The notes under the pieces: generated by a model
What the model was told of the DNA's origin: nothing
What the model saw: the letters and a program-made list of their open reading frames with translations, nothing else
Databases searched by the model: none
Shown here: positions 1 to 64,000 of the stretch, in pieces
Layout: each line of letters begins with the position of its first letter
Position numbering within the stretch: the stretch's first letter is position 1
Made by a program: the position numbers and the translations under genes
DNA from: Sphingomonas hengshuiensis
GTDB taxonomy: Bacteria; Pseudomonadota; Alphaproteobacteria; Sphingomonadales; Sphingomonadaceae
Direction: 5' to 3'
DNA length: 64,000 nucleotides
Assembly (NCBI RefSeq): GCF_000935025.1
Contig: NZ_CP010836.1
Coordinates: 1,364,001-1,428,000, forward strand

Positions 1-366
1 GAGGAAGCCGGTGGGGTAGCAGCCGGGGTTGCTGACGCGCGCAGCGTCGGCGATCGCCGCCGCCTGGCCGGGCTCCAGCTCGGCAAAGCCATAGACCCAG
101 TCGGGCGCGACGCGGTGCGCGGTCGATGCGTCGATCACGCGGACATGGCTGTTGCGGATCATCGCCACGGCTTCGCGTGCCGCATCGTCGGGTAGGCACA
201 GGATCACGAAATCGGAGGAATTGAGCGCATCCTCGCGCTTGCGCGGGTCCTTGCGGTCCGAATCGGCCAGAATGATCGGCTCGATCCCCGGCCGTCCTTC
301 CAGCCGTTCGCGAATCTCAAGCCCGGTGGTGCCGACGGCACCGTCGATGAACACCCGTGCGGTCAT
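1..366 (-). CDS. argC: N-acetyl-gamma-glutamyl-phosphate reductase, partial (C-terminus beyond window)
   Basis: Arginine biosynthesis: NADPH-dependent reduction of N-acetyl-glutamyl phosphate to the semialdehyde in the cytoplasm. The 122 visible codons begin [20 protein letters not shown], a Rossmann nucleotide-binding start, and reach [10 protein letters not shown], which carries the catalytic cysteine. Having this motif so early (about residue 117) fits the short form of ArgC (about 310 aa) rather than the longer form. The ATG overlaps the stop of the upstream SH3-type gene (ATGA), so translation is probably coupled. The rest of the gene lies left of the window. Confidence 0.93.
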
Positions 367-800
367 GCCGACGTCCCCAACGCGCCGGCGTCGATATAGC
401 CGACCAGGCCCGGGCCGGGCGCGACGCCCCAGGCATGGGTACCGGCGAGTTCGAGCACTTCGAATACATCGCCGATTACGAGGTCGGTCAGCCCGGCCGA
501 ATCGCGCTGCGGACCCGCGCGCAGCACGGTTTGTGCAGTCACCACGCGCGGCATCGGCGCGGCGTAATGCGGCGCGAACACGCGGTCGGCGAGGCGGACA
601 TCGGCGAGGTCGCGCCGCACCGCATCGCGCCGCGGGTCGATCACGGGCGAGCGGCCCGACAGGGCAAAGCGCTTACGCGCTGGCCCGTTGCCGATGGGGC
701 TCGCCGATGGATTCGCCAGCGAGGAAATGCCCGAACTCTGCAAGAAACTCTGCCCCTTCTGCGGTGCGCGCGACGAAGATGTTACGCTTGTCCGTGTCAT
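363..800 (-). CDS. SH3-type domain protein, possible remnant of an NlpC/P60 peptidase
   Basis: The stretch from about residue 42 ([20 protein letters not shown], then [18 protein letters not shown]) looks like the N-terminal SH3 region of sphingomonad NlpC/P60 cell-wall peptidases. The protein stops at about 145 aa, before any catalytic Cys-His domain, and its stop overlaps argC. The start is unclear: the first ATG (800) lies inside the MarR gene and encodes a low-complexity Ser-rich lead, while a TTG at 743 has an AAGGGG nine bases upstream. No ATG or GTG sits next to the conserved part. It could be a genuine stand-alone SH3 protein or a decayed peptidase gene. Confidence 0.5.
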
Positions 801-1050
801 CGCGCTGCCGGCGCAGATAGCCGAGCGTGCCTAGCCTATTCAAGGCGCGGGTTACTACAGGTTTGGAAACGTTCAATGCGCGCGCCAATCCGCGCACCGT
901 ATGAGGGCCCGGTTCCAGATATACCAGCATCAAAAGCGCCATCTGGCGGTTCGTAAGATCGGGCTCTCCTGACCGTACATAATCAATAAGCGTTTGCTTC
1001 CAAGAGGATAGCGATGGGTCAGGTATCGCGTTCACGGCAAATTTACTCAT
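673..1050 (-). CDS. MarR-type winged-helix transcriptional regulator
   Basis: 125-aa winged-helix protein. A helix-turn-helix is visible around residues 52-72 (TVRGLARALNVSKPVVTRAL), followed by the wing ([18 protein letters not shown]), where D-K-R is the usual MarR wing pattern. It probably binds DNA as a dimer; the ligand is unknown. It is divergent from secG across about 180 bp and overlaps the SH3-type gene, so it heads the operon running to argC. No strong Shine-Dalgarno precedes the ATG at 1050. Confidence 0.8.
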   Translation of the reverse strand: MSKFAVNAIPDPSLSSWKQTLIDYVRSGEPDLTNRQMALLMLVYLEPGPHTVRGLARALNVSKPVVTRALNRLGTLGYLRRQRDDTDKRNIFVARTAEGAEFLAEFGHFLAGESIGEPHRQRASA

Positions 1051-1234
1051 CCGTTACGACCCCGGCACGGGCCGGTTGTAGATCAAAACGCAGCCGAGGG
1101 CCGCGGGTTTCAGTGCGTTGGCGAAATGTTTCAGTTTTGTTTGAAGGGCGCCGGGGCGTCCCGGGGCGGCTTGCCGGTTGATCCGGGGGCGCCGGTCGCC
1201 TATGTCGCCGCTTTCCCAAACAGGTCGGGTGTTG

Positions 1235-1627
1235 ATGTTCACTTTTCTGCTCGTCGTCCACGCTATCATCGCAGGCCTTCTGGTCGTGGTGATTCTCATG
1301 CAGCGCTCGGAAGGCGGCGGCCTCACCACTGGCGGCAGCCCGTCGGGGCTGATGTCGGCGCGGGGGGCGGCGGATTTCCTCACTCGGCTGACCTCGATCC
1401 TCGCGGCGATGTTCATCGGGATGAGTATCCTGCTCGCGGTGATCGCGGCGACGCGCCACTCGACGACGATCGACACCTCGCTTCAGCGCGCGCCCGTGGC
1501 GCCGGTGACCTCGCCCACGTCCGCGCCCGCGGTGCCCTTCGCGGTCGGCAACAGCGCCGCACCCGCTGCACCGGCTGCCGCGGCTCCCGCCGAAACGGGT
1601 AACGGCGCGGTTCCGCTCGCGCAGTAA
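1235..1627 (+). CDS. secG: Preprotein translocase subunit SecG
   Basis: Small membrane subunit of SecYEG, assisting SecA-driven export. The protein from ATG 1235 (130 aa) begins MFTFLLVVHAIIAGLLVVVI, the first transmembrane helix, followed by LMQRSEGGGL and a second helix (LAAMFIGMSILLAVIAATR). The C-terminus is an Ala/Pro-rich tail typical of alphaproteobacterial SecG. The open frame extends upstream to 1178, but family alignment supports the start at 1235. tpiA, the common upstream neighbour in this group, is not here; a MarR gene is divergent instead. pyrG follows after a terminator. Confidence 0.92.
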   Translation: MFTFLLVVHAIIAGLLVVVILMQRSEGGGLTTGGSPSGLMSARGAADFLTRLTSILAAMFIGMSILLAVIAATRHSTTIDTSLQRAPVAPVTSPTSAPAVPFAVGNSAAPAAPAAAAPAETGNGAVPLAQ

Positions 1628-1647
1628 TCGCGCGAAGCCCTCGCTTC

Positions 1648-1668
1648 CGCCCGGTCAACGGGCGTTTT
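1648..1668 (+). terminator. Intrinsic terminator after secG
   Basis: CGCCCG (1648-1653), a five-base loop, CGGGCG (1659-1664), then TTTT. It lies 20 bases after the secG stop. A second small hairpin (GCGCGC at 1686-1691 with 1698-1703) lies in the pyrG leader. Confidence 0.65.
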
Positions 1669-1730
1669 ACCATTAATTTGGATTCGCGCGCTTGTCGGCG
1701 CGCGCATTCTCACGCTAGGCGTTTTCTCCC

Positions 1731-3362
1731 ATGGCGCGGTATATTTTCATCACCGGCGGCGTGGTCTCCTCGCTGGGCAAGGGTCTGATGGCGGCAAGCC
1801 TCGCGGCGTTGCTCCAGGCCCGAGGCTATCGAGTCCGCATCCGCAAGTTCGATCCCTATCTCAACGTCGACCCCGGCACGATGTCGCCGCACCAACATGG
1901 TGAGGTCTATGTCACAGATGACGGCGCCGAGACCGATCTCGACCTCGGCCATTATGAGCGGTTCACCGGAGTCGCGTCGCGCCAGTCGGACAACGTCACC
2001 TCGGGGCGGATCTACAAGACGATCATCGAGCGCGAGCGGCGCGGCGACTATCTGGGCGCCACCGTCCAGGTGATCCCGCACGTCACCGACGCGATCAAGG
2101 CGTTTGCCCAGGCCGAGACCGAAGACCTCGATTTCGTGCTGTGCGAGATCGGCGGGACGGTGGGCGACATCGAGTCGCTGCCCTTTATCGAGGCGATTCG
2201 CCAGCTCCGCAACGACCTGGGCCGCGGCCAGACGGTGAGCATCCACGTCACGCTGGTCCCTTACATCTCGGCCGCGGGCGAGCTGAAGACCAAGCCGACC
2301 CAGCATAGCGTGCGCGAACTGGCGGCGCTGGGCGTCCAGCCCGACGTGCTCGTCTGCCGCTCGGAACGCCCGCTGCCCGCCGGCGATCGCGCCAAGATCG
2401 CGCAATTCTGCAACGTGCCGCCCGCCGCGGTCATCCCCGCGCTGGATGCGAAGAGCATTTATGCCGTGCCGATGCAGTATCACCGCGAGGGACTGGATTC
2501 GGAAGTGCTGCGCGCCTTCGGTATCGATCCCGGCGAGCCGCCCGCGCTCGATCGCTGGGAGGACATCATGCGCCGCCTGGAAAATCCCGAGGGCGAAGTC
2601 ACGATCGGGGTGGTCGGCAAATATATGGGCGTCCCCGATGCCTATAAGTCGCTGCACGAGGCGCTCGTCCATGGCGGCATCGCCAATCGGGTGAAGGTCA
2701 ATATCCGCTGGATCGACGCCGAATTGTTCGAGCAGAGCGAGCAGGAAGTCGCCGCCAAGCTCGAGCCGATGCACGGCATCCTCGTCCCCGGCGGGTTCGG
2801 CGAGCGCGGCAGCGAGGGCAAGATCGCGGGGGTGCGATTTGCGCGCGAACGCGGCGTGCCGTTCTTCGGCATCTGCCTGGGGATGCAGATGGCCTGTATC
2901 GAGGGCGCCCGCGATCAGGGCGTCGCCGATGCCTCCACCACCGAATTCGGCCCGACCGAAGAGCCGGTGGTCGGCATGATCACCGAATGGATGACCACCG
3001 CGGGCCTCCAGAAGCGTGAAGAGGGCGGCGACCTGGGCGGCACGATGCGGCTGGGCGCCTATCCGGCGCGGCTGTCGGGTAACAGCGTCGTCTCGACGAT
3101 CTATGGCGAGACCGACATCAGCGAACGGCATCGCCATCGCTATGAAGTGAACACCCATTACAAGGACGTGCTGGAGCGCGGCGGGCTGGTCTTCTCGGGC
3201 ATGTCGCCCGACGGTTCGCTGCCCGAAATCGTCGAGCGGCCCGACCACCCCTGGTTCGTCGGCGTCCAGTTCCACCCCGAGCTCAAGTCCAAGCCCTTCA
3301 GCCCGCACCCGCTGTTCGCCAGCTTCATCGAAGCGGCGGTCAAGCAGAGCCGGCTGGTTTAA
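1731..3362 (+). CDS. pyrG: CTP synthase
   Basis: ATP-dependent amination of UTP to CTP using glutamine nitrogen. The 543-aa protein has the full family length. The N-terminal amidoligase domain starts [19 protein letters not shown] (P-loop-like), with [20 protein letters not shown] further in. The C-terminal class I glutamine amidotransferase has its Cys nucleophile in [11 protein letters not shown] (about residue 381) and the His/Glu pair in GVQFHPEL (about residue 515). It follows secG, as in other sphingomonads. Start ATG 1731 matches the family N-terminus exactly. Confidence 0.98.
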
Positions 3363-3385
3363 GGCACGGCCACGAACAACAAACC

Positions 3386-3450
3386 CGTTCGTGCTGAGCC
3401 TGTCGAAGCACGGTGAGTCTCACTGCCCTTCGACAAGCTCAGGGCGAACG
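3386..3450. repeat. Palindromic intergenic repeat (REP-like)
   Basis: Two imperfect inverted arms, 3386-3411 and 3423-3450, each built around the core CTGAGCCTGTCGAAG or CTTCGACAAGCTCAGG. This core is widespread in intergenic DNA of sphingomonads and other alphaproteobacteria. It lies between the convergent pyrG and hsp20 genes. Confidence 0.75.
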
Positions 3451-3485
3451 GTGTCGGGTGGATCACCCCGCCGTCATCCCTCGCT

Positions 3486-3522
3486 AAAAAACCAAGAGGC
3501 GCCCGGGCCGAAACCCGAGCGC
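3486..3522 (-). terminator. Intrinsic terminator of hsp20
   Basis: Read on the minus strand: GCGCTCGGG (3522-3514), a six-base loop, CCCGGGCGC (3507-3499) with one mismatch, then a tract containing six T residues (3490-3485). It lies about 50 bases after the hsp20 stop. Confidence 0.7.
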
Positions 3523-3572
3523 CCCTGCTGCGACGCCCAAAGGGAGGAAAGCGTCGCGAGCCGTATCAGGCG

Positions 3573-4037
3573 TTATGCCGCGTTGCGGTGATCGATCGCG
3601 ATCGGCTGGCTGCCCGCGTTGACGGCGATCTTGCGCGGCTTCATCGCGTCGGGCACCTCGCGGACCAGCGCGATCACGAGCAGGCCGTCGGCAAGATCGG
3701 CACTTTCGACGCGGACGAAGTCGGCGAGTTCGAAACGGCGTTCGAAGCTGCGGTTGGCGATGCCGAGATGCAGGTACGCGCCCTGGTTATTCTCGTTCTC
3801 CTCGCGCTTCTTGCCGGTGACGAGCAGCAGGTTCTGCTGTGCCGTGACTTCGATCTCGTCGGGCTTGAACCCCGCCACCGCCAGCGTGATGCGATAGCGA
3901 TCCTCGGCGATGCGCTCGAGGTTGAACGGGGGATAATTCTCGCTGCCCGCCTGACGGGCGCTGGCTTCGAGCAAGTCGAACAGCCGGTCGAACCCGATCG
4001 TCGAGCGGCGGAAGGGCGTGAAATCGAACTGACGCAT
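3573..4037 (-). CDS. Small heat-shock protein, Hsp20/IbpA family
   Basis: ATP-independent holdase that binds unfolding proteins in the cytoplasm. The 154-aa protein starts MRQFDFTPFRRSTIGFDRLF, the IbpA-like N-terminus, and carries an alpha-crystallin domain with YRITLAVAGFKPDEIEV and LGIANRSFERRFEL. The ATG at 4037 is chosen over an in-frame ATG seven codons upstream because GGAGGA sits directly before it and the upstream region folds as a thermosensor. Transcription appears to be by the heat-shock sigma factor and translation to be controlled by a ROSE-type element (separate entries). It is convergent with pyrG. Confidence 0.95.
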   Translation of the reverse strand: MRQFDFTPFRRSTIGFDRLFDLLEASARQAGSENYPPFNLERIAEDRYRITLAVAGFKPDEIEVTAQQNLLLVTGKKREENENNQGAYLHLGIANRSFERRFELADFVRVESADLADGLLVIALVREVPDAMKPRKIAVNAGSQPIAIDHRNAA

Positions 4038-4041
4038 GTCA

Positions 4042-4130
4042 AATCCTCCAATGAGCAAGTTGAACGTCCAAAATCGAGTGCCCGGAGCTGCCGCGGCACT
4101 CTGAGCGCGGCCCCGTCGGGGCGCCGCGCT
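4042..4130 (-). promoter_or_regulatory. ROSE-type RNA thermometer in the hsp20 5'-UTR
   Basis: Three hairpins can be drawn on the minus strand: 4130-4104 (AGCGCGG paired with CCGCGCT), 4101-4076 (GAGTGCC paired with GGCACTC) and a last one in which TTGCT faces the ribosome-binding site in TTGCTCATTGGAGGAT (4057-4042). The UUGCU/AGGAU pairing, with its non-canonical G-G and U-U pairs, is the signature of ROSE elements of alphaproteobacterial hsp genes. On heating, the last helix would melt and free the Shine-Dalgarno. Confidence 0.85.
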
Positions 4131-4137
4131 GAGTCAG

Positions 4138-4167
4138 ATTTGGGAACTCCATTGGCGCTTTCAAGGG
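4138..4167 (-). promoter_or_regulatory. Sigma-32 (RpoH) promoter of hsp20
   Basis: Minus strand: CCCTTGAA (4167-4160) and CCCAAAT (4144-4138), with 14 bases between TTGAAA and CCCAAAT. This is close to the heat-shock consensus. The predicted transcript start falls just before the first ROSE hairpin. Confidence 0.75.
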
Positions 4168-4285
4168 CGCCCGGAATGGTTCCGCGCGCGACCGGCAATG
4201 CGCGCTAGGGACGCCTAAACATTCGCTTGCTGGCCAATGTCCCCCAAAACAGTGGAGATTAAACGCATCAACAAAGGGGAACCCC

Positions 4286-6727
4286 ATGAGTCTTGCCTCG
4301 CTGTCGCTGCTGCTCCTCGCCGGCGCCTCGCCGTCCGCCATCGCCGCGCCCCGCCTCGACCCGCCCGTCATGGTCGCGACCGACGGCGCCAACGACGATC
4401 CCGACGCGCAACAGGCGCCGGCGGTGCAGGACCGCAACGACATCGTCGTGACTGCCCGCCGCCGCGAGGAGCGGGTGCAGGACGTGCCGATCGCGCTGTC
4501 GGTGCTGAGCGGCGAGACGCTGGCCGATAGCGGCGCGTTCAACGTCAACCGGCTCCAGCAGCTCCAGCCGTCGCTGCAATTCTATTCGAGCAATCCGCGC
4601 AACTCGGCGATCAACATCCGTGGGCTCGGCGCGCCGTTCGGGTTGACCAATGACGGGATCGAGCAGGGCGTCGGCTTCTATGTCGACGGCGTCTATATCG
4701 GCCGCATCGGCGCCTCGACCTTCGATTTCGTCGATGTCGAGCGCGTCGAGGTGCTGCGCGGGCCGCAGGGCACGCTGTACGGCAAGAATACCACTGCCGG
4801 CGCACTCAACATCACCACCCGCGCGCCCAGCTTCACGCCCGAGGCGAAGATCGAGCTGAGCGGGGGCAATTATAATTTCATCCAGGCCAAATCCTCGGTG
4901 TCCGGCCCACTGAGCGATCAGGTCGCGGTGCGCATCTCGACCTCGGGCACGACGCGCAAGGGCACGATCTATAACGAGACCAGCGGCGAGTATCTGCATC
5001 GCCAGCGCAACATCGGCGTGCGCGGCCAGGCATTGTGGAAGCCCAATGACGCGATCGACATCACGCTGTCGGGTGACGTCAATATCCAGAGCCCCGATTG
5101 CTGCGTCCAATATTACGCCCGAGTCGGCGCCACCCAGCGCGCGACCAACCGCCAATATGCCGCGCTCGCGACGGCGCTGAACTATACCCCGCCGAGCACC
5201 AACCCGTTCGACCGCGTCACCGATCTCGATGCCAGCATCAATTCGCGGCAGGAAGTCGGCGGTGCGTCGCTCGTCGCCAATTGGGATCTGGGGCCAGCGA
5301 CGCTGACGTCGGTCAGCGCGTGGCGCTATTGGGACTGGCAGCCACAGAATGATCGCGATTTCACCGGGCTGCCGGTCACCACGGTCTCGCAGAACCCGTC
5401 GCAGCAGAAGCAATATTCGCAGGAGCTGCGGCTGGCGTCGAATGGCGCGAACACGCTCGACTATACAGTCGGCGCGTTCCTCTTCCACCAGACGATCCAC
5501 ACCCAGGGATCGCAGGTGCAAGGGTCGGCGGCGAGCCGCTGGCTGTTGTCGGGCAGCGATGCGCTGAACCCCAACGTGCTCAACGGCCTGACCTCGACCA
5601 ACACGATCAGCTTCGACAACACCAGCTTCGCGGTGTTCGGCAAGCTCAATTGGGAAGTCGCGGGCGGGCTGCATCTCCAGCCCGGGCTGCGCGTGAATTA
5701 CGACAAGAAGTCGGGCTTCTACGAATCGGTCGTCAGCATCCATAACAGCCAGTATGATTTCGTCGCGACGGCGGACAATGTCGCCGCGCTGCTCGCGGCG
5801 AAGCCCGTCGGCGCGGCGCGGACGACGTTCCAGAACCAGATCAACACGCTCGCGCCGCAGCGCTACAGCCCGGCGTTCAGCGACTGGAACGTGTCGGGCG
5901 ACGTCACGCTGTCCTATGACTTCAGCCCCGACATCCACAGCTATGCGACCTATGCGCGCAGCTTCAAATCGGGCGGCATCAATCTGTCGGGCCTGCCGCT
6001 GAACTCGACCAGCACGGGTGTCGACCTGTCGACCCAGACGGTGAAGCCCGAAAAGGTCGACCATTTCGAGATCGGGCTGAAGACCCAGTTCCTCGACCGG
6101 CGGCTGACGGTCAATCTGGCGGGCTATTGGACCGAGATCACCGATTACCAGGCGACGGTGAACAACAACGCGATCAACGTGATTCGCGGCTATCTCGCCA
6201 ATGCGGGCAAGGTGCGGTCGCGCGGGTTCGAGCTGGATTCGAGCTTCCGTCCCAGCCAGCGCGGCAATGTCTATTTCAACGCCGCCTATACCGACGCCAC
6301 CTATCGCAAGTTCACCAACGCGCCATGCCCCCCCGAATTGTCGGGTGGCAGCGCGAGTCCGGCGTCGTGCGACATTTCGGGCCAGGTCCTGCCCGGCATC
6401 TCCAAATGGTCGCTGTCGTTCGGCGGCGAAGTCAACGCGCCCGTCGCCAATGGGGGCCAGGTCTATTTCGGCTATGACGGCAGTTATCGCTCGCGCTTCT
6501 CGTCCAACCCGTCGGCTTCGGCCTATACCTGGATCGAGGGCTATTCGCTGTCGAACTTCCGCGCGGGGTATCGCAAGGACGATTTCAACCTGTTCGCCTG
6601 GGTCCGCAACGCCTTCGACCAGCAATATTTCGAGCTGCTCTCCACCCAGTCGGGCAGCACCGGGCTCATCGTCGGCCAGCCCGGCGATCCCCGCACCTAT
6701 GGTTTGACGGTCAGCAAATCGTTCTGA
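4286..6727 (+). CDS. TonB-dependent outer-membrane receptor
   Basis: 813-aa receptor for energised uptake of an unknown substrate. It has an N-terminal signal peptide (MSLASLSLLLLAGASPSAIA), a TonB-box-like DIVVTARRREE near residue 52, a plug domain to about residue 170 with the conserved VEVLRGPQGTLYGKNTTAGA, and a 22-strand-type barrel ending in an aromatic residue (VSKSF). The RREERVQDVPIALSVL opening is the subtype abundant in sphingomonads, often linked to aromatic or plant-derived compounds, but no neighbouring gene indicates a substrate. AAAGGGGA precedes the ATG. Confidence 0.92.
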   Translation: MSLASLSLLLLAGASPSAIAAPRLDPPVMVATDGANDDPDAQQAPAVQDRNDIVVTARRREERVQDVPIALSVLSGETLADSGAFNVNRLQQLQPSLQFYSSNPRNSAINIRGLGAPFGLTNDGIEQGVGFYVDGVYIGRIGASTFDFVDVERVEVLRGPQGTLYGKNTTAGALNITTRAPSFTPEAKIELSGGNYNFIQAKSSVSGPLSDQVAVRISTSGTTRKGTIYNETSGEYLHRQRNIGVRGQALWKPNDAIDITLSGDVNIQSPDCCVQYYARVGATQRATNRQYAALATALNYTPPSTNPFDRVTDLDASINSRQEVGGASLVANWDLGPATLTSVSAWRYWDWQPQNDRDFTGLPVTTVSQNPSQQKQYSQELRLASNGANTLDYTVGAFLFHQTIHTQGSQVQGSAASRWLLSGSDALNPNVLNGLTSTNTISFDNTSFAVFGKLNWEVAGGLHLQPGLRVNYDKKSGFYESVVSIHNSQYDFVATADNVAALLAAKPVGAARTTFQNQINTLAPQRYSPAFSDWNVSGDVTLSYDFSPDIHSYATYARSFKSGGINLSGLPLNSTSTGVDLSTQTVKPEKVDHFEIGLKTQFLDRRLTVNLAGYWTEITDYQATVNNNAINVIRGYLANAGKVRSRGFELDSSFRPSQRGNVYFNAAYTDATYRKFTNAPCPPELSGGSASPASCDISGQVLPGISKWSLSFGGEVNAPVANGGQVYFGYDGSYRSRFSSNPSASAYTWIEGYSLSNFRAGYRKDDFNLFAWVRNAFDQQYFELLSTQSGSTGLIVGQPGDPRTYGLTVSKSF

Positions 6728-6774
6728 TCGTCCCAGCGGCTAGCCTCTCGCCATGGCCGGGGGAGGTTGGCGGG

Positions 6775-6853
6775 CCGGGTGGGGGAGAACATGCCCCCGC
6801 CCGGTCCGAAACGGGAAGGGAGGCGGAGCCCGCACCGCCTCCCTTTCTTTTTC
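6775..6853 (+). terminator. Tandem hairpin terminator after the TonB receptor
   Basis: A first hairpin pairs CCGGGTGGGGG (6775-6785) with CCCCCGCCCGG (6794-6804). A second pairs AAGGGAGGCGG (6816-6826) with CCGCCTCCCTT (6835-6845) and is followed by a T-rich run. The second is a textbook intrinsic terminator. Confidence 0.85.
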
Positions 6854-7220
6854 CTGTCAGAGTGTCCCCTCACGCGCGGGTCCGGAAACGCAAACGACCG
6901 GACTGTTGCCAGCCCGGTCGCCTGCGTGACGAATGCTCGTCAGCCCCCTTTGTCAGGCTTTGCCCACACACTCGTACTTGCCTACGAGCGGGACTGAAGC
7001 CCTCCCCGAACCACGGCCTTTGCCTGCGTTTCGACAAGGGTTTTGCTAGGGCGGGCGGGCGCGTTTGTCACCGGCTTTGGGAGGGTGCTGCGCAGATTGG
7101 TCGCACCCTGTGTTGAATCGGCAACATTCCAGCAGCGACGCGCAATCCCGCTCGCGCATTGCCAGCGCGGTGCCGCTTGGCCTAGAGCGGCGCGAGCACT
7201 CCATCAGGGCACCGGTTCGC
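6854..7220. other. Gene-free stretch upstream of lolC
   Basis: About 370 bases with no convincing gene. The lolC reading frame stays open back to 7065, but that part lacks similarity to the family. A small perfect hairpin (CTCGTA 6971-6976 with TACGAG 6983-6988) is present. I cannot assign a clear promoter. Confidence 0.5.
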
Positions 7221-8471
7221 ATGTTTCTCTCGCGCTACGAGCGGATGATCGCCCGCCGCTATCTTCTTCCGGGCCGGAGCGAGGCGTTCATCGCCGTCGT
7301 CGCGGGGTTCAGCCTGGTCGCGGTCATGCTCGGCGTCGCCGCGCTGATCGTCGTGATGAGCGTGATGAACGGCTTCCGGGCGGAATTGTTCGACAAGATC
7401 ACCGGGCTGAACGGCCATGCCGTGATCCAGGGCTATGGCGGCCAGCTCCGCGACTGGCGCCAGATCGTCGCGGAGGTGCGCGCGACGCCGGGGGTCACCA
7501 GCGCTACGCCGCTGATCGAACAGCCGCTGTTCGCCAGCTTCAACGGCCGCGTCGAATTCGCGCAGGTTCGGGGGATGCGCGTCGAGGACATCCGCACCAA
7601 CCCGGCGATGAAGGGCAAGGAAGTGCTCGGGTCGCTCAACAGCCTGAAGCCCGGCGGCGAGGAAATCGCGATCGGATCGCGCCTCGCCGAATCGCTCGGC
7701 GCGACGATCGGCAGCAGCATCTCGATCATCAACCCGCAAGGGTCGGCGACGGTGTTCGGGACGATGCCCCGGATCGTCCAATATCGGGTGGCGACGATCT
7801 TCGAGCTCGGCATCTATGATTTCGACAAGATCTTCATCGTCATGCCGATCGAGGACGCGCAGACGCTTCTGCTCCTCGGCGACGCGGTGAGCATGATCGA
7901 GATCGACACCAATGATCCCGATCATGTCGAGCGGATCATCGCCCCGCTCAACGACAAGGTCGGCGATCGCGGCCAGATCACCGATTGGCGGATGATGAAC
8001 CGCGAACTGTTCGAGGCGCTGGCGGTCGATCGGATCGTGTCGTTCACGGTGCTGTCGATCATCCTGATCGTCGCGGCGTTCAACATCGTCTCGTCGCTGA
8101 TCATGCTCGTCCGCTCGAAGACGCGCGACATCGCGGTGCTACGCACGATGGGCGCCACGCGCGGCGGGCTGATGCGCATCTTCGTCACCGTCGGCGTGAC
8201 GATCGGCGCATTGGGCGTCGCGGCGGGCGGGGTGCTCGGCTATCTGTTCATCACCTTCCGCGCCAATGTCGTCCAGTTCATCGGGCTGGTGACCGGGCAA
8301 CAGGTATGGGACCCCTCGATGCGCTTCCTCACCGAGTTGCCCGCGCGCACCGATCCGGTCGAGACGATCGGCATCTGCCTGATGGCTTTGCTCTTTACCT
8401 TCCTCGCCACGCTGTACCCGGCGTGGAAAGCTGCGGGCACCGATCCCGTCCAGGTGTTGCGCTATGAATGA
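7221..8471 (+). CDS. lolC: Lipoprotein-releasing ABC transporter permease LolC/LolE
   Basis: Inner-membrane permease that extracts outer-membrane lipoproteins and hands them to LolA. From ATG 7221 it is 416 aa. It opens with [20 protein letters not shown], the alphaproteobacterial LolC/E start, then has one membrane helix ([20 protein letters not shown]), a large periplasmic domain, and three C-terminal helices from about residue 275. The ABC partner lolD overlaps its end by eight bases. The in-frame extension to 7065 is rejected on family alignment. One permease gene is present, as in organisms using LolF/LolC-type hybrids. Confidence 0.9.
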
Positions 8472-9147
8472 TCCGGTTCTTGAAACGCGCGGGCTGAAGC
8501 GCAGCTTTACCCAGGGTGAGGCGACGATCCACGTCCTGCGCGGCGTCGACCTGACCATCCAGCCGGGCGAAATCGTCGGGCTGCTCGGCCCCTCGGGATC
8601 GGGCAAGTCGACCCTGCTCCAGGCGGTCGGCCTGCTCGAAGGCGGGTTCGAGGGATCGATCCGCATCGCGGGCAAGGAGGCGGCGCAGCTTCCCTCGGGC
8701 GGGCGTACCGAGGTGCGCCGCGATTGCCTGGGCTTCGTCTATCAGTTTCACCATCTCCTGCCCGATTTCAACGCGCTCGAGAATGTCGTCCTGCCCCAGA
8801 TGATCCACGGCGCACTCCGCAAGGAGGCCGATTCGCGTGCCGCCCTGCTGCTGACCGCGCTGGGGCTGGGCGGGCGGCTGACGCATCGCCCCAGCCAGCT
8901 ATCGGGCGGCGAGCAGCAGCGCGTCGCGGTCGCCCGCGCGCTCGCCAACCGCCCGGCGCTGGTGCTGGCCGACGAGCCCACCGGCAATCTCGACGAAGCG
9001 ACCGCGGACAAGGTGCTCGAACAATTGCTCGAACTGGTGCGCGGCGAGGGATCGGCGGCGCTGATCGCGACGCATAATGAACGGCTGGCGGCGCGGATGG
9101 ACCGTGTCGTCCGGCTGCATGACGGTTTGCTGGAGGAACGCGCATGA
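8464..9147 (+). CDS. lolD: Lipoprotein-releasing ABC transporter ATP-binding protein
   Basis: 227-aa ATPase energising LolC. Walker A is GPSGSGKST (residues 42-50), the ABC signature is [15 protein letters not shown], and Walker B with the catalytic Glu is LVLADEPTG. It overlaps lolC (8 nt) and the glutathione peroxidase gene (4 nt, ATGA), so the three genes are one translationally coupled operon. Confidence 0.95.
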
Positions 9148-9623
9148 CGGCGATCACTGACATTCCCGTCCGCACCGCCGATGGCGCGGAAACGACGCTC
9201 GCCGACTATGCGGGCAAGGTGCTGCTGATCGTCAACACCGCGTCGAAATGCGGCTTCACCCCGCAATATGCCGATCTCGAGGCGCTGCATCGCACCTATG
9301 GCGAGCGTGGCTTCGCAGTGCTCGGCTTCCCGTGCAACCAGTTTGGCGGGCAGGAGCCGGGCGATGCCGAGGAAATCGCCAATTTCTGCTCGCTGACCTA
9401 TGATGTCAGCTTCCCGGTCTTCGCCAAGATCGACGTCAACGGCGAGGACGCTGCACCGCTGTTCGAGGAACTGAAGAAGCGGGCGCCCGGCGTGCTGGGC
9501 TCAAAGTCGATCAAGTGGAACTTCACCAAATTCCTGGTCGATCGCGCGGGCAACCCGGTCGAACGCTATGCCCCGACGACCTCGCCCAAGGACCTGACCG
9601 GCGATATCGAGAAGCTGCTGTAG
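9144..9623 (+). CDS. Glutathione peroxidase family protein (thioredoxin/glutathione-dependent)
   Basis: 159-aa thiol peroxidase reducing hydroperoxides. The catalytic set is visible: Cys36 in [12 protein letters not shown] (Cys rather than selenocysteine), Gln70 in NQFGGQEPG and Trp in KWNFTKFL. A further Cys at 64 (FPCNQFGG) is common in the family; CysGPx enzymes of this size often use thioredoxin. There is no signal peptide, so it is cytoplasmic. Its ATG overlaps the lolD stop. Confidence 0.93.
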
Positions 9624-9639
9624 CACGCCCCGCTGAGGC

Positions 9640-9670
9640 GGCGGGACGCAACAGGGCGCGGCGTCCCGCC
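9640..9670. terminator. Strong hairpin between convergent genes
   Basis: GGCGGGACGC (9640-9649) pairs perfectly with GCGTCCCGCC (9661-9670). There is no T tract, so it is a candidate rather than a proven terminator for the lolCD-gpx operon. Confidence 0.45.
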
Positions 9671-9813
9671 ACCGGCGCGGGAATGGCGGGCGCCGCTCGG
9701 CGCAAGGCGCCATTCCCCTGCCTGCTGCGCGGCGACGGGGGGGAGGAGGGGGAACCCTCCCGCCGCCGCGCACGGGACCGCGGGCGCGATGCGTCGCGCC
9801 GCTGCGGCCCCGA

Positions 9814-10245
9814 TCAGTTGCCGCCTGCTCCGGGCAGGCAGATCACGCCTTGGTCGCCGGTTTCGACGACGCTGATGTCGGGCTGGTCTTCGCTCCCGAT
9901 CAGCCGGGCGAGGCTGGCGAGCGTGCCGACCATCGTCGTTACGCCCTTTATAGGACGCCCGCGCGGATCGCGGCGGGGAAGGGGGCGCCCGCTCCGCGGA
10001 TCGCGGCGGCGCACCGGCGGGGGGGCGATCGTCGCCATCCGCTCCGCCACCGACGCGGCGTCGCCCGCACGCCCGAATTCGCGCCACACCACGTGAAACC
10101 CGGCGGGGACCGCGACCCAGTCGCCGTCACCGATGCTGTGGATCAGGTCGCGCCCGCAATGGTGGCAGACGCTGAATTCCAGCCCCTGGTTCTGATGCCG
10201 CGTCGCGACGGGGACATGCCCCAGGACCGAACAGAGAATTCCCAT
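9814..10245 (-). CDS. Hypothetical small protein with an N-terminal Cys cluster
   Basis: 143 aa, function unknown. The N-terminus (MGILCSVLGHVPVA, then FSVCHHCGRDLI) has Cys5, His10 and a CxxC (Cys27, Cys30) arranged like a small zinc-binding module; the layout recalls short DUF1660-type proteins, which is inference. The middle is Arg/Pro-rich (residues 77-100, probably disordered), and the C-terminus ends with a short CLPGAGGN tail. The stop of mraZ and this ATG are adjacent, so the two are cotranscribed. Confidence 0.7.
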   Translation of the reverse strand: MGILCSVLGHVPVATRHQNQGLEFSVCHHCGRDLIHSIGDGDWVAVPAGFHVVWREFGRAGDAASVAERMATIAPPPVRRRDPRSGRPLPRRDPRGRPIKGVTTMVGTLASLARLIGSEDQPDISVVETGDQGVICLPGAGGN

Positions 10246-10246
10246 C

Positions 10247-10723
10247 TCAATGCACTCCCTTGGAGGGGCCGGCGTCCAGCGTGAAGGCTGCCAGCGCGCG
10301 GACCTGATCATCGTCACTCTGCATCGCGAGGTCAGGGTTCCATATCTCGAAACGGTCGCCCGCGCCCAGGAAGAGTGCCAGCCCGCCGATCCGGCCCAGG
10401 TGGCGCATTTCCGCCGGGATGCGCAGCGTCGCATCGGCGCGCGGCATCCGCCCGACCAGTCCGAAGCTGCGTCGCATCCGCCGATAATGGCCGCGCGCAT
10501 CCTCGCCGCGCGCTTCGTCGGCCAGCCGCCGGCGCTCGTTGCGCGCGGCGACCGTGTCGAGATGCGCCCGGTCATAGCCGACCAGGCAGGCGTCCGATTC
10601 ATGCTTTCCGACCAGCAATTCGGGGCGGTCGGCATCCAGCGCTTCGTTAACGAAGCCGGGCATCGGGACATTGCCATCGGCATCGACTTCGCACAGCGCG
10701 CTTCCGTGAAATAGGCTACTCAT
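10247..10723 (-). CDS. MraZ-family DNA-binding protein (orphan copy)
   Basis: 158-aa protein with two SpoVT/AbrB-like halves: the first includes GSALCEVDADGNVPMPGFV, the second includes PRADATLRIPAEMRHLGRIG and LALFLGAGDRFEIW. The second is clearly the MraZ repeat (DxxxRxxxP...LxxxGxxxxFEIW); the first is less conserved. MraZ normally heads the division/cell-wall cluster and binds TGGGN repeats upstream of itself. Here no rsmH, ftsL or ftsI follows and no TGGGN array is visible upstream. ATG 10723 is chosen because the family alignment begins there. Confidence 0.75.
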   Translation of the reverse strand: MSSLFHGSALCEVDADGNVPMPGFVNEALDADRPELLVGKHESDACLVGYDRAHLDTVAARNERRRLADEARGEDARGHYRRMRRSFGLVGRMPRADATLRIPAEMRHLGRIGGLALFLGAGDRFEIWNPDLAMQSDDDQVRALAAFTLDAGPSKGVH

Positions 10724-11051
10724 GGGCTTCACTCGCTTGCTAGTTACTGGCTGAATAAGCAGCATAATCTTTTGCGGTTGGGCCGCTGTCCGGCCTCTGC
10801 CTTGTAATTGCCATAATAGCGCCCAATTCTGATCCCCCGATGAACCGTTCTAATTTATAGATGAAACGAGTTAACTATAGAGTGACCGTCCCCGGCCCGA
10901 GTCGCCATTCCGGATGCTTCCCATCCGCGACAGTGCGCTAAGGCGGCAACCGGGTCGGCGATCTACGGGTATGCGGTAAAAGGATTTTTTAACCTGTGGA
11001 CGGTGCCGCTGGGCGGTTGGCGAATCGCCCTCGACCCGGCTAGGATCGGGA
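10724..11051. other. Divergent intergenic region between mraZ-like gene and dnaE
   Basis: 328 bases with no gene. The middle part (about 10840-10885) is much richer in A and T than its surroundings and probably holds promoters for both directions, but I cannot assign -35/-10 boxes with confidence. Confidence 0.5.
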
Positions 11052-14000
11052 ATGGCGCATTCGGGTTTCGTACCGCTTCGGGTTTTCTCTTCCTACACGA
11101 TGCTGGAAGGCGCGATCGAGCCCAAGGCGATCGCCAAGCGTGCGCGCGAACTGGGCTTTCCGGCGGTCGCGGTCAGCGATCGCAACGGGCTCTACGCCGC
11201 GATGCCCTTTTCCGATGCGTGCAAAAAGGCGGGGGTCCAGCCGATCGTCGGCACGCTGCTCGCGGTCAAGCGCCCCGACCTGCCCGATGGCGTCGCGACT
11301 CAAGTCGACTGGCTCGCGCTCTATGCGCAGGACGAGGCGGGCTACACCAATTTGTGCAACCTCGTGTCGATGGCGCATCTCGATCGCCCGATCGAGGAAG
11401 ACGCGCATGTCACGTTCGAGGCGCTGGCGGGGCGCACCGACGGGCTGATCGCGCTGACCGCCGGCGCCGATGGCGGGCTCGCGCGGCTCTATGCCGAGGG
11501 GCAGGACGCCGCGGCGGAGGCCTATGCCGCGCGGCTGGAGGCGCTGTTCCCCGACCGGCTCTATATCGAGATCGTCCGCCGCCTGAACGAAGTCGAGGGG
11601 CGCGCCGAGGCCAAGCTGCTCGACTATGCCTATGCCCGCGATCTCCCGCTGGTCGGCACCAATCCGTGCTGCTTCGCCGAGGAGACCTTCCACGAGGCGC
11701 ATGACGCGATGCTGTGCATCGCCAATTCGTCGTACATCGCCAGCGACGATCGCCCGCGCAGCTCGCCCGACGCCTGGATGAAGCCCGCGACCGAGATGCG
11801 CGCGCTGTTCGCCGATCTGCCCGAGGCGATCGCGAACACGCTGGTCGTGGCGCAGCGCTGCGCAGTGTCGGCGCCCAAGCGCAAGCCGATCCTCCCCAGC
11901 CTCGCGGGTGACCGCGAGGGTGAGGCGCGGATGCTGCGCGAACAATCGCTGGCGGGGCTCGACATGCGGCTGGAAAAGGCCGGGATCACCGACGCCGAGC
12001 AGCGCAGGCTCTATGCCGAGCGGCTCGAATTCGAACTCGACGTCATCATTCAGATGGGGTTCCCCGGTTACTTCCTGATCGTCGCCGACTTCATCAAATG
12101 GGCGAAGGCGCACGATATTCCGGTGGGGCCGGGGCGTGGTTCGGGCGCGGGTTCGGTCGTCGCCTGGGTGCTGACGATCACCGATCTCGATCCGCTCAAG
12201 CTCGGGCTGCTGTTCGAACGCTTCCTCAACCCCGAACGCGTGTCGATGCCCGACTTCGACATCGATTTCTGCGAAACGCGGCGCGGCGAAGTCATCCGCT
12301 ACGTCCAGCAGAAATACGGGTCGGACCATGTCGCGCAGATCATCACCTTCGGGACGATGAAGGCGCGCGCGGTGCTCAAGGATGTCGGGCGCGTGCTCCA
12401 GATGAGCTATGGCCAGGTCGATCGCCTCGCCAAGCAGATCCCGAACCTCCCCGCCGATCCCTGGACGCTGGAACGCACGCTCAACGGCGTCAGCGAGTTT
12501 CACAACGAGTATAAGACCGACACCGGCGTCCGCCACCTGATCGACCTGTCGATGCGGCTGGAGGGGCTGCCGCGCCACAGCTCGACCCACGCGGCGGGCG
12601 TCGTGATCGGCGATCGTCCGCTCGCGGAGCTGGTCCCGCTGTACCGCGATCCGCGCTCGGACATGCCCGTCACCCAGTTCGACATGAAATATGTCGAGGG
12701 CGCCGGCCTGGTGAAATTCGACTTTCTCGGCCTCAAGACGCTGTCGGTGCTCAAGAAGGCCGTCGAGCTGATCGGCGACCGCGGGATCGAAGTCGATCTC
12801 GACACGCTCGGATGGGACGATCACGAAGTCTATGACCTGCTCCAGCGCGGCGACACGGTCGGCGTGTTCCAGCTCGAATCGGAGGGCATGCGCCGCACGC
12901 TGACCGCGGTGCGCCCAACCAATTTCGGCGACATCATCGCGCTCGTCTCGCTCTATCGTCCGGGCCCGATGGACAACATCCCCAGCTTCGGCCACCGCAA
13001 GGCGGGGCGCGAGGAGATCATCTATCCGCACGACCTGCTCGAGCCGATCCTGAACGAAACCTACGGGATTTTCGTCTATCAGGAACAGGTGATGCAGGCC
13101 GCGCAGATCCTCGCGGGCTATTCGCTGGGCGGCGCCGACATGCTCCGCCGCGCGATGGGCAAGAAGATCAAGGCGGAGATGGACACCCAGCGCGCGATCT
13201 TCGTCGAAGGCTGCGCGCGGGTGAACGGGATCAAGCAGGCCAAGGCGAACGAACTGTTCGACTTGATCGACAAGTTCGCCGGCTACGGCTTCAACAAATC
13301 GCACGCCGCCGCCTATGCGCTGCTCGCCTATCAGACGGCGTGGCTGAAGGCGCATTACCCGCACGAATTCTTCGCCGCGTCGATGGCCTATGACATCCAC
13401 CAGACCGACAAGCTGGCGATCTTCGCCGACGATATGCGCCGGCTGGGGATCGAATGCCTGCCGCCCGACATCAACTTCAGCCTCGCCGACTTCAACGTCG
13501 AGAAGCATGGCGAGGGCTATGCGGTCCGCTATGCGCTCGGCGCGCTGAAGGGCGTCGGCGAGCGCGCGATGGAATTGCTGGTCGAGGAACGCGACACCAA
13601 TGGCCGTTTCCGCTCGGTCGACGATTTCGCCAAGCGCGTCGATCCGCGGCTGCTCAACAAGCGCCAGGTCGAGACGCTGACCGCGGCGGGGGCGTTCGAC
13701 GCGATCGAGCCCAATCGTGCCGCGCTGTTCGCTGCGGCGGAGACCGTGCTGGCGGTGGCGCAGCGCACGCAGGAGAGCCGGACGAGCGGGCAGGGCGGGC
13801 TGTTCGGCGAGTCCGAACCCGGCGGCGGCGCGGTCCAGCTTTCGGCCAAGGCGCATTGGTCGATGGCCGATCGCACCTCGGCGGAAAAGGACGCGTTCGG
13901 CTATTATTTCTCGGCGCACCCGCTCGATCGCTACGCGCATCTCGCGCGCACGCACGGCGCCCGCGACATCGCGACGCTGGGCGAGGTTCCGGTGCCCGAG

Positions 14001-14531
14001 GGAGGCCGCGTCGGCGCGACGATCGCCGCGCTGATCGAGGATGCGCGCTGGCGCACCTCGGCGCGCGGCAATCGCTATCTGATGGCGACGATTTCCGACA
14101 CCAGCGGGCAATGCCCGACCAGTTGCTTCGACGAGCCGGTCGCGAAGGAAATGGAGGAGGTCGCCCGCGCCGGCGGCTGCGCGATTCTCACCGTCGAGCT
14201 CGACAAGCGCCCGGGCGAGGATACGCCGCGCATCGCGATCAAGCGCGTCCAGCCGTTCGAGACGCTGGCGGGGACGGCCCGCCTGCTGCTCGACCTCCAT
14301 GTCGACGATGCCGCCGCGATCCCGCGCATCGCCGAGGTGATCGGCGGGCTGCGCGGCGGGCGCAGCACCGTGCGGCTCTGGGTGCCCTATGGCGCATCGG
14401 GGCAGGCGGAGGTCGTGCTCGGCCGGAATTTCCTGATCGACGAAGAGCTTGTCGGCAAGATCGGGACGCTGCCCGGCATCCGCGCCGCCGAATTCGGCAG
14501 GCCCGAAGTGACGCTCGCCGCCGCCGCATGA
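11052..14531 (+). CDS. dnaE: DNA polymerase III subunit alpha
   Basis: 1159-aa replicative polymerase. Catalytic aspartates are in PDFDIDFCETRRGEVI (about residues 400-407), preceded by the GPGRGSGAGS loop. The finger domain, tandem helix-hairpin-helix and OB-fold regions follow (KTLSVL, YGFNKSHAAAYALL, EAHPLDRYA-like region, GQCPTSCFDEP). The N-terminal PHP domain starts FVPLRVFSSYTMLEGAI, where the usual HLRVHS metal-binding histidines read PLRVFS, so the PHP site looks inactive. AGGA precedes the ATG. It is monocistronic, with an acyl-CoA ligase downstream. Confidence 0.97.
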   Translation: MAHSGFVPLRVFSSYTMLEGAIEPKAIAKRARELGFPAVAVSDRNGLYAAMPFSDACKKAGVQPIVGTLLAVKRPDLPDGVATQVDWLALYAQDEAGYTNLCNLVSMAHLDRPIEEDAHVTFEALAGRTDGLIALTAGADGGLARLYAEGQDAAAEAYAARLEALFPDRLYIEIVRRLNEVEGRAEAKLLDYAYARDLPLVGTNPCCFAEETFHEAHDAMLCIANSSYIASDDRPRSSPDAWMKPATEMRALFADLPEAIANTLVVAQRCAVSAPKRKPILPSLAGDREGEARMLREQSLAGLDMRLEKAGITDAEQRRLYAERLEFELDVIIQMGFPGYFLIVADFIKWAKAHDIPVGPGRGSGAGSVVAWVLTITDLDPLKLGLLFERFLNPERVSMPDFDIDFCETRRGEVIRYVQQKYGSDHVAQIITFGTMKARAVLKDVGRVLQMSYGQVDRLAKQIPNLPADPWTLERTLNGVSEFHNEYKTDTGVRHLIDLSMRLEGLPRHSSTHAAGVVIGDRPLAELVPLYRDPRSDMPVTQFDMKYVEGAGLVKFDFLGLKTLSVLKKAVELIGDRGIEVDLDTLGWDDHEVYDLLQRGDTVGVFQLESEGMRRTLTAVRPTNFGDIIALVSLYRPGPMDNIPSFGHRKAGREEIIYPHDLLEPILNETYGIFVYQEQVMQAAQILAGYSLGGADMLRRAMGKKIKAEMDTQRAIFVEGCARVNGIKQAKANELFDLIDKFAGYGFNKSHAAAYALLAYQTAWLKAHYPHEFFAASMAYDIHQTDKLAIFADDMRRLGIECLPPDINFSLADFNVEKHGEGYAVRYALGALKGVGERAMELLVEERDTNGRFRSVDDFAKRVDPRLLNKRQVETLTAAGAFDAIEPNRAALFAAAETVLAVAQRTQESRTSGQGGLFGESEPGGGAVQLSAKAHWSMADRTSAEKDAFGYYFSAHPLDRYAHLARTHGARDIATLGEVPVPEGGRVGATIAALIEDARWRTSARGNRYLMATISDTSGQCPTSCFDEPVAKEMEEVARAGGCAILTVELDKRPGEDTPRIAIKRVQPFETLAGTARLLLDLHVDDAAAIPRIAEVIGGLRGGRSTVRLWVPYGASGQAEVVLGRNFLIDEELVGKIGTLPGIRAAEFGRPEVTLAAAA

Positions 14532-14644
14532 GGCAATCCTAGGCCGGGTATGCTCGGCACATAGTTTGACACACAGGGCGCTCTCGACTTCCCACCCGTA
14601 AAAACGGTATTCTTCGCCAAACAAGAATGGCGTTGGAGAGCGAT

Positions 14645-16237
14645 ATGCTGGGTGGAATGCAGGATTTCGAGCTTCGGGTATCCACCTTGCTCGATCACGC
14701 GGCGCGCGAGCACGGATCGCGCGAGATCGTCACGCGCTGGGCCGATGGCAGCGAGACGCGCACCGACTGGGCAGGGATCGCCCGCGACGCGCGGCGGCTG
14801 GCGCAGGCGCTGGAGCGGCTGGGGGTGAAGCCCGGCGACCGGGTCGCGACGATGGCGATGAACCACAGCCGCCATCTCGTCGCCTGGTATGGCACGATCG
14901 GGATGGGCGCGCTGATCCACACGATCAATCCCCGGCTGTTCGACGACCAGCTCGCCTTCATCGCCAACCATGCCGAGGACCGGGTGCTGCTCTACGATAA
15001 GGCGTTCGCGCCGATCGTCGACCGGCTGCGCGGCCAATGGCCGACGATCGCGCACTATGTCTGCTTCGACGGCGACGACGCGCAAGGGTTCGAGGCGCTG
15101 ATCGCGCGCGAGGACGGCGACTATGCCTGGGTCCAGGGCGACGAGCGCGAACCGTGCATGCTCTGCTACACCAGCGGGACGACGGGCAATCCCAAGGGCG
15201 TCGTCTACACCCACCGCTCCACCGTGATCCATGCGATCACCGAGTTACAGCCGGCGGAGTTTGACCTGTCGACGCAATCGGTGGCGATGCCGATCGTCCC
15301 GATGTTCCACGCGGTCGGCTGGGGGCTGCCCTTTGCCGGGGCGGCGGTCGGGGCAAAGTTCGTGTTCTCTGCGGTCAACGAGCCCAGAATCCTCTGCGAC
15401 CTGATGAACCGCGAAAAGGTCACGCATTCCGCCGGGGTGCCCACGGTCTGGTTCGGCATGTTCCAGCATATGGATGCGACCGGCGATGCGCCGCAGCACC
15501 TGAAGATCGTGACGATCGGCGGATCGGCCGCACCGCGCGCGATGATCGAGCGGCTGATGCGGATGGGCGTCCGCGTCAACCATGCCTGGGGGATGACCGA
15601 GACGTCGCCGATCGGCACGATGGGCGCGCCCTCCGCCGATTGGGACGATCTCAGCTTCGAGCAACAGGTCGATCAGGTCGCGATGCAGGGCAAGGTGCCG
15701 TTCGGCGTCGAACTGCGCGTCGTCGATGACGAGGGCGCGGTGCTACCCCGCGACGGCAAGAGCTCGGGCCGGCTCCACGTCCGCGGCCCCTGGGTCATCC
15801 GCCAGTATTTCGGCGAGGAGGCGCCCGCGGTCGATGCCGATAACTGGTTCGATACCGGCGACGTCGCGGTGCTGCACCCCGACGGCACGATGCAGATCAC
15901 CGATCGGGCGAAGGACGTCATCAAATCGGGCGGTGAGTGGATCAGCTCGGTCGAGCTGGAAAATGCCGCGGTCGGCTGTGCGGGCGTCGCGGAGGCGGCG
16001 GCGATCGGCGTGTATCACCCGCGCTGGGAGGAGCGCCCGATCCTGCTGGTGGTGCGCAAGCCCGGCAGCGAGGTGACCGCCGAGGCGATCCAGGCCTATC
16101 TGGCGCAGCACGTCGCGCGCTGGTGGCTGCCCGACGAAGTCCATTTCGTCGACGAGCTGCCCCACACCGCGACGGGCAAGCTGCTCAAGACCGCGATCCG
16201 CGCGCGCTACAAGGATTTCCGGCTGGCGGCGGCTTGA
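14645..16237 (+). CDS. Long- or medium-chain fatty acid--CoA ligase (AMP-dependent synthetase)
   Basis: Activates a carboxylic acid to its acyl-CoA via an acyl-adenylate. 530 aa. Motifs: the P-loop-like [17 protein letters not shown] (about residues 175-192), [43 protein letters not shown] and the C-terminal catalytic Lys in [14 protein letters not shown]. It belongs to the FadD/AlkK-like subgroup. ATG 14645 is preferred over 14627 because GGAGAG lies six bases before it and family members start MLGxMQDF. Confidence 0.92.
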
Positions 16238-16252
16238 CAGCCGGCGCCCGTT

Positions 16253-16292
16253 CCCGCGATTGTGTGTTATAGACATAACACGCAATCGCGGG
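16253..16292. promoter_or_regulatory. 40-bp near-perfect palindrome, candidate operator
   Basis: Arms 16253-16270 and 16275-16292 are 18 bases each with a single mismatch, separated by AGAC; the inner core is GTGTTATAGACATAACAC. It lies 15 bases after the acyl-CoA ligase stop and 10 bases before the TTG start of the next gene. The position fits either an operator for the downstream gene or a terminator, though no T run follows. Confidence 0.55.
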
Positions 16293-16302
16293 GGCAGGCC
16301 TC

Positions 16303-17748
16303 TTGTCACGAAGCTTTCGGTGGGCAGCGCTGCTCGGCGCGGCGATGGTTGCGGCGTCTCCGGCAACGGCGATACACCGGGGAGCGCCCTCCACCGCCGC
16401 CGTCGCGAAGCGCGATTATCACGCGCGCCTCACCCGCCAGCGCGATGGAAGCTGGCTGCTCGACTATCGCTTTTCCCGCGCTGCGCCGGTCTGGTTCTTC
16501 GTCCGATCCGCGCCCACCCGCCAGGGGCAATCGTGGCGACTGGCCAGCTGGCGGGTCGAGACGCCCGGCGTGCGGCTCGAACGGCATGGGCGGTACGATT
16601 CGCTGGTCGGGGCTGGGCCGATCGATCGCGTGCGCATTCGCATCACCCCCTTCGCCCAGTCGCTCAGGGCCGATTATTCGCCGTTCCTGCTGTTTTCGGA
16701 GGGTGGGGCGGCGGTCTATGACGGCCATTACGAAATCTATCCGCTGCAATCGGCGGAAGCGGCCGCGGCGCTGCCCGATGACCTGAACGGCGTGCCGCTC
16801 GATGCCGGCGGCAGGATCGAGATTGCGGCACCCGGCGGGCGCGTGCTGTATCGGGGCGTTGCCCACCGCGGGCGTTTTCGCCGCGATCTGGGCGGCGAGA
16901 GCGGCTATGCCTATGTCGGGCGCACACCCGTTATCGAAACGCCCGCGCTTGCGGGCATCTTCGATCCCGGACTCCCGCCCTGGATTCGCGCGGAACTCGA
17001 CACCTTCACGCCCCGGCTGTTCGCGCTGTATCGCGCGCGGCTCGGCCCCAGTATCGCGGCAAGGCCCATGGCGCTGGTCTCCTGGGGCGGCGCCAAGCGA
17101 CCGGGGACGTCGCTTGGCGGCAGCGTGCTGGAAGCGATGGTGGTCCTCCAGATCGAAGGCGCGCAGACCGTTGCCGCAACCCCGGCGGTGCTCCAGCGGG
17201 TGCGCTGGTTCCTCGGCCATGAAAGCGCGCATTTCTGGATGGGTCAGACGGTCCGCTATGCCCGCCGGGCAGATGCCTGGATCGATGAGGGCAGCGCCGA
17301 TGTGATGGCGGTCCGCGCCCTCGAACGGCTGGTGCCGGGCTATGACGCGCGGGACGCGTTTCAGCGCGAAGTGGACGATTGCATCAGGGAGAATGGGCCG
17401 GGCATGGCGCTGTCGGGCGCCTCCGCGCGCGGCAACACTCGCGCCAACTATGCCTGTGGCGCGGTGCTGCTCCTCGCTGCCGAGGGCGCGGTGCGCAAGC
17501 GCGAAGCCGGGGCGGATGCCTTCACCTGGCTGCGCGGGCTGATCGATGCCAACCGCGCCGATGGCAAGGTGACGCAGGCCGATTGGCTGGCGGCGTTCGA
17601 TGCCGCCACTGGCGATCCGGCGCTGGGCGCGCGGGTTCGCAGCTATCTGGACAGCGGCGTCGCCGATCCGGCGGCGTTCGTCGCCGAACTGTTCGCCGCC
17701 ACCGGCGTTGCCTTCAGCCGCGACTCGGGCAGGATCGTCCTGCGCTGA
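16303..17748 (+). CDS. Exported gluzincin-type metallopeptidase (M1-like, divergent)
   Basis: 481 aa with a signal peptide (MSRSFRWAALLGAAMVAASP, cleavage near ATA-IHRG). It contains HESAHFW followed by exactly 18 residues and then Glu in DEGSAD, the HExxH-x18-E zinc site of the gluzincins such as M1. It lacks the M1 exopeptidase GAMEN motif, so the substrate is unknown and aminopeptidase activity is not implied. The start is a TTG at 16303; no ATG gives an intact signal peptide. The true M1 aminopeptidase lies just downstream on the other strand. Confidence 0.75.
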   Translation: MSRSFRWAALLGAAMVAASPATAIHRGAPSTAAVAKRDYHARLTRQRDGSWLLDYRFSRAAPVWFFVRSAPTRQGQSWRLASWRVETPGVRLERHGRYDSLVGAGPIDRVRIRITPFAQSLRADYSPFLLFSEGGAAVYDGHYEIYPLQSAEAAAALPDDLNGVPLDAGGRIEIAAPGGRVLYRGVAHRGRFRRDLGGESGYAYVGRTPVIETPALAGIFDPGLPPWIRAELDTFTPRLFALYRARLGPSIAARPMALVSWGGAKRPGTSLGGSVLEAMVVLQIEGAQTVAATPAVLQRVRWFLGHESAHFWMGQTVRYARRADAWIDEGSADVMAVRALERLVPGYDARDAFQREVDDCIRENGPGMALSGASARGNTRANYACGAVLLLAAEGAVRKREAGADAFTWLRGLIDANRADGKVTQADWLAAFDAATGDPALGARVRSYLDSGVADPAAFVAELFAATGVAFSRDSGRIVLR

Positions 17749-17788
17749 CCGGGCACAGCGTGCATCGTGTGCGCCCGGCCTCGCAGGA

Positions 17789-20413
17789 TCAGCGCGCAGC
17801 CGCCATTACCCCGGCGCTCACATCACCCGCCTTCGCCTCGCGGAACCGCGCGCAATTGCGGATCGCGTCGAGCGATCGGTCGAGGTTGAGCGCGCTGTCA
17901 TTGCCCAGTTGCGGGCGCAGCTTGGCATCGACCGCGCTCGCCGCCTCCATCGTGCACAGCACGCCGAACATCTGCGCCGCGCGGCCCGAGAAAATCCCGC
18001 CGCCGCCGCCGGCCTTCACGAACGTGTCGAAATTGGTGAGCATGTAATCGCTCGCCAGCCCCTGCGTGGCGTAGTTCTTCAGGAAGCCCGCGGTGGTGAA
18101 CAGCCGCTGGATCGCCGGCAGGCGCGGGTCCTTGAAGTCGTTGAGGAACCAGCGCGCGACCTCGGCATTGCCCGATGCCGACAGGCCCCGGAACGCCGCC
18201 TCCCGCAGCCCCCGCTTCGAGGACGCCAGCGCGGCCTCGACCAGCGTCTTGGCGAACGGGACACCCCGGTCCTCGACGGTCGTGCGGACCGCGAGCAGCC
18301 CATATTGCGGGTCCAGCGCCGCGGTATCGCCCGCCAGATAGGCATCGAGCGCCGCAGCCAGCTTCGCGCGCAGTGCCGGGTCATGCCCTGCGCCCGCGAC
18401 CAGCCCGAGCAGGTCGGACCGCAGCGCGCGCGTGTCGGGGCTGTCGCCCGCGCTCTTGCCCAGCGCAGGATCGAAGCCCAGCTTCGCCAGCGCCGGGGCA
18501 TAGATCGACGCGATCAGCTTCCGATAGGCCGGCAATGCCTCCGCCGAGATCAGCCCGCGCCGCTCCAGCCCCTCCAGTTCCTCGCCATTGTCGAGCTGCA
18601 CCTTGGTCGAGGGATGCGCGGCCATCGCCCTGCTCAGCGCAATGGGGGCCAGGACGCCGCTGCGCCCGGCATAGAAGGACGCCCATACGCTGTCGTTCAG
18701 CGCCAGCCCCTCGCCATCGGGCAGCGTGGCCCCGGCTGCGATCAGCGCATTCCAGTCGGCGGGGTCGAGTTCGAAGCGGTAATAGCCCCAGCCGCCGGCA
18801 TTGGGCATGATCGGCCCGGTGCCGTTGGCGGCGACGGGCTGGCTCGCCATGTCGACCAGCGTACAGCTCTGGGTCGGGCCGCGGCGCAGGCATAGCGGGA
18901 TCAGCCATTTCTCGGCGGGCGCGTTGCTGCCGAAAGCGGCGTAGCGCATCTGGCTGGCGATCAGCGCATTGCCCTGGCGGTGCAGCGTGACGACGGGCAG
19001 GCCCTGCTGGTCGACAAAGCTGCGCAGCGACGCGAGCACGCGCGGGTCCTTCGCGGCCTCGGCGAGCGAGGCGAAGAATTCGTCCGTCGTCGCATTGCCA
19101 TGCATGTGCCGCTGCATGTGCAGCCGCACGCCGTCGCGGAACTTGGTGTCGCCCATATAGGCGGCGATCATCCCGACGACCTGGCCGCCCTTGCCATAAG
19201 TGATCTGGTCGAACGCGGCGTTGATGTCGGCATCGGTCGGGATCGGCCCGTGGATCGGCCGCCCGGCGGCCAGCGCGTCGATGTCCATCGCCTCGAACGC
19301 CTCGCCGATCGCGTCGAGCCCGATCTTGAGGTCGGGGCGCCATTCATTGCCGATGCGGTATCCCATCCAGTTGGCGAAGCTCTCGTTCAGCCAGAGGTCG
19401 TCCCACCAGGCGGGGGTGACGAGGTCGCCAAACCATTGGTGCGACAATTCATGCGCCACGATCATCCCGAACGAACGCTTGTTCTCGCTCGGCGCGCTTT
19501 CGTCGAGGAACAGGATGCCGTCGCCGTAGATGTCGGCGCCGGCATTCTCCATCGCGCCCGGCATCACCGGCGACCCGATCTGGTCGAGCTTGGGATAGGG
19601 GAAGGGCTGGTCGAAATAGGCCTCCAGCAGCGTGACGATCTTGCCCGATTCGTCGAGCGCATATTGGAGCTGGTCGGCATTGGGCTTGGTGCCGACGATG
19701 CGCAGCGGCAGCGGCTCCTTGCGCTGCGGGCTGGGGGGTACCACCGTCTCGGCGACCGCGAACGGCCCGACGACGAACGCGATCAGATAGGTCGGCAGCG
19801 GCTTGGTGGGAATGAAGCGGTGGACGACCAGGTCGCCGACTTTTTCGGTACCCGATTCGGGCGCGTTGCTGATCGCGACATCGCCCGCCTTGGTGGTCAG
19901 CGACACCGTGAACGGGGTCTTGTACCCCGGCTCGTCGAACGAGGGGAATGCGGCGCGCGCATCGATCGATTCGAACTGCGTCCAGCTATACCATTCCTTC
20001 TCGATATTGAGATGGTAGAGCCCCGCGGGGCTGCCCGCGAACGCCGCGTCATAATCGAATTTGAGCGTCAGCTTGCCCGGCGCCACGGTCTTGCCGAAGT
20101 CGACCTGGGCAAGGCCGGTGGGGCTTTTCTGCGCGAAGGTGACGGGGATTTCCTGCCCGCCGATCACTGCCGTCGCCTTGGTCACATGCAGGTCGCGCCC
20201 GTGCATGTAGAAGGCGGCGGCGGGCTTGGTCAGCGTCACGTCGATCTCGGTATGCCCGCTGAACCGCGGCTGGCCGGGAAGGATCGTCAGGTCGAGCCGA
20301 TAGGCGATCGGCGTCACCGTATCGGGCAGCTTGCCCGCAGGCGGGGCGTCCGACTGGGCAAGCGCGGCGGCGGGAAAGAGCATAGCGCAGAGCGCGAGGG
20401 CGAAGAAGCGCAT
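17789..20413 (-). CDS. M1 family aminopeptidase, exported
   Basis: 874-aa zinc aminopeptidase with a signal peptide (MRFFALALCAMLFPAAALAQ). The exopeptidase motif GAMENAG is at about residue 288 and the zinc site HELSHQW, 18 residues, then Glu in WLNESFANWM, at about residue 319. The C-terminal part is the ERAP1-like helical domain. It probably releases N-terminal residues from periplasmic peptides. CAGGAA precedes the ATG. It is convergent with the divergent gluzincin gene and follows the diguanylate cyclase on the same strand. Confidence 0.93.
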   Translation of the reverse strand: MRFFALALCAMLFPAAALAQSDAPPAGKLPDTVTPIAYRLDLTILPGQPRFSGHTEIDVTLTKPAAAFYMHGRDLHVTKATAVIGGQEIPVTFAQKSPTGLAQVDFGKTVAPGKLTLKFDYDAAFAGSPAGLYHLNIEKEWYSWTQFESIDARAAFPSFDEPGYKTPFTVSLTTKAGDVAISNAPESGTEKVGDLVVHRFIPTKPLPTYLIAFVVGPFAVAETVVPPSPQRKEPLPLRIVGTKPNADQLQYALDESGKIVTLLEAYFDQPFPYPKLDQIGSPVMPGAMENAGADIYGDGILFLDESAPSENKRSFGMIVAHELSHQWFGDLVTPAWWDDLWLNESFANWMGYRIGNEWRPDLKIGLDAIGEAFEAMDIDALAAGRPIHGPIPTDADINAAFDQITYGKGGQVVGMIAAYMGDTKFRDGVRLHMQRHMHGNATTDEFFASLAEAAKDPRVLASLRSFVDQQGLPVVTLHRQGNALIASQMRYAAFGSNAPAEKWLIPLCLRRGPTQSCTLVDMASQPVAANGTGPIMPNAGGWGYYRFELDPADWNALIAAGATLPDGEGLALNDSVWASFYAGRSGVLAPIALSRAMAAHPSTKVQLDNGEELEGLERRGLISAEALPAYRKLIASIYAPALAKLGFDPALGKSAGDSPDTRALRSDLLGLVAGAGHDPALRAKLAAALDAYLAGDTAALDPQYGLLAVRTTVEDRGVPFAKTLVEAALASSKRGLREAAFRGLSASGNAEVARWFLNDFKDPRLPAIQRLFTTAGFLKNYATQGLASDYMLTNFDTFVKAGGGGGIFSGRAAQMFGVLCTMEAASAVDAKLRPQLGNDSALNLDRSLDAIRNCARFREAKAGDVSAGVMAAAR

Positions 20414-20508
20414 CGAGATTCCTGGAACGAGGGTGACGTTGCTTACGGCGCCAGGTGCCCTATGGCAATGTTACACCACGCCGCGCGCGCAACCGGACAA
20501 GGCCGCGT

Positions 20509-21708
20509 TCAACTGGCCAAATGGGTCCGGTTGCGGCCTTCCTCCTTGGCGCGGTACAGCGCGGCGTCGGCACGGGCCATCAGCGTGTCGCGGTCCTCGC
20601 CGGGCATCAGTTGCGCAACGCCGATGCTGACTGTCATCGGCACTTCGTTGCCGTCGGGGAGCCGCGAGCGCAGCGCCGCGACGCGCTCCCGGATGCGTTC
20701 CGCCGCAATCGCCGCTGCGCGGTCGTCGGTATCGGGCATCACCACGCCGAATTCCTCGCCGCCCAGCCGCCCCGGCACGTCGGTCGCGCGCGTCGCCTCG
20801 TTCAGCGCCTCGGCGACGGTCCGCAGCACCGTGTCGCCCGCCTGGTGCCCGAGGCTGTCGTTGATCGCCTTGAAATGGTCGAGGTCGATGATCGCCAGCG
20901 ACAGCGGCGCGCCGATCCGCGTGGCGCGCGCATGTTCCGCATCCAGCACCGCGAACAGTGCGCGGCGATTGGCGAGCTGGGTCAGTTCGTCGCTGGTCGC
21001 GGCAAGCCGCAGCCGGTCCTGCGCATCGAGCGTCGCCGCGCGCGCACGCGAAGATGCGATGCCCGTCCCGGCGCTGACTCCGAGGCACAGCAGCGCCAGC
21101 CCCGAGACCGCGCGCTGCGTCGATTCGATCCGGTCCAGCTTGTGCTGGCTGGCGGCCTCGCGCGCGTCCAGCCGCTGGCGTTCCTCCTCCTCGATTCGCG
21201 CGATCGCGCTGAGCAGCCCTTCGATATCATGTTCGCGCATATCGGCGCTGATCCGCGCCACCGCCTCTGCGCGTTTGCCCTGGTCGGTCAGATCGGCGGT
21301 CTCGCGCAGCACGCCCAGGAAGCCCGCGAGTCGCGCATCCATCAGCGCCAGATTGGCGCGCTGCGACGGATTGCCCTCCGTCAGCCTGCGCAGTTCCGCC
21401 GCCAGCCGCGGCGCCTGTTCGCGGCCCTGTGTATACGCGGCAAGGAACATCGACTCCCCCGTGAGCAGATACCCGCCTTCGCCGCGCAAGGCTTCGTGGA
21501 CCGCCGAGCGCGTCTCGCTCGCCGCCAGCAATATTTTCAGCACGTGCAGGTCCGCAGCCTCGCCGGCGCGACGTTCCGCGGCGGCCTCCCGCTCGGTGAA
21601 CATCAGCACCGCAAGTAATGCGGCCAGCATCGCAAGCGCCGTGAAGCCGATCCAATGGCGCAGCCTGCTCGATCGTCTCTCGTCGATGCCGGTTCGTCTG
21701 GGACGCAT
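20509..21708 (-). CDS. Membrane-bound diguanylate cyclase with CHASE3-type sensor
   Basis: 399 aa. N-terminal helix ([19 protein letters not shown]), a periplasmic all-helical CHASE3-like region to about residue 205 ([20 protein letters not shown] is typical), a second helix ([16 protein letters not shown]), then a GGDEF domain. The active site is GGEEF (residues 316-320) with Asp in [12 protein letters not shown], so it should make c-di-GMP from GTP. An RxxD product-inhibition site (RATD, 307-310) sits five residues upstream of GGEEF. It is divergent from rutB. Confidence 0.92.
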
Positions 21709-21806
21709 TCCTTATCCTTGTGCAACCACGTCCGCCCCCGTTCGCATTTTACAAGGCCTCAGGTAAACAAGCGCTTGCCTCTTGCGATGCGGTTCGTGCT
21801 GGTTCA

Positions 21807-21826
21807 CCTTTCGCATCTGCGAAAGG
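21807..21826. promoter_or_regulatory. Perfect dyad overlapping the rutB ribosome-binding site
   Basis: CCTTTCGCA (21807-21815), two bases, TGCGAAAGG (21818-21826). The right arm supplies the AGG of the rutB Shine-Dalgarno (AAAGGAAG, eight bases before the ATG). As RNA this hairpin would hide the ribosome-binding site; as DNA it could be an operator. A second dyad, CAAGCGCTTG, lies at 21768-21777. Confidence 0.5.
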
Positions 21827-21833
21827 AAGCGGC

Positions 21834-22562
21834 ATGGAGCAATGCGTAGCGGTGGGAAGTGCGGCGGCAGGCGCCGCTGCCGTCACGCTGCCTGCGCGGC
21901 CCGAGCCGATCCGCGTCGTGCCGTCCGAAACCGCAGTCGTCGTGATCGACATGCAGAACGCCTATGCCTCGCCGGGGGGCTATGTCGATCTCGCCGGGTT
22001 CGACATAACCGGCGCCGCGGGGACGATATCGAAGATCGCGCAGGTGCTTGGCGTCGCGCGCGATGCGGGCATCCAGATCGTCTATCTCCAAAATGGCTGG
22101 GACCCCGATTATCGCGAGGCGGGCGGACCGGGATCGCCAAACTGGCACAAGTCCAACGCGCTCAAGACGATGCGCGCGCGTCCCGATCTGTCGGGCCAGC
22201 TGCTCGCGCGCGGCGGATGGGATTATGCGCTGGTCGACGGGCTCGCCCCGGTCGAGGGCGACATCGTCCTGGGCAAGACGCGCTATTCGGCCTTCTTCAA
22301 TTCGCAGCTCGACAGCGTGCTGCGGTCGCGCGGGATCCGCATGATCGTGTTCGTCGGCATCGCCACCAATGTCTGCGTCGAATCGACGCTGCGCGACGGC
22401 TTTCACCTCGAATATTTCGGGGTAATGCTCGAGGATGCGACGCACCATCTCGGCCCGCCCGCGATGCAGGACGCCACCGTCTATAATGTCGAGAAATTCT
22501 TCGGCTGGGTGTCCACCACCGCCGATTTCTGCGGCAGCTTCGGCCAGATTCCAAAGGAGTGA
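21834..22562 (+). CDS. rutB: Ureidoacrylate (peroxyureidoacrylate) amidohydrolase
   Basis: Isochorismatase-like hydrolase releasing CO2, ammonia and aminoacrylate from the ring-opened uracil product. 242 aa. The Asp of the triad is in [10 protein letters not shown], the Lys in [11 protein letters not shown] and the Cys in [16 protein letters not shown]. Start ATG 21834 has AGGAAG upstream; the frame extends further but without similarity. It is the first gene of the rutB-C-D-A operon. Confidence 0.93.
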
Positions 22563-22564
22563 CG

Positions 22565-22948
22565 ATGCCCTTCGAGCCGATCAACCCGCCCCAATTCCCC
22601 ACCCCGATCGCGCCCTATTCGGCGGGGGCGAAGGCGGGCAACACCGTCTATGTCTCGGGCGTGCTCGCATTGGGGGAAGGGGGCGCGGTGCTCCATGTCG
22701 GCGATGCCGCGGCGCAGACCCGGCACGTCCTCGACGTGATCCGGATCACGCTGGAGGCGGCGGGGGCGACGCTCGCCGATGTCGCGATGAACCACATCTT
22801 CCTCAAGGACCTCGCCGATTACGCGGCGTTCAACGCGGTCTATGCCGAGTATTTCCCCGGCGCGAAGCCCGCCCGCTATTGCATCCGCGCCGATCTGGTG
22901 AAGCCCGATTGCCTGGTCGAGATCGCCTCTGTGGCGCATCTCGACTGA
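22565..22948 (+). CDS. rutC: Aminoacrylate peracid reductase / RidA-like protein RutC
   Basis: 127-aa YjgF/RidA-fold protein acting on 3-aminoacrylate in pyrimidine breakdown. It contains [20 protein letters not shown], the RidA N-terminal pattern, and [20 protein letters not shown], with the conserved Arg and Glu of the inter-subunit pocket. AAAGGAGT lies before ATG 22565. Its stop overlaps the rutD start. Confidence 0.9.
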
Positions 22949-23730
22949 TGCTGGCGGGGGGGCTCTATTGGGAGGAGCATGGGCCGCCCGGCGCGCCGGT
23001 GCTTCTGATGTCTGCGGGGCTCGGCGGATCGGCGGGTTATTGGGCGCCGAACCTCGCCGCGCTGGCCGCGCAGCACCGCGTCCTGCTCTACGATCATCGC
23101 GGCACCGGGCGATCCGAGCGCACGGTCGAGGGGATGCTGACCGTCGAGCGCATGGCCGACGACATGCGGATCGTGATGGCGGCAGCCGGTGCCGAGCGCG
23201 CGACGGTGATCGGCCATGCCGCGGGCGGGCTCGCCGGATTGGCGCTTGCGCTCGCTGCGCCCGAACGGGTGGAGCGGCTGGTGGTGATCAATGGCTGGGC
23301 GCGGCTCGATCCGCACACCGCGCGCTGCTTCGACACCCGGCTGGTGCTGCTGCGCAACGGCGCGCGCCCCTATCTCCACGCGCAGCCGCTGTTCCTGTAT
23401 CCACCGCAATGGATTTCGGAAAATCACGACCGGCTCCAGGTCGAGGAAGAGGAACTGCTCGCGCATTTCCCCGATGCCGAGATGGTCCAGCGCCGCATCG
23501 CCGCGGTCCGCCATTTCAATATCCTGGCGCATATGGGCGAGATCCGCACTCCGACCTTGCTCATCGCCAGCGACGACGACATGCTCGTGCCCCCGTCCTG
23601 CTCCGAAGTGCTTGCGAAAGGCATCCCCGGCGCGCAGCTTGCCAGGCTGACCAGTGGGGGGCATGCGTGCAACGTCACCCGCGCCGACAATTTCAATCGC
23701 TGGCTGCTCGCCTGGCTGGACAACGCATAA
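22948..23730 (+). CDS. rutD: Alpha/beta hydrolase RutD (aminoacrylate hydrolase)
   Basis: 260-aa alpha/beta-hydrolase of the Rut pathway, proposed to speed hydrolysis of aminoacrylate to malonic semialdehyde. It begins LYWEEHGPPGAPVLLMSAGL and has the nucleophile elbow GHAAGG, where the usual Ser is Ala, as in other RutD proteins. An Asp in LLIASDDDMLVP and a His in TSGGHACNVT complete the fold. ATG 22948 overlaps the rutC stop (TGATG). Confidence 0.88.
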   Translation: MLAGGLYWEEHGPPGAPVLLMSAGLGGSAGYWAPNLAALAAQHRVLLYDHRGTGRSERTVEGMLTVERMADDMRIVMAAAGAERATVIGHAAGGLAGLALALAAPERVERLVVINGWARLDPHTARCFDTRLVLLRNGARPYLHAQPLFLYPPQWISENHDRLQVEEEELLAHFPDAEMVQRRIAAVRHFNILAHMGEIRTPTLLIASDDDMLVPPSCSEVLAKGIPGAQLARLTSGGHACNVTRADNFNRWLLAWLDNA

Positions 23731-23742
23731 GGGAATTCGCGC

Positions 23743-24807
23743 ATGCAGGTCGGCGTCTTCGTCCCCATCAACAATAATGGCTGGCTGATCAGCGAGAACG
23801 CGCCGCAATATCTGCCCAGCTTCGATCTCAACAAGGAGATCGCGATTCGCGCCGAGAAATACGGGCTCGATTTCCTGCTCTCGATGATCAAGCTGCGCGG
23901 GTTCGGCGGGAAGACCGAATTCTGGGAATATGGGCTGGAAAGCTTCACGCTGATGGCGGGACTCGCCGCCGTGACCGAGCGGATCAAGATCTTCGCGACC
24001 TGCCCGACGCTGATCATCCCGCCCGCCTTCGCCGCGCGGATGTGCAACACGATCGATTCGATCAGCCATGGCCGGTTCGGGCTCAACCTCATCACCGGCT
24101 GGCAGCCGCCCGAATATACCCAGATGGGGCTATGGCCCGGCGACGAGCATTTTCGTAACCGATACAAGATGTTGGACGAATATGCGCATATCCTGCGCGA
24201 ACTGTGGGAGACCGGGGTCAGCGACTTCAAGGGCGAGTATTACCAGATGGAGGATTGCCGCGTCCGCCCCCAGCCCGGCGGCGACATGAAGATCATCTGC
24301 GCGGGCTCGTCCGACGACGGCCTCGCCTTCTCGGCGAAATGGGCGGACTATGCATTCTGCCTCGGCAAGGGCGTGAACACCCCCACTGCCTTCGCCTTCA
24401 ACAACCAACGGCTGGCGGCGGCGACCGCGAAGACCGGGCGCGACGTGTCGATCTTCGTCCTCGTGATGGTGATCGCCGCCGAGACCGACGAGGAGGCGAT
24501 GGCCAAGTGGCGGTCGTACAACGCCGGCGTCGACATCGACGCGATCGCGTGGCTCGCCGAGCAGGGTGCGAAGGACACGGTCAACACCGACACCAATGTC
24601 CGCCAGCTCGCCGCGCCCGAAGGCGCAGTCAACATCAACATGGGCACGCTGGTCGGCAGCTATGAAAGCGTCGCGCGGATGCTCGACGCGATGGCCGAAG
24701 TGCCCAATACCGGCGGCGTTCTCCTCACCTTCGACGATTTCATCGAGGGGGTGGAGGCATTCGGCACCCGCATCCAGCCGCTGATGAAGAGCCGCCAGCC
24801 GGGCTGA
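23743..24807 (+). CDS. rutA: Pyrimidine monooxygenase RutA
   Basis: FMN-dependent, luciferase-like monooxygenase that opens uracil and thymine between N3 and C4. 354 aa, full family length, starting [20 protein letters not shown], with [20 protein letters not shown] and [16 protein letters not shown] typical of RutA. It needs reduced FMN, but no rutF flavin reductase gene is adjacent. It is the last gene of the operon, 12 bases after rutD, whereas in E. coli rutA is first. Confidence 0.95.
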
Positions 24808-24808
24808 C

Positions 24809-24849
24809 TTGCCCGCGCGCCGATCGCGGCTATGATAGCGCTATCATAG
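24809..24849 (+). promoter_or_regulatory. Promoter with overlapping LacI-type operator
   Basis: TTGCCC (24809-24814), 16 bases, TATGAT (24831-24836). A perfect 20-bp palindrome, CTATGATAGCGCTATCATAG (24830-24849), covers the -10 box and the start of transcription. The TGATAGCGCTATCA core fits the LacI/GalR operator pattern (TGnTAnCGnTAnCA). A repressor bound here would block RNA polymerase. Confidence 0.75.
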
Positions 24850-24863
24850 AGACGGAGAGGGTG

Positions 24864-26102
24864 ATGGCTGGATTGGCGCGCTGGGCGATGTTCGCCACCT
24901 TGTGGATGCTCGCGGCCACGGGCGTCGCGCTTCCCGCCTCGGCGCAGCAGACGCGCGAGCGCTGGGTCGCCGCCTGGGCGACGTCGCAACTCGTGCCGAA
25001 CGAGGCGAACACTTTGCCCCCCGAAACCCTGACCGACGCGACGCTGCGCCAGGTCGTGCGCGTCCAGATTGCGGGCAAGCGGCTGCGCGTCCGTTTCTCC
25101 AATGCGTTCGGCACCGCGCCGCTGGCGATTGGCGCCGCGACGATCGCGCGGTCGGCGGACCTCGCCTCGCCCCGCATCGACCCCGCGACGCTGCGCGTGC
25201 TGCGCTTCGGCGGCAAGCCCTCCGCAATGATCCCCGCGGGCGCCGAGTATTGGAGCGACCCGGTCGATCTCGCCGTGCCCGCCGGCGCCGACCTGACGCT
25301 CTCGATCCATTTCCCCCAGGCCCCCGCGCAGCAGACCAGCCACCCGGGCTCTCGCGCCACGTCCTACACGGTGCATGGCGACCAGACCGCCGCCACCGAC
25401 CTGCCCAACGCCGCAAAGGTCGATCGCTGGTACCAGATTGGGGGGATCGAGACGGTCGACGCCCGCGCCGCCGCTGTGGTGGTGCTGGGCGATTCGATCA
25501 CCGACGGCTATGGCGTCCAGCCCAACACCAACGCCCGCTGGACCGACGCGCTGCAAACCCGGCTGCGCGCGGCGGGGATGAAGCTGGCGGTGCTCAATGC
25601 CGGGATCGGCGGCGGGCGGCTGCTCAACGACGGGCTGGGGCCCAACGCGCTCGCCCGCTTCGACCGCGACGTGCTGAGCCCGCCGGGGGTGACGCACCTG
25701 ATCGTGCTGGAGGGCGTCAACGACCTGGGCGTCCTGACGCGCGAGGCGCCCGCCAGCCCCCAGGCACACGCCGCGCTGGTCGAGGGGATGATCGGCGCGT
25801 ACCGCCAGATGGTGGCCCGCGCCCGCGCGCACGGGATCAAGGCGATCGGCGCGACGATCCTGCCCTATGGCCGCTCGGACTATTACCACCCCGATGCGCA
25901 GAACGAGGCCGATCGCGCCGCGGTGAACGCGTGGATCCGCGCGCCGGGCAATTTCGACGCGGTGATCGATCTGGACGCAGCGATGCGCGATCCGGCGCGA
26001 CCGACGTTCCTCCGCGCGGAGTTCGACAATGACGGGCTGCACCCGTCGATCGCGGGCTATGCCGCGATGGCGGCCGCGGTTCCGCTGGCGATGTTGCGGT
26101 AG
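24864..26102 (+). CDS. Exported SGNH/GDSL-family hydrolase
   Basis: 412 aa with a signal peptide ending near PASAQQ. Catalytic blocks: GDSITDGYG (block I, Ser), NAGIGGGRLL (block II, Gly), EGVNDLG (block III, Asn) and DGLHPSIAGY (block V, Asp/His). The N-terminal part (residues about 30-185) is a beta-rich region often present in secreted carbohydrate esterases of this type. Probably a carbohydrate deacetylase or esterase; the LacI-type operator upstream supports sugar control. ATG 24864 lies six bases after GGAG; a GTG just before it is less well spaced. Confidence 0.85.
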   Translation: MAGLARWAMFATLWMLAATGVALPASAQQTRERWVAAWATSQLVPNEANTLPPETLTDATLRQVVRVQIAGKRLRVRFSNAFGTAPLAIGAATIARSADLASPRIDPATLRVLRFGGKPSAMIPAGAEYWSDPVDLAVPAGADLTLSIHFPQAPAQQTSHPGSRATSYTVHGDQTAATDLPNAAKVDRWYQIGGIETVDARAAAVVVLGDSITDGYGVQPNTNARWTDALQTRLRAAGMKLAVLNAGIGGGRLLNDGLGPNALARFDRDVLSPPGVTHLIVLEGVNDLGVLTREAPASPQAHAALVEGMIGAYRQMVARARAHGIKAIGATILPYGRSDYYHPDAQNEADRAAVNAWIRAPGNFDAVIDLDAAMRDPARPTFLRAEFDNDGLHPSIAGYAAMAAAVPLAMLR

Positions 26103-26128
26103 GGGCGGGGCGCCTCTCTCACGCGTCG

Positions 26129-26147
26129 CCCCGGGCTTGACCCGGGG
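26129..26147. repeat. Short palindromic element between convergent genes
   Basis: CCCCGGG, CTTGA, CCCGGGG: a perfect seven-base stem with a five-base loop. This motif recurs in intergenic DNA of many alphaproteobacteria and may double as a terminator for the convergent SGNH hydrolase and radical SAM genes. Confidence 0.55.
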
Positions 26148-26165
26148 TCCCGCTGGCGCAGCGGT

Positions 26166-27236
26166 TCAAAACAGCTCCCCCTGCGCCCCCGCGGGCCTGC
26201 GGAACAGGTCGGTCCGCAGCCTTATCCGCTCCCCGTCCAGCCCATAGCGCCGGCACGCGATCTGAAACCGCGTCCGCAGCAGCTCCGCCCACGGCCCTTG
26301 CCCGCGCATCCGGCTGAAGAACTCCGGATCATTGTCCTTGCCGCCGCGCAGCGACTGGACGATCGCCATCACCTTGCTCGCGCGATCGGGGAAATGCGTG
26401 TCGAGCCAGGCGCGGAACAGCGGGGCGACTTCGTGGGGCAGCCGCACCGGCAGGAAAAACGCCGCCCGCGCCCCCGCCGCCGCCGCGCGCTCGAGGATAT
26501 GCTCCATCTCGTGATCGGTGATCGCGGGGATCACCGGGGAGAGCGACACGAACACCGGGACCCCCGCATCGGCCAGCGTGCGGATCGCCGCCAGCCGCTT
26601 CTCCGGATGCGCCGCGCGCGGTTCCAGCGTCATCGCGATCCTGGGGTCCAGCGTCGTGACCGACAGCATCACCGCCGCCAGCCCCTTCGCCGCCATCGGC
26701 GCGATCAGGTCGAGGTCGCGCGTCACCCGATCGGACTTGGTGGTGATCGTGATCGGATGGTTGCACTCGGCCAGTATCTCGATGCACCCCCGCGTGATCC
26801 GCCATTCGCGCTCGATCGGCTGGTACGGATCGGTATTGGTCCCGAACGCGATCGGGCGGCACGCATAGCCGGGCTTGGCCAGTTCGGCGCGGAGCAGCGC
26901 GGGCGCATCGGGCTTGGCGAACAGCCGCGTCTCGAAATCCAGCCCCGGCGAAAGGTCGAGATAGGCGTGGCTCGGCCGCGCAAAGCAATAGATGCAGCCA
27001 TGCTCGCACCCGCGATACGGGTTGATCGAGCGATCGAATGCGATGTCGGGCGACTGGTTGCGCGTGATGATCGTGCGCGGCGTCTCGACCGTCACGGTGG
27101 TGCGCAGCGGGGCAGGGGCGCCGTCCACCGTTTCGCGCTCGTCGAGCCAGTCGCCATCGGCCTCGCGCGCGGGCAGGTTGAATCGCGCGCTTGCCCGGTT
27201 CAGCGTCGCGCCGCGGGTGGGGCGGGTTTTTGCCAT
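26166..27236 (-). CDS. Radical SAM protein, PA0069 / SplB-like family
   Basis: 356 aa. Cys77, Cys81 and Cys84 in CEHGCIYC form the CxxxCxxC site for a 4Fe-4S cluster that cleaves S-adenosylmethionine. Other conserved parts: DRSINPYRGCEHG, IAFGTNTDPYQPIERE and VFVSLSPVIPAITDHEME. The family is related to spore photoproduct lyase, but the substrate of this subgroup is unknown. It is divergent from the VOC gene. Confidence 0.88.
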   Translation of the reverse strand: MAKTRPTRGATLNRASARFNLPAREADGDWLDERETVDGAPAPLRTTVTVETPRTIITRNQSPDIAFDRSINPYRGCEHGCIYCFARPSHAYLDLSPGLDFETRLFAKPDAPALLRAELAKPGYACRPIAFGTNTDPYQPIEREWRITRGCIEILAECNHPITITTKSDRVTRDLDLIAPMAAKGLAAVMLSVTTLDPRIAMTLEPRAAHPEKRLAAIRTLADAGVPVFVSLSPVIPAITDHEMEHILERAAAAGARAAFFLPVRLPHEVAPLFRAWLDTHFPDRASKVMAIVQSLRGGKDNDPEFFSRMRGQGPWAELLRTRFQIACRRYGLDGERIRLRTDLFRRPAGAQGELF

Positions 27237-27288
27237 TGCCAGGCTCTATCCCTGGCGATAGAACATAGCAAGAACAATGGAGGGTTTT

Positions 27289-27630
27289 ATGGCACGGATC
27301 AGTTATGTCGAATTGCCGGCGGCGAATGTTGTCGCGACGCGGGACTTTTATGCGGCGGCGTTCGGGTTCGCCTTCACCGATTATGGTCCCGATTATGCGT
27401 CGATGACCACCGGCGACGTCGACATCGGCATCAACGGGACCGAGGACCAGGCGATCGCGCTGCCTTTGCCGATCGTCGAGGTCGCCGATCTGGAGGGCGC
27501 GCTGGAAAAGGTCGTCGCGGCAGGGGGCACGCTGACCGTGCCGATTTTCGCCTTTCCCGGCGGGCGGCGTTTCCACTTCCGCGATCCCGGCGGCAATCAG
27601 CTCGGGGTATTCGTGAACGAGCCCGAATAG
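27289..27630 (+). CDS. VOC (glyoxalase-fold) family protein
   Basis: 113-aa single-domain vicinal-oxygen-chelate protein: ISYVELPAANVVATRDFYAA at the N-terminus and HFRDPGGNQLGVF at the C-terminus. The metal-ligand pattern is incomplete (no His in the first strand), so it may not be an active dioxygenase or lyase. The first in-frame ATG (27277) overlaps its own GGAGGG, which serves the ATG at 27289. Confidence 0.8.
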   Translation: MARISYVELPAANVVATRDFYAAAFGFAFTDYGPDYASMTTGDVDIGINGTEDQAIALPLPIVEVADLEGALEKVVAAGGTLTVPIFAFPGGRRFHFRDPGGNQLGVFVNEPE

Positions 27631-27699
27631 CGCCCGAACAGGAGATGTTGCGGTCGGGAGCGGCTCGGCTAGGATGGTGGCAAGTCTTTGGGAGAGTTC

Positions 27700-28218
27700 A
27701 TGCGCCTGACCCTGCTCGCCGCCATCGCCTTTGCGTTCCCGTTCTTCGCCGATGCGCCGGCAGCAGCCCAGGATCGCGAGCCCTGTCCCGCCGACCTGAT
27801 CTGCGCCAGCGCCCCCGCCACGGTGATGGCGGCGCTCGAGAAAGCGGGGCTCAAGCCCGAATTGTCGACCGACAAGACCGGCGACCCGCTGATCGCCAGC
27901 GAAGAGGCGGCCTATCGCTTCGAAGTCAGCTTCTATGGCTGCGAGAAGAACGAGGATTGCGATTCGCTGCGGTTCGAAGTGCAGTTCCAGAAGGAGGATA
28001 ACGGCACGATCGCGCTCGCGAACAAATGGAACGCCAATCATCGCTTCATCCAGGCGTCGGTGAAGGACGATGGCCGCTTCGTCATGGCCTATGACCTCGG
28101 CACGATCGGCGGCATCAACGCCCGCAATTTCCAGGACTCGGTCGATTGGTGGACGTCGATGCTGGCCGAGGCGGGCAAGTTCTTCGAGGCTGAAGTCGGC
28201 GCGAAACCGGCGGCTTAG
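27700..28218 (+). CDS. Exported YbjN-domain protein
   Basis: 172 aa with a signal peptide (MRLTLLAAIAFAFPFFADAP, cleavage near AAA-QDRE) and a YbjN-like fold: ATVMAALEKAGLKPEL, then KWNANHRFIQASVKDDGRFV, a pattern of type III secretion chaperone-like proteins. Two Cys pairs may form disulphides. Function unknown. GGGAG precedes ATG 27700. Confidence 0.75.
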   Translation: MRLTLLAAIAFAFPFFADAPAAAQDREPCPADLICASAPATVMAALEKAGLKPELSTDKTGDPLIASEEAAYRFEVSFYGCEKNEDCDSLRFEVQFQKEDNGTIALANKWNANHRFIQASVKDDGRFVMAYDLGTIGGINARNFQDSVDWWTSMLAEAGKFFEAEVGAKPAA

Positions 28219-28224
28219 CGGCGG

Positions 28225-28752
28225 CTACCGCTCCAGCAGTCGCGGCATCAACTCGACGAAGTTGCACGGCTTGTGGCGAATATCCAATTGCGTCGCGAGG
28301 ATGCCGTCCCAGGCGTCGGTCACTGCCCCGGTCGACCCCGGCAGCGCGAAGATATAGGTTCCCCGCGCCACCCCCGCGGTCGCGCGCGACTGGATCGTCG
28401 AGGTGCCGATCGTCTGGTAGCTCAGCCAGCGGAACAGCTCGCCGAAGCCCGGTATTTCCTTGTCCCACACCCGCGCCAGCGCCTCGGGCGTGACGTCGCG
28501 TCCGGTCACCCCGGTGCCGCCGGTGGTCAGGATGCAGTCGACCTGGGGATCATCGATCCAGCCGTTCAGCGCCGCGACGATCGCCTCCGGATCGTCGCGC
28601 ACGATCGCCCGCGCCGCGAGTTCGTGCCCCGCGCCGGTCAGCCGTTCGACCAGCCGGTCGCCCGATCGATCCTCCGCCAGCGTCCGCGTGTCCGAAACCG
28701 TAAGCACCGCGATCCGCACCGCGCGGAACGCGATGGTCGTATCAATGGCCAC
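28225..28752 (-). CDS. moaB: Molybdenum cofactor biosynthesis protein MoaB
   Basis: 175-aa MoaB/Mog-type protein that adenylates or handles molybdopterin on the way to molybdenum cofactor. Visible: [20 protein letters not shown], the MPT-binding [16 protein letters not shown] and [17 protein letters not shown]. The start is a GTG at 28752, overlapping the end of the lytic transglycosylase gene by 11 bases. The three genes UDG-like, slt and moaB overlap in turn and look like one operon. Confidence 0.9.
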
Positions 28753-30544
28753 CGCCGGGCGACCCCGCGACTTGCGCCTGTGACAGCGCACGCCCGCCCA
28801 TCCGCACCGACTTCGCGCCGGGCAGCCCCGGGAATTTGGGCCACATCCCCTGCGCCAGCGCCTCGCGGCTGTCGGACTTGCGACCGTCCTGGCCCTCATA
28901 CATCCAGTAATTGCGCAGCACGGTCATCACATAGCCGCGCGTCTCCCAATAGGGGATGCTCTCGATATAGAGCAGCGGGTCGCCATTATCCTTGCTCAGC
29001 GCGTTCCACGCCTGCACCGGCGTCGGCCCGGCGTTGTACGCCGCAATCACCTTGGGCAGCAGCCCGCCGGTAAAGGGCTGGTCGCGCAATTGCTCGAGAT
29101 AGGACTGACCGATCTCCATATTGACGGAGGGCTTGGTCAGGTCGGACGCGGCATAGGTCACGCCGCGGCGGCGGCCCACGTCGATCGCGGCGCCGCTCTT
29201 GACCTGCATCAGCCCCATCGCCCCTGCCGCGCTGCGGATTTCGGCGTTGAAGCGCGATTCCTGGAGCGTGTGCGCGAACACCAGCGCCTTGTCGACGCGC
29301 CATCCGCCCGCGGGGGTCCAGTTGGGCGAGGGGTAGCGCGCCTGCATCAGCGGGTGCGCGCCCGCCGGGCCATTGTGCGACAGCCACAGCTGCGTCGAGG
29401 CGAGATTGAACCGCCCCGCCAGCCGCGACAGCGCGCCATGCTCGCCGGGGTTGCAGAATTTGGCCTGGTGGCGGAGGACTTCGTCGGCAAGGCCCGTCTC
29501 GCCGATCTCGATCAGCGCTGCGGCGACGCGGACATTGGGGCGGCGTTCCAGCGCGGCCCAGTCGCCCGCGACGAAGCGCTCGCCCTTGCCGGGCTTGTCC
29601 TCGATCGCGAGCGCGGCGCGCGCGAGCAGCCCGTAAAAGGTCTCGTTATATTGCGACGCCGCCTTCAGCTTGGCCGCGATCCGGTCGGGGCGGCCGCATG
29701 CCATGTCGGCGCGCGATCCCCAATATAGCCCGGCGGAGCGGAGTTCGGTATCGGTGGCGCGTGTCGCGACGCGCTCGAATGCCGCGCCCGCTTCCCGGCA
29801 ATCCTGCTGGCGCCATGCCGCGAGCCCCGCGACCCAATCGGCCTGCGGTGCCCAATCGCCCATTCCGGACTGCGCGCGGGCTGCCATCCGCCGCGCATTG
29901 GCGTCGTCGCCGGCCACGTAGTAAATCCACGCGACCTTTTGCTGCCACTCGGTCAGCGCCTCGGGCGTCAGGTCTGCGGAGAATTTGTCGACCACCGCCT
30001 CGGCCTGGACGCCGTCATCGGCCTTGACGAAGGGCTGGATCGCCAGCGCGATCTCGGTCGCGGCGGTATCGCTCTTGATCGATCGTGCGCGCTGGCGGAC
30101 GGGGGCGCCGTCGAACCACATCAGCCGCTGCGCCTGGGGCAGCGCGGGCAGGTCCATCGCGCCGCGCGCCTTGGCCATGCGGGCAAGCTGTTCCGCCATC
30201 GGCAGTTCGGGCGCCTCGGCCAGCAGCGCGAGGATCGGCGCCAGCTCGACCTTGGGCGATCCCTTGGCCGTGTACAGCTCGGCGCGGGCAATCGCGTGGA
30301 GCGGTCCCGGCTTCATCGAATCGAGCTGGAGCTGGGCATCGGTCCATTTGCCCGCGCGGATCGCGGCAAAGACCGTGCGATATCCGGTACGCTGGTCGGC
30401 ATCGAGCTGGTCGGGGATGCCGTCGCCGTCGCGCACCGGCGCGGGTGGGGCGAGGACCGTGTTGCCCGCCGCGTCGCGATCATCGGCATGCGCCGCCACC
30501 GGCATCGCGATCATCGTCGCGGCAATCAGAAATCGCATGGTCAC
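28742..30544 (-). CDS. Soluble lytic murein transglycosylase
   Basis: 600-aa exported enzyme cleaving peptidoglycan glycan strands with 1,6-anhydro product. Signal peptide [20 protein letters not shown]; a long helical superhelix in the middle; a C-terminal SLT domain with the catalytic Glu in [20 protein letters not shown] (about residue 430) and [10 protein letters not shown]. The start is a GTG at 30544 overlapping the upstream stop (GTGA); an ATG two codons later is an alternative. Confidence 0.9.
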
Positions 30545-31266
30545 GTGCTCGGTCCCCGATGCAATAGCTGCAGATGTTTCCAGACTTCGGCCTTGATGGC
30601 GGGTCGCTCCAGCATGAAACGGGGGTGATAGGTCGCCACCGTTGCGGTGTTTCCGCCAAATTCCTTAATGTCGTGTATACGGTTAGCGGCACCTGAACCA
30701 GCCGTTTCGCTCAGCACCCCCGCCGCGGACTGGCCGAGCAGCAGCAGCTTGCGCGGTGCCAGTAAACTCAGGTGATGCCGCAGGAGTTCGCCCAGCCGCG
30801 CCGCCTCGTCAGGCGGGATGCGCGCGGCGACGGGGCGCGCCGTCGCGATCGCGGCGAGATACACCGACTCGCGCGACAGACCGAGCGCGGCGAGCATCCG
30901 ATCGAGCAGCCGCCCCTCGGGGCCTGTCATCAGCCGGTCGCTATCCTCGCTTTCGGGAATATCGGTGATCACCACCCATTCGGCGTCGATGGGTCCCGAC
31001 GGGCCGACCCGCGGCGCCATCCACGCGGTCTCGGGCGCGGCGTCGCTCAGCCGCCACGCGACGAAGGCCTCCAGCGTATCGGGCAGCACTTCGGGTGCCG
31101 GTGCCGCTACGGCAGCCGGTGCCGTCTCGGACCCGATCCGGGGCGCGACGACGGCCAGCCAGTCGCGCGGATCGTCGTCGACCAGCGTGTCGACGCCGGC
31201 GTCGCGCCACCATTCCAGTGCGCTCGCGATGCTGTTCTGCCAGTCCTGAACCGGTTGCGCCCCCAT
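30541..31266 (-). CDS. Uracil-DNA glycosylase-fold protein lacking Fe-S cysteines
   Basis: 241 aa. The C-terminal part has the UDG superfamily layout: LLLGQSAAGVLSETAG and the second motif TYHPRFMLERPAIKAEVWKHL. The first catalytic motif, normally GEAPGxxED, reads TDIPESEDSDRLMTGPEG. There is not one cysteine, while family 4/5 enzymes need four for a 4Fe-4S cluster. It may be a divergent glycosylase or a non-catalytic relative. ATG 31266 is chosen; a TTG at 31302 is in frame. Confidence 0.75.
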   Translation of the reverse strand: MGAQPVQDWQNSIASALEWWRDAGVDTLVDDDPRDWLAVVAPRIGSETAPAAVAAPAPEVLPDTLEAFVAWRLSDAAPETAWMAPRVGPSGPIDAEWVVITDIPESEDSDRLMTGPEGRLLDRMLAALGLSRESVYLAAIATARPVAARIPPDEAARLGELLRHHLSLLAPRKLLLLGQSAAGVLSETAGSGAANRIHDIKEFGGNTATVATYHPRFMLERPAIKAEVWKHLQLLHRGPST

Positions 31267-31394
31267 GCGTTCGCTTTGAATCCCTGTTGACGGCGCGGTC
31301 AATCTACCTTCATCGGCGGGGGGACAGGACGTGGCGGATGCGCGACGACGAGCGCGGCGCGGCGTCCCGAATGGAGAAACGGCAGGGGATTGCT

Positions 31395-33050
31395 ATGAGC
31401 GAGCGCGAGTCGATGCCTTATGACGTCGTCATCGTCGGCGCCGGGCCGGCGGGACTATCGGCGGCGATCCGTCTGAAACAGCTGGCGAACGATGCCGGTG
31501 CCGAGCTGTCGGTCTGCATCCTCGAAAAGGGGTCGGAGGTCGGGGCGCATATCCTGTCGGGCGCCGTCGTCGATCCGCGCGCGCTCGACGAATTGCTGCC
31601 CGACTGGCGCGACGGCGATTGCCCGCTGGCGCGCACCCCGGTGACTGAGAACCATCATTGGGTGCTGACCGAAAAGGGCAAGTCGTCCTTCCCCGAATTC
31701 ATCACGCCGCCCTTCCTGCACAACAAGGGCACCTATACCGGCAGCCTGGGCAATCTGTGCCGCTGGCTGGCGGGCAAGGCCGAGGAACTGGGCGTCGAGA
31801 TCTTCCCCGGCTTCGCGGCGGCGGAGATCCTGTACAACGAGGATGGCTCGGTAAAGGGCGTCGCCACCGGCGACATGGGCGTCGCGCGCGACGGCAGCCA
31901 CAAGCCCGATTACGCCCCCGGCCTCGAACTACACGCCAAATACACGTTCTTCGGCGAGGGCGTGCGCGGGCATTTGTCGAAACAGCTCCAGCGCCAGTTC
32001 GATCTGTGCCGCGATGCCGATCCGCAGGTCTATGGGCTGGGGGTCAAGGAATTGTGGGACATCGATCCGGCGAAGCATGTGCCGGGCAGGGTGATCCACA
32101 CCCAGGGCTGGCCGCTCAAGGATGGCGAGGCCAATGGCGGCGGGTTCCTCTATCACCAGGCCGATGGCCAGGTCGCGCTCGGCTTCGTGACATGGCTCAA
32201 CTACAAGAACCCCTATCTCTCGCCCTTCCAGGAAATGCAGCGCTGGAAGACGCACCCCGCGATCGCCGAGATATTGGAGGGCGCCAAGCGCGTCTCCTAC
32301 GGCGCGCGCGCGATCAGCGACGGCGGGTGGCAGTCGGTGCCCAAGCTGGTGATGCCCGGCGCGGCGCTGCTAGGCGATACCGCGGGCTTCCTCAACGTGC
32401 CGCGGATCAAGGGCACGCATACCGCGATGAAATCGGGGATGATGGCCGCCGAGGCCGCGTTCGCGGCGGTACAGGCGGGGCGCGGCGGCGACGAGCTGAC
32501 GGCCTATCCGGAGGCCTATGAGGCGAGCTGGGTGTATAAGGAGCTGCGCGGCGTCCGCAACGTCGTGCCCTTGGTCAAGAAGTTCGGCGATACCTGGGGC
32601 ACCGTGTTTTCGGGCATCGCGATGTGGATGGAGCTGATCGGGCTGCGCTGGCCCTTCACGATGAAGCACCATCCCGATCACGAAAGCCTGTGGCACGCCA
32701 GCGCCGCGCAGAAGATCGACTATCCCAAGCCCGACGGCGTGCTCACCTTCGACCGGCTCTCCTCGGTGTTCGTGTCGAACACCAATCATGAGGAGGACCA
32801 GCCGGTCCATCTGACGCTCAAGGACCCCGACATCCCGATCGGCTATAACCTGCCGGTCTATGCCGAGCCTGCGCAGCGTTACTGCCCCGCCGGGGTGTAT
32901 GAGGTGGTGGGCGAGGGCGAGGATCTGCGCTTCCAGATCAACGCCCAGAATTGCGTCCACTGCAAGACCTGCGACATCAAGGACCCGACCCAGAACATCA
33001 ACTGGGTGGTTCCGGAAGGCGGGGGCGGTCCCAATTATCCGAACATGTAG
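31395..33050 (+). CDS. Electron-transfer flavoprotein--ubiquinone oxidoreductase
   Basis: 551-aa membrane-associated flavoprotein that passes electrons from ETF (fatty-acid and amino-acid oxidation) to ubiquinone. FAD-binding GAGPAGLSAAIRL is at residues 16-28, then GSEVGAHILSGAVVDP. The C-terminal 4Fe-4S ligands are in YCPAGVYEV and NCVHCKTCDIKDPTQNINW. AGGGGA precedes ATG 31395; the frame stays open upstream but without similarity. Confidence 0.95.
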   Translation: MSERESMPYDVVIVGAGPAGLSAAIRLKQLANDAGAELSVCILEKGSEVGAHILSGAVVDPRALDELLPDWRDGDCPLARTPVTENHHWVLTEKGKSSFPEFITPPFLHNKGTYTGSLGNLCRWLAGKAEELGVEIFPGFAAAEILYNEDGSVKGVATGDMGVARDGSHKPDYAPGLELHAKYTFFGEGVRGHLSKQLQRQFDLCRDADPQVYGLGVKELWDIDPAKHVPGRVIHTQGWPLKDGEANGGGFLYHQADGQVALGFVTWLNYKNPYLSPFQEMQRWKTHPAIAEILEGAKRVSYGARAISDGGWQSVPKLVMPGAALLGDTAGFLNVPRIKGTHTAMKSGMMAAEAAFAAVQAGRGGDELTAYPEAYEASWVYKELRGVRNVVPLVKKFGDTWGTVFSGIAMWMELIGLRWPFTMKHHPDHESLWHASAAQKIDYPKPDGVLTFDRLSSVFVSNTNHEEDQPVHLTLKDPDIPIGYNLPVYAEPAQRYCPAGVYEVVGEGEDLRFQINAQNCVHCKTCDIKDPTQNINWVVPEGGGGPNYPNM

Positions 33051-33051
33051 C

Positions 33052-34638
33052 TTGCTCGCGGCGATCGCGCTGGCGCTGCCCGTCGCGGCGCAGGAGCGCC
33101 CGCCGGTTGCGGGCGATCCTGCCGCCTATGTCCGCGCCCGCGCCGCCGATGCCGATGGCGCGCCGGAACGGGCCGGGATCGGCTATGCCCGCGCGCTCGC
33201 GGCGGCGCCTGACGACGCGAAGATCGCGCAGCGCGCCTATCGCCAGGCGCTCGCGGTCGGCGACTATAGCCTCGCCAGCCGCGCTGCGGCGATATTGGTC
33301 AAGGCGGGGGTCGCGCCCCCCGATACCGATCTGCTCGCGCTCGCGATGGCGCTTCGTCAGGGCGACGCCGCCTCGGCGCAGATCGCGGTCAACCGCCTCG
33401 GACGCGGCCCGCTCGATTTCCTCGCGCCTGCGCTCGGCGCATGGCTGGCGCACGATCGGGGGGCGAGCGGCGTCGCCTATCTGGACGCGCAGTCCGGCAA
33501 TGCGCTCGCGCGGCGCTATAATGCCCGCCACCGCGCGCTGCTGCTGATCGCGGAGCGCCGCCTGGGCGAGGCGATGACCGATCTCGCGCTGTTGCTTGGG
33601 ACCGGCGATGCCGAGCCCGATCTGCGGATCGACGCCGCGCTGCTTTTCGACCGCGTCGGTGAGGGCCGCGCGGCAAAGCGGCTGCTCGCGCAGGCGGGCA
33701 CCGACCCGCGCGTCCTCGCGAAACGCCGGGGCAAGGTCGATGCGGCATTCGGCACGGCGCGGCTGTTCCTCGGCCTCGCCGCCGATCTTTCGACCGATGA
33801 GATGGGGCCGCTGGTGGTGCTGCTTACCCGCGCGGCGCTGCTGCTCGATCCGGGCGACGATCGCGCGCGGCTGTATCTGGCGGAGGCGCTGTCGGTCGAG
33901 GGCGCGACTCAGCCCGCGCTCGACGTGCTCGATGCCGTGGGCACGCGCGGCGGGTTCGCGCATGGCGCCGGCGTCGGGCGCGTCCAGGTGCTGCGCCGCG
34001 CGGGGCGCGATGCCGACGCGCTGGCGCTGGCGGCGAGGCTTTCGGACGAACGCACCGCGAGCAGCAGCGACGCCGAAACCTATGGCGACCTGCTCGCCGA
34101 GGAGTCGCGGTTCGCCGACGCCGCCAATGCCTATCGCACCGCGCTCGACCGCGACGGCGCTCCGGGCGAGTGGCGGCTATATTATCTGCTCGGCACTGCG
34201 CTCGATCGCGCCGGTCGTTGGGACGAAGCGCTGCCCGCGCTCCGACAGGCCACGGCGCTCGCCCCCGACGAGGCCGAGCCGCTCCACTATCTCGGCGACG
34301 CGCAGGTCCGTCGCGGCGAGAATGTCGCGGGCGCGCAGGCGCTGCTCGAACGCGCCGCCACCCTGAAGCCCGAGGATCCGGCAATCGCCGATTCGCTCGG
34401 CTGGTCCTATGTCCAGCGCGGCGACCTCGCGCGCGGGCTCCCGCTGATCGAAAAGGCCGCGCGGGGCGATCCCGCGGGAAGCCGCGTCAACGAGCATCTC
34501 GGCGATGCCTATTGGCGGCTCGGGCGGCGCTATGAGGCGCGCTATGCGTGGCGCGCGGCGGCGCTGTTCGCCGAGGCCGACGACGCCAGCCGGATCGCCG
34601 CCAAGCTGACCGATGGCCTCGCGCCGCAGTCCAACTGA
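33052..34638 (+). CDS. Exported TPR-repeat protein
   Basis: About 528 aa of tetratricopeptide-like helices. The clearest repeats are near the C-terminus (LGTALDRAGRWDEALPALRQ, then LGDAQVRRGENVAGAQALLE, then LGWSYVQRGDLARGLPLIEK). A hydrophobic start (LLAAIALALPVAAQ) looks like a signal peptide. The start codon is uncertain: the only usual candidate after the ETF-QO stop is TTG 33052, one base beyond it, without a good Shine-Dalgarno and with no positively charged n-region. The family is usually tied to outer-membrane or cellulose/EPS assembly, but no such partner is here. ispE follows with a one-base overlap. Confidence 0.75.
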   Translation: MLAAIALALPVAAQERPPVAGDPAAYVRARAADADGAPERAGIGYARALAAAPDDAKIAQRAYRQALAVGDYSLASRAAAILVKAGVAPPDTDLLALAMALRQGDAASAQIAVNRLGRGPLDFLAPALGAWLAHDRGASGVAYLDAQSGNALARRYNARHRALLLIAERRLGEAMTDLALLLGTGDAEPDLRIDAALLFDRVGEGRAAKRLLAQAGTDPRVLAKRRGKVDAAFGTARLFLGLAADLSTDEMGPLVVLLTRAALLLDPGDDRARLYLAEALSVEGATQPALDVLDAVGTRGGFAHGAGVGRVQVLRRAGRDADALALAARLSDERTASSSDAETYGDLLAEESRFADAANAYRTALDRDGAPGEWRLYYLLGTALDRAGRWDEALPALRQATALAPDEAEPLHYLGDAQVRRGENVAGAQALLERAATLKPEDPAIADSLGWSYVQRGDLARGLPLIEKAARGDPAGSRVNEHLGDAYWRLGRRYEARYAWRAAALFAEADDASRIAAKLTDGLAPQSN

Positions 34639-35459
34639 TGCCCACCGAAATTGCCCATGCCAAGCTCAACCTGGCGCTCCACGTCCGCGCGCGCCGCGCC
34701 GATGGCTATCACGAGCTGGAGACGCTGTTCGCCTTTGTCGAGGCGGGCGACGTCGTCACCGTCGATCCTGCCGCGACCGCCAGCTTCACGATCCACGGGC
34801 CGTTCGCCGCGCTGCTCGGGGGCGAGGGCGACAACCTCGTCACCCGCGCCGCCGCCGCCTTTGCCGCGCAGTTCGGCGGCGGCGCGCATGCGATCACGCT
34901 GGAGAAGAACCTGCCGGTCGCATCGGGCATCGGCGGGGGATCGGCGGATGCGGCGGCGACGTTGCGCGCGTTGGCGGGGCTCCACAATGTCGCGCTGGAC
35001 GATCCGGCGCTGTTCGCAATCGCCGACGCGCTGGGATCGGACGTCCCCGCCTGCCTGCTCGGCATCACCGCGCTGGGGCGGGGCAGGGGGGAGCAGCTTG
35101 CGGCGATTCCCGGCCTGCCCGGCATGGCGGCGGTGCTGGTCAATCCCGGAGTAGGGGTCTCCACCGCGCAGGTGTTTCGCGGCTGGGACGGCGTCGATCG
35201 CGGCCCGATCGGCACCGGCGCGCTGCTCGACATCGCCCGCGCGGGCCGCAACGACCTCGAGCCCCCCGCACGCGCCGTCGCGCCGGTAATAGCGGAGGTC
35301 GTCGCGGCGCTCGCGGCACAGCCCGGCGTGGCGCTGGCGCGCATGTCGGGCTCGGGCGCGACCTGCTTCGCGCTGTTCGAGGACGATGCGGCGGCGCAGG
35401 CCGCGGCGGCGGCGCTCTCGCGGCCCGGCTGGTGGAGCATCGCGACGCGGCTGATCTGA
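34638..35459 (+). CDS. ispE: 4-diphosphocytidyl-2-C-methyl-D-erythritol kinase
   Basis: GHMP kinase of the MEP isoprenoid pathway. 273 aa. It begins EIAHAKLNLALHVRARRADG (substrate site) and has the ATP-binding PVASGIGGGSADAAATLRAL. A third GHMP motif, ARMSGSGATCFALF, is near the C-terminus. ATG 34638 overlaps the TPR stop (TGATG), so translation is probably coupled. Confidence 0.95.
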   Translation: MPTEIAHAKLNLALHVRARRADGYHELETLFAFVEAGDVVTVDPAATASFTIHGPFAALLGGEGDNLVTRAAAAFAAQFGGGAHAITLEKNLPVASGIGGGSADAAATLRALAGLHNVALDDPALFAIADALGSDVPACLLGITALGRGRGEQLAAIPGLPGMAAVLVNPGVGVSTAQVFRGWDGVDRGPIGTGALLDIARAGRNDLEPPARAVAPVIAEVVAALAAQPGVALARMSGSGATCFALFEDDAAAQAAAAALSRPGWWSIATRLI

Positions 35460-35615
35460 GCTTAACCAGCTTTCGCAACGCTTCGTTGGCGCTCTCACAC
35501 TACATCGAACGACAGCGGATCAGACGTCGGCCGCGAATCGTCCGCCGGTGGCCCGGGCTTCGGCCCGCGCCATCTGGCCGGTGACAGCGGCGCCCGGCTG
35601 GGGCAGAGCAGCGTC

Positions 35616-36341
35616 ATGATCACAGTCACGCGCGAAGGCCCCATCGCCACCATCGCCCTGGCGCGCCCCGACGCCAGAAACGCCCTGCCCATCGCCGCCT
35701 GGGACGCGCTTGCCGATGCCGCCCGGCAGGCGGAGGGCGCCCGCGTCGTCATCCTGCGCTCGGACGTCCCCGGCATCTTCTCCGCAGGCGCCGATGTCCG
35801 CGAGTTCGAGCAACTCCGCACCGATCCCGCACTCCGCCCGCGCTTCCGCCTCGCGATGCGCGGCGCGATCGATGCCCTCGCCGCACTGCCGATGCCGGTG
35901 ATCGCCGCAGTCGATGGTGGCTGTTTCGGCGCCGCCGTCGCGCTGGTGCTCGCCGCCGATATCCGCATCGCGGGCGACCGCGCAGTCTTCGCGACCACCC
36001 CCGCGCGGCTCGGGCTCGGCTATCCGCAGGAGGATGTCGCGCGGCTCGCGGCGCAGGTCGGCACCGGCATCGCCTCGCTGATGCTCTTCACCGGCGATCA
36101 TCTCGTCCCGGACGAAGCCAAGCGCGTCGGGCTGGTCGAGCTCCGCGCCAAGGACGCCGGCAAGACCGCGCAGGGCCTCGCCGCCAACATCGCCGAGAAT
36201 GCGCCGGGCGCCGTCGCGCTGCTCAAGGCGACGCTCAACGGGCAGGGCAGCGACGCGGCGTTCGACGACGCGTTCGGCGGCGCCGAGTTCGCCGAAGGCC
36301 TCGCCGCCTTCGCCGCGCGCCGCAAGGCAGTCTATCGATGA
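35616..36341 (+). CDS. Enoyl-CoA hydratase/isomerase family protein
   Basis: 241-aa crotonase-fold protein. Oxyanion-hole segments are VPGIFSAGADVREFEQL (about residue 55) and AVDGGCFGAAVALVLAADIR (about residue 97). The second catalytic loop reads LGLGYPQEDVARLAAQVG, without the GGT of classical hydratases, so the exact reaction (hydratase, isomerase or other) is open. It overlaps the next gene (ATGA). About 155 bases separate it from ispE, in which I see no gene. Confidence 0.85.
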   Translation: MITVTREGPIATIALARPDARNALPIAAWDALADAARQAEGARVVILRSDVPGIFSAGADVREFEQLRTDPALRPRFRLAMRGAIDALAALPMPVIAAVDGGCFGAAVALVLAADIRIAGDRAVFATTPARLGLGYPQEDVARLAAQVGTGIASLMLFTGDHLVPDEAKRVGLVELRAKDAGKTAQGLAANIAENAPGAVALLKATLNGQGSDAAFDDAFGGAEFAEGLAAFAARRKAVYR

Positions 36342-37045
36342 GCGCCGAGTGGATCGAGGGCAGCGCCCGCGACCTGTTGCTGCTGTGCGACCATGCCTCG
36401 AACGCCGTGCCCGCCGATATCGATCTCGGCATCGCCCCGGCGCTGCTCGACCTGCACATCGGAGTCGATATCGGCGCGGCCCCCGTCACCCGCAGCCTCG
36501 CCGCCGCGCTAGACGCCCCCGCGATCCTCGCCACCGTGTCGCGGCTGGTGATCGATCTCCACCGCGAGCCCGATCATCCCGGCCTCATCCCGCGCCATAG
36601 CGACGGCCACGCCATCCCCGGCAACGAGACCGCCGATCGCGCCGCGCGCATCGCCCGCTTCCACGCGCCCTATCACCGCCTGCTCCGCCACCAGATCCGC
36701 GCCCGGCGCCCGCGGCTGATCCTGTCGATCCACAGCTTCACCCCGCGGCTGGAACAGGGCGGGGAGGACCGCCCCTGGGAAGTCGGCGTCCTCTACAACC
36801 GCGACACCCGCGCCGCACGCCCGGCGGTCGCCTTTCTGCGCGACTCGGGGTTGGTCACCGGCGACAACGCGCCCTATTCGGGGCGCCTGCTCAACGCGAC
36901 GCTCAATCGCCATGCCGAGGCGAACGGCATCCCCTCGGTCGCGATCGAAATCCGCAACGATCTGATCCGCGAGCCCGCGGGCGTCGCGCGCTGGACCCGG
37001 ATCCTCGCCGACCTCGCAAAAAATCTGCGCAATAGTCTTGCGTAA
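36338..37045 (+). CDS. N-formylglutamate amidohydrolase family protein
   Basis: 235-aa zinc hydrolase of the HutG/FGase type, which releases formate from N-formylglutamate in histidine breakdown. Visible: [44 protein letters not shown] and VGVLYNRD. No hut genes are nearby, so a different N-formyl or related substrate is possible. Its ATG overlaps the upstream stop. Confidence 0.87.
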
Positions 37046-37061
37046 ATCGTCCGATTTGCGC
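37040..37061. promoter_or_regulatory. Dyad between amidohydrolase and ilvD
   Basis: GCGTAAATCG (37040-37049), two bases, CGATTTGCGC (37052-37061), one mismatch. It overlaps the upstream stop codon and ends 16 bases before the ilvD start, so it could be an operator or attenuating hairpin. Confidence 0.4.
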
Positions 37062-37077
37062 AATGGCCTGTCGCATC

Positions 37078-38799
37078 ATGACCAACCGCTTCGATAAGGC
37101 GCGGCTCCCCAGCCGCCATGTCTCCGTCGGCCCCGAACGGGCTCCGCACCGCAGCTATTATTATGCGATGGGCATATCCGAAGAGGATATCGCCAAGCCC
37201 TTCGTCGCCGTCGCCAGCGCCGGCAATGACAGCGCGCCGTGCAACACCACGCTGGATTTCCAGGCCGACGCCGCGCGCGAGGGCGTGATCGCCAACGGCG
37301 GCATGCCCCGCCGCTTCAACACGATCACCGTCACCGACGGCATCGCGATGGGGCATCAGGGGATGAAATCCTCGCTCGTCAGCCGCGAAGTCATCGCCGA
37401 TTCGGTCGAACTGTCGGTGCGCGGCCATTGCTACGACGCGCTGGTCGGCTTTGCCGGGTGCGACAAGTCGCTTCCGGGCATGATGATGGCGATGCTGCGG
37501 CTCAACGTGCCGTCGATCTTCGTCTATGGCGGCTCGATCCTGCCGGGCCGCTACCATGACCGCGACGTCACCGTCGTCGACGTGTTCGAAGCGGTCGGCA
37601 AATACGCCGCCGGCAATTGCCCGCTCCACGACCTGACCGCGCTCGAAAAGGTCGCGTGTCCCGGCCACGGCGCCTGCGGTGGCCAGTTCACCGCGAACAC
37701 CATGGCGTGCGTCGGCGAGGCGATCGGGCTGTCGCTGCCTAATTCGAACATGGTCCCCGCGCCCTACCAGTCGCGCGAGCAGATCGCAGTCGCGGCGGGG
37801 CATCAGGTGATGGAATTGCTTGCGCGCAACATCCGCCCGCGCGACATCTGCACGCGCGAGGCGTTCATCAACGCGGCGCGCGTCGTTGCCGCGACCGGCG
37901 GCTCGACCAACGCCGCGCTGCATCTGCCCGCGATGGCGAGCGAAGCGGGGATCGAATTCGACCTGCACGACGTGGCGGACGCTTTCAAATCAACGCCGTA
38001 CATCGCGGACCTGAAACCCGGCGGCAGGTACGTCGCCAAGGACATGCACGAAGCCGGCGGTGTCTATATGCTGATGAAGACGATGCTCGCGGGCGGCTTC
38101 CTCGACGGCAATTGCCTGACCGTGACCGGCAGGACGCTGGGCGAGAATATCGACCAGGTGACGTGGAACCCCGACCAGAAGGTCATCTACGACGTCCAGA
38201 CTCCGCTGTCGCCCACCGGCGGCGTCGTCGGCCTGCGCGGCACCCTCGCTCCCGAAGGCGCGATCGTGAAGGTCGCGGGGATGCACCGGCTCCAGTTCAC
38301 CGGCCCCGCCCGCGTGTTCGATTGCGAGGAGGAATGTTTCGAGGCGGTCGAGCATCGCCAGATCAACGAAGGCGAAGTCATCGTCATCCGCTATGAAGGC
38401 CCCAAGGGCGGTCCGGGCATGCGCGAGATGCTGTCGACCACCGCCGCGCTTTATGGCCTCGGCATGGGCGAGAAAGTTGCGCTGATCACCGATGGCCGCT
38501 TCTCGGGCGCGACGCGCGGCTTCTGCATCGGCCATGTCGGCCCCGAGGCGGCAGAGGGTGGCCCGATCGCGCTGGTCGAGGATGGCGACAGCATCACGAT
38601 CGACGCCGAAGCGGGCACGATCGACCTGCACGTCTCCGAGGACGTGCTCGCCGAACGCCGCGCGAAATGGCAGCCGCGCGTGAACGACTACCAGAGCGGC
38701 GCGCTGTGGCGCTATTCGCGCACCGTCGGCCCGGCCTATAAGGGCGCGGTAACGCACCCTGGAGCCAGCGCCGAACGCCATGTCTACGCGGATATCTGA
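37078..38799 (+). CDS. ilvD: Dihydroxy-acid dehydratase
   Basis: Isoleucine/valine biosynthesis: dehydrates 2,3-dihydroxy acids to 2-oxo acids. 573 aa. Fe-S cysteines are in [27 protein letters not shown] and [31 protein letters not shown] and [20 protein letters not shown] are also conserved. ATG 37078 is preferred over 37063 because the family starts at MTNRFDK. It appears monocistronic, with a strong palindrome after it. Confidence 0.95.
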
Positions 38800-38807
38800 C
38801 CGATTTC

Positions 38808-38835
38808 CTCCCCTCGCTGCATGCAGCGAGGGGAG
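38808..38835. terminator. 28-bp perfect palindrome after ilvD
   Basis: CTCCCCTCGCTGCA (38808-38821) is directly followed by its exact complement (38822-38835). No T tract is present; it could stall transcription or be a repeat unit. Confidence 0.45.
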
Positions 38836-38865
38836 TGCATATGGCAGCGGGCAACCCCAACCATC

Positions 38866-38961
38866 GTCATCCCAGCGAAGGCTGGGATCCATTCATCCCC
38901 TCCGCTGGGCTGAAGAACGCAGACGGAGCACCGAATGGATCCTGACTTTCGTCAGGATGAC
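38866..38961. repeat. Composite inverted repeat (REP/BIME-like)
   Basis: Arms 38866-38894 and 38933-38961 are inverted copies ending in GTCATCC and GGATGAC with GGATCCATTC shared. Each arm also carries its own small hairpin (CCCAGC/GCTGGG and TCCTGAC/GTCAGGA). This style of element is frequent between genes in sphingomonads. Confidence 0.7.
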
Positions 38962-39018
38962 ACTGTCTTCTGCAAAGGGCGGTAGCCCCGCTGGACACAG
39001 GGAGGGGAGCGCATTCCG

Positions 39019-39426
39019 GTGACGGCATCGCGGCACGCCCCGGTCCTCGCCACCCTGCTCCTCGCCACCGCCTGCAACGTCGAAGTCCGCGACAAGGCCG
39101 CCGAGGCGCGCGAAAAGGCGCATAAACAGGCAATCGAAAAGGCCGAGGGCCGCATCGAATGCGTGCCACCCGGCGCGCCGCAATATGCGTTCGTCTGCGC
39201 GATCGATCGCGTCCAGTCGCAGGACGGGCTGTTCCTGACGCTGCGCCATCCTGATGGCGGGTTCCGGCGGCTGCTCGTCACGCGCGATGGCCGCGGCGTG
39301 GTCGCCGCCGATGGCGCCGAACAGGCGATCATCACTCCGATCGCTGCCGACCGCATCGAAGTCGTGCTCGGCGACGCACGCTATCGCTTGCCTGCGACGG
39401 TGCGCCAGCCCAAACCGGCGCCATGA
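39019..39426 (+). CDS. Putative lipoprotein, function unknown
   Basis: 135 aa from a GTG start with GGAGGGGAG upstream. The N-terminus (MTASRHAPVLATLLLATACN) ends in a plausible lipobox with Cys19. A charged helix follows (DKAAEAREKAHKQAIEKAEG), then a small beta-rich domain with a possible disulphide (Cys48, Cys60). No family is recognised. Its end overlaps the NAD(P)H-hydrate repair gene (ATGA). Confidence 0.7.
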   Translation: MTASRHAPVLATLLLATACNVEVRDKAAEAREKAHKQAIEKAEGRIECVPPGAPQYAFVCAIDRVQSQDGLFLTLRHPDGGFRRLLVTRDGRGVVAADGAEQAIITPIAADRIEVVLGDARYRLPATVRQPKPAP

Positions 39427-40826
39427 TCCCCGCCGGAGCCCCGATCGTCACCGCCGCGCAGATGCGCGCAGCCGAGGACGCCGTGTTCCGCACCGGCGTC
39501 TCGCAGGCGGCGCTGATGGAGCGGGCGGGCGAGGCTGTCGCGCGCGAGGCGGCGCGCTTCGCGATGGGGCGTCCGATCCTCGTCCTCGCCGGGCCGGGTA
39601 ACAATGGCGGCGACGCCTATGTCGCCGCGCGGCTGCTCCATGCCAATGGGCACGACGTCGCGCTGGTCGCCACCGGCGCGCCAAAGCCCGGCGCGGCGGC
39701 GGAGATGCACGCGCGCTGGCGTGGGCCGACCTCGTCGCTCTACGCCGCGCGCCCGCGCCCGGTGCTGATCGACGGGCTGTTCGGCACGGGTATGGCACGC
39801 CCGCTCGAGCGCGGACTGGCGGCGGTGTTCGCCGATCTCGCGTCGCACGCCGATTTCACGCTGGCGATCGACCTGCCCTCGGGGATCGACACCGATAGCG
39901 GCGACGATCTCGGCGCCCCGCGCGGGATCGACGCGACGGTGGCGCTGGGCGCGCTCAAGCCCGCGCACCTGATCGGCGCCGGGCTGGAACGCAGCGGGCA
40001 TGTGATCCTCGCCGATATCGGCATCCCGGTGGAGACTCGCTCGCGCACCGTCGCGCGGCCCTCGCTGGCGACCCCCGGCATCCACAGCCACAAATATACC
40101 CGCGGCCTCGTCGCGGTGATCGAAGGCGCGATGCCCGGCGCCGCGCGGCTGTCGGCGCGCGCGGCGATGGCGGGCGGGGCGGGCTATGTCGTGCTGGCAG
40201 GCGGCGAGCCCTGGGGCGCCGGCCCCGACGCGCTGGTCCGCCGCGAAGTCGGCACCAGCGAGGACCTTGCCGAGTTCCTGGGCTGGGACCGGATCGACGC
40301 GATCGTGCTCGGCCCCGGCCTGGGCCGCGATCGCCGGGCCGAGGCGTTCCTGCGCACTGCCTTTGCCGCGCCCAAGCCGCTGGTGCTCGACGGCGACGCG
40401 CTCAGCCTGCTCGGCACCGGCGCCGCCCGCTGGCTTCAGAGCCGCACCGCGCCGACCTGGCTCACCCCGCATGCGGGCGAGTTCGACCGGATGTTTGCAG
40501 GGCAGGGGAGCAAGATCGATCGCACCCTCGCCGCCGCTGCGGAGACCGGCGCGACGATCCTGCACAAGGGGCCGGACACCGTGATCGCCTCGCCAAAGGG
40601 CGATGTCCGCATCCTCTCGGGCGCCTCGCCCTGGCTCTCCACGGCGGGGACGGGCGACGTGCTGGCCGGGATTCTCGGCGCGCAGGTGGCGCAGGGCGGC
40701 AAGGGCGTCGCCCCTGCCGAGGCCGCGGTGTGGCTCCATGCCCGCGCGGCGGGGCTTGCCGGGGCGGCCTTCATCGCCGACAGGCTGATCGATCCACTTG
40801 CGGAAGCCATAACCGAATGTCTGTAG
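39423..40826 (+). CDS. nnr: Bifunctional NAD(P)H-hydrate epimerase / ADP-dependent dehydratase
   Basis: Repairs hydrated NAD(P)H. 467 aa. The N-terminal YjeF_N epimerase domain includes AGPGNNGGDAYVAARLL and LAIDLPSGIDTDSGD. The C-terminal ribokinase-like dehydratase includes HKYTRGLVAVIEGAMPGAAR, LTPHAGEFDRM and the catalytic STAGTGDVLAGILGA. Start overlaps the lipoprotein stop; the end overlaps the RNA methyltransferase start by 10 bases. Confidence 0.94.
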   Translation: MIPAGAPIVTAAQMRAAEDAVFRTGVSQAALMERAGEAVAREAARFAMGRPILVLAGPGNNGGDAYVAARLLHANGHDVALVATGAPKPGAAAEMHARWRGPTSSLYAARPRPVLIDGLFGTGMARPLERGLAAVFADLASHADFTLAIDLPSGIDTDSGDDLGAPRGIDATVALGALKPAHLIGAGLERSGHVILADIGIPVETRSRTVARPSLATPGIHSHKYTRGLVAVIEGAMPGAARLSARAAMAGGAGYVVLAGGEPWGAGPDALVRREVGTSEDLAEFLGWDRIDAIVLGPGLGRDRRAEAFLRTAFAAPKPLVLDGDALSLLGTGAARWLQSRTAPTWLTPHAGEFDRMFAGQGSKIDRTLAAAAETGATILHKGPDTVIASPKGDVRILSGASPWLSTAGTGDVLAGILGAQVAQGGKGVAPAEAAVWLHARAAGLAGAAFIADRLIDPLAEAITECL

Positions 40827-42013
40827 CCGAAGATGAAATCGTCCGCGTCGCCGCGCGGGGCGAAGGGGTGACCGCCGACGGGCGCCACATCGCCTTTGCC
40901 GCGCCGGGCGACCGCGTCAGCGGCCACGCCGTCCTGGTGCGCGGCCCGCATCACCGCGAGCCGCCGTGCCGCCACTTCCCCGAATGCGGCGGTTGCCAGC
41001 TCCAGCATCTCGACGATGTCGCGTGGAGCGGGTTCATCGTCGATCGCATCACGAGCGCGCTGGCCGCGCATGCGCTGGCGACCGAGATTCGCACGCCGAT
41101 CCTCTCGCCCCCCAACACCCGCCGCCGCGCGACGCTCCATGCCGAGCGGCGCGGGCGCCAGGTGCGGATGGGCTTTACCGAGCAGAACAGCCACAATCTG
41201 ATCGACCTCGACGAATGCCATGTCCTAGATCCCGCGCTGTTCGCGCTGGTCGCGCCGCTTCGCGGGCTGCTCGCGGCAATGCTGCCGGGCAAGCGGCGCG
41301 TGAACGTCCACCTCGCGCTCGCCGATCGCGGGCCCGACGTGCTGATCGACGGGATGGAGGCCGAAGGGCTGGCCGCGGCAGAGGCGATCACGGCATTCTC
41401 GCACCGCCACGGCCTCGCCCGCTTCGCGATGGACGAAGGGCTGGGCGCCACTTCGCGCTGGGAGCCCGAGCCGGTGACCGTGACGCTCAGCGGCGTGCCG
41501 GTGCCGTTCCCGCCCGCGAGCTTCCTTCAGGCGACGCCGGAGGGCGAGGCGGCGTTGGTCGCGGCGGTGCGCGAGATTGCGGGGCCGTCGCGCGCAGTCG
41601 CCGATCTGTTCGCCGGGCTCGGCACCTTCACCTTCGCGCTGCCGGGGGCGAAGGTCTATGCGGCGGAGGCGGCGCGCGATCCGATCCTCGCGCTCCGGGC
41701 CGCGGGCATCCAGGCCCAGCGCCAGATCTTCGCCGACCACCGCGACCTGTTCCGCAGGCCGGTGACTGCGAAGGATCTAAGCAATTTCGACTGCATCGTG
41801 CTCGATCCGCCACGCGCGGGCGCACGCGAGCAGGTGGCGGAGATCGCCGCGTGCAAGGCGCCGGCCCTCGCCTATGTCTCCTGCAATCCCAGCACCTTCG
41901 CCCGCGATGCGCAGGTTTTGTGCGAAGGTGGCTACCGGCTCGACTGGGTGCAGCCGGTGGGGCAGTTCCGCTGGTCCACCCATGTCGAACTGGCGGCGCG
42001 GTTCAGCCGGTAG
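40817..42013 (+). CDS. Class I SAM-dependent RNA methyltransferase (RlmD/TrmA family)
   Basis: 398 aa; transfers methyl from SAM to a uridine C5 in rRNA or tRNA. A 4Fe-4S site is visible near residue 50 (CRHFPECGGCQ, Cx5CxxC), with the fourth Cys probably in LDECHVLDP. The SAM site is VADLFAGLGTFTFAL, the catalytic Cys is in YVSCNPSTFARDAQVL, and DPPRAGAREQ is conserved. The target base cannot be told from the sequence. Confidence 0.9.
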   Translation: MSVAEDEIVRVAARGEGVTADGRHIAFAAPGDRVSGHAVLVRGPHHREPPCRHFPECGGCQLQHLDDVAWSGFIVDRITSALAAHALATEIRTPILSPPNTRRRATLHAERRGRQVRMGFTEQNSHNLIDLDECHVLDPALFALVAPLRGLLAAMLPGKRRVNVHLALADRGPDVLIDGMEAEGLAAAEAITAFSHRHGLARFAMDEGLGATSRWEPEPVTVTLSGVPVPFPPASFLQATPEGEAALVAAVREIAGPSRAVADLFAGLGTFTFALPGAKVYAAEAARDPILALRAAGIQAQRQIFADHRDLFRRPVTAKDLSNFDCIVLDPPRAGAREQVAEIAACKAPALAYVSCNPSTFARDAQVLCEGGYRLDWVQPVGQFRWSTHVELAARFSR

Positions 42014-42080
42014 CCTCCGCAAAAGATCTTGGGAGGGCACGGGCGAGCGACGAACGCGATCGGGTGCCAGGGCTGCGCGG

Positions 42081-42416
42081 TCAGCGGTCCTTACTGTCGA
42101 GCAGGTCGGCGAGGCGGTCGATTCGACGGTGCCACTCCGGTCGCTGCGCGTCGACCCAGCGGGCAAGCGCGTCCAGCCCGGCGGTTCTCAGCTGGCACGT
42201 TCGAACGCGGCCCACCTTTTCCGTCGTGACCAGGCCGCAATCCTCCAGCACCCGCAGGTGCTGGACGATCGCCGTCAGGGACATGTCAAAGGGTTTGGCT
42301 AGCGCGGAGACCGACAACGGGCCGCGCCCAAGCGCCTCCACGATCTGCCGTCTCGTGGCATCCCCCAGAGCCTGAAGGATCGGTCCGGCATCCACCGCGG
42401 ACTCGGAAGCGGTCAT
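42081..42416 (-). CDS. ArsR-family transcriptional regulator
   Basis: 111-aa winged-helix repressor: ILQALGDATRRQIVEALGRG, the recognition region SVSALAKPFDMSLTAIVQHL and the wing VTTEKVGRVRTCQL. No metal-binding Cys motif, so it is of the metal-independent group often paired with SRPBCC proteins. It lies six bases after the SRPBCC gene in the same operon and probably binds the repeats in that promoter. Confidence 0.9.
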   Translation of the reverse strand: MTASESAVDAGPILQALGDATRRQIVEALGRGPLSVSALAKPFDMSLTAIVQHLRVLEDCGLVTTEKVGRVRTCQLRTAGLDALARWVDAQRPEWHRRIDRLADLLDSKDR

Positions 42417-42422
42417 ACGATG

Positions 42423-42905
42423 CTACGCAATCGTATCTGCCAAGCGGTCGAGCAGCGCCTGCCAGCCCATTTCCCGAATCTGCGGGCCGTCGGCACCTTC
42501 GAAAAAGGCGCCTTGAAAGGTGAGCACCAGTTCCGTGCCGCCGGGCGCCTCGAGAAGTTCAGCCGTGATCAACGCGGCCGAAATATCTGCGTTTCCGAAC
42601 GCCATCTTGGATGCCCACACGATGCGCTCGTCGCGCACGAGATTGAGCACCGTGTCGGTGTTGGCGATGGTCGTGCCCGCAAAAGGCGTGTCGTCGCGGA
42701 AGCGGTATTGCAGCCGCTCGGTCGCGCCCTCGCGCAGGTCGCTCGCAAACTCCTCCACGTCATGGTGCGGACTCTCGGCAAACCACCGGCGCTTGATGTC
42801 GGGATCGGCGAACGCCTCGAATACGCGCGCGGGCGCGGTGTTCAGGAAGCGGGTGATCGAGAAACTGGCGTGAGCAATAGCACTATCGGGCACAGGAACC
42901 TCCAT
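42423..42905 (-). CDS. SRPBCC (AHSA1-like) family protein
   Basis: 160-aa START/Bet v1-like fold with a hydrophobic cavity: ITRFLNTAPARVFEAFADPD, KRRWFAESP and TELVLTFQGAFFEGADGP. The ligand is unknown. ATG 42905 is chosen; the predicted transcript begins only about ten bases upstream, so translation is nearly leaderless, in line with the missing Shine-Dalgarno. It forms an operon with the ArsR gene. Confidence 0.82.
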   Translation of the reverse strand: MEVPVPDSAIAHASFSITRFLNTAPARVFEAFADPDIKRRWFAESPHHDVEEFASDLREGATERLQYRFRDDTPFAGTTIANTDTVLNLVRDERIVWASKMAFGNADISAALITAELLEAPGGTELVLTFQGAFFEGADGPQIREMGWQALLDRLADTIA

Positions 42906-42965
42906 TAGTGAAGCAGCTACTTCACTAAGCCTAGGCAGGGTAATAGTCAAGTCGCTACTTCACTA
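42906..42965 (-). promoter_or_regulatory. ArsR/SRPBCC promoter with repeated operator
   Basis: Minus strand: TTGACT (42950-42945), 17 bases, TAGTGA (42927-42922). TAGTGAAGTAGC occurs twice in the same direction (42965-42954 and 42927-42916). The second copy covers the -10 box and forms a dyad with TAGTGAAG at 42906-42913. Probable autoregulation by the ArsR protein. Confidence 0.75.
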
Positions 42966-42993
42966 TTGCGCAACGCTCAGCCTGACGCCTCGG

Positions 42994-43734
42994 TCATGGA
43001 TAATCCGCCCGCACGAAATACAGCCCATCCGAAGGCGCATTCAGCCCCAACGCCGCCCGGTCCCGCGCCCCCAGCGCAGCACGCAGGTCCGCAGCCGACC
43101 ATTTCCCTTGCCCCACCAGCGCGAGGCACCCGACCATCGAGCGCACCTGATGGTGAAGGAACGACCGCGCCGACGCCAGCACCACCACGCGATCCCCGCT
43201 GCGCGCCACGTCCAGCCGGTCGAGCGTCCGCAAGGGGCTGTCCGCCTGGCAATGCGCCGAGCGGAACGTCGTGAAGTCGTGCCGCCCCACCAGTATCTGC
43301 GCCGCCGCATGCATCGCCTCTGCGTCCAGATCGGCGGCGATCCGCCATGCCAGCCCGCGCTCCCAGGTCAGCGGCGCGCGGCGCTGGACGATTCGGTACT
43401 CGTAATGCCGCGCCACGCACGAAAAGCGCGCATGCCAGTCGTCCGCCACCGCAACGCAGTCCAGGATCGCGACCGGATGCGGCCGCACCCGCGCGTTCAA
43501 TGCCTCCATCAGCCGGAATGGCGCGATGTCCTTCGCAATGTCGAGATGCGCGCGCATCCCCAGCCCATGCACCCCGGCATCGGTACGCCCGGCTGCATGG
43601 ACCGCGACGCGCTCGCCGGTCACGGCAAACGCCGCATCCTCGATCGCCTGTTGCACGCTCGGGCCATGGTCCTGCCGCTGCCACCCCATGAAGGGCCGCC
43701 CGTCATATTCCACGGTGAGCGCGAACCGCGTCAA
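42994..43734 (-). CDS. truA: tRNA pseudouridine(38-40) synthase
   Basis: 246 aa; makes pseudouridine in the anticodon arm. It starts [20 protein letters not shown] and has the catalytic Asp52 in [13 protein letters not shown], plus HYEYRI and [12 protein letters not shown]. The start is a TTG overlapping the fmt stop (TTGA), so truA is translationally coupled to fmt. Confidence 0.95.
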
Positions 43735-44687
43735 AGCTGCGTCCCCGCCGGGATCGCAAAGCCGCGCAGCAACTCGTCGGCGGTCATCACCCCACGCCCC
43801 GCGCGCTGGACGAGCAGCGGCCGGATCGCCCCGCTGCCACAAGCGATCGCAAAGCCCTCTCCCCTCAGGGGAGAGGGTTGGGAGAGGGGCAGTGCCGACA
43901 GGTCGATCACAAGACCCCTCTCCCCGACCCTCTCCCCGGGGGGGAGAGGAAGAATTTCGGCGGAATGCACCCGCACCCGTTCGCCCCCGACCTCGAAAAA
44001 CGCCCCCGGCGCCGGGTTGAACGCGCGCACCTGTCGTTCCACGTCCACGGCATCGCGGCCAAAATCCAGCCGCGCCTCAGCCTTGTCGATCTTGGTCGCA
44101 TAGGTCACGCCGTCCTCCGTCTGCGCCACCGCCGGATACGCCGCCACATCCCCCAGCACCGCCACCATCAGCCGCGCGCCCATCGCGCTCAGTTCGGCGG
44201 TAAGCTCCCCCGCGGTCTTGCCGTCGATCGGCGTCCGCCCCTCCAGCCGCACCGGCCCGGTGTCGAGCCCGGCCTCCATCTGCATGATCCCGACCCCCGT
44301 CTCGGCATCGCCCGCCAGGATCGCGCGCTGGATCGGCGCCGCCCCCCGCCAGCGCGGCAACAGCGAGCCATGGACGTTGAGGCACCCCAGCCGCGGCGCC
44401 TCCAGCGCCGCGCGCGGCAGGATCAGCCCATAGGCGGCGACCACCGCGACATCCGCCGCCAGCGCCGCGAATTCCGCCTGCGCCGCTGCATCAAGCAGGC
44501 TCACCGGGGTCCGCACTGCGATCCCCAGCGCCTCGGCCCGCACCTGCACCGGCGACGGCGCCACCTTGCCCCGGTTCCCCCGACGCGGCGGCTGGCTGTA
44601 CGCGGCCACGACCTGATGACCGGCCTTGACCAGCGCATCGAGCACCGGCACGGCGAATTCGGGGGTTCCCATGAAGACAATACGCAT
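43731..44687 (-). CDS. fmt: Methionyl-tRNA formyltransferase, with an inserted repeat-coded segment
   Basis: 318 aa; formylates initiator Met-tRNA. The N-terminal domain includes [28 protein letters not shown], the active-site [17 protein letters not shown] and [13 protein letters not shown]. The C-terminal OB domain is interrupted at about residues 247-278 by a Pro/Gly/Arg-rich segment ([12 protein letters not shown], then [11 protein letters not shown]) coded by an inverted pair of palindromic repeats; normal family sequence resumes at [10 protein letters not shown]. The frame is intact. GAGGAGGG precedes ATG 44687. It is divergent from recR-def. Confidence 0.95.
43855..43949. repeat. Inverted pair of palindromic repeats inside fmt
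   Basis: One copy at about 43855-43890 contains CCCTCTCCCC and GGGGAGAGGG around a three-base loop, then TTGGGAGAGGGG. The other, at about 43914-43949, is its inverted copy (CCCCTCTCCCCGACCCTCTC and the complement). They are 23 bases apart and stay in frame with fmt. Confidence 0.85.
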
Positions 44688-44740
44688 GACCCTCCTCAAC
44701 CGCTTGGCAGGCGCATGTGCAAGCCCCTATGTCTGTCGCC

Positions 44741-45337
44741 ATGGCCTCCCCCGAAATCGAAGCGCTCACCCAGGCCCTGTCGCGGCTCCCCGGCCTGGGG
44801 CCGCGCTCGGCCCGGCGCGCGGTGCTCCATCTGCTGAAGAAGCGTGAGACCGCGCTCGATCCGCTGCTCGCCGCGCTCGGCGCGGTCAGCGCGCGGCTCA
44901 CCACCTGCACGATCTGCGGCAATGTCGACACGCACGATCCGTGCGCGATCTGCGCCGATCCCCGCCGCGACCAGCGTTCGCTGTGCGTGGTCGAGGAAGT
45001 CGCCGACCTTTGGGCGCTCGATCGCGCGCGGCTCTTCCCCGGCAAATTCCATGTGCTGGGCGGGCGGCTCTCGGCGCTGGAGGGGGTGCGGCCCGAGGAT
45101 CTGCGCGTCGACAGCCTCGTCCGCCGCGTCGCGGAGGGCGGGATCGACGAAGTCGTGCTCGCGATGAACGCCACGTTGGAGGGCCAGACCACCGCGCATT
45201 ACATCGCCGAGCGGATCGAGGCCTATCCGGTCCGCGTCACCCAGCTTGCGCACGGACTCCCCGTCGGCGGCGAACTCGACTATCTCGACGAGGGCACGCT
45301 GGCACAGGCGCTGCGCGCACGGCGCCCCGTCGCTTGA
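44741..45337 (+). CDS. recR: Recombination protein RecR
   Basis: 198-aa DNA-repair protein working with RecF/RecO to load RecA. It has the helix-hairpin-helix [20 protein letters not shown], a C4 zinc finger ([16 protein letters not shown]) and a Toprim domain ([31 protein letters not shown]). ATG 44741 matches most family starts; in-frame ATG 44729 and GTG 44717 are alternatives, and none has a clear Shine-Dalgarno. def follows 31 bases later. Confidence 0.94.
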
Positions 45338-45368
45338 CCTTCGGGGGCGCGATTCCTAAATCAGCCTC

Positions 45369-45896
45369 ATGGCCGTCCTCCCGATTATCGAAGTACCTGA
45401 TCCGCGTCTGCGTACCGTCTCCACCCCCGTCGCGGAGGTCGACGACGCCACGCGCACGCTGATCGGCGATATGTTCGACACGATGTACGATGCCCCCGGC
45501 ATCGGCCTCGCCGCGATCCAGGTCGGCGTGCCCAAGCGCATCGTCGTGATGGACCTGCAGGAGGAAGAGGACGAGGACGGCAAGCCGATCCGCGCACCGC
45601 GCGTCTTCATCAACCCCGAAATCCTCGATCCCGCCGAGGATCTGTCGGTCTATACCGAGGGTTGCCTGTCGGTCCCCGATCAATATGCCGATGTCGAGCG
45701 CCCCGCGCGCTGCCGCGTCACCTGGCTCGACGAGCAGGGTGGGGCGCATGACGAGATTTTCGAGGGGCTGCTCGCCACCTGCATCCAGCATGAGATGGAT
45801 CATCTCGAGGGCGTGGTGTTCCTCGACCATCTCTCGCGGCTCAAGCGCGACATGATCCTCAAGAAACTGGCCAAGGCGCGCAAGGCCGCCGCCTGA
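45369..45896 (+). CDS. def: Peptide deformylase
   Basis: 175-aa metalloenzyme that removes formyl from nascent proteins. The three motifs are complete: GIGLAAIQVG (44-53), EGCLSVP with Cys99, and QHEMDHL with His141, Glu142 and His145. It lies back to back with fmt, whose product adds the group this enzyme removes. Confidence 0.97.
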   Translation: MAVLPIIEVPDPRLRTVSTPVAEVDDATRTLIGDMFDTMYDAPGIGLAAIQVGVPKRIVVMDLQEEEDEDGKPIRAPRVFINPEILDPAEDLSVYTEGCLSVPDQYADVERPARCRVTWLDEQGGAHDEIFEGLLATCIQHEMDHLEGVVFLDHLSRLKRDMILKKLAKARKAAA

Positions 45897-45975
45897 TCGC
45901 TCGCCCCGGCGCATTGCGCTTGCCGGGGAATGGGGACCCCGATAGGTTCGCCCTCTGTTCTTTGGAGGGTGTGTC

Positions 45976-47369
45976 TTGGAAGCCTTGGTTCTCGCGGCGA
46001 TCATCGTGGCGCTCGTCGTCGGGCTGTTGCTCGGCTGGCTGGCCGGGGGCCGTCCGGCTGCCCGCTACCGCGCCGAACGCGACGCGCGCGAGGCCGATTT
46101 CAAGGCGGCGATCACCGATCTCGCCGGCGCCGAACAGCGCGCCAGCGAAATCCCGCCGCTGCGCGAAGCCGTCGCGATCCTGCGCGACGAGCGCGACCGC
46201 GCCCGCATCGAACTGGCCGAGCTGAAGGCCAAGGCGGGGATGTTCGAGGAGCGGCTCGCCGAATTCGTGATGGCGCGCGAGATGATGGCCGGGCAGTTCC
46301 GCGAAGTCGCGACGACGATGCTCGGCGAGACGCAAAAGGCGTTCCTCGAACGTGCCGAGGCCCGGTTCAACCAGGCGGGCGAGAAGAATGAGGAGAAGCT
46401 CAAGGCGCTGCTCCAGCCGATCGATTCGACGCTCAAACGCTATGAGGAAGGGCTCCAGCGCGTCGAGAAGGACCGCAACGACAGCTATGGCGCGCTCAAG
46501 GAGGCGATCACTGCGGTCCAGGCCGGGCTGGGCGAGACCCGCACCGAAACCGCCAAGCTGGTCAACGCGCTGCGCGCCGCGCCCAAGACGCGCGGCCGCT
46601 GGGGCGAGCAGCAATTCCGCAACCTGATCGAGATTGCGGGCCTGTCGGGCCATGTCGATTTCGCCGCCGAAGTTTCGGTCGCGACCGAGGATGGCGCGCT
46701 GCGTCCCGATTTCATCATCCGCCTGCCGGGCGACCAGCAGCTTATCGTCGACGTCAAATGCGTGCTCGATGGCTATCTCCAGGCGGCGGAGGCGACGTCG
46801 CCCGAGGAGCGCCAGGCGGCGTTGGTCTCGCATGCCCGCGCGGTCCGCACCCATGCCGATGCGCTCTCGCGAAAGGCCTATTGGGCGCAGTTCGAAAAGG
46901 CGCCCGATTTCGTCATCATGTACATTCCGGGCGACAATTTCCTGTCGAGCGCGCTCGAAGTCGACATGGAGCTGTGGGAGCGCGCCGCGCGCAATCGCGT
47001 GATCATCGTCGGCCCTCGGGCTTCCTGCCGCTCGCGCGGACGGTCGCATCGATGTGGCGCCAGCAGAAGCTGACCGAGGATGCACAGGAAGTCGGCAAGC
47101 TCGGCAAGGAAATGTTCGAACGCCTCGCCACCGCCGCGACGCATCTCAAGCGGGTAGGGGGCGGCCTCAACAGCGCAGTCGAGAATTACAACAAGTTCGT
47201 CGCGAGCTTCGAGGGCCGCGTGATGGTCTCCGCCCGCCGGTTCCAGGCGCTCAACATCGATACCGGCAACGCGACGCTCGACAGCATCGAGAGCGTCGAC
47301 GTGGTGGCGCGCGCGACCAGCGCGGAACTGCTCCCGGCGCCTGAGGCGGCGGAGGAAAACGCCGGCTAG
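45976..47369 (+). pseudogene. rmuC: DNA recombination protein RmuC, frameshifted
   Basis: N-terminal membrane helix (LVLAAIIVALVVGLLLGWLA), a long coiled coil, then the RmuC nuclease-like core (LRAAPKTRGRWGEQQFRNLI, LIVDVKCVLDGYLQA, VIMYIPGDNFLSSALEVD). After NRVIIVG at about 47010 the frame leaves the family sequence and stops at 47073. The next frame continues it at once (SGFLPLARTVASMWRQQKLT, then FEGRVMVSARRFQAL) to 47369. One base missing in GGCCCTCGGG (47011-47020; GGCCCCTCGGG expected) explains this. A sequencing error cannot be excluded. Confidence 0.88.
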
Positions 47370-47384
47370 GCGCGTCCGGCTCGC

Positions 47385-47885
47385 TTATCCGGGCGGCGTT
47401 TGAAAGCTTGCTCCGATCGGCTCCGAACGCCCCGCCTGCCGTGCGGCGATCCAGCGTTTGAGTTCGACGACGTGGCCGTTCTCCTCGTCGACGAACTCGC
47501 GCGCGAACGCCCGGATTTCCGGGTCGGTCGTCGTCTCGAGTATCCCCGAATAATAAGCGAGCCCCGCCATCTCGGCGGCAAGCGCGGTGTCCAGCGCCTC
47601 CTCGGGCCCGATCAGCGGGTCCGCGGCCCAGATCGCCGCCGATTCGGGGCTCTCATTGTCCGGCCACTCGAATTCATGCGGCGCCAGGTCGGGAATCTTG
47701 CGATACCCCGACCGTTCGCGCGCATCCGCGAGATGGAGCCGCGAATAATCCGCCAGCTGGCGGAACAGCTTCGCCACGCCCAGATTGCCGCTCGTCTTCA
47801 TCGCATCGGCCAGCTGGTCGAATCGATCGGCCGCCTCGCGCTCGAGCCGGATCGCATGCGCCAGGAATTCTTCTACCGTTTCCAT
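47385..47885 (-). CDS. Ferritin-like / rubrerythrin-like domain protein
   Basis: 166-aa four-helix-bundle protein. Candidate di-metal ligands: Glu15/Glu17 (IRLEREAADRF), His51 (YSRLHLAD), Glu105 (AAEMAGLAYY) and Glu135/His138 (DEENGHVVEL). The first ExxH is changed to SxxH (Ser48). It resembles the C-terminal half of the upstream fusion protein, including SRLHLA and a WPD motif (EWPD here, VWPD there), so the two look like tandem paralogues. AAGGGGA precedes the ATG; the gap to the fusion gene is 28 bases, so it is probably cotranscribed from the sigma-54 promoter. Confidence 0.8.
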   Translation of the reverse strand: METVEEFLAHAIRLEREAADRFDQLADAMKTSGNLGVAKLFRQLADYSRLHLADARERSGYRKIPDLAPHEFEWPDNESPESAAIWAADPLIGPEEALDTALAAEMAGLAYYSGILETTTDPEIRAFAREFVDEENGHVVELKRWIAARQAGRSEPIGASFQTPPG

Positions 47886-47913
47886 CGCGTTCCCCTTGGC
47901 GGTTGGCTCGGGA

Positions 47914-48840
47914 TCAGCTCGCGGATGCGGGCTCGGGCTCCGGATGGTTGGCCGCCCATTCCTCGCGCGTGATCCACGCCTCCAGGACCTTCACATGCTC
48001 GGCCTCTTCGCGGACGAACAGCTTGGCCATCGCGATGATGTCCTCGTCCTGGCTCTTGGCCGCGACCGAGAGATAGAATTCATAGCCGCGCCGCTCGCCC
48101 TGGAGCGCGGCCCGCAAGCCGTCGAGCCGGGTGAGCGCCGGGTCGCCCGCGAGCAGCGAGGTGCGCTCGGGCGTGGCGTGATCGGGCCAGACATAATCGG
48201 GCGGCACCACGACATCATGGTCGAGCGTGCCCGCGCGCGCCTGCGCCTCGGCGAGGTGGAGCCGCGAGAAGCCCGCGAGCTGGCGGAACAGCGCGGCTAC
48301 CTCGCTGTTGCCGCATGCTGCCATCTGGTCGGCGAGCCCGTCGAAATGGAGCGCGGCGTCTTCCTCGACCTTAACTGCATAGCCCAGGAATTCGGACAGC
48401 GAGCCGATCTCGATTCCGCCGGTGAAGCGCTTGGCGGCATGGCTGATATGCGGGGTCTGCACGGGCAGCGTCTCGTCGCCTTCGAACGTCACCAATATGT
48501 CCTCGTTGCGCACGAAGCATTGGCAGGCGAGCCGGTGGCGGGGCGGCATGTCGTTGACCTCGGCGTTGACGATCTCCTCCTTGGTGATCTTGCCGAGCTG
48601 TTTGAGCATTTCCTTTTCCTTTTCGGTCAAGGCGATGCCATATTTGCCATAGGTGGTGGTCGGGTTGAGGTGGGTGACTTCGACCAGGCACGACCCGCAT
48701 TCGCCGTCCTGGCAATCGAACGGGATCGGGATCTTGTGCTGCTTGGCCACCGCGAGAACGGTGCCGCGGTCGCCCGCGATGGCATAGACGGTCACGTCCT
48801 TGCCCATGCGCGGCGACGAAAAGGTTACGTTGGCCATCAT
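47914..48840 (-). CDS. Fusion of 2Fe-2S ferredoxin and ferritin-like domain
   Basis: 308 aa. Residues 1-125 are a 2Fe-2S ferredoxin with Cys43, Cys48 and Cys51 (DCQDGECGSCLVEV, Cx4CxxC) and a fourth ligand at Cys106 (or 108) in LACQCF. Residues about 148-290 are a rubrerythrin/ferritin-like bundle with Glu159/160, His195, Glu249 and Glu279/His282 (EEAEH); the first ExxH is SxxH, as in the paralogue next door. A ferredoxin could feed electrons to a di-iron site, as rubredoxin does in rubrerythrin; peroxide reduction is inference. GGGAG precedes the double ATG at 48840. Confidence 0.85.
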   Translation of the reverse strand: MMANVTFSSPRMGKDVTVYAIAGDRGTVLAVAKQHKIPIPFDCQDGECGSCLVEVTHLNPTTTYGKYGIALTEKEKEMLKQLGKITKEEIVNAEVNDMPPRHRLACQCFVRNEDILVTFEGDETLPVQTPHISHAAKRFTGGIEIGSLSEFLGYAVKVEEDAALHFDGLADQMAACGNSEVAALFRQLAGFSRLHLAEAQARAGTLDHDVVVPPDYVWPDHATPERTSLLAGDPALTRLDGLRAALQGERRGYEFYLSVAAKSQDEDIIAMAKLFVREEAEHVKVLEAWITREEWAANHPEPEPASAS

Positions 48841-48887
48841 GTTCTCCCGGTCTTTCGCCCGACGCTGGTCGGCTCGCGCACCGGTTA

Positions 48888-48903
48888 AGCAAATTTCGTG
48901 CCA
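48888..48903 (-). promoter_or_regulatory. Sigma-54 (RpoN) promoter of the ferredoxin-ferritin operon
   Basis: Minus strand TGGCACGAAATTTGCT (48903-48888): exact match to TGGCAC-N5-TTGCW, with GG and GC ten bases apart as needed for -24/-12. The predicted start of transcription is near 48877, about 37 bases before the ATG. A direct repeat TGTCGC-N7-TGTCGC (49005-48987) lies about 110-130 bases upstream of that start, where an enhancer-binding activator would sit. Confidence 0.8.
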
Positions 48904-49223
48904 TGCGCTGATGTGGGGGCGGGGCCCATGCGGCGCCCCCGATATCGCGGTAAAAGTGTCGGCTTTCCGCCACGCAGGAACGGTTTGCGACACGGCGCCG
49001 CGACATTCGCAGCCGCCTGTCCAAAAGGGGCTGGCAATGTAGGATTTCGCGTGCAACGCTCATCGCCGCTCTTTGAAATCGCCGGATTCGCCCACCCCCG
49101 CGTCGCCCCGCCCCGGCGATGCGGAGCACGCTTCAGAAGCCTAAACTTCGCCCCGGTGAAACGGCCCAGCGTTGCCGTGCCGGTCACCCTCCAGAACCCT
49201 AAACTTCGTAAACTTAGCCGGGG
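48904..49223. other. Gene-free region upstream of the sigma-54 promoter
   Basis: 320 bases without a convincing gene or tRNA. Besides the TGTCGC repeats it holds CTAAACTTCG twice (49141-49150 and 49199-49208, both plus strand), of unknown meaning. Confidence 0.5.
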
Positions 49224-50024
49224 TCAGCCGCCGTGCTGCCCCAGCACCTGATAGGCCATCACCGCCGTCGCGACGGCGGCGTTCAGGCTGTCGGCCTTGC
49301 CCAGCATCGGGATTTTGACCAGCAGGTCGCACTCGGCGGCCATGAAATCGGGCATGCCCTGTGCCTCGTTGCCCGTCAGCAGGAAGGTCGGCGCGGCATA
49401 GGCCGGCGCGCGATAGTCATGCTCGGTATCGAGGCTCAGCCCGACAAGCTGCCCCGGCCCGGCGCGCAGCCAAATGCGGAACGCGTCCCAGCTCGCCTGC
49501 GCCACCGGCACGGTGAACAGCGCCCCCATGCTGGCGCGGACGGCTTCGACCGAGAAGGGGTCGACATGCTCGTCGAGCAGGATCAGCCCGCCGGCGCCCA
49601 CGGCATCGCCGGTGCGCAGGATCGTGCCGAGGTTGCCGGGATCGCGCAGCCGCTCGGCGACCAGCCAGATCGATGCGCTGCTGCGGTCGAGATCGCTCAG
49701 CGCGACGCCGAACTCGGGATAGACGCCGACGACCGCGCCGGGATTGTCCTTTCCGGAGAGCTTGGAGAGGATGTCGGCATTGGTCTCGACGGCCTCGCCG
49801 CCCGCCGCCTCGGTCGCCTCGACCAGCGCCTGGACCAGCGGGTGATTGCCGCTGTCGCCCGCGAAGAACAGATACTGGGGCAACCGCCCGGCCTCGCGCG
49901 CCTCGGTCAGGATGCGCAGCCCTTCGGCAAGGAACAGCCCTTCGTCCTTGCGGTGGCGCTTGTCGCGGAGCAGGCGGACGCGCTTGATCAGCGGGTTGGA
50001 AAAGGCGGTTATCTGGCGGGGCAT
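49224..50024 (-). CDS. SPOUT-class RNA 2'-O-methyltransferase (TrmH family)
   Basis: 266-aa knotted methyltransferase for rRNA or tRNA. The N-terminal substrate-binding domain includes NPLIKRVRLLRDKRHRKDEG. The SPOUT motifs are RLRDPGNLGTILRTGDAVGA (motif 1, Asn/Arg), LLTGNEAQGMP (motif 2) and IPMLGKADSLNAAVATAVMA (motif 3). The target nucleotide is unknown. Confidence 0.92.
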   Translation of the reverse strand: MPRQITAFSNPLIKRVRLLRDKRHRKDEGLFLAEGLRILTEAREAGRLPQYLFFAGDSGNHPLVQALVEATEAAGGEAVETNADILSKLSGKDNPGAVVGVYPEFGVALSDLDRSSASIWLVAERLRDPGNLGTILRTGDAVGAGGLILLDEHVDPFSVEAVRASMGALFTVPVAQASWDAFRIWLRAGPGQLVGLSLDTEHDYRAPAYAAPTFLLTGNEAQGMPDFMAAECDLLVKIPMLGKADSLNAAVATAVMAYQVLGQHGG

Positions 50025-50067
50025 CGCCCGCTGATAGCCAGATCGGGCCGGCGGCGAAAGTGCCGCG

Positions 50068-50340
50068 CTATTCTTCGCCGAACCGTGCCTCGACCAGCTC
50101 GGCCAGCGCCTGCACCGCGCCGTCGGCGCCGTCGCCCTCGGCGCTGATCGTGATGCTGTCGCCCTTGGCGGCGCCGAGCATCATCAGGTCGAGGATCGAC
50201 GTGCCCGATGCGCTCGACCCGTCCTTCTCGACGGTCAACTCGCAATTCTGGCTGCTGGCGAGCGTGACGAACGCCATGCTGGCACGGGCATGGAGGCCGC
50301 GACGGTTGAGGATGGTGACGGTACGCACACTCTTGGTCAT
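50068..50340 (-). CDS. HPr-family phosphocarrier protein (nitrogen-type PTS)
   Basis: 90 aa. The phosphorylated His17 is in NRRGLHARAS and the regulatory Ser48 is in GTSILDLMMLGAAKG. It would pass phosphate from EI-Ntr to the EIIA next door. The ATG overlaps the EIIA stop (ATGA). No HPr kinase gene is present in this cluster. Confidence 0.94.
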   Translation of the reverse strand: MTKSVRTVTILNRRGLHARASMAFVTLASSQNCELTVEKDGSSASGTSILDLMMLGAAKGDSITISAEGDGADGAVQALAELVEARFGEE

Positions 50341-50744
50341 GCCGCTGCCTCGCCCAGCACCTCGGATGCGATGGTGATGTATTTGCGGCCGGCGTCGCGG
50401 GCGGCGGCGACGGCTTCGGTGACCTTCATCGTCTTGCGCGCGCTGCCCAGCCGGATCAGCATCGGCAGGTTGATGCCCGCGATCACTTCGATCCGCCCGG
50501 CCTCCATCAGCGAAATGGCGAGGTTGGACGGCGTGCCGCCGAACAGGTCGCTCAGCACGATCACGCCCACGCCGTCATCGACTCGGGCGATCGCGGCGGC
50601 GATGTCGGCGCGGCGGCTCTCCATGTCGTCGTCGGGGCCGATGCAGATCGGCTCGATCCGCTCCTGCTTCCCCACGACATGCTCCATCGCGACCACGAAT
50701 TCCTCGGCAAGCCGACCGTGCGTCACGAGTACCAAACCGATCAT
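50337..50744 (-). CDS. manX: PTS EIIA component, mannose family
   Basis: 135 aa. The phosphorylation site is His9 in LVLVTHGRLAEEF; VLSDLFGGTPSNLA is the second family motif. In alphaproteobacteria this EIIA has no sugar permease and is regulatory. One base separates it from the rapZ stop. Confidence 0.9.
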   Translation of the reverse strand: MIGLVLVTHGRLAEEFVVAMEHVVGKQERIEPICIGPDDDMESRRADIAAAIARVDDGVGVIVLSDLFGGTPSNLAISLMEAGRIEVIAGINLPMLIRLGSARKTMKVTEAVAAARDAGRKYITIASEVLGEAAA

Positions 50745-50745
50745 T

Positions 50746-51684
50746 TCAAACTCCGCCCCTTCTTGTGGTCACCGGCGTCCCCTCCAGCGAGTCCTGCGGC
50801 GCGGTCTTCAAATCGCGGTGCAGCACCGTGGGCGAAAATCCCTCTTCGCGCAACCTGCGGGACATACGCTCCGCAACATGCACCGACCGGTGCCGCCCCC
50901 CGGTGCATCCAAAGGCGACCGTGACATAGGCTTTGCCCTCCGCCTGATAGCGCGGCAGCAGGAGGAGCAGCAGTGCCTCGATCTGCGCCATCGCCGCCGG
51001 ATAGGCCGAGTCCGCCGCGACATAGGCGGCGACGTCGGGGTCCTGGCCGGTCCCGGGGCGCAGCGACTCGTCCCAATGCGGGTTGCGGAGGAACCGCATG
51101 TCGAACACGAGGTCGGCGTCGCGCGGCAGCCCGCGGGAATAGCCGAAGGACAGGATCGTCAGCACCGCGGCGCGCGGCGTCTCGCCGGCAAAGGTCGCGC
51201 GGATCTGCTGCTGGAGGTCGTTGGCGGAGAGCGTGGTGGTGTCGATCAGCCGGTTCGACCAGCGCCGCAGCGGGTTGAGCAATTCACGCTCGCGGGCAAT
51301 GCCGTCCGCCGCCGGGCGGTCCTGTTCGAGCGGGTGCCGCCGCCGCGTCTCGGCATAGCGCCGCTGCAACTCGGCGCCCGAGCATTCGAGGAACAGCGTG
51401 CCGATATCGTGGCGATAATCCTCGCGCAGCTTCTTGATCCGCCGGACGATGCTCTCGGCGTCGAAGCCGCGGGTCTGGGTGCCGATGCCCAGCGCCAGCG
51501 GGCGGTCGCTGTCGCTGTCGTCGCCTTCGCCGGGATCGGTATCGAGCAGGCGGTTGAGCAGGATCAGCGGCAGATTGTCGACGACTTCCCAGCCCAGATC
51601 TTCCAGCGTGCGGAGCACGGTCGATTTGCCCGCCCCGGACATGCCGGTGACGAGCAGGATGTTCTTGGGCTTGCGACCGCTCAT
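50746..51684 (-). CDS. rapZ: RNase adapter protein / nucleotide-binding protein RapZ
   Basis: 312 aa. Walker A is GMSGAGKST (residues 14-22); FGYSRGLPRDADLVFDMRFL and FGCTGGRHRSVHVAERM are typical of the family. In E. coli it guides RNase E to the GlmZ RNA; in this group its role is less clear. ATG 51684 overlaps the chvG stop (ATGA), leaving no space for the hprK gene that often sits here. Confidence 0.95.
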   Translation of the reverse strand: MSGRKPKNILLVTGMSGAGKSTVLRTLEDLGWEVVDNLPLILLNRLLDTDPGEGDDSDSDRPLALGIGTQTRGFDAESIVRRIKKLREDYRHDIGTLFLECSGAELQRRYAETRRRHPLEQDRPAADGIARERELLNPLRRWSNRLIDTTTLSANDLQQQIRATFAGETPRAAVLTILSFGYSRGLPRDADLVFDMRFLRNPHWDESLRPGTGQDPDVAAYVAADSAYPAAMAQIEALLLLLLPRYQAEGKAYVTVAFGCTGGRHRSVHVAERMSRRLREEGFSPTVLHRDLKTAPQDSLEGTPVTTRRGGV

Positions 51685-53258
51685 CGATCGCGTCCCGGCA
51701 CCGGCAATTGCACCACGAACCGCGCTCCGCTCAACCGATCCTCCCGCGATTCCACTGAAATCATGCCCTGATGGCCTTCGACGATGGTGCGGGCGATGGC
51801 AAGGCCCAGCCCCGAATGCTGGCCGAACGCCTCGCTTTGCGGGCGCACCGAGTGGAAGCGGCGGAAGATCGCCTCGCGCGCTTCCTCGGGTACGCCGGGG
51901 CCTTCGTCCTCGACCCGGACGGTCAGCGTCTCGCCGTCGCTGGTCGCCGACAGACTGATCAACCCGCCCTCCGGCGAGAAGGAGGTCGCGTTCTCGATGA
52001 GATTTTCGAACACGCGCTCGAGCCGCGCGCCTTCGCCGAGCACGGTCAGGTCGGCGCCGGGCGCGCGATCGAACACCAGCCGGATGCCATTGGGCAGCCC
52101 GCGCTCGCCGCGCTGGTCGAGCAGCGCCTGAAGCATCGCGCCGATGTCGACGCGCTCGAACGTCGCCCGGCTGAGCTGGGCATCCAGCCGCGAGGCGTCG
52201 GAAATGTCGCTGATCAGCCGGTCGAGCCGCAGCACGTCGTCGCGAACGATCGCCAGCAGCCGCTCCTGCAATTCGGGGTCCTTGACCCGCGACAGCCCCT
52301 CGACGGCGGAGCGGAGCGAGGCGAGGGGGTTTTTGAGCTCGTGCGTCAGGTCTGCGGCAAAGGTTTCGGTCGCGTCGATCCGCGCCCGCAGCGCCTGGCT
52401 CATGTCGGACAGTGCGCGGGCGAGCAGCCCGATCTCGTCGTTGCGCTCGGGCAGCCGCGGCACCACGACTTCGCGGGCCCGCCCCAGCCGGACCCGCACC
52501 GCCGCCCGCGCCAGCCGCCGCAACGGCCGCACGATGGTCCGCGCGAGGAACAGCGACAACAGCACCGACACGAGCGAAACGACCGCCAGCACCAGTCCTA
52601 GCCGGTACCGTTCGATGCGCACCGTCTGGGTGATGTCGCGGGCATTGACCGTGGTCATCACGACGCCAAGCTGGGTGATCGGTGCGGCGGCGGTGATGAC
52701 GGGGGTGCGGTCCGGCGCGCGCCATACCGTTGCCGGCGTGCCGTGGCTGGTCCGCGCGGCGAGCACGTCGGGCCATTCGAGGCCGCGATCGCCGGGGTGC
52801 TCGCGATACAGCGGGGTGCGGTCGGCGCCGGCGACGGTGTCGATCACGCCGTCCAGGAACCGTGCGATTTCCTGGCCTATCGGGTCCTTGTCCGGGTCCC
52901 GCAGGATCATGTTCCGCAGCCCCAGGTCACGGCTGTCGGCAATCAGCCTGCCGTCCTCGTCGTACAGCCGGATGCGCGTGCCGGTGTCGCGTGCCAGGCT
53001 GAGCAACAGCAGATCGCGGCGCTCGGCAGTGGCCGATGCCAGCGCCTGCGCGACCAGCCGCACCTCGCGCGCCGATTGCGCCACGCGGCTGTCGACGATC
53101 CGGCTGCGGTATGAATCGAGATACGAGAAGCCGCCACCCAACAGCGCCAGCGCGAAGATGTTGACCGCCAATATCCGTGGCGTCAGGCTGACGCGGTTGG
53201 ACCATTTGAGCGCGAGGTCGCGCTCGCTATTCGTCCGAGAAACGATATCCGGCGCCAT
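51681..53258 (-). CDS. chvG: Sensor histidine kinase ChvG
   Basis: 525-aa envelope/acid-stress sensor. Two membrane helices ([18 protein letters not shown] and [20 protein letters not shown]) flank a periplasmic domain. HAMP follows ([18 protein letters not shown]), then the H-box [18 protein letters not shown] and the ATPase boxes ([36 protein letters not shown]). The ATG at 53258 lies inside the chvI coding end; in-frame ATG 53276 is also possible. Confidence 0.94.
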
Positions 53259-53934
53259 ACAGCGTTTCGATAGCATCGAAGTCCGGATCGACCTGACGGA
53301 ATTTGCGCCGCACCCGCTTGATATGGCTGTCGATCGTGCGGTCGTCGACGTAGATGTCGTCCTGGTACGCGGCGTCCATCAGCTGGTTTCGCGTCTTCAC
53401 GATGCCCGGTCGCTGCGCCAGCGTCTCGAGGATCAGGAATTCGGTGACCGTGAGCGTGACGTTCGTCCCGCCCCAGGTGACGCGGTGGCGCGCCGGGTCC
53501 ATCGTAAGCCGGCCGCGTTCCAGTATCTCGGCGGGCTCCTGCGCGCCTTCCTCGGTGCTCGGCTGTGCGGTTTCGGTTCGGCGCAGGATGGCGCGGATGC
53601 GAGCGATCAGCAGCCGCTGACTGAACGGCTTGGCGATATAATCGTCAGCGCCCATCGCCAGCCCGAGCGCCTCGTCGAGCTCGTCGTCCTTGCTCGTCAG
53701 GAAGATCACGGGGATCGCGCTTTTCTCGCGCAGTCGACGGAGCAGCTCGAGGCCGTCCATCTTGGGCATCTTGATGTCGAGCACCGCGAGGTCGGGTGGA
53801 TTGTCGACCAGCGCCTTGAGCGCGCTCTCGCCGTCCGAATAGACACGCGTGAGGAAGCCTTCGGTCTGAAGCGCGATCGAAACCGACGTCAGGATGTTGC
53901 GATCGTCATCGACCAGTGCGATCGTGGCGGTCAT
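53227..53934 (-). CDS. chvI: Response regulator ChvI
   Basis: 235-aa OmpR-type regulator. The receiver domain carries VDDDRN, the phospho-acceptor Asp in [13 protein letters not shown], Thr in [10 protein letters not shown] and Lys in ADDYIAKPF. The C-terminal winged helix ends [13 protein letters not shown] and YGAGYRF. It is phosphorylated by ChvG and, in related bacteria, governs envelope, acid and host-associated functions. It is divergent from pckA. Confidence 0.96.
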
Positions 53935-54091
53935 CCGGCGGATTGAACGTGGCGGAGAAGCATCACCGGGGCGCTTTAGAACAAAGTCGGGACGGGCTCA
54001 ATCGTTGACAACGTTTACCCAGATTGACGGAATCGGGTAGCGCCTCCAAGGCGGAAAGATCGATAAAAAACGGTCTTCCAAAGGGGGCCAT

Positions 54092-55717
54092 ATGGAGGGA
54101 TGTGCATTGGACACGCGAATACCGCGCAACGGGCTTGAGGCGCAAGGGATCGGCACCGACGCCGCGATTCACTGGAATCTGGGCACCGCGCCGCTGGTGG
54201 AACATGCCGTGCGCCGCGGCGAGGGTCGTCTCGCCAAGGATGGCCCCCTCGTCGTCACCACCGGCAAGCACACGGGGCGTTCGGCGCAGGACAAGTTCAT
54301 CGTCCGCGATGCCGAGACCGAAGGCAGCGTATGGTGGGGCAAGACCAACAGGGGGATGAGCCCGGCGCATTTCGCCGCGCTCAAGGCGGACTTCCTTGCC
54401 GCGCTGGGCGAGCGCGACACGCTGTTCGTACAGGACCTTTTCGGCGGGTCGCAGCCTGAACACCGCGTCCGGGTGCGCGTGATCAACGAGCTTGCCTGGC
54501 ATAGCCTGTTCATCCGCACGCTGCTGGTGCGGCCCGAGGAATCCGCGCTGGCGGATTTCGATCCCGAATATACGATCATCGACCTGCCCAGCTTCCGCGC
54601 CGATCCGGCGCGCCATGGCTGCCGCACCGAAACGGTGATTGCGGTGAACTTCACCGAGAAGCTGATCCTGATCGGCGGAACCGCCTATGCCGGCGAGATG
54701 AAGAAGAGCGTCTTCGGGCTGCTCAACTATCTGCTGCCGCTCGACGGCATCATGCCGATGCATTGTTCGGCCAATATCGGCCCGGATGGCGATACCGCGG
54801 TGTTCTTCGGCCTGTCGGGCACCGGCAAGACGACGCTCAGCGCCGATGCCAGCCGCACGCTGATCGGCGACGACGAGCATGGCTGGTCGGACACCGCCGT
54901 GTTCAATTTCGAAGGCGGTTGCTACGCCAAGATGATCAACCTCTCGGCCGATGCCGAGCCGGAGATATTCGCGACGACCAGGCGTTTCGGCACCGTGCTC
55001 GAAAACGTGGTGATGGACCCGGAGACGCGCGAACTCGATCTCGACGACAACAGCCTCGCGGAGAATAGCCGCGGGTCGTACCCGATCGATTTCATACCGA
55101 ACGCCAGCGCGCACAATCTCGGGCCGGTGCCGCGCAACGTCGTGATGCTGACTGCGGACGCTTACGGCGTGCTCCCGCCGATCGCCAAGCTGACCCCGGA
55201 ACAGGCGATGTACCACTTCCTCTCGGGCTATACCGCGCGCGTCGCGGGCACCGAGATCGGCGTGACCGAGCCGACCGCGACTTTCTCGACCTGTTTCGGC
55301 GCGCCGTTCATGCCGCGGCACCCGTCGGTCTACGGCAATCTGCTCAAGGAGCGGATCGCCAGGGGCGGTGTCGATTGCTGGCTCGTCAACACCGGCTGGA
55401 CCGGCGGCAAATACGGGGTCGGCAAGCGGATGCCGATCAAGGCGACTCGCGCACTGCTCAACGCCGCGCTCGACGGCAGCCTCAACGCCGCCGAGTTCCG
55501 CACCGATCCCTATTTCGGGTTCGAAGTGCCGGTGGCGGTGCCCGGCGTCGACAGCGCGATCCTCGACCCGCGCGAGACCTGGGCGGACAAGGCCGATTAT
55601 GACGCCACTGCTGCGCGCCTCGTCGACCAGTTCGTCGAGAATTTCGCCGAGTTCGCGGATCATGTCGACGAAGGCGTCCGCCAGGCGGCGCCCAACGCCT
55701 CCGCCGTCGCAGCCTGA
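54092..55717 (+). CDS. pckA: Phosphoenolpyruvate carboxykinase (ATP)
   Basis: 541-aa gluconeogenic enzyme turning oxaloacetate into PEP. Visible: [16 protein letters not shown], the metal-binding [20 protein letters not shown], kinase 1a [13 protein letters not shown] and kinase 2 IGDDEHGW. Cys/Arg region [10 protein letters not shown] also fits. AAGGGGG precedes ATG 54092. The pckA/chvI divergent arrangement is conserved across alphaproteobacteria. Confidence 0.97.
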
Positions 55718-55759
55718 ACCAACCCGGTCATCGGTCGGGTAGACACTGGAGCCCGATCG

Positions 55760-56263
55760 ATGACCGACCCATCGCCCCGCCTGTTCGCCGCCGACGCCGA
55801 GATCGTCCATCTCGGCGAAGGACTGCTTGGCTGTGCGCTTGCCCGCGAGGAGTGGACGCACGAGGCGCATCTCGCGGCGTGCCTCTATCTCCTTGCGGAG
55901 CGCCCGGACATCGATCTGGATGCGGAGATTGCGGGGCTGATCGCGCGCTTCAACGAAAGCGTCGGCGGGGTGAACGACGACAGCGGCGGATATCACGACA
56001 CGATCACCCGCGCCTTTTTGGCGGGGGTCCGCGACTTCCTGGCCGTGACGCAGGAGACGGTGCTTGTGGCGCGTGTGAATGCGCTGCTGCTATCGCCCGC
56101 CGGCCGGCGCGACTGGCCGCTTCGATTCTATAGCCGCGAGCTGCTGTTTTCGGTCGCGGCGCGGCGCGGGTTCGTGCCGCCGGACCTCGCACCGTTGCCC
56201 GTGGGTGGCAATTCTGCATCTCCTGTATTATATGAGCATCACCGCGCTGCAAATCCTACGTAG
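55760..56263 (+). CDS. Conserved-looking hypothetical protein
   Basis: 167 aa, function unknown, no signal peptide or membrane helix. The most distinctive parts are EEWTHEAHLAACLYLLAE (residues about 31-48) and NDDSGGYHDTITRAFLAGVR (about 73-92), both His-containing and helical; they could bind a metal or cofactor, which is inference. It follows pckA by 42 bases and may be cotranscribed. Confidence 0.7.
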   Translation: MTDPSPRLFAADAEIVHLGEGLLGCALAREEWTHEAHLAACLYLLAERPDIDLDAEIAGLIARFNESVGGVNDDSGGYHDTITRAFLAGVRDFLAVTQETVLVARVNALLLSPAGRRDWPLRFYSRELLFSVAARRGFVPPDLAPLPVGGNSASPVLYEHHRAANPT

Positions 56264-56317
56264 GCGCCCGCGGCTGAGAGACCTTCGCGCTCCCGCTTAC
56301 AGTGACGGGACGCTCCC

Positions 56318-56491
56318 ATGGATATCAACTACTTGTTCCACCGCCATCAGGTGTCGCTCATGCGCGCCACATCGGCGACCGGGTCGGAAGCACGAACCGC
56401 GCATCGCGGGCTGGTGGCCGGCTATGCTGCGCAGATCCGCCGTTTCCAGGCCAATGCCGGCGCCACCGCCGCCCCGTTGCGAGCAGCCTGA
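56318..56491 (+). CDS. Small hypothetical protein (57 aa)
   Basis: Starts MDINYLFHRHQVSLMRATSA and continues through HRGLVAGYAAQIRRF. It resembles a family of short alphaproteobacterial proteins with an MD(I/L)NYL start and a conserved SLMRA. Function unknown. It ends three bases before the IF-1-like gene. Confidence 0.65.
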   Translation: MDINYLFHRHQVSLMRATSATGSEARTAHRGLVAGYAAQIRRFQANAGATAAPLRAA

Positions 56492-56494
56492 CGC

Positions 56495-56758
56495 ATGGCA
56501 AAGGAAGATCTGCTGACGCTCGACGGCCTCGTCGAGGAAGTGCTGCCGGATGGTCGTTTCCGCGTGAAGCTGGAAAACGAACATCGCGTGATCGTGTACA
56601 CTGCGGGCAAGATGCGCAAGTTCCGCATCCGGACGCTGGTGGGCGATCGGGTCCAGGTCGAGATGTCGGCCTATGACATGGAAAAGGGCCGCCTCGTCTA
56701 TCGCGAGCGCGTCGCGAGCACCGGGCCGAGCCAGCGCCGCGCGGGGTTCCGCCGGTGA
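56495..56758 (+). CDS. Translation initiation factor IF-1 paralogue
   Basis: 87 aa, a single S1/OB fold: [20 protein letters not shown], then [20 protein letters not shown] and [15 protein letters not shown]. This is close to IF-1 but has a basic tail of about 15 residues ([11 protein letters not shown]) beyond the usual 72, so it may be a second copy with another role, such as cold adaptation. The house-keeping infA would be elsewhere. It overlaps the next gene (GTGA). Confidence 0.85.
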
Positions 56759-57078
56759 GCGAGGATGTGCCCGCAAGCGAGGACCTGCCCGTAGAGGCCG
56801 TAGCCGCACCCGTTGCCGAAACCAACGAGAAGCCGCAGTTCAAGCGCTTTCGCAAGCGCTTCGACACGGTGCGCCTCACCCCCGATGCCGCGCAGCGCCA
56901 GGGCAAGGCTGCGACGCTGGCGTGGGAAGCCTTTCGCGACCGCGACAAGGTCGTGGCGTTTCTCAACACGCATGACGATACGCTCGGCGGTCGTCCCATC
57001 GATCTCGTCGTCGAGAGCGCCGAGGGCTTCGACCGCGTCGTCCAGGCGCTGGACGCGCACAGCGCTGCGGCGCGCTGA
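56755..57078 (+). CDS. MbcA/ParS/Xre-type toxin-binding domain protein (DUF2384)
   Basis: 107 aa from a GTG start overlapping the IF-1-like stop. After an acidic then basic N-terminus ([12 protein letters not shown]), the C-terminal half ([20 protein letters not shown], then [12 protein letters not shown]) matches the toxin-binding domain of RES-Xre and MbcTA antitoxins. There is no complete Xre HTH and no RES-type toxin gene on either side. Confidence 0.8.
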
Positions 57079-57171
57079 GATCACGTCGCTTCTGCCCGTC
57101 GCCGCGCTTCTTGTCGCGGCGCTTACCGGGATCGGTACGACCTGGGGCATCGTCTCGCTTCGTGCCCACCA

Positions 57172-57210
57172 GGACCGCGGAACCCGCCGCATAGGGCGTT
57201 GCCGCGGTCC
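57172..57210. terminator. Hairpin between convergent genes
   Basis: GGACCGCGG (57172-57180) pairs perfectly with CCGCGGTCC (57202-57210) around a 21-base loop. No T tract; candidate shared terminator of the DUF2384 gene and the thiolase gene. Confidence 0.4.
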
Positions 57211-57225
57211 GTGGCGGTGGCGGGG

Positions 57226-58413
57226 TTAGTCGAGCAGTTCGACTGCCATCGCGGTAGCCTCGCCTCCGCCAATGCACAGCGAGGCGACCCCGCGCCGTCC
57301 GCCGCTGGTTTCCAATGCCGACAGCAGCGTCGCCAGGATTCGGGCACCGCTCGCCCCGATCGGATGGCCGAGCGCGCAGGCGCCGCCATGGATATTCAGC
57401 ACATCGTGCGCGATGCCCATTTCCTTCATTGCGATCATCGCGACGCAGGCAAAGGCTTCGTTGACTTCGAACAGGTCGACGTCGCCGACGCTCCACCCCG
57501 CCTTGTCCAGTGCCTTGCGCATCGCAAACACCGGCGCGGTGGTAAAGCGGGACGGGGCATGGGCATGGGCTGCGTGGGCCACGACCCGCGCGACCGGAGT
57601 CAGACCGAGCTTTTCGGCCACGCTTAGCCGGGTCATCACCAGCGCGGCTGCACCGTCCGAAATCGAGGAGGCATTGGCGGCGGTGATCGTGCCATCCTTC
57701 GAAAAGGCGGGCTTCAGCGTCGGAATTTTGGCGATATCGCCGCGTGCGGGCTGTTCGTCGACTGCGACATGGGTCACGCCCTTGCGTCCGGGCACGTCCA
57801 CGGGGACGATCTCACGGTCGAACGCGCCGCTCGCCTGCGCCTTTTGCGCGCGTTCGAGCGAGGTGATGGCGAAATCATCCTGTGCCGCCCGGGTGAACTG
57901 ATATTCGTTCGCCACTTCCTCGGCGAAATTACCCATCAACTTGCCGGGTTCATACGCATCCTCGAGCCCGTCGAGATACATGTGATCCTTGAGTACATCA
58001 TGCCCGATCCGCGCCCCGGCACGGTGGCGCAGCGAGAGATAGGGGGCGTTGGTCATGCTCTCCATGCCCCCTGCAATCAGCAGGTCGACCGACCCGGCGG
58101 CAAGCGCGTCGGCAGCGAGGATCGCGGCCTGCATCCCCGATCCGCACATCTTGTTGATTGTCGTCGCCTCGATATGGTCGGGCAGCCCGGCATGGAGCGC
58201 TGCCTGTCGCGCCGGCGCCTGGCCCAGACCGGCGGGAAGCACGCAGCCCATATAGATGCGTTCGATCGCATGGCCCTTCAGCCCCGCGCGCTCGACGGCA
58301 GCGCCGACCGCAGCGGCGCCGAGCTGAGTCGCGGTCGAACCGGCCAGCGCTCCTTGAAAGCTGCCCATCGGGGTGCGGGCATAGGATGCGATGACGACGG
58401 CATCGGCGGACAT
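57226..58413 (-). CDS. Acetyl-CoA C-acetyltransferase (thiolase)
   Basis: 395 aa. Condenses or cleaves acetoacetyl-CoA; used in fatty-acid breakdown or polyhydroxybutyrate synthesis. The nucleophile Cys is in INKMCGSGMQA, followed by NEAFACVAMIAM, GGACALGHPIGASGAR and the second Cys in SLCIGGGEATAM. AGAGGAG precedes ATG 58413. It is convergent with the DUF2384 gene. Confidence 0.94.
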   Translation of the reverse strand: MSADAVVIASYARTPMGSFQGALAGSTATQLGAAAVGAAVERAGLKGHAIERIYMGCVLPAGLGQAPARQAALHAGLPDHIEATTINKMCGSGMQAAILAADALAAGSVDLLIAGGMESMTNAPYLSLRHRAGARIGHDVLKDHMYLDGLEDAYEPGKLMGNFAEEVANEYQFTRAAQDDFAITSLERAQKAQASGAFDREIVPVDVPGRKGVTHVAVDEQPARGDIAKIPTLKPAFSKDGTITAANASSISDGAAALVMTRLSVAEKLGLTPVARVVAHAAHAHAPSRFTTAPVFAMRKALDKAGWSVGDVDLFEVNEAFACVAMIAMKEMGIAHDVLNIHGGACALGHPIGASGARILATLLSALETSGGRRGVASLCIGGGEATAMAVELLD

Positions 58414-58565
58414 AGTGGCTCCTCTCGTTGGTTGGGCGCGATCTAGTCGCTTGGGGCCGGGTTTGCAAAAGCCCGACCGCACCGCCAAGGAAGGCGCATG
58501 CATGCCAATCATCAACAGGGGCGGCGTTCGACGCCATCGTATCCGCAAGCGCCCACCGGACGCTG

Positions 58566-59342
58566 ATGCGGGATGCCGCGATCTGGGCCGGGTTGCTGGG
58601 CGGGCTCGGGCTCGTCTTCGGAAGCTTTATCGCGACGCTCGCGATACGCTGGCCAGCGGGGCGATCGATCGCCACCGGGCGTTCGGCGTGCGACGGTTGC
58701 GGCACGCCGCTGCGTGCGCATCAACTGGTGCCCGTCCTCAGCTTCCTGCTCCAGCGTGGTCGATGCGCAGCGTGTGGGGCGACGATCGCGCGGTCGCACC
58801 TTAAAGTCGAGTTGATCGCGGGCGGCGCGGGAGCGCTGGCCGGGTTTGTCGCGCCGGGACTTGAGGGCGCGTTCGGCGCGGTTTTCGGGTGGCTGTTGCT
58901 GACTCTCGCGGCGCTCGACCTCGCAGCTTTTTGGCTCCCAAACCGCGTCACCGCGACGCTTGCGGTGGTCGGGCTTGCGGAGGGCGCGCTTGGCGACTGG
59001 GGCCCGACGCTGGACGACCGGCTGATCGGTGGCGCCGTCGGCTATGGGGTACTGTGGCTGGTCGCCGCGCTGTACCGCCGGGTGCGCGGGCGGCAGGGGC
59101 TGGGCGGCGGCGATGCGAAGATGCTGGGCGCGATCGGGCTATGGCTGGGCTGGCACGCGTTGCCTCTGGCGGTGCTGGTCGCCTGCGCGATCGGGCTGGT
59201 CGCGGTGGCGGCGATGACGCTGGCCGGACGCGGGCCGGATGCGCGGACCCGCCTGCCGTTCGGCGCGATGCTCGCGGTCGCGGCCTGGGGCTGCTGGCTG
59301 GCCGCAGCATCGCCGCTTTACTTGCTGGCGGGTCTGGGGTGA
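58566..59342 (+). CDS. Type IV prepilin peptidase (A24 family)
   Basis: 258-aa polytopic membrane aspartyl protease that cleaves and N-methylates prepilins or pseudopilins. The zinc-type Cys pairs are Cys42/Cys45 (CDGC) and Cys67/Cys70 (CAAC). The active-site aspartates are Asp118 (LAALDLAAFWLPN) and Asp183 (GLGGGDAKML). No pilus or type II secretion gene is seen in the window. The Shine-Dalgarno is weak. Confidence 0.9.
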   Translation: MRDAAIWAGLLGGLGLVFGSFIATLAIRWPAGRSIATGRSACDGCGTPLRAHQLVPVLSFLLQRGRCAACGATIARSHLKVELIAGGAGALAGFVAPGLEGAFGAVFGWLLLTLAALDLAAFWLPNRVTATLAVVGLAEGALGDWGPTLDDRLIGGAVGYGVLWLVAALYRRVRGRQGLGGGDAKMLGAIGLWLGWHALPLAVLVACAIGLVAVAAMTLAGRGPDARTRLPFGAMLAVAAWGCWLAAASPLYLLAGLG

Positions 59343-59372
59343 CACTCTCGAAAAATCCGGAGAGGACTCTCG

Positions 59373-60782
59373 ATGCACGATATTCTTGAGCGTCAGCGCG
59401 CGGCCTTCATGGCCGAGTTGCCCGTGCCGATCGCGATGCGCAAGGATCGCCTGAGGCGCGCGATTGCGATGATCGGGGACAATGCCGATCGCTTCTGCGA
59501 CGCGCTGAGCGAGGATTTCGGGCATCGCAGCCGCGACCAGTCGATGCTCACCGACATCGCCGCATCGATCGCGCCGCTGCGCCATGCGATCGCCAAGGTT
59601 GATCGCTGGGCACGCAGCGAGCGACGGCCCGTGCTGTTCCCGCTCAACCTGCTCGGCGCGCGCGGGCGGATTGACTATCAGCCCAAGGGCGTGGTGGGCG
59701 TGATCGCGCCGTGGAATTTCCCTGTGAACCTGGTGATGGGGCCGCTGGCGGGCATATTCGCCGCGGGCAATCGCGCGATGGTCAAGACCAGCGAGTTTAC
59801 CCCATGCGTCGCGGCGCTGTTCGAAGAGGTTGCGCAGGGCTGTTTCGCAGCGGACGAACTGGCGTTCGTGAGTGGCGGCGCGGACGTCGGAAAGGCGTTC
59901 GCGGCGCTGCCCTTCGATCACCTGCTGTTCACCGGCGCGACCGGGATCGGCCGCCATATCCTGCACGCGGCCGCCGACAACCTGACGCCCGTGACGCTGG
60001 AACTGGGCGGCAAGTCGCCGGTCGTGGTCGGGCGTTCGGCGGACATGGCGCGCGTCGCGGAGCGCGTGGCGATGGGCAAGATGCTCAACGCCGGGCAGAT
60101 CTGCCTCGCGCCGGACTATATGCTGGTCCCCGCAGAACGCGAGGCGCAGATGGTCGCGGCGCTCGTCGGGGCGGCTTCGGCGATGTACCCGACGCTGCTC
60201 GCCAATCCGGATTATACATCGGTGATCAACGACCGCCATTACCAGCGACTGACGACCTGGATCGACGATGCGCGTGCCCGCGGGGCCGAGGTGATCGTGG
60301 TCAACCCGGCGAACGAGGATTTCGCCAAGTCGAATGCGCGCAAGATGCCGCTCCATATCATCCGCAACCCGACCGACGACATGACGGTGATGCAGGAGGA
60401 GATTTTCGGGCCGATCCTGCCGGTGCGCAGCTATGACCGGATCGAGTCGGCGATCGCCGAGGTCAACCGACGCGACCGCCCGCTTGCGCTCTATTATTTC
60501 GGCAGCGACGCGAGTGAGCGGCAACAGGTGCTGGACCGAACGATCTCGGGCGGGGTCACGCTCGACGACGTGGTGTTTCACGTTAGCCAGGAAGAGCTCC
60601 CGTTCGGCGGCATCGGGCCATCGGGCATGGGCGCCTATCATGGCGAGGCGGGCTTCCGCACTTTCAGCCATGCCCGGTCGGTGTTTCAGCAATCGCGCCT
60701 CGATGTCGCAAAGCTCGCGGGAATGAAGCCGCCCTATGGCAAGGCGACTCAGGCCACGATCAAGCGGCAAATCAAAGGATGA
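59373..60782 (+). CDS. calB: Coniferyl aldehyde dehydrogenase
   Basis: 469-aa NAD(P)-dependent aldehyde dehydrogenase of the coniferyl aldehyde subgroup, oxidising coniferaldehyde to ferulate in lignin-monomer breakdown. Visible: GVVGVIAPWNFPVNLVMGPL, FTGATGIGRHI, the Glu in TLELGGKSPVVV and the nucleophile Cys in NAGQICLAPDY. A broader aldehyde range is possible. The gene ends at a strong terminator. Confidence 0.87.
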   Translation: MHDILERQRAAFMAELPVPIAMRKDRLRRAIAMIGDNADRFCDALSEDFGHRSRDQSMLTDIAASIAPLRHAIAKVDRWARSERRPVLFPLNLLGARGRIDYQPKGVVGVIAPWNFPVNLVMGPLAGIFAAGNRAMVKTSEFTPCVAALFEEVAQGCFAADELAFVSGGADVGKAFAALPFDHLLFTGATGIGRHILHAAADNLTPVTLELGGKSPVVVGRSADMARVAERVAMGKMLNAGQICLAPDYMLVPAEREAQMVAALVGAASAMYPTLLANPDYTSVINDRHYQRLTTWIDDARARGAEVIVVNPANEDFAKSNARKMPLHIIRNPTDDMTVMQEEIFGPILPVRSYDRIESAIAEVNRRDRPLALYYFGSDASERQQVLDRTISGGVTLDDVVFHVSQEELPFGGIGPSGMGAYHGEAGFRTFSHARSVFQQSRLDVAKLAGMKPPYGKATQATIKRQIKG

Positions 60783-60787
60783 CTCGC

Positions 60788-60820
60788 AAAAAAAAGGGGC
60801 CGCCCGGAGGCGGCCCTTTG
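60788..60820. terminator. Intrinsic terminator after calB
   Basis: GGGCCGCC (60797-60804), CGGA loop, GGCGGCCC (60809-60816), then TTTG. An eight-A run before it gives a T run on the other strand, so it could work both ways. Confidence 0.8.
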
Positions 60821-60905
60821 AAAGGTTTAGGAGAGGATGCCTGAAAGGCCCGACCTTTGTGGATCACTCGCGGTTTTGCTGCAAGTGCGAAATGATAGCG
60901 GTAGC

Positions 60906-60922
60906 ATTGCAAAATTTGCAAT
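60906..60922. promoter_or_regulatory. MarR-type operator candidate
   Basis: ATTGCAAA, one A, TTTGCAAT: a perfect dyad with eight-base arms, about 50 bases before the MarR-family start. Size and position fit autoregulation. Confidence 0.6.
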
Positions 60923-60973
60923 CGGCCAGCGTTGTCAGTTGCAGCTCACGGTAGGTCCCGCCACGGAGAACCC

Positions 60974-61429
60974 ATGCCCAGTGTCCTGAAACTCGACGAA
61001 TTCCTGCCATACCGTCTCTCGATCGCCAGCAACGCGGTCTCCGACGCGGTCGCCACTGCCTATCGCACGTTGTTCGGGTTGCGAATTCCCGAATGGCGAT
61101 TGGTCGCGGTTCTCGCGGAGGGCGGCGCGATGAGCCAGCAGGCGCTGTGCGGGCGCACGCGCATGGACAAGGTGACCGTCAGCCGCGCAGCGATCGCCCT
61201 CGTCGATCGCGGCCTGGTCGGGCGCGCCGCCAATCCGGGCGACCAACGTTCGCATCTGTTGACGCTGTCGGGGGAGGGCAAGGCGCTCTACGCCGAGGTC
61301 GCACCCAAGGCGATCGAGCTGGAGCGACGGATTTTCGCGGCGTTCAGTGATGCCGAGCGCCGTCAGCTTGGCGAGATGCTGGCGCGTTTGGAGCAGGCGG
61401 CCAAGTCTCTGGAGGATGGGGTTGCCTAG
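60974..61429 (+). CDS. MarR-family transcriptional regulator
   Basis: 151 aa. The winged helix includes [20 protein letters not shown], the recognition helix [17 protein letters not shown] and the wing [15 protein letters not shown] (D-x-R-S). GGAGAA precedes ATG 60974. It sits between calB and glcB, so either could be a target, as could itself through the dyad at 60906. Confidence 0.9.
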
Positions 61430-61500
61430 CGCGGCCACTATCGCTTAAGCCGCGCACGTCCTCCCCAGGCAATCGCACGACCCGTTGCAGGAGGAGTATC

Positions 61501-63606
61501 ATGTCCGCTTTTGTCGATCGCGCCGGGCTGAAAATTGCCGGACCACTCGCCCGCTTCGTCGAGGAGCGCGTGCTGCCCGGACTGGACATCGCAGCCGAAG
61601 GGTTTTGGCGCGGGACTGCCGAGATATTCGCCCGCTTCACGCCCGAGAACCGCGCGCTGCTGGCCCGCCGTGATGCGCTACAGGCGCAGATCGACCTTTG
61701 GTGCGCAGAAGAGCCGGCGCGCGCTGCGGACCCGACCGCGCAGGAGGCCTTTCTGCGAAGCATCGGCTATCTGGTCGACACCCCGGCACCGTTCACGATC
61801 CATACCGGTGCCGTCGATCCCGAGATTGCCCAGCTTGCCGGGCCGCAGCTCGTCGTGCCGGGGCTCAACGCGCGCTTCCTGCTCAACGCCGCCAATGCGC
61901 GCTGGGGCAGCCTGTATGATGCCTTGTACGGGACCGACGCGCTTCCGGGCGCACCCCGGCCCGGGGGCTATGATCGCGAACGCGGCGCGCAGGTGATCGC
62001 GCGGGCAAAAGCGTTTCTGGACGAAGCCGTTCCGCTGGCCGATATGGCCTGGGCCGAGTTCACACAGGGCGATTTGCCGCTGGCAGATCCGACGCAGTTT
62101 GTAGGGCAGCGGGGCGAATCGTTGCTGTTTCGCCACCACGGGCTGCACATCGAAGTGGTGATCGATCGCACCCACCCGATTGGCGCGATCGATCCTGCGG
62201 GCATTGCGGATGTTGTGCTCGAAGCGGCGCTGACGGCGATCGTCGATCTGGAGGATTCGGTCGCCGCGGTCGATGCCGAGGACAAGGTCGCGGCCTATGC
62301 CAATTGGCTTGGGTTGATGCGCGGCGATCTGGAGGAGCGTTTCGACAAGGGCGGCGTGGCGATCACCCGGCGGCTTGCGGAGGACCGCGTCTATCAGGTT
62401 CCGGGGGCGGGCGACCTGACGCTGTCCGGGCGTTCGTTGCTGTTCGTCCGCAACGTCGGCCATCTGATGACCACCCCCGCGCTGCTGCTGCCCGATGGAG
62501 GCGAGGCGCCGGAGGGCATATTGGACGCGATCGTCACCAGCCTGATCGCGCTCCACGACCTGCGCGGGCTCGGCAGCCACAGGAACAGCCGCGCCGGATC
62601 GGTCTATATCGTCAAGCCCAAGATGCACGGTCCGGAGGAATGCGCGTTCACCGATCGGCTGTTCGATGCGGTCGAGGACCTGCTCGGGCTGGCGCGGCAC
62701 ATGATCAAGGTCGGCGTGATGGACGAGGAGCGCCGCACCTCGGCCAATCTCGCGGCGTGCATCGACGCGGTGAAGCACCGTATCGTCTTCATCAACACCG
62801 GCTTTCTCGATCGCACCGGCGATGAGATGCACACCAGCATGCACGCCGGGCCGATGGTGCCGAAGGGCGAGATGAAGGCGCTGCCGTGGATCGCCGCCTA
62901 TGAGGATCGCAACGTTCGCATCGGGCTGGCCTGCGGCTTTTCGGGCAGGGCGCAGATCGGCAAGGGGATGTGGGCGGCGCCCGACCGGATGGCCGATATG
63001 CTCGCGCAGAAGGGTGCGCATCCGCTGTCGGGGGCGAACACCGCATGGGTGCCGTCGCCGACCGCCGCGACGCTGCATGCGCTTCACTATCATCAGGTCG
63101 ATGTGTTCGCCCGGCAGCGCGAGATCGCTGGCGAGAGCATCCCGGCGCTGGCGCCGCTACTGACGATTCCCGTCGCGATCGGGCGCAACTGGAGCAGGGA
63201 CGAGATCGAGCAGGAACTCGACAATAATGCGCAGGGCATTCTCGGCTATGTAGTGCGTTGGATCGATCAGGGTATCGGCTGCTCCAAGGTGCCCGACATC
63301 CATGACGTCGGGTTGATGGAGGACCGCGCGACGCTGCGCATTTCGTCTCAGCTTCTCGCCAACTGGCTGTTTCACGGGGTTGCGAGCGCGGTCGATGTCG
63401 AAGCCGCGCTGGAGCGCATGGCCTTGAAAGTCGATGCGCAGAACCGCGGCGACCCGCTGTACAGATCGCTTGCGGGGGCCGAAGGGCAGGCCGGGCTGGC
63501 GTTTCAGGCAGCGCGCGCGCTCGTGTTCGAAGGGGCTGCGCAACCTAATGGCTATACCGAGCCCTTGCTGCACCGCTTCCGGCGTGAGGCAAAGGCGCGG
63601 GGCTGA
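61501..63606 (+). CDS. glcB: Malate synthase G
   Basis: 701-aa enzyme joining glyoxylate and acetyl-CoA to malate for growth on C2 compounds. The TIM barrel has [40 protein letters not shown], the catalytic Arg/Asp region and [18 protein letters not shown]. The C-terminal domain is complete ([20 protein letters not shown]). GGAGGAG precedes the ATG. aceA is not in the window. Confidence 0.97.
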
Positions 63607-63856
63607 TTGCGCGGCGCAAATTCGACGCTAAGGCGTTCTCTTTGCTTGAGGGAGCCCATCGTTGCGTTTGCTTGTCCCCGTTTCTGGACGGGCCGCGCCT
63701 TTGTGTGCGCGCCTTCCGATGGCCCTCCGTCGCGCCCGCAGGCCCTGAGTGTGACGATTGTTGCAACCATGTCATGCGCGTCCGGAGCAAAATCGACCTT
63801 CGCTCGTTTCGTGCCCGGGAGGGCCGGGATGCTACCACGGTCCCCGGAGGACGTGT

Positions 63857-64000
63857 GTGAGTAAAGGGGTTAAGGCGGTGTGGTTGGCCGCTCTGGCGGG
63901 GACGGCGTTCCTGCCGGGGCTCGCACAGGCGCAGATCGCCGATCCGACGCCGGGGCAGGGTGCGCCCACGCCCACGCCCGCACCGACCCCGGACTCCCCC
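63857..64000 (+). CDS. Exported protein, N-terminus only
   Basis: 48 codons are visible. GTG start with GGAGG six bases upstream. Signal peptide: VSKGVKAVWLAALAGTAFLP, cleavage likely at AQA-QIAD. A Pro/Thr-rich linker follows (GQGAPTPTPAPTPDSP). The family cannot be told from this part. Confidence 0.65.
   Translation, partial: MSKGVKAVWLAALAGTAFLPGLAQAQIADPTPGQGAPTPTPAPTPDSP

Follow-up and report, generated by a model that had tools for sequence, protein, structure and literature searches.

The locus described here raises a simple question: what is the function of a ferredoxin that is joined to a ferritin-like bundle, and that is encoded together with a second such bundle behind a sigma-54 promoter? 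The operon lies on the minus strand of the 64-kb stretch of DNA that was analysed (the window), in the order sigma-54 site, fusion gene, paralogue gene. The fusion gene (48840-47914, minus strand) encodes 308 amino acids, consisting of an FeSII-type [2Fe-2S] ferredoxin, a linker (about residues 123-146) and a rubrerythrin-like four-helix bundle. The paralogue gene (47885-47385, minus strand) begins 28 nt further downstream and encodes a stand-alone bundle of 166 amino acids. The true start of the fusion is probably the second Met, with its ATG at 48837, because the start motif M-A-N-[VI]-T-F is kept in 21 aligned relatives, with one or two exceptions. The neighbours of the operon in the window read, by eye, as housekeeping-type genes. 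An RmuC-like gene (also named by eye, 45976-47369) is broken across two frames around position 47020, suggestive of either a frameshift or an assembly error.

The domain composition given in a preliminary description of the locus, a 2Fe-2S ferredoxin fused to a rubrerythrin/ferritin-like bundle and followed by a tandem bundle without the ferredoxin, is supported by Pfam: the fusion matches Fer2 (E 2.1e-9) and, like the paralogue, Rubrerythrin (E 4.1e-9 for the fusion, 9.1e-10 for the paralogue). At E <= 1, Pfam reports no rubredoxin domain in the fusion, and neither protein matched an NCBIfam family above a cut-off.

The ferredoxin domain occupies about residues 2-122 (48475..48837, minus strand). 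These residues match residues 1-118 of the 122 in Azotobacter FeSII (5ffi) with an E value of 5e-33 using phmmer, and ordinary ferredoxins are far behind (best E 0.028). The predicted model of the fusion, which is moderate in quality (the best of five, with mean pLDDT 75.9 and pTM 0.48), was compared with the PDB using Foldseek. The top match was 9cu1_N, which is FeSII in the nitrogenase filament (E 3e-11), and the 16 matches at E <= 0.001 comprise 14 structures of FeSII, 2oh3 and 1vjx. The cysteines listed in the preliminary description (Cys43, 48, 51 and 106) are invariant in all 54 aligned fusions. The alignment places the long loop typical of FeSII (the lid helix) between the third and fourth of them, and the model has predicted loop helices at 73-82 and 87-95. 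His57 aligns with H55 of FeSII, and is kept in at least 90% of the 54 fusions. Judged by its sequence, the ferredoxin half of the fusion is homologous to FeSII, also called Shethna protein II.

FeSII is activated in a process that involves oxidation, and combines with the MoFe and Fe proteins into a complex that is inactive and protected from oxygen (PMC12585515, PMC11301756). A. vinelandii FeSII mutated at Lys14/Lys15 no longer interacts with nitrogenase, according to PMC3045800, which cites Lou 1999; the same paper adds that a direct contact via these lysines was not shown. In all 54 aligned fusions the corresponding positions are V/I/L16 and T17. Lysine is likewise absent from both positions in the 14 stand-alone FeSII-like sequences compared (two of which, P0132 and P0135, may be fusion fragments), 12 of which have a K/R-D-V-T motif. 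It may be that the contact with nitrogenase is changed outside Azotobacter, or that the function is different. The C-terminal end, which is free in FeSII, is taken up by the bundle in the fusion. Some stand-alone FeSII-like proteins (P0225, P0227, P0230 and L107:7346-7699) keep a C-terminal GEPGGA-like tail, and in the fusions this tail is replaced by the linker to the bundle. A tree of FeSII domains has two label changes, with one in 65% of the bootstrap trees, and has too few columns to decide on a single origin of the fusion.

The bundle of the fusion (about residues 147-298; 47947..48402, minus strand) was delimited from the Pfam match, the match to 2oh3 (E 4.8e-18, phmmer), the conservation and the helices, which are predicted at 148-175, 179-203, 238-262 and 266-298. 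Structure prediction of both proteins had been proposed as a check, and four-helix ferritin-like bundles are indeed predicted for the fusion and for the paralogue. The best fold matches are 2oh3 and rubrerythrin. The candidate metal ligands are E159, H195, E249, E279 and H282 in the fusion, where Ser192 replaces a Glu, and E15, H51, E105, E134/E135 and H138 in the paralogue, where the replacement is Ser48. In rubrerythrin, the di-iron ligand set includes an ExxH in helix B, and it is the Glu of this motif that Ser replaces in both proteins.

Both proteins had been described as carrying SxxH and a WPD motif, and both motifs are conserved in both sets of relatives. For S192xxH195, Ser is present in 52/54 fusions and His in 51/54; for S48xxH51, both residues are present in all 42 aligned paralogues. 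Within WPD, the W and P never vary among the 54 fusions and the 42 paralogues, and the D is found in 41/54 and 31/42 respectively. What did not stand is SxxH as a speciality of the operon, which is ruled out by the solved homologue 2OH3, where the same change of Glu to Ser is found; on the alignments the change is a family trait. An oxidase or peroxidase activity of the bundle is uncertain, because one canonical carboxylate is missing.

Two other functions can be considered. Heterocyst RbrA removes H2O2, and the fusion could be a nif-induced peroxidase, in which the bundle removes H2O2, the fused ferredoxin supplies the electrons, and the FeSII domain no longer binds nitrogenase. We consider this unlikely: the long FeSII-type loop is kept, the replacement of Glu by Ser makes a canonical peroxidase site less likely, and the missing lysines are weak evidence, as none of the 14 stand-alone FeSII-like sequences has them. 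The ferritin-like fold, together with matches of the paralogue to encapsulated-ferritin families, which are weak and under the curated cut-off, would fit an iron store or iron chaperone that feeds the nitrogenase clusters, with the ferredoxin reducing the stored ferric iron. This is very improbable, given that the best fold matches are 2oh3 and rubrerythrin, that Ser replaces one of the ferroxidase-type carboxylates, and that the partner domain is of FeSII type.

The exact TGGCAC-N5-TTGCW element noted in the preliminary description is present as TGGCACGAAATTTGCT at 48903-48888 on the minus strand (TGGCAC-N5-TTGCT, a -24/-12 promoter), 47 nt upstream of the first ATG. It is the only exact match in the 64 kb, against an expectation of 0.06, and at least one match was obtained in 6 of 100 shuffles. 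The 5.23-Mb genome holds 12 exact matches, and none to a reversed control pattern. Genes preceded by one of the 12 include nifH, nifB and, named by eye, a hesB/iscA-like, a PII-like and an FlgB-like gene. The genome contains rpoN, and the GG and TTGC of the promoter core are invariant in an alignment of the window with seven relatives.

Relatives were taken as the best 80 loci of 88 in a scan of species genomes, with L029 and L033 belonging to the same genome. Their fusion upstream regions were compared with 846 other upstream regions of the same loci, a control that includes nif genes, the 80 loci being also related to each other: sigma-54 scores of 10 or more out of 12 are reached in 43/80, compared with 42/846 and with 183/8000 random stretches; scores of 9 or more combined with a TGT-N10-ACA located 60-160 bp farther upstream are found in 27/80, compared with 21/846 and 33/8000; and a strict TGT-N10-ACA occurs in the 250 bases upstream in 37/80, compared with 62/846. 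The RpoN-type control that had been claimed for the operon is well supported by these promoter sequences.

The identity of the activator is less firmly fixed. No strict NifA site (TGT-N10-ACA) is present in the window. A candidate degenerate NifA upstream activator site (TGG-N10-ACA; 48957..48972, minus strand), TGGCGGAAAGCCGACA, lies 69 bp upstream of the -24 element and has one mismatch to the strict site. It agrees at 14 of 16 positions with the strict sites TGTCCGAAAGCCGACA of two relatives (L014 and L016), which lie at 78 and 79 bp. No other match on the two strands of the window reaches 13/16, and 14 was never reached when the 250 upstream bases were shuffled 2000 times. The nifH, nifB and hesB-like promoters of the same genome have strict NifA sites 78-113 bp upstream. 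Altogether a strict site accompanies four of the 12 exact sigma-54 sites, all four in the nif region; the site of the fusion is not among them, and those before the FlgB-like and PII-like genes are also without one, so that an activator other than NifA is possible. From the sites as a whole, NifA is the likely activator of the operon. The promoter TGGAACGAAATTTGCT at L011:5599 (+), which is divergent from nifH, differs from the fusion promoter by one base and has two TGT-N10-ACA sites.

The genome of the window (5.23 Mb, 2 contigs) encodes NifH, NifD, NifK, NifB, NifV and NifW, all over curated cut-offs, at about C1:3.237-3.265 Mb, and a NifA that scores 708.6 bits, also over its cut-off. The operon is 1.84 Mb from nifD, which rules out a position of the fusion within the nif cluster of this genome. 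Two transposase-like genes (by eye) are found just past nifH, at L011:6217-8815 (G000:C1 about 3.2542-3.2568 Mb). The genome also has two further NifH-family proteins (G000:C1:5012268-5013056 and 5028799-5029581); at a guess these are perhaps BchX and BchL, which would make the host a phototroph.

The association with nitrogenase was examined across genomes. nifD occurs in 13 of 385 alphaproteobacterial genomes. A match to the FeSII domain was obtained in 7/13 of these and in 0/372 nifD-negative genomes, where absence was judged at E <= 1e-10 (Fisher p 7e-12), and the fusion was found in 5/13 compared with 0/372 (p 2e-8); the genomes are related, and the p values are a guide only. The five with the fusion are G000, G042, G244, G169 and G348, and the two with a separate protein only are G043 and G051. 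This leaves 6 of the 13 nifD-positive genomes without the domain and 8 without the fusion. Within the organism's own family (249 genomes), nifD is found in six, and the fusion in 2/6 nifD-positive genomes and 0/243 others. The class of Derxia gummosa is represented by 274 genomes, 26 with nifD and 14 with the FeSII domain. Thirteen of these 14 are nifD-positive, and only Derxia has the fusion; G757, a genome of 1.7 Mb, has the domain with no nifD match.

Fifty fusion-bearing genomes drawn from the 80 loci (39 isolates and 11 MAGs, according to their titles) were searched for nifD, and 45 have it over the cut-off (38/39 isolates and 7/11 MAGs). Some NifD-type match is found in 48/50, those in L037 and L047 (MAGs) and L024 (an isolate) being weaker or partial only; for the MAGs L013 and L026 there was no NifD-type match. 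The hosts include Rhodopseudomonas, Methylocystis, Bradyrhizobium, Derxia and sphingomonads. Weaker bundle matches of the general COG1633 kind, with 28-37% identity and E values of about 1e-10 to 1e-22, also occur in nifD-negative genomes, and this rules out the general bundle as nif-linked in its own right. With the fusion as query, all bundle matches at 40% identity or more are in nifD-positive genomes, a cut that is not clean, as the window genome's own paralogue is 37% identical to the query.

The fusion is tied to nitrogenase genes, and on the strength of this co-occurrence with nifD we have set aside the idea of a general peroxide or iron operon with no connection to nitrogenase. Two views in the preliminary description need to be revised. 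The system was said to match none yet described, and the ferredoxin domain turns out to be of FeSII type in a fusion that tracks nitrogenase. A general redox or iron-handling theme had been suggested; protection of nitrogenase from oxygen is likelier, because of the same two features.

Co-occurrence with nif genes would also suit an electron carrier for nitrogenase or for FeMo-cofactor assembly, with the bundle as a docking or storage part. A parallel is the [2Fe-2S] ferredoxin FdC of R. capsulatus, whose loss strongly slows diazotrophic growth with the Fe-nitrogenase (PMC10936413). We regard this function as improbable. The homology points to FeSII, which inactivates nitrogenase, and 6 of the 13 nifD genomes are without the domain. 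A midpoint potential of -262 mV is high for a nitrogenase donor. This is the value given for FeSII in PMC11301756, and PMC10936413 states that no [Fe2S2]-only electron donor to nitrogenase is known.

The gene order in relatives carries further information. One of nifH, D, K, E, N or B is present in the flanking sequence, which is short for many loci, at 14 of the best 80 loci (L017, L028, L041, L042, L043, L046, L076, L077, L082, L083, L084, L085, L087 and L090), a count that excludes a NifK match of 25% identity at L080. On a contig of Alteraurantiacibacter aquimixticola (L109, genome G244), the fusion and the paralogue adjoin nifB, nifH and nifD. Derxia gummosa is ruled out as a case of neighbouring genes, as its fusion and nifD are on different contigs. 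In the alphaproteobacterium G043 (L103), an unfused FeSII gene (10031-10387) and an unfused bundle gene (15486-15926) are in one nif cluster together with nifHDKEN, nifB and fixABC. Because both are in this cluster, the gene order suggests that the FeSII part and the bundle work together even when they are separate genes.

The paralogue adjoins the fusion in 48/80 best loci, 43 of them with the paralogue downstream and five with it divergent, and lies about 4.6 kb upstream in one more. It was not found, in the flanking sequence and with the cut-off used, in the remaining 31, five of which have little downstream sequence; in two of the five (L036 and L091, counted as negative) the contig ends within the start of a paralogue, of 67 and 72% identity.

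We return to the question of function. Our preferred answer, which we hold to be rather probable, is that the operon is an RpoN-controlled, and probably NifA-controlled, module for the protection of nitrogenase from oxygen, in which the FeSII domain binds nitrogenase and the bundle either removes O2 or peroxide or triggers the switch. Under nitrogen limitation, RpoN, most likely with NifA, would turn on both proteins, a step for which the promoter sequences argue. Beyond this induction, the proposal depends on the homology to FeSII and rubrerythrin, from which we infer nitrogenase protection, nitrogenase binding, metal content, the O2 or peroxide chemistry, the trigger and the pairing of the two bundles. 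By analogy, when oxygen enters, O2 or peroxide would be reduced at the modified metal site of the bundle, the ferredoxin supplying the electrons and the separate bundle protein being a likely partner subunit of the fused bundle. The reaction would clear oxidant beside nitrogenase, and would also oxidise the FeSII domain and so trigger the switch. The oxidised [2Fe-2S] FeSII domain would then bind the MoFe and Fe proteins to give an inactive, oxygen-resistant complex, in which nitrogenase could be held safe until oxygen falls.

The strongest point against the protection of nitrogenase is the V/I/L-T that aligns with the FeSII lysine pair in every one of the 54 fusions. Further points against it are the nifD genomes in which the domain or the fusion is missing, the 1.84 Mb between operon and nifD, the lack of a strict NifA site, the occupied C-terminal end of the FeSII domain, the missing bundle carboxylate, the 31/80 loci where the paralogue was not found, and G757. 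Many of the hosts, for example Rhodopseudomonas, are able to fix nitrogen anaerobically, and protection from oxygen is less important there.

A more specific version, which we put forward only tentatively, is a self-contained oxygen switch for nitrogenase: the altered metal site of the bundle would sense or consume O2 or peroxide and oxidise the fused FeSII domain directly, bringing nitrogenase into the protected state, and the separate bundle would set the assembly. If this is true, conformational protection is not an Azotobacter speciality but a widespread strategy of alpha- and betaproteobacteria, with a built-in trigger. The fusion makes two open questions testable, namely how widely conformational protection is distributed and which agent oxidises the FeSII switch, and it would also matter for the engineering of oxygen-tolerant nitrogen fixation. 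PMC12585515 describes the understanding of FeSII activation, an oxidation-induced change, as just beginning.

Among known systems, the closest to the ferredoxin half is Azotobacter FeSII (structures 5ffi, 5frt, 8rho and 9cu0-9cu2). The likeness extends over the whole ferredoxin domain, with the four cysteines, the long loop, H55/His57 and the nif-linked distribution. Unlike FeSII, the fusion has a C-terminal rubrerythrin-like bundle, often a second bundle gene, and no Lys14/Lys15 pair, and it is found in alpha- and betaproteobacterial genera. PMC11301756 reports that protective FeSII activity has been demonstrated only in A. vinelandii and A. chroococcum. Other 2Fe-2S ferredoxins have been proposed for conformational protection, in particular Gdia0615 of Gluconacetobacter diazotrophicus, proposed as an FeSII (PMC3045800), and an 'FeSII-type' ferredoxin of Burkholderia (PMC3937718). 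Gdia0615 is 18% identical to A. vinelandii FeSII and is without the 13-residue larger loop (PMC3045800); the fusion domain is much closer to A. vinelandii FeSII. FdxD (FdV) of Rhodobacter capsulatus is a nif-linked [2Fe-2S] ferredoxin that has been implicated in the oxygen protection of Mo-nitrogenase (PMC10936413); it is likened to the fusion domain by description, and differs in being a separate ferredoxin gene. A 2016 study predicted NifA sites before a ferredoxin gene, fer2, in Rhizobiales and Rhodospirillales (PMC4999443), and from what is given there fer2 may be the fusion gene.

For the bundle half, the comparison is with 2OH3 and with rubrerythrin. 2OH3 is a COG1633 protein of Magnetospirillum magnetotacticum, titled as an uncharacterized conserved protein; it is a 167-aa chain without a ferredoxin domain, and only the W of WPD is kept. 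Rubrerythrin (1ryt) and heterocyst RbrA share the four-helix ferritin-like bundle, but rubrerythrin has a C-terminal rubredoxin and the full set of di-iron ligands, whereas in the fusion the redox domain is an FeSII-type [2Fe-2S] domain at the N terminus, and one Glu is replaced by Ser. Databases name such proteins rubrerythrin/ferredoxin, 2Fe-2S protein or ferritin family protein. Among open-licence papers, no description of the fusion was found, and none with both FeSII and rubrerythrin or with both Shethna protein and ferritin-like. FeSII and rubrerythrin are already known, and what is new is their fusion, the partner gene and the spread of the fusion in diazotrophs.
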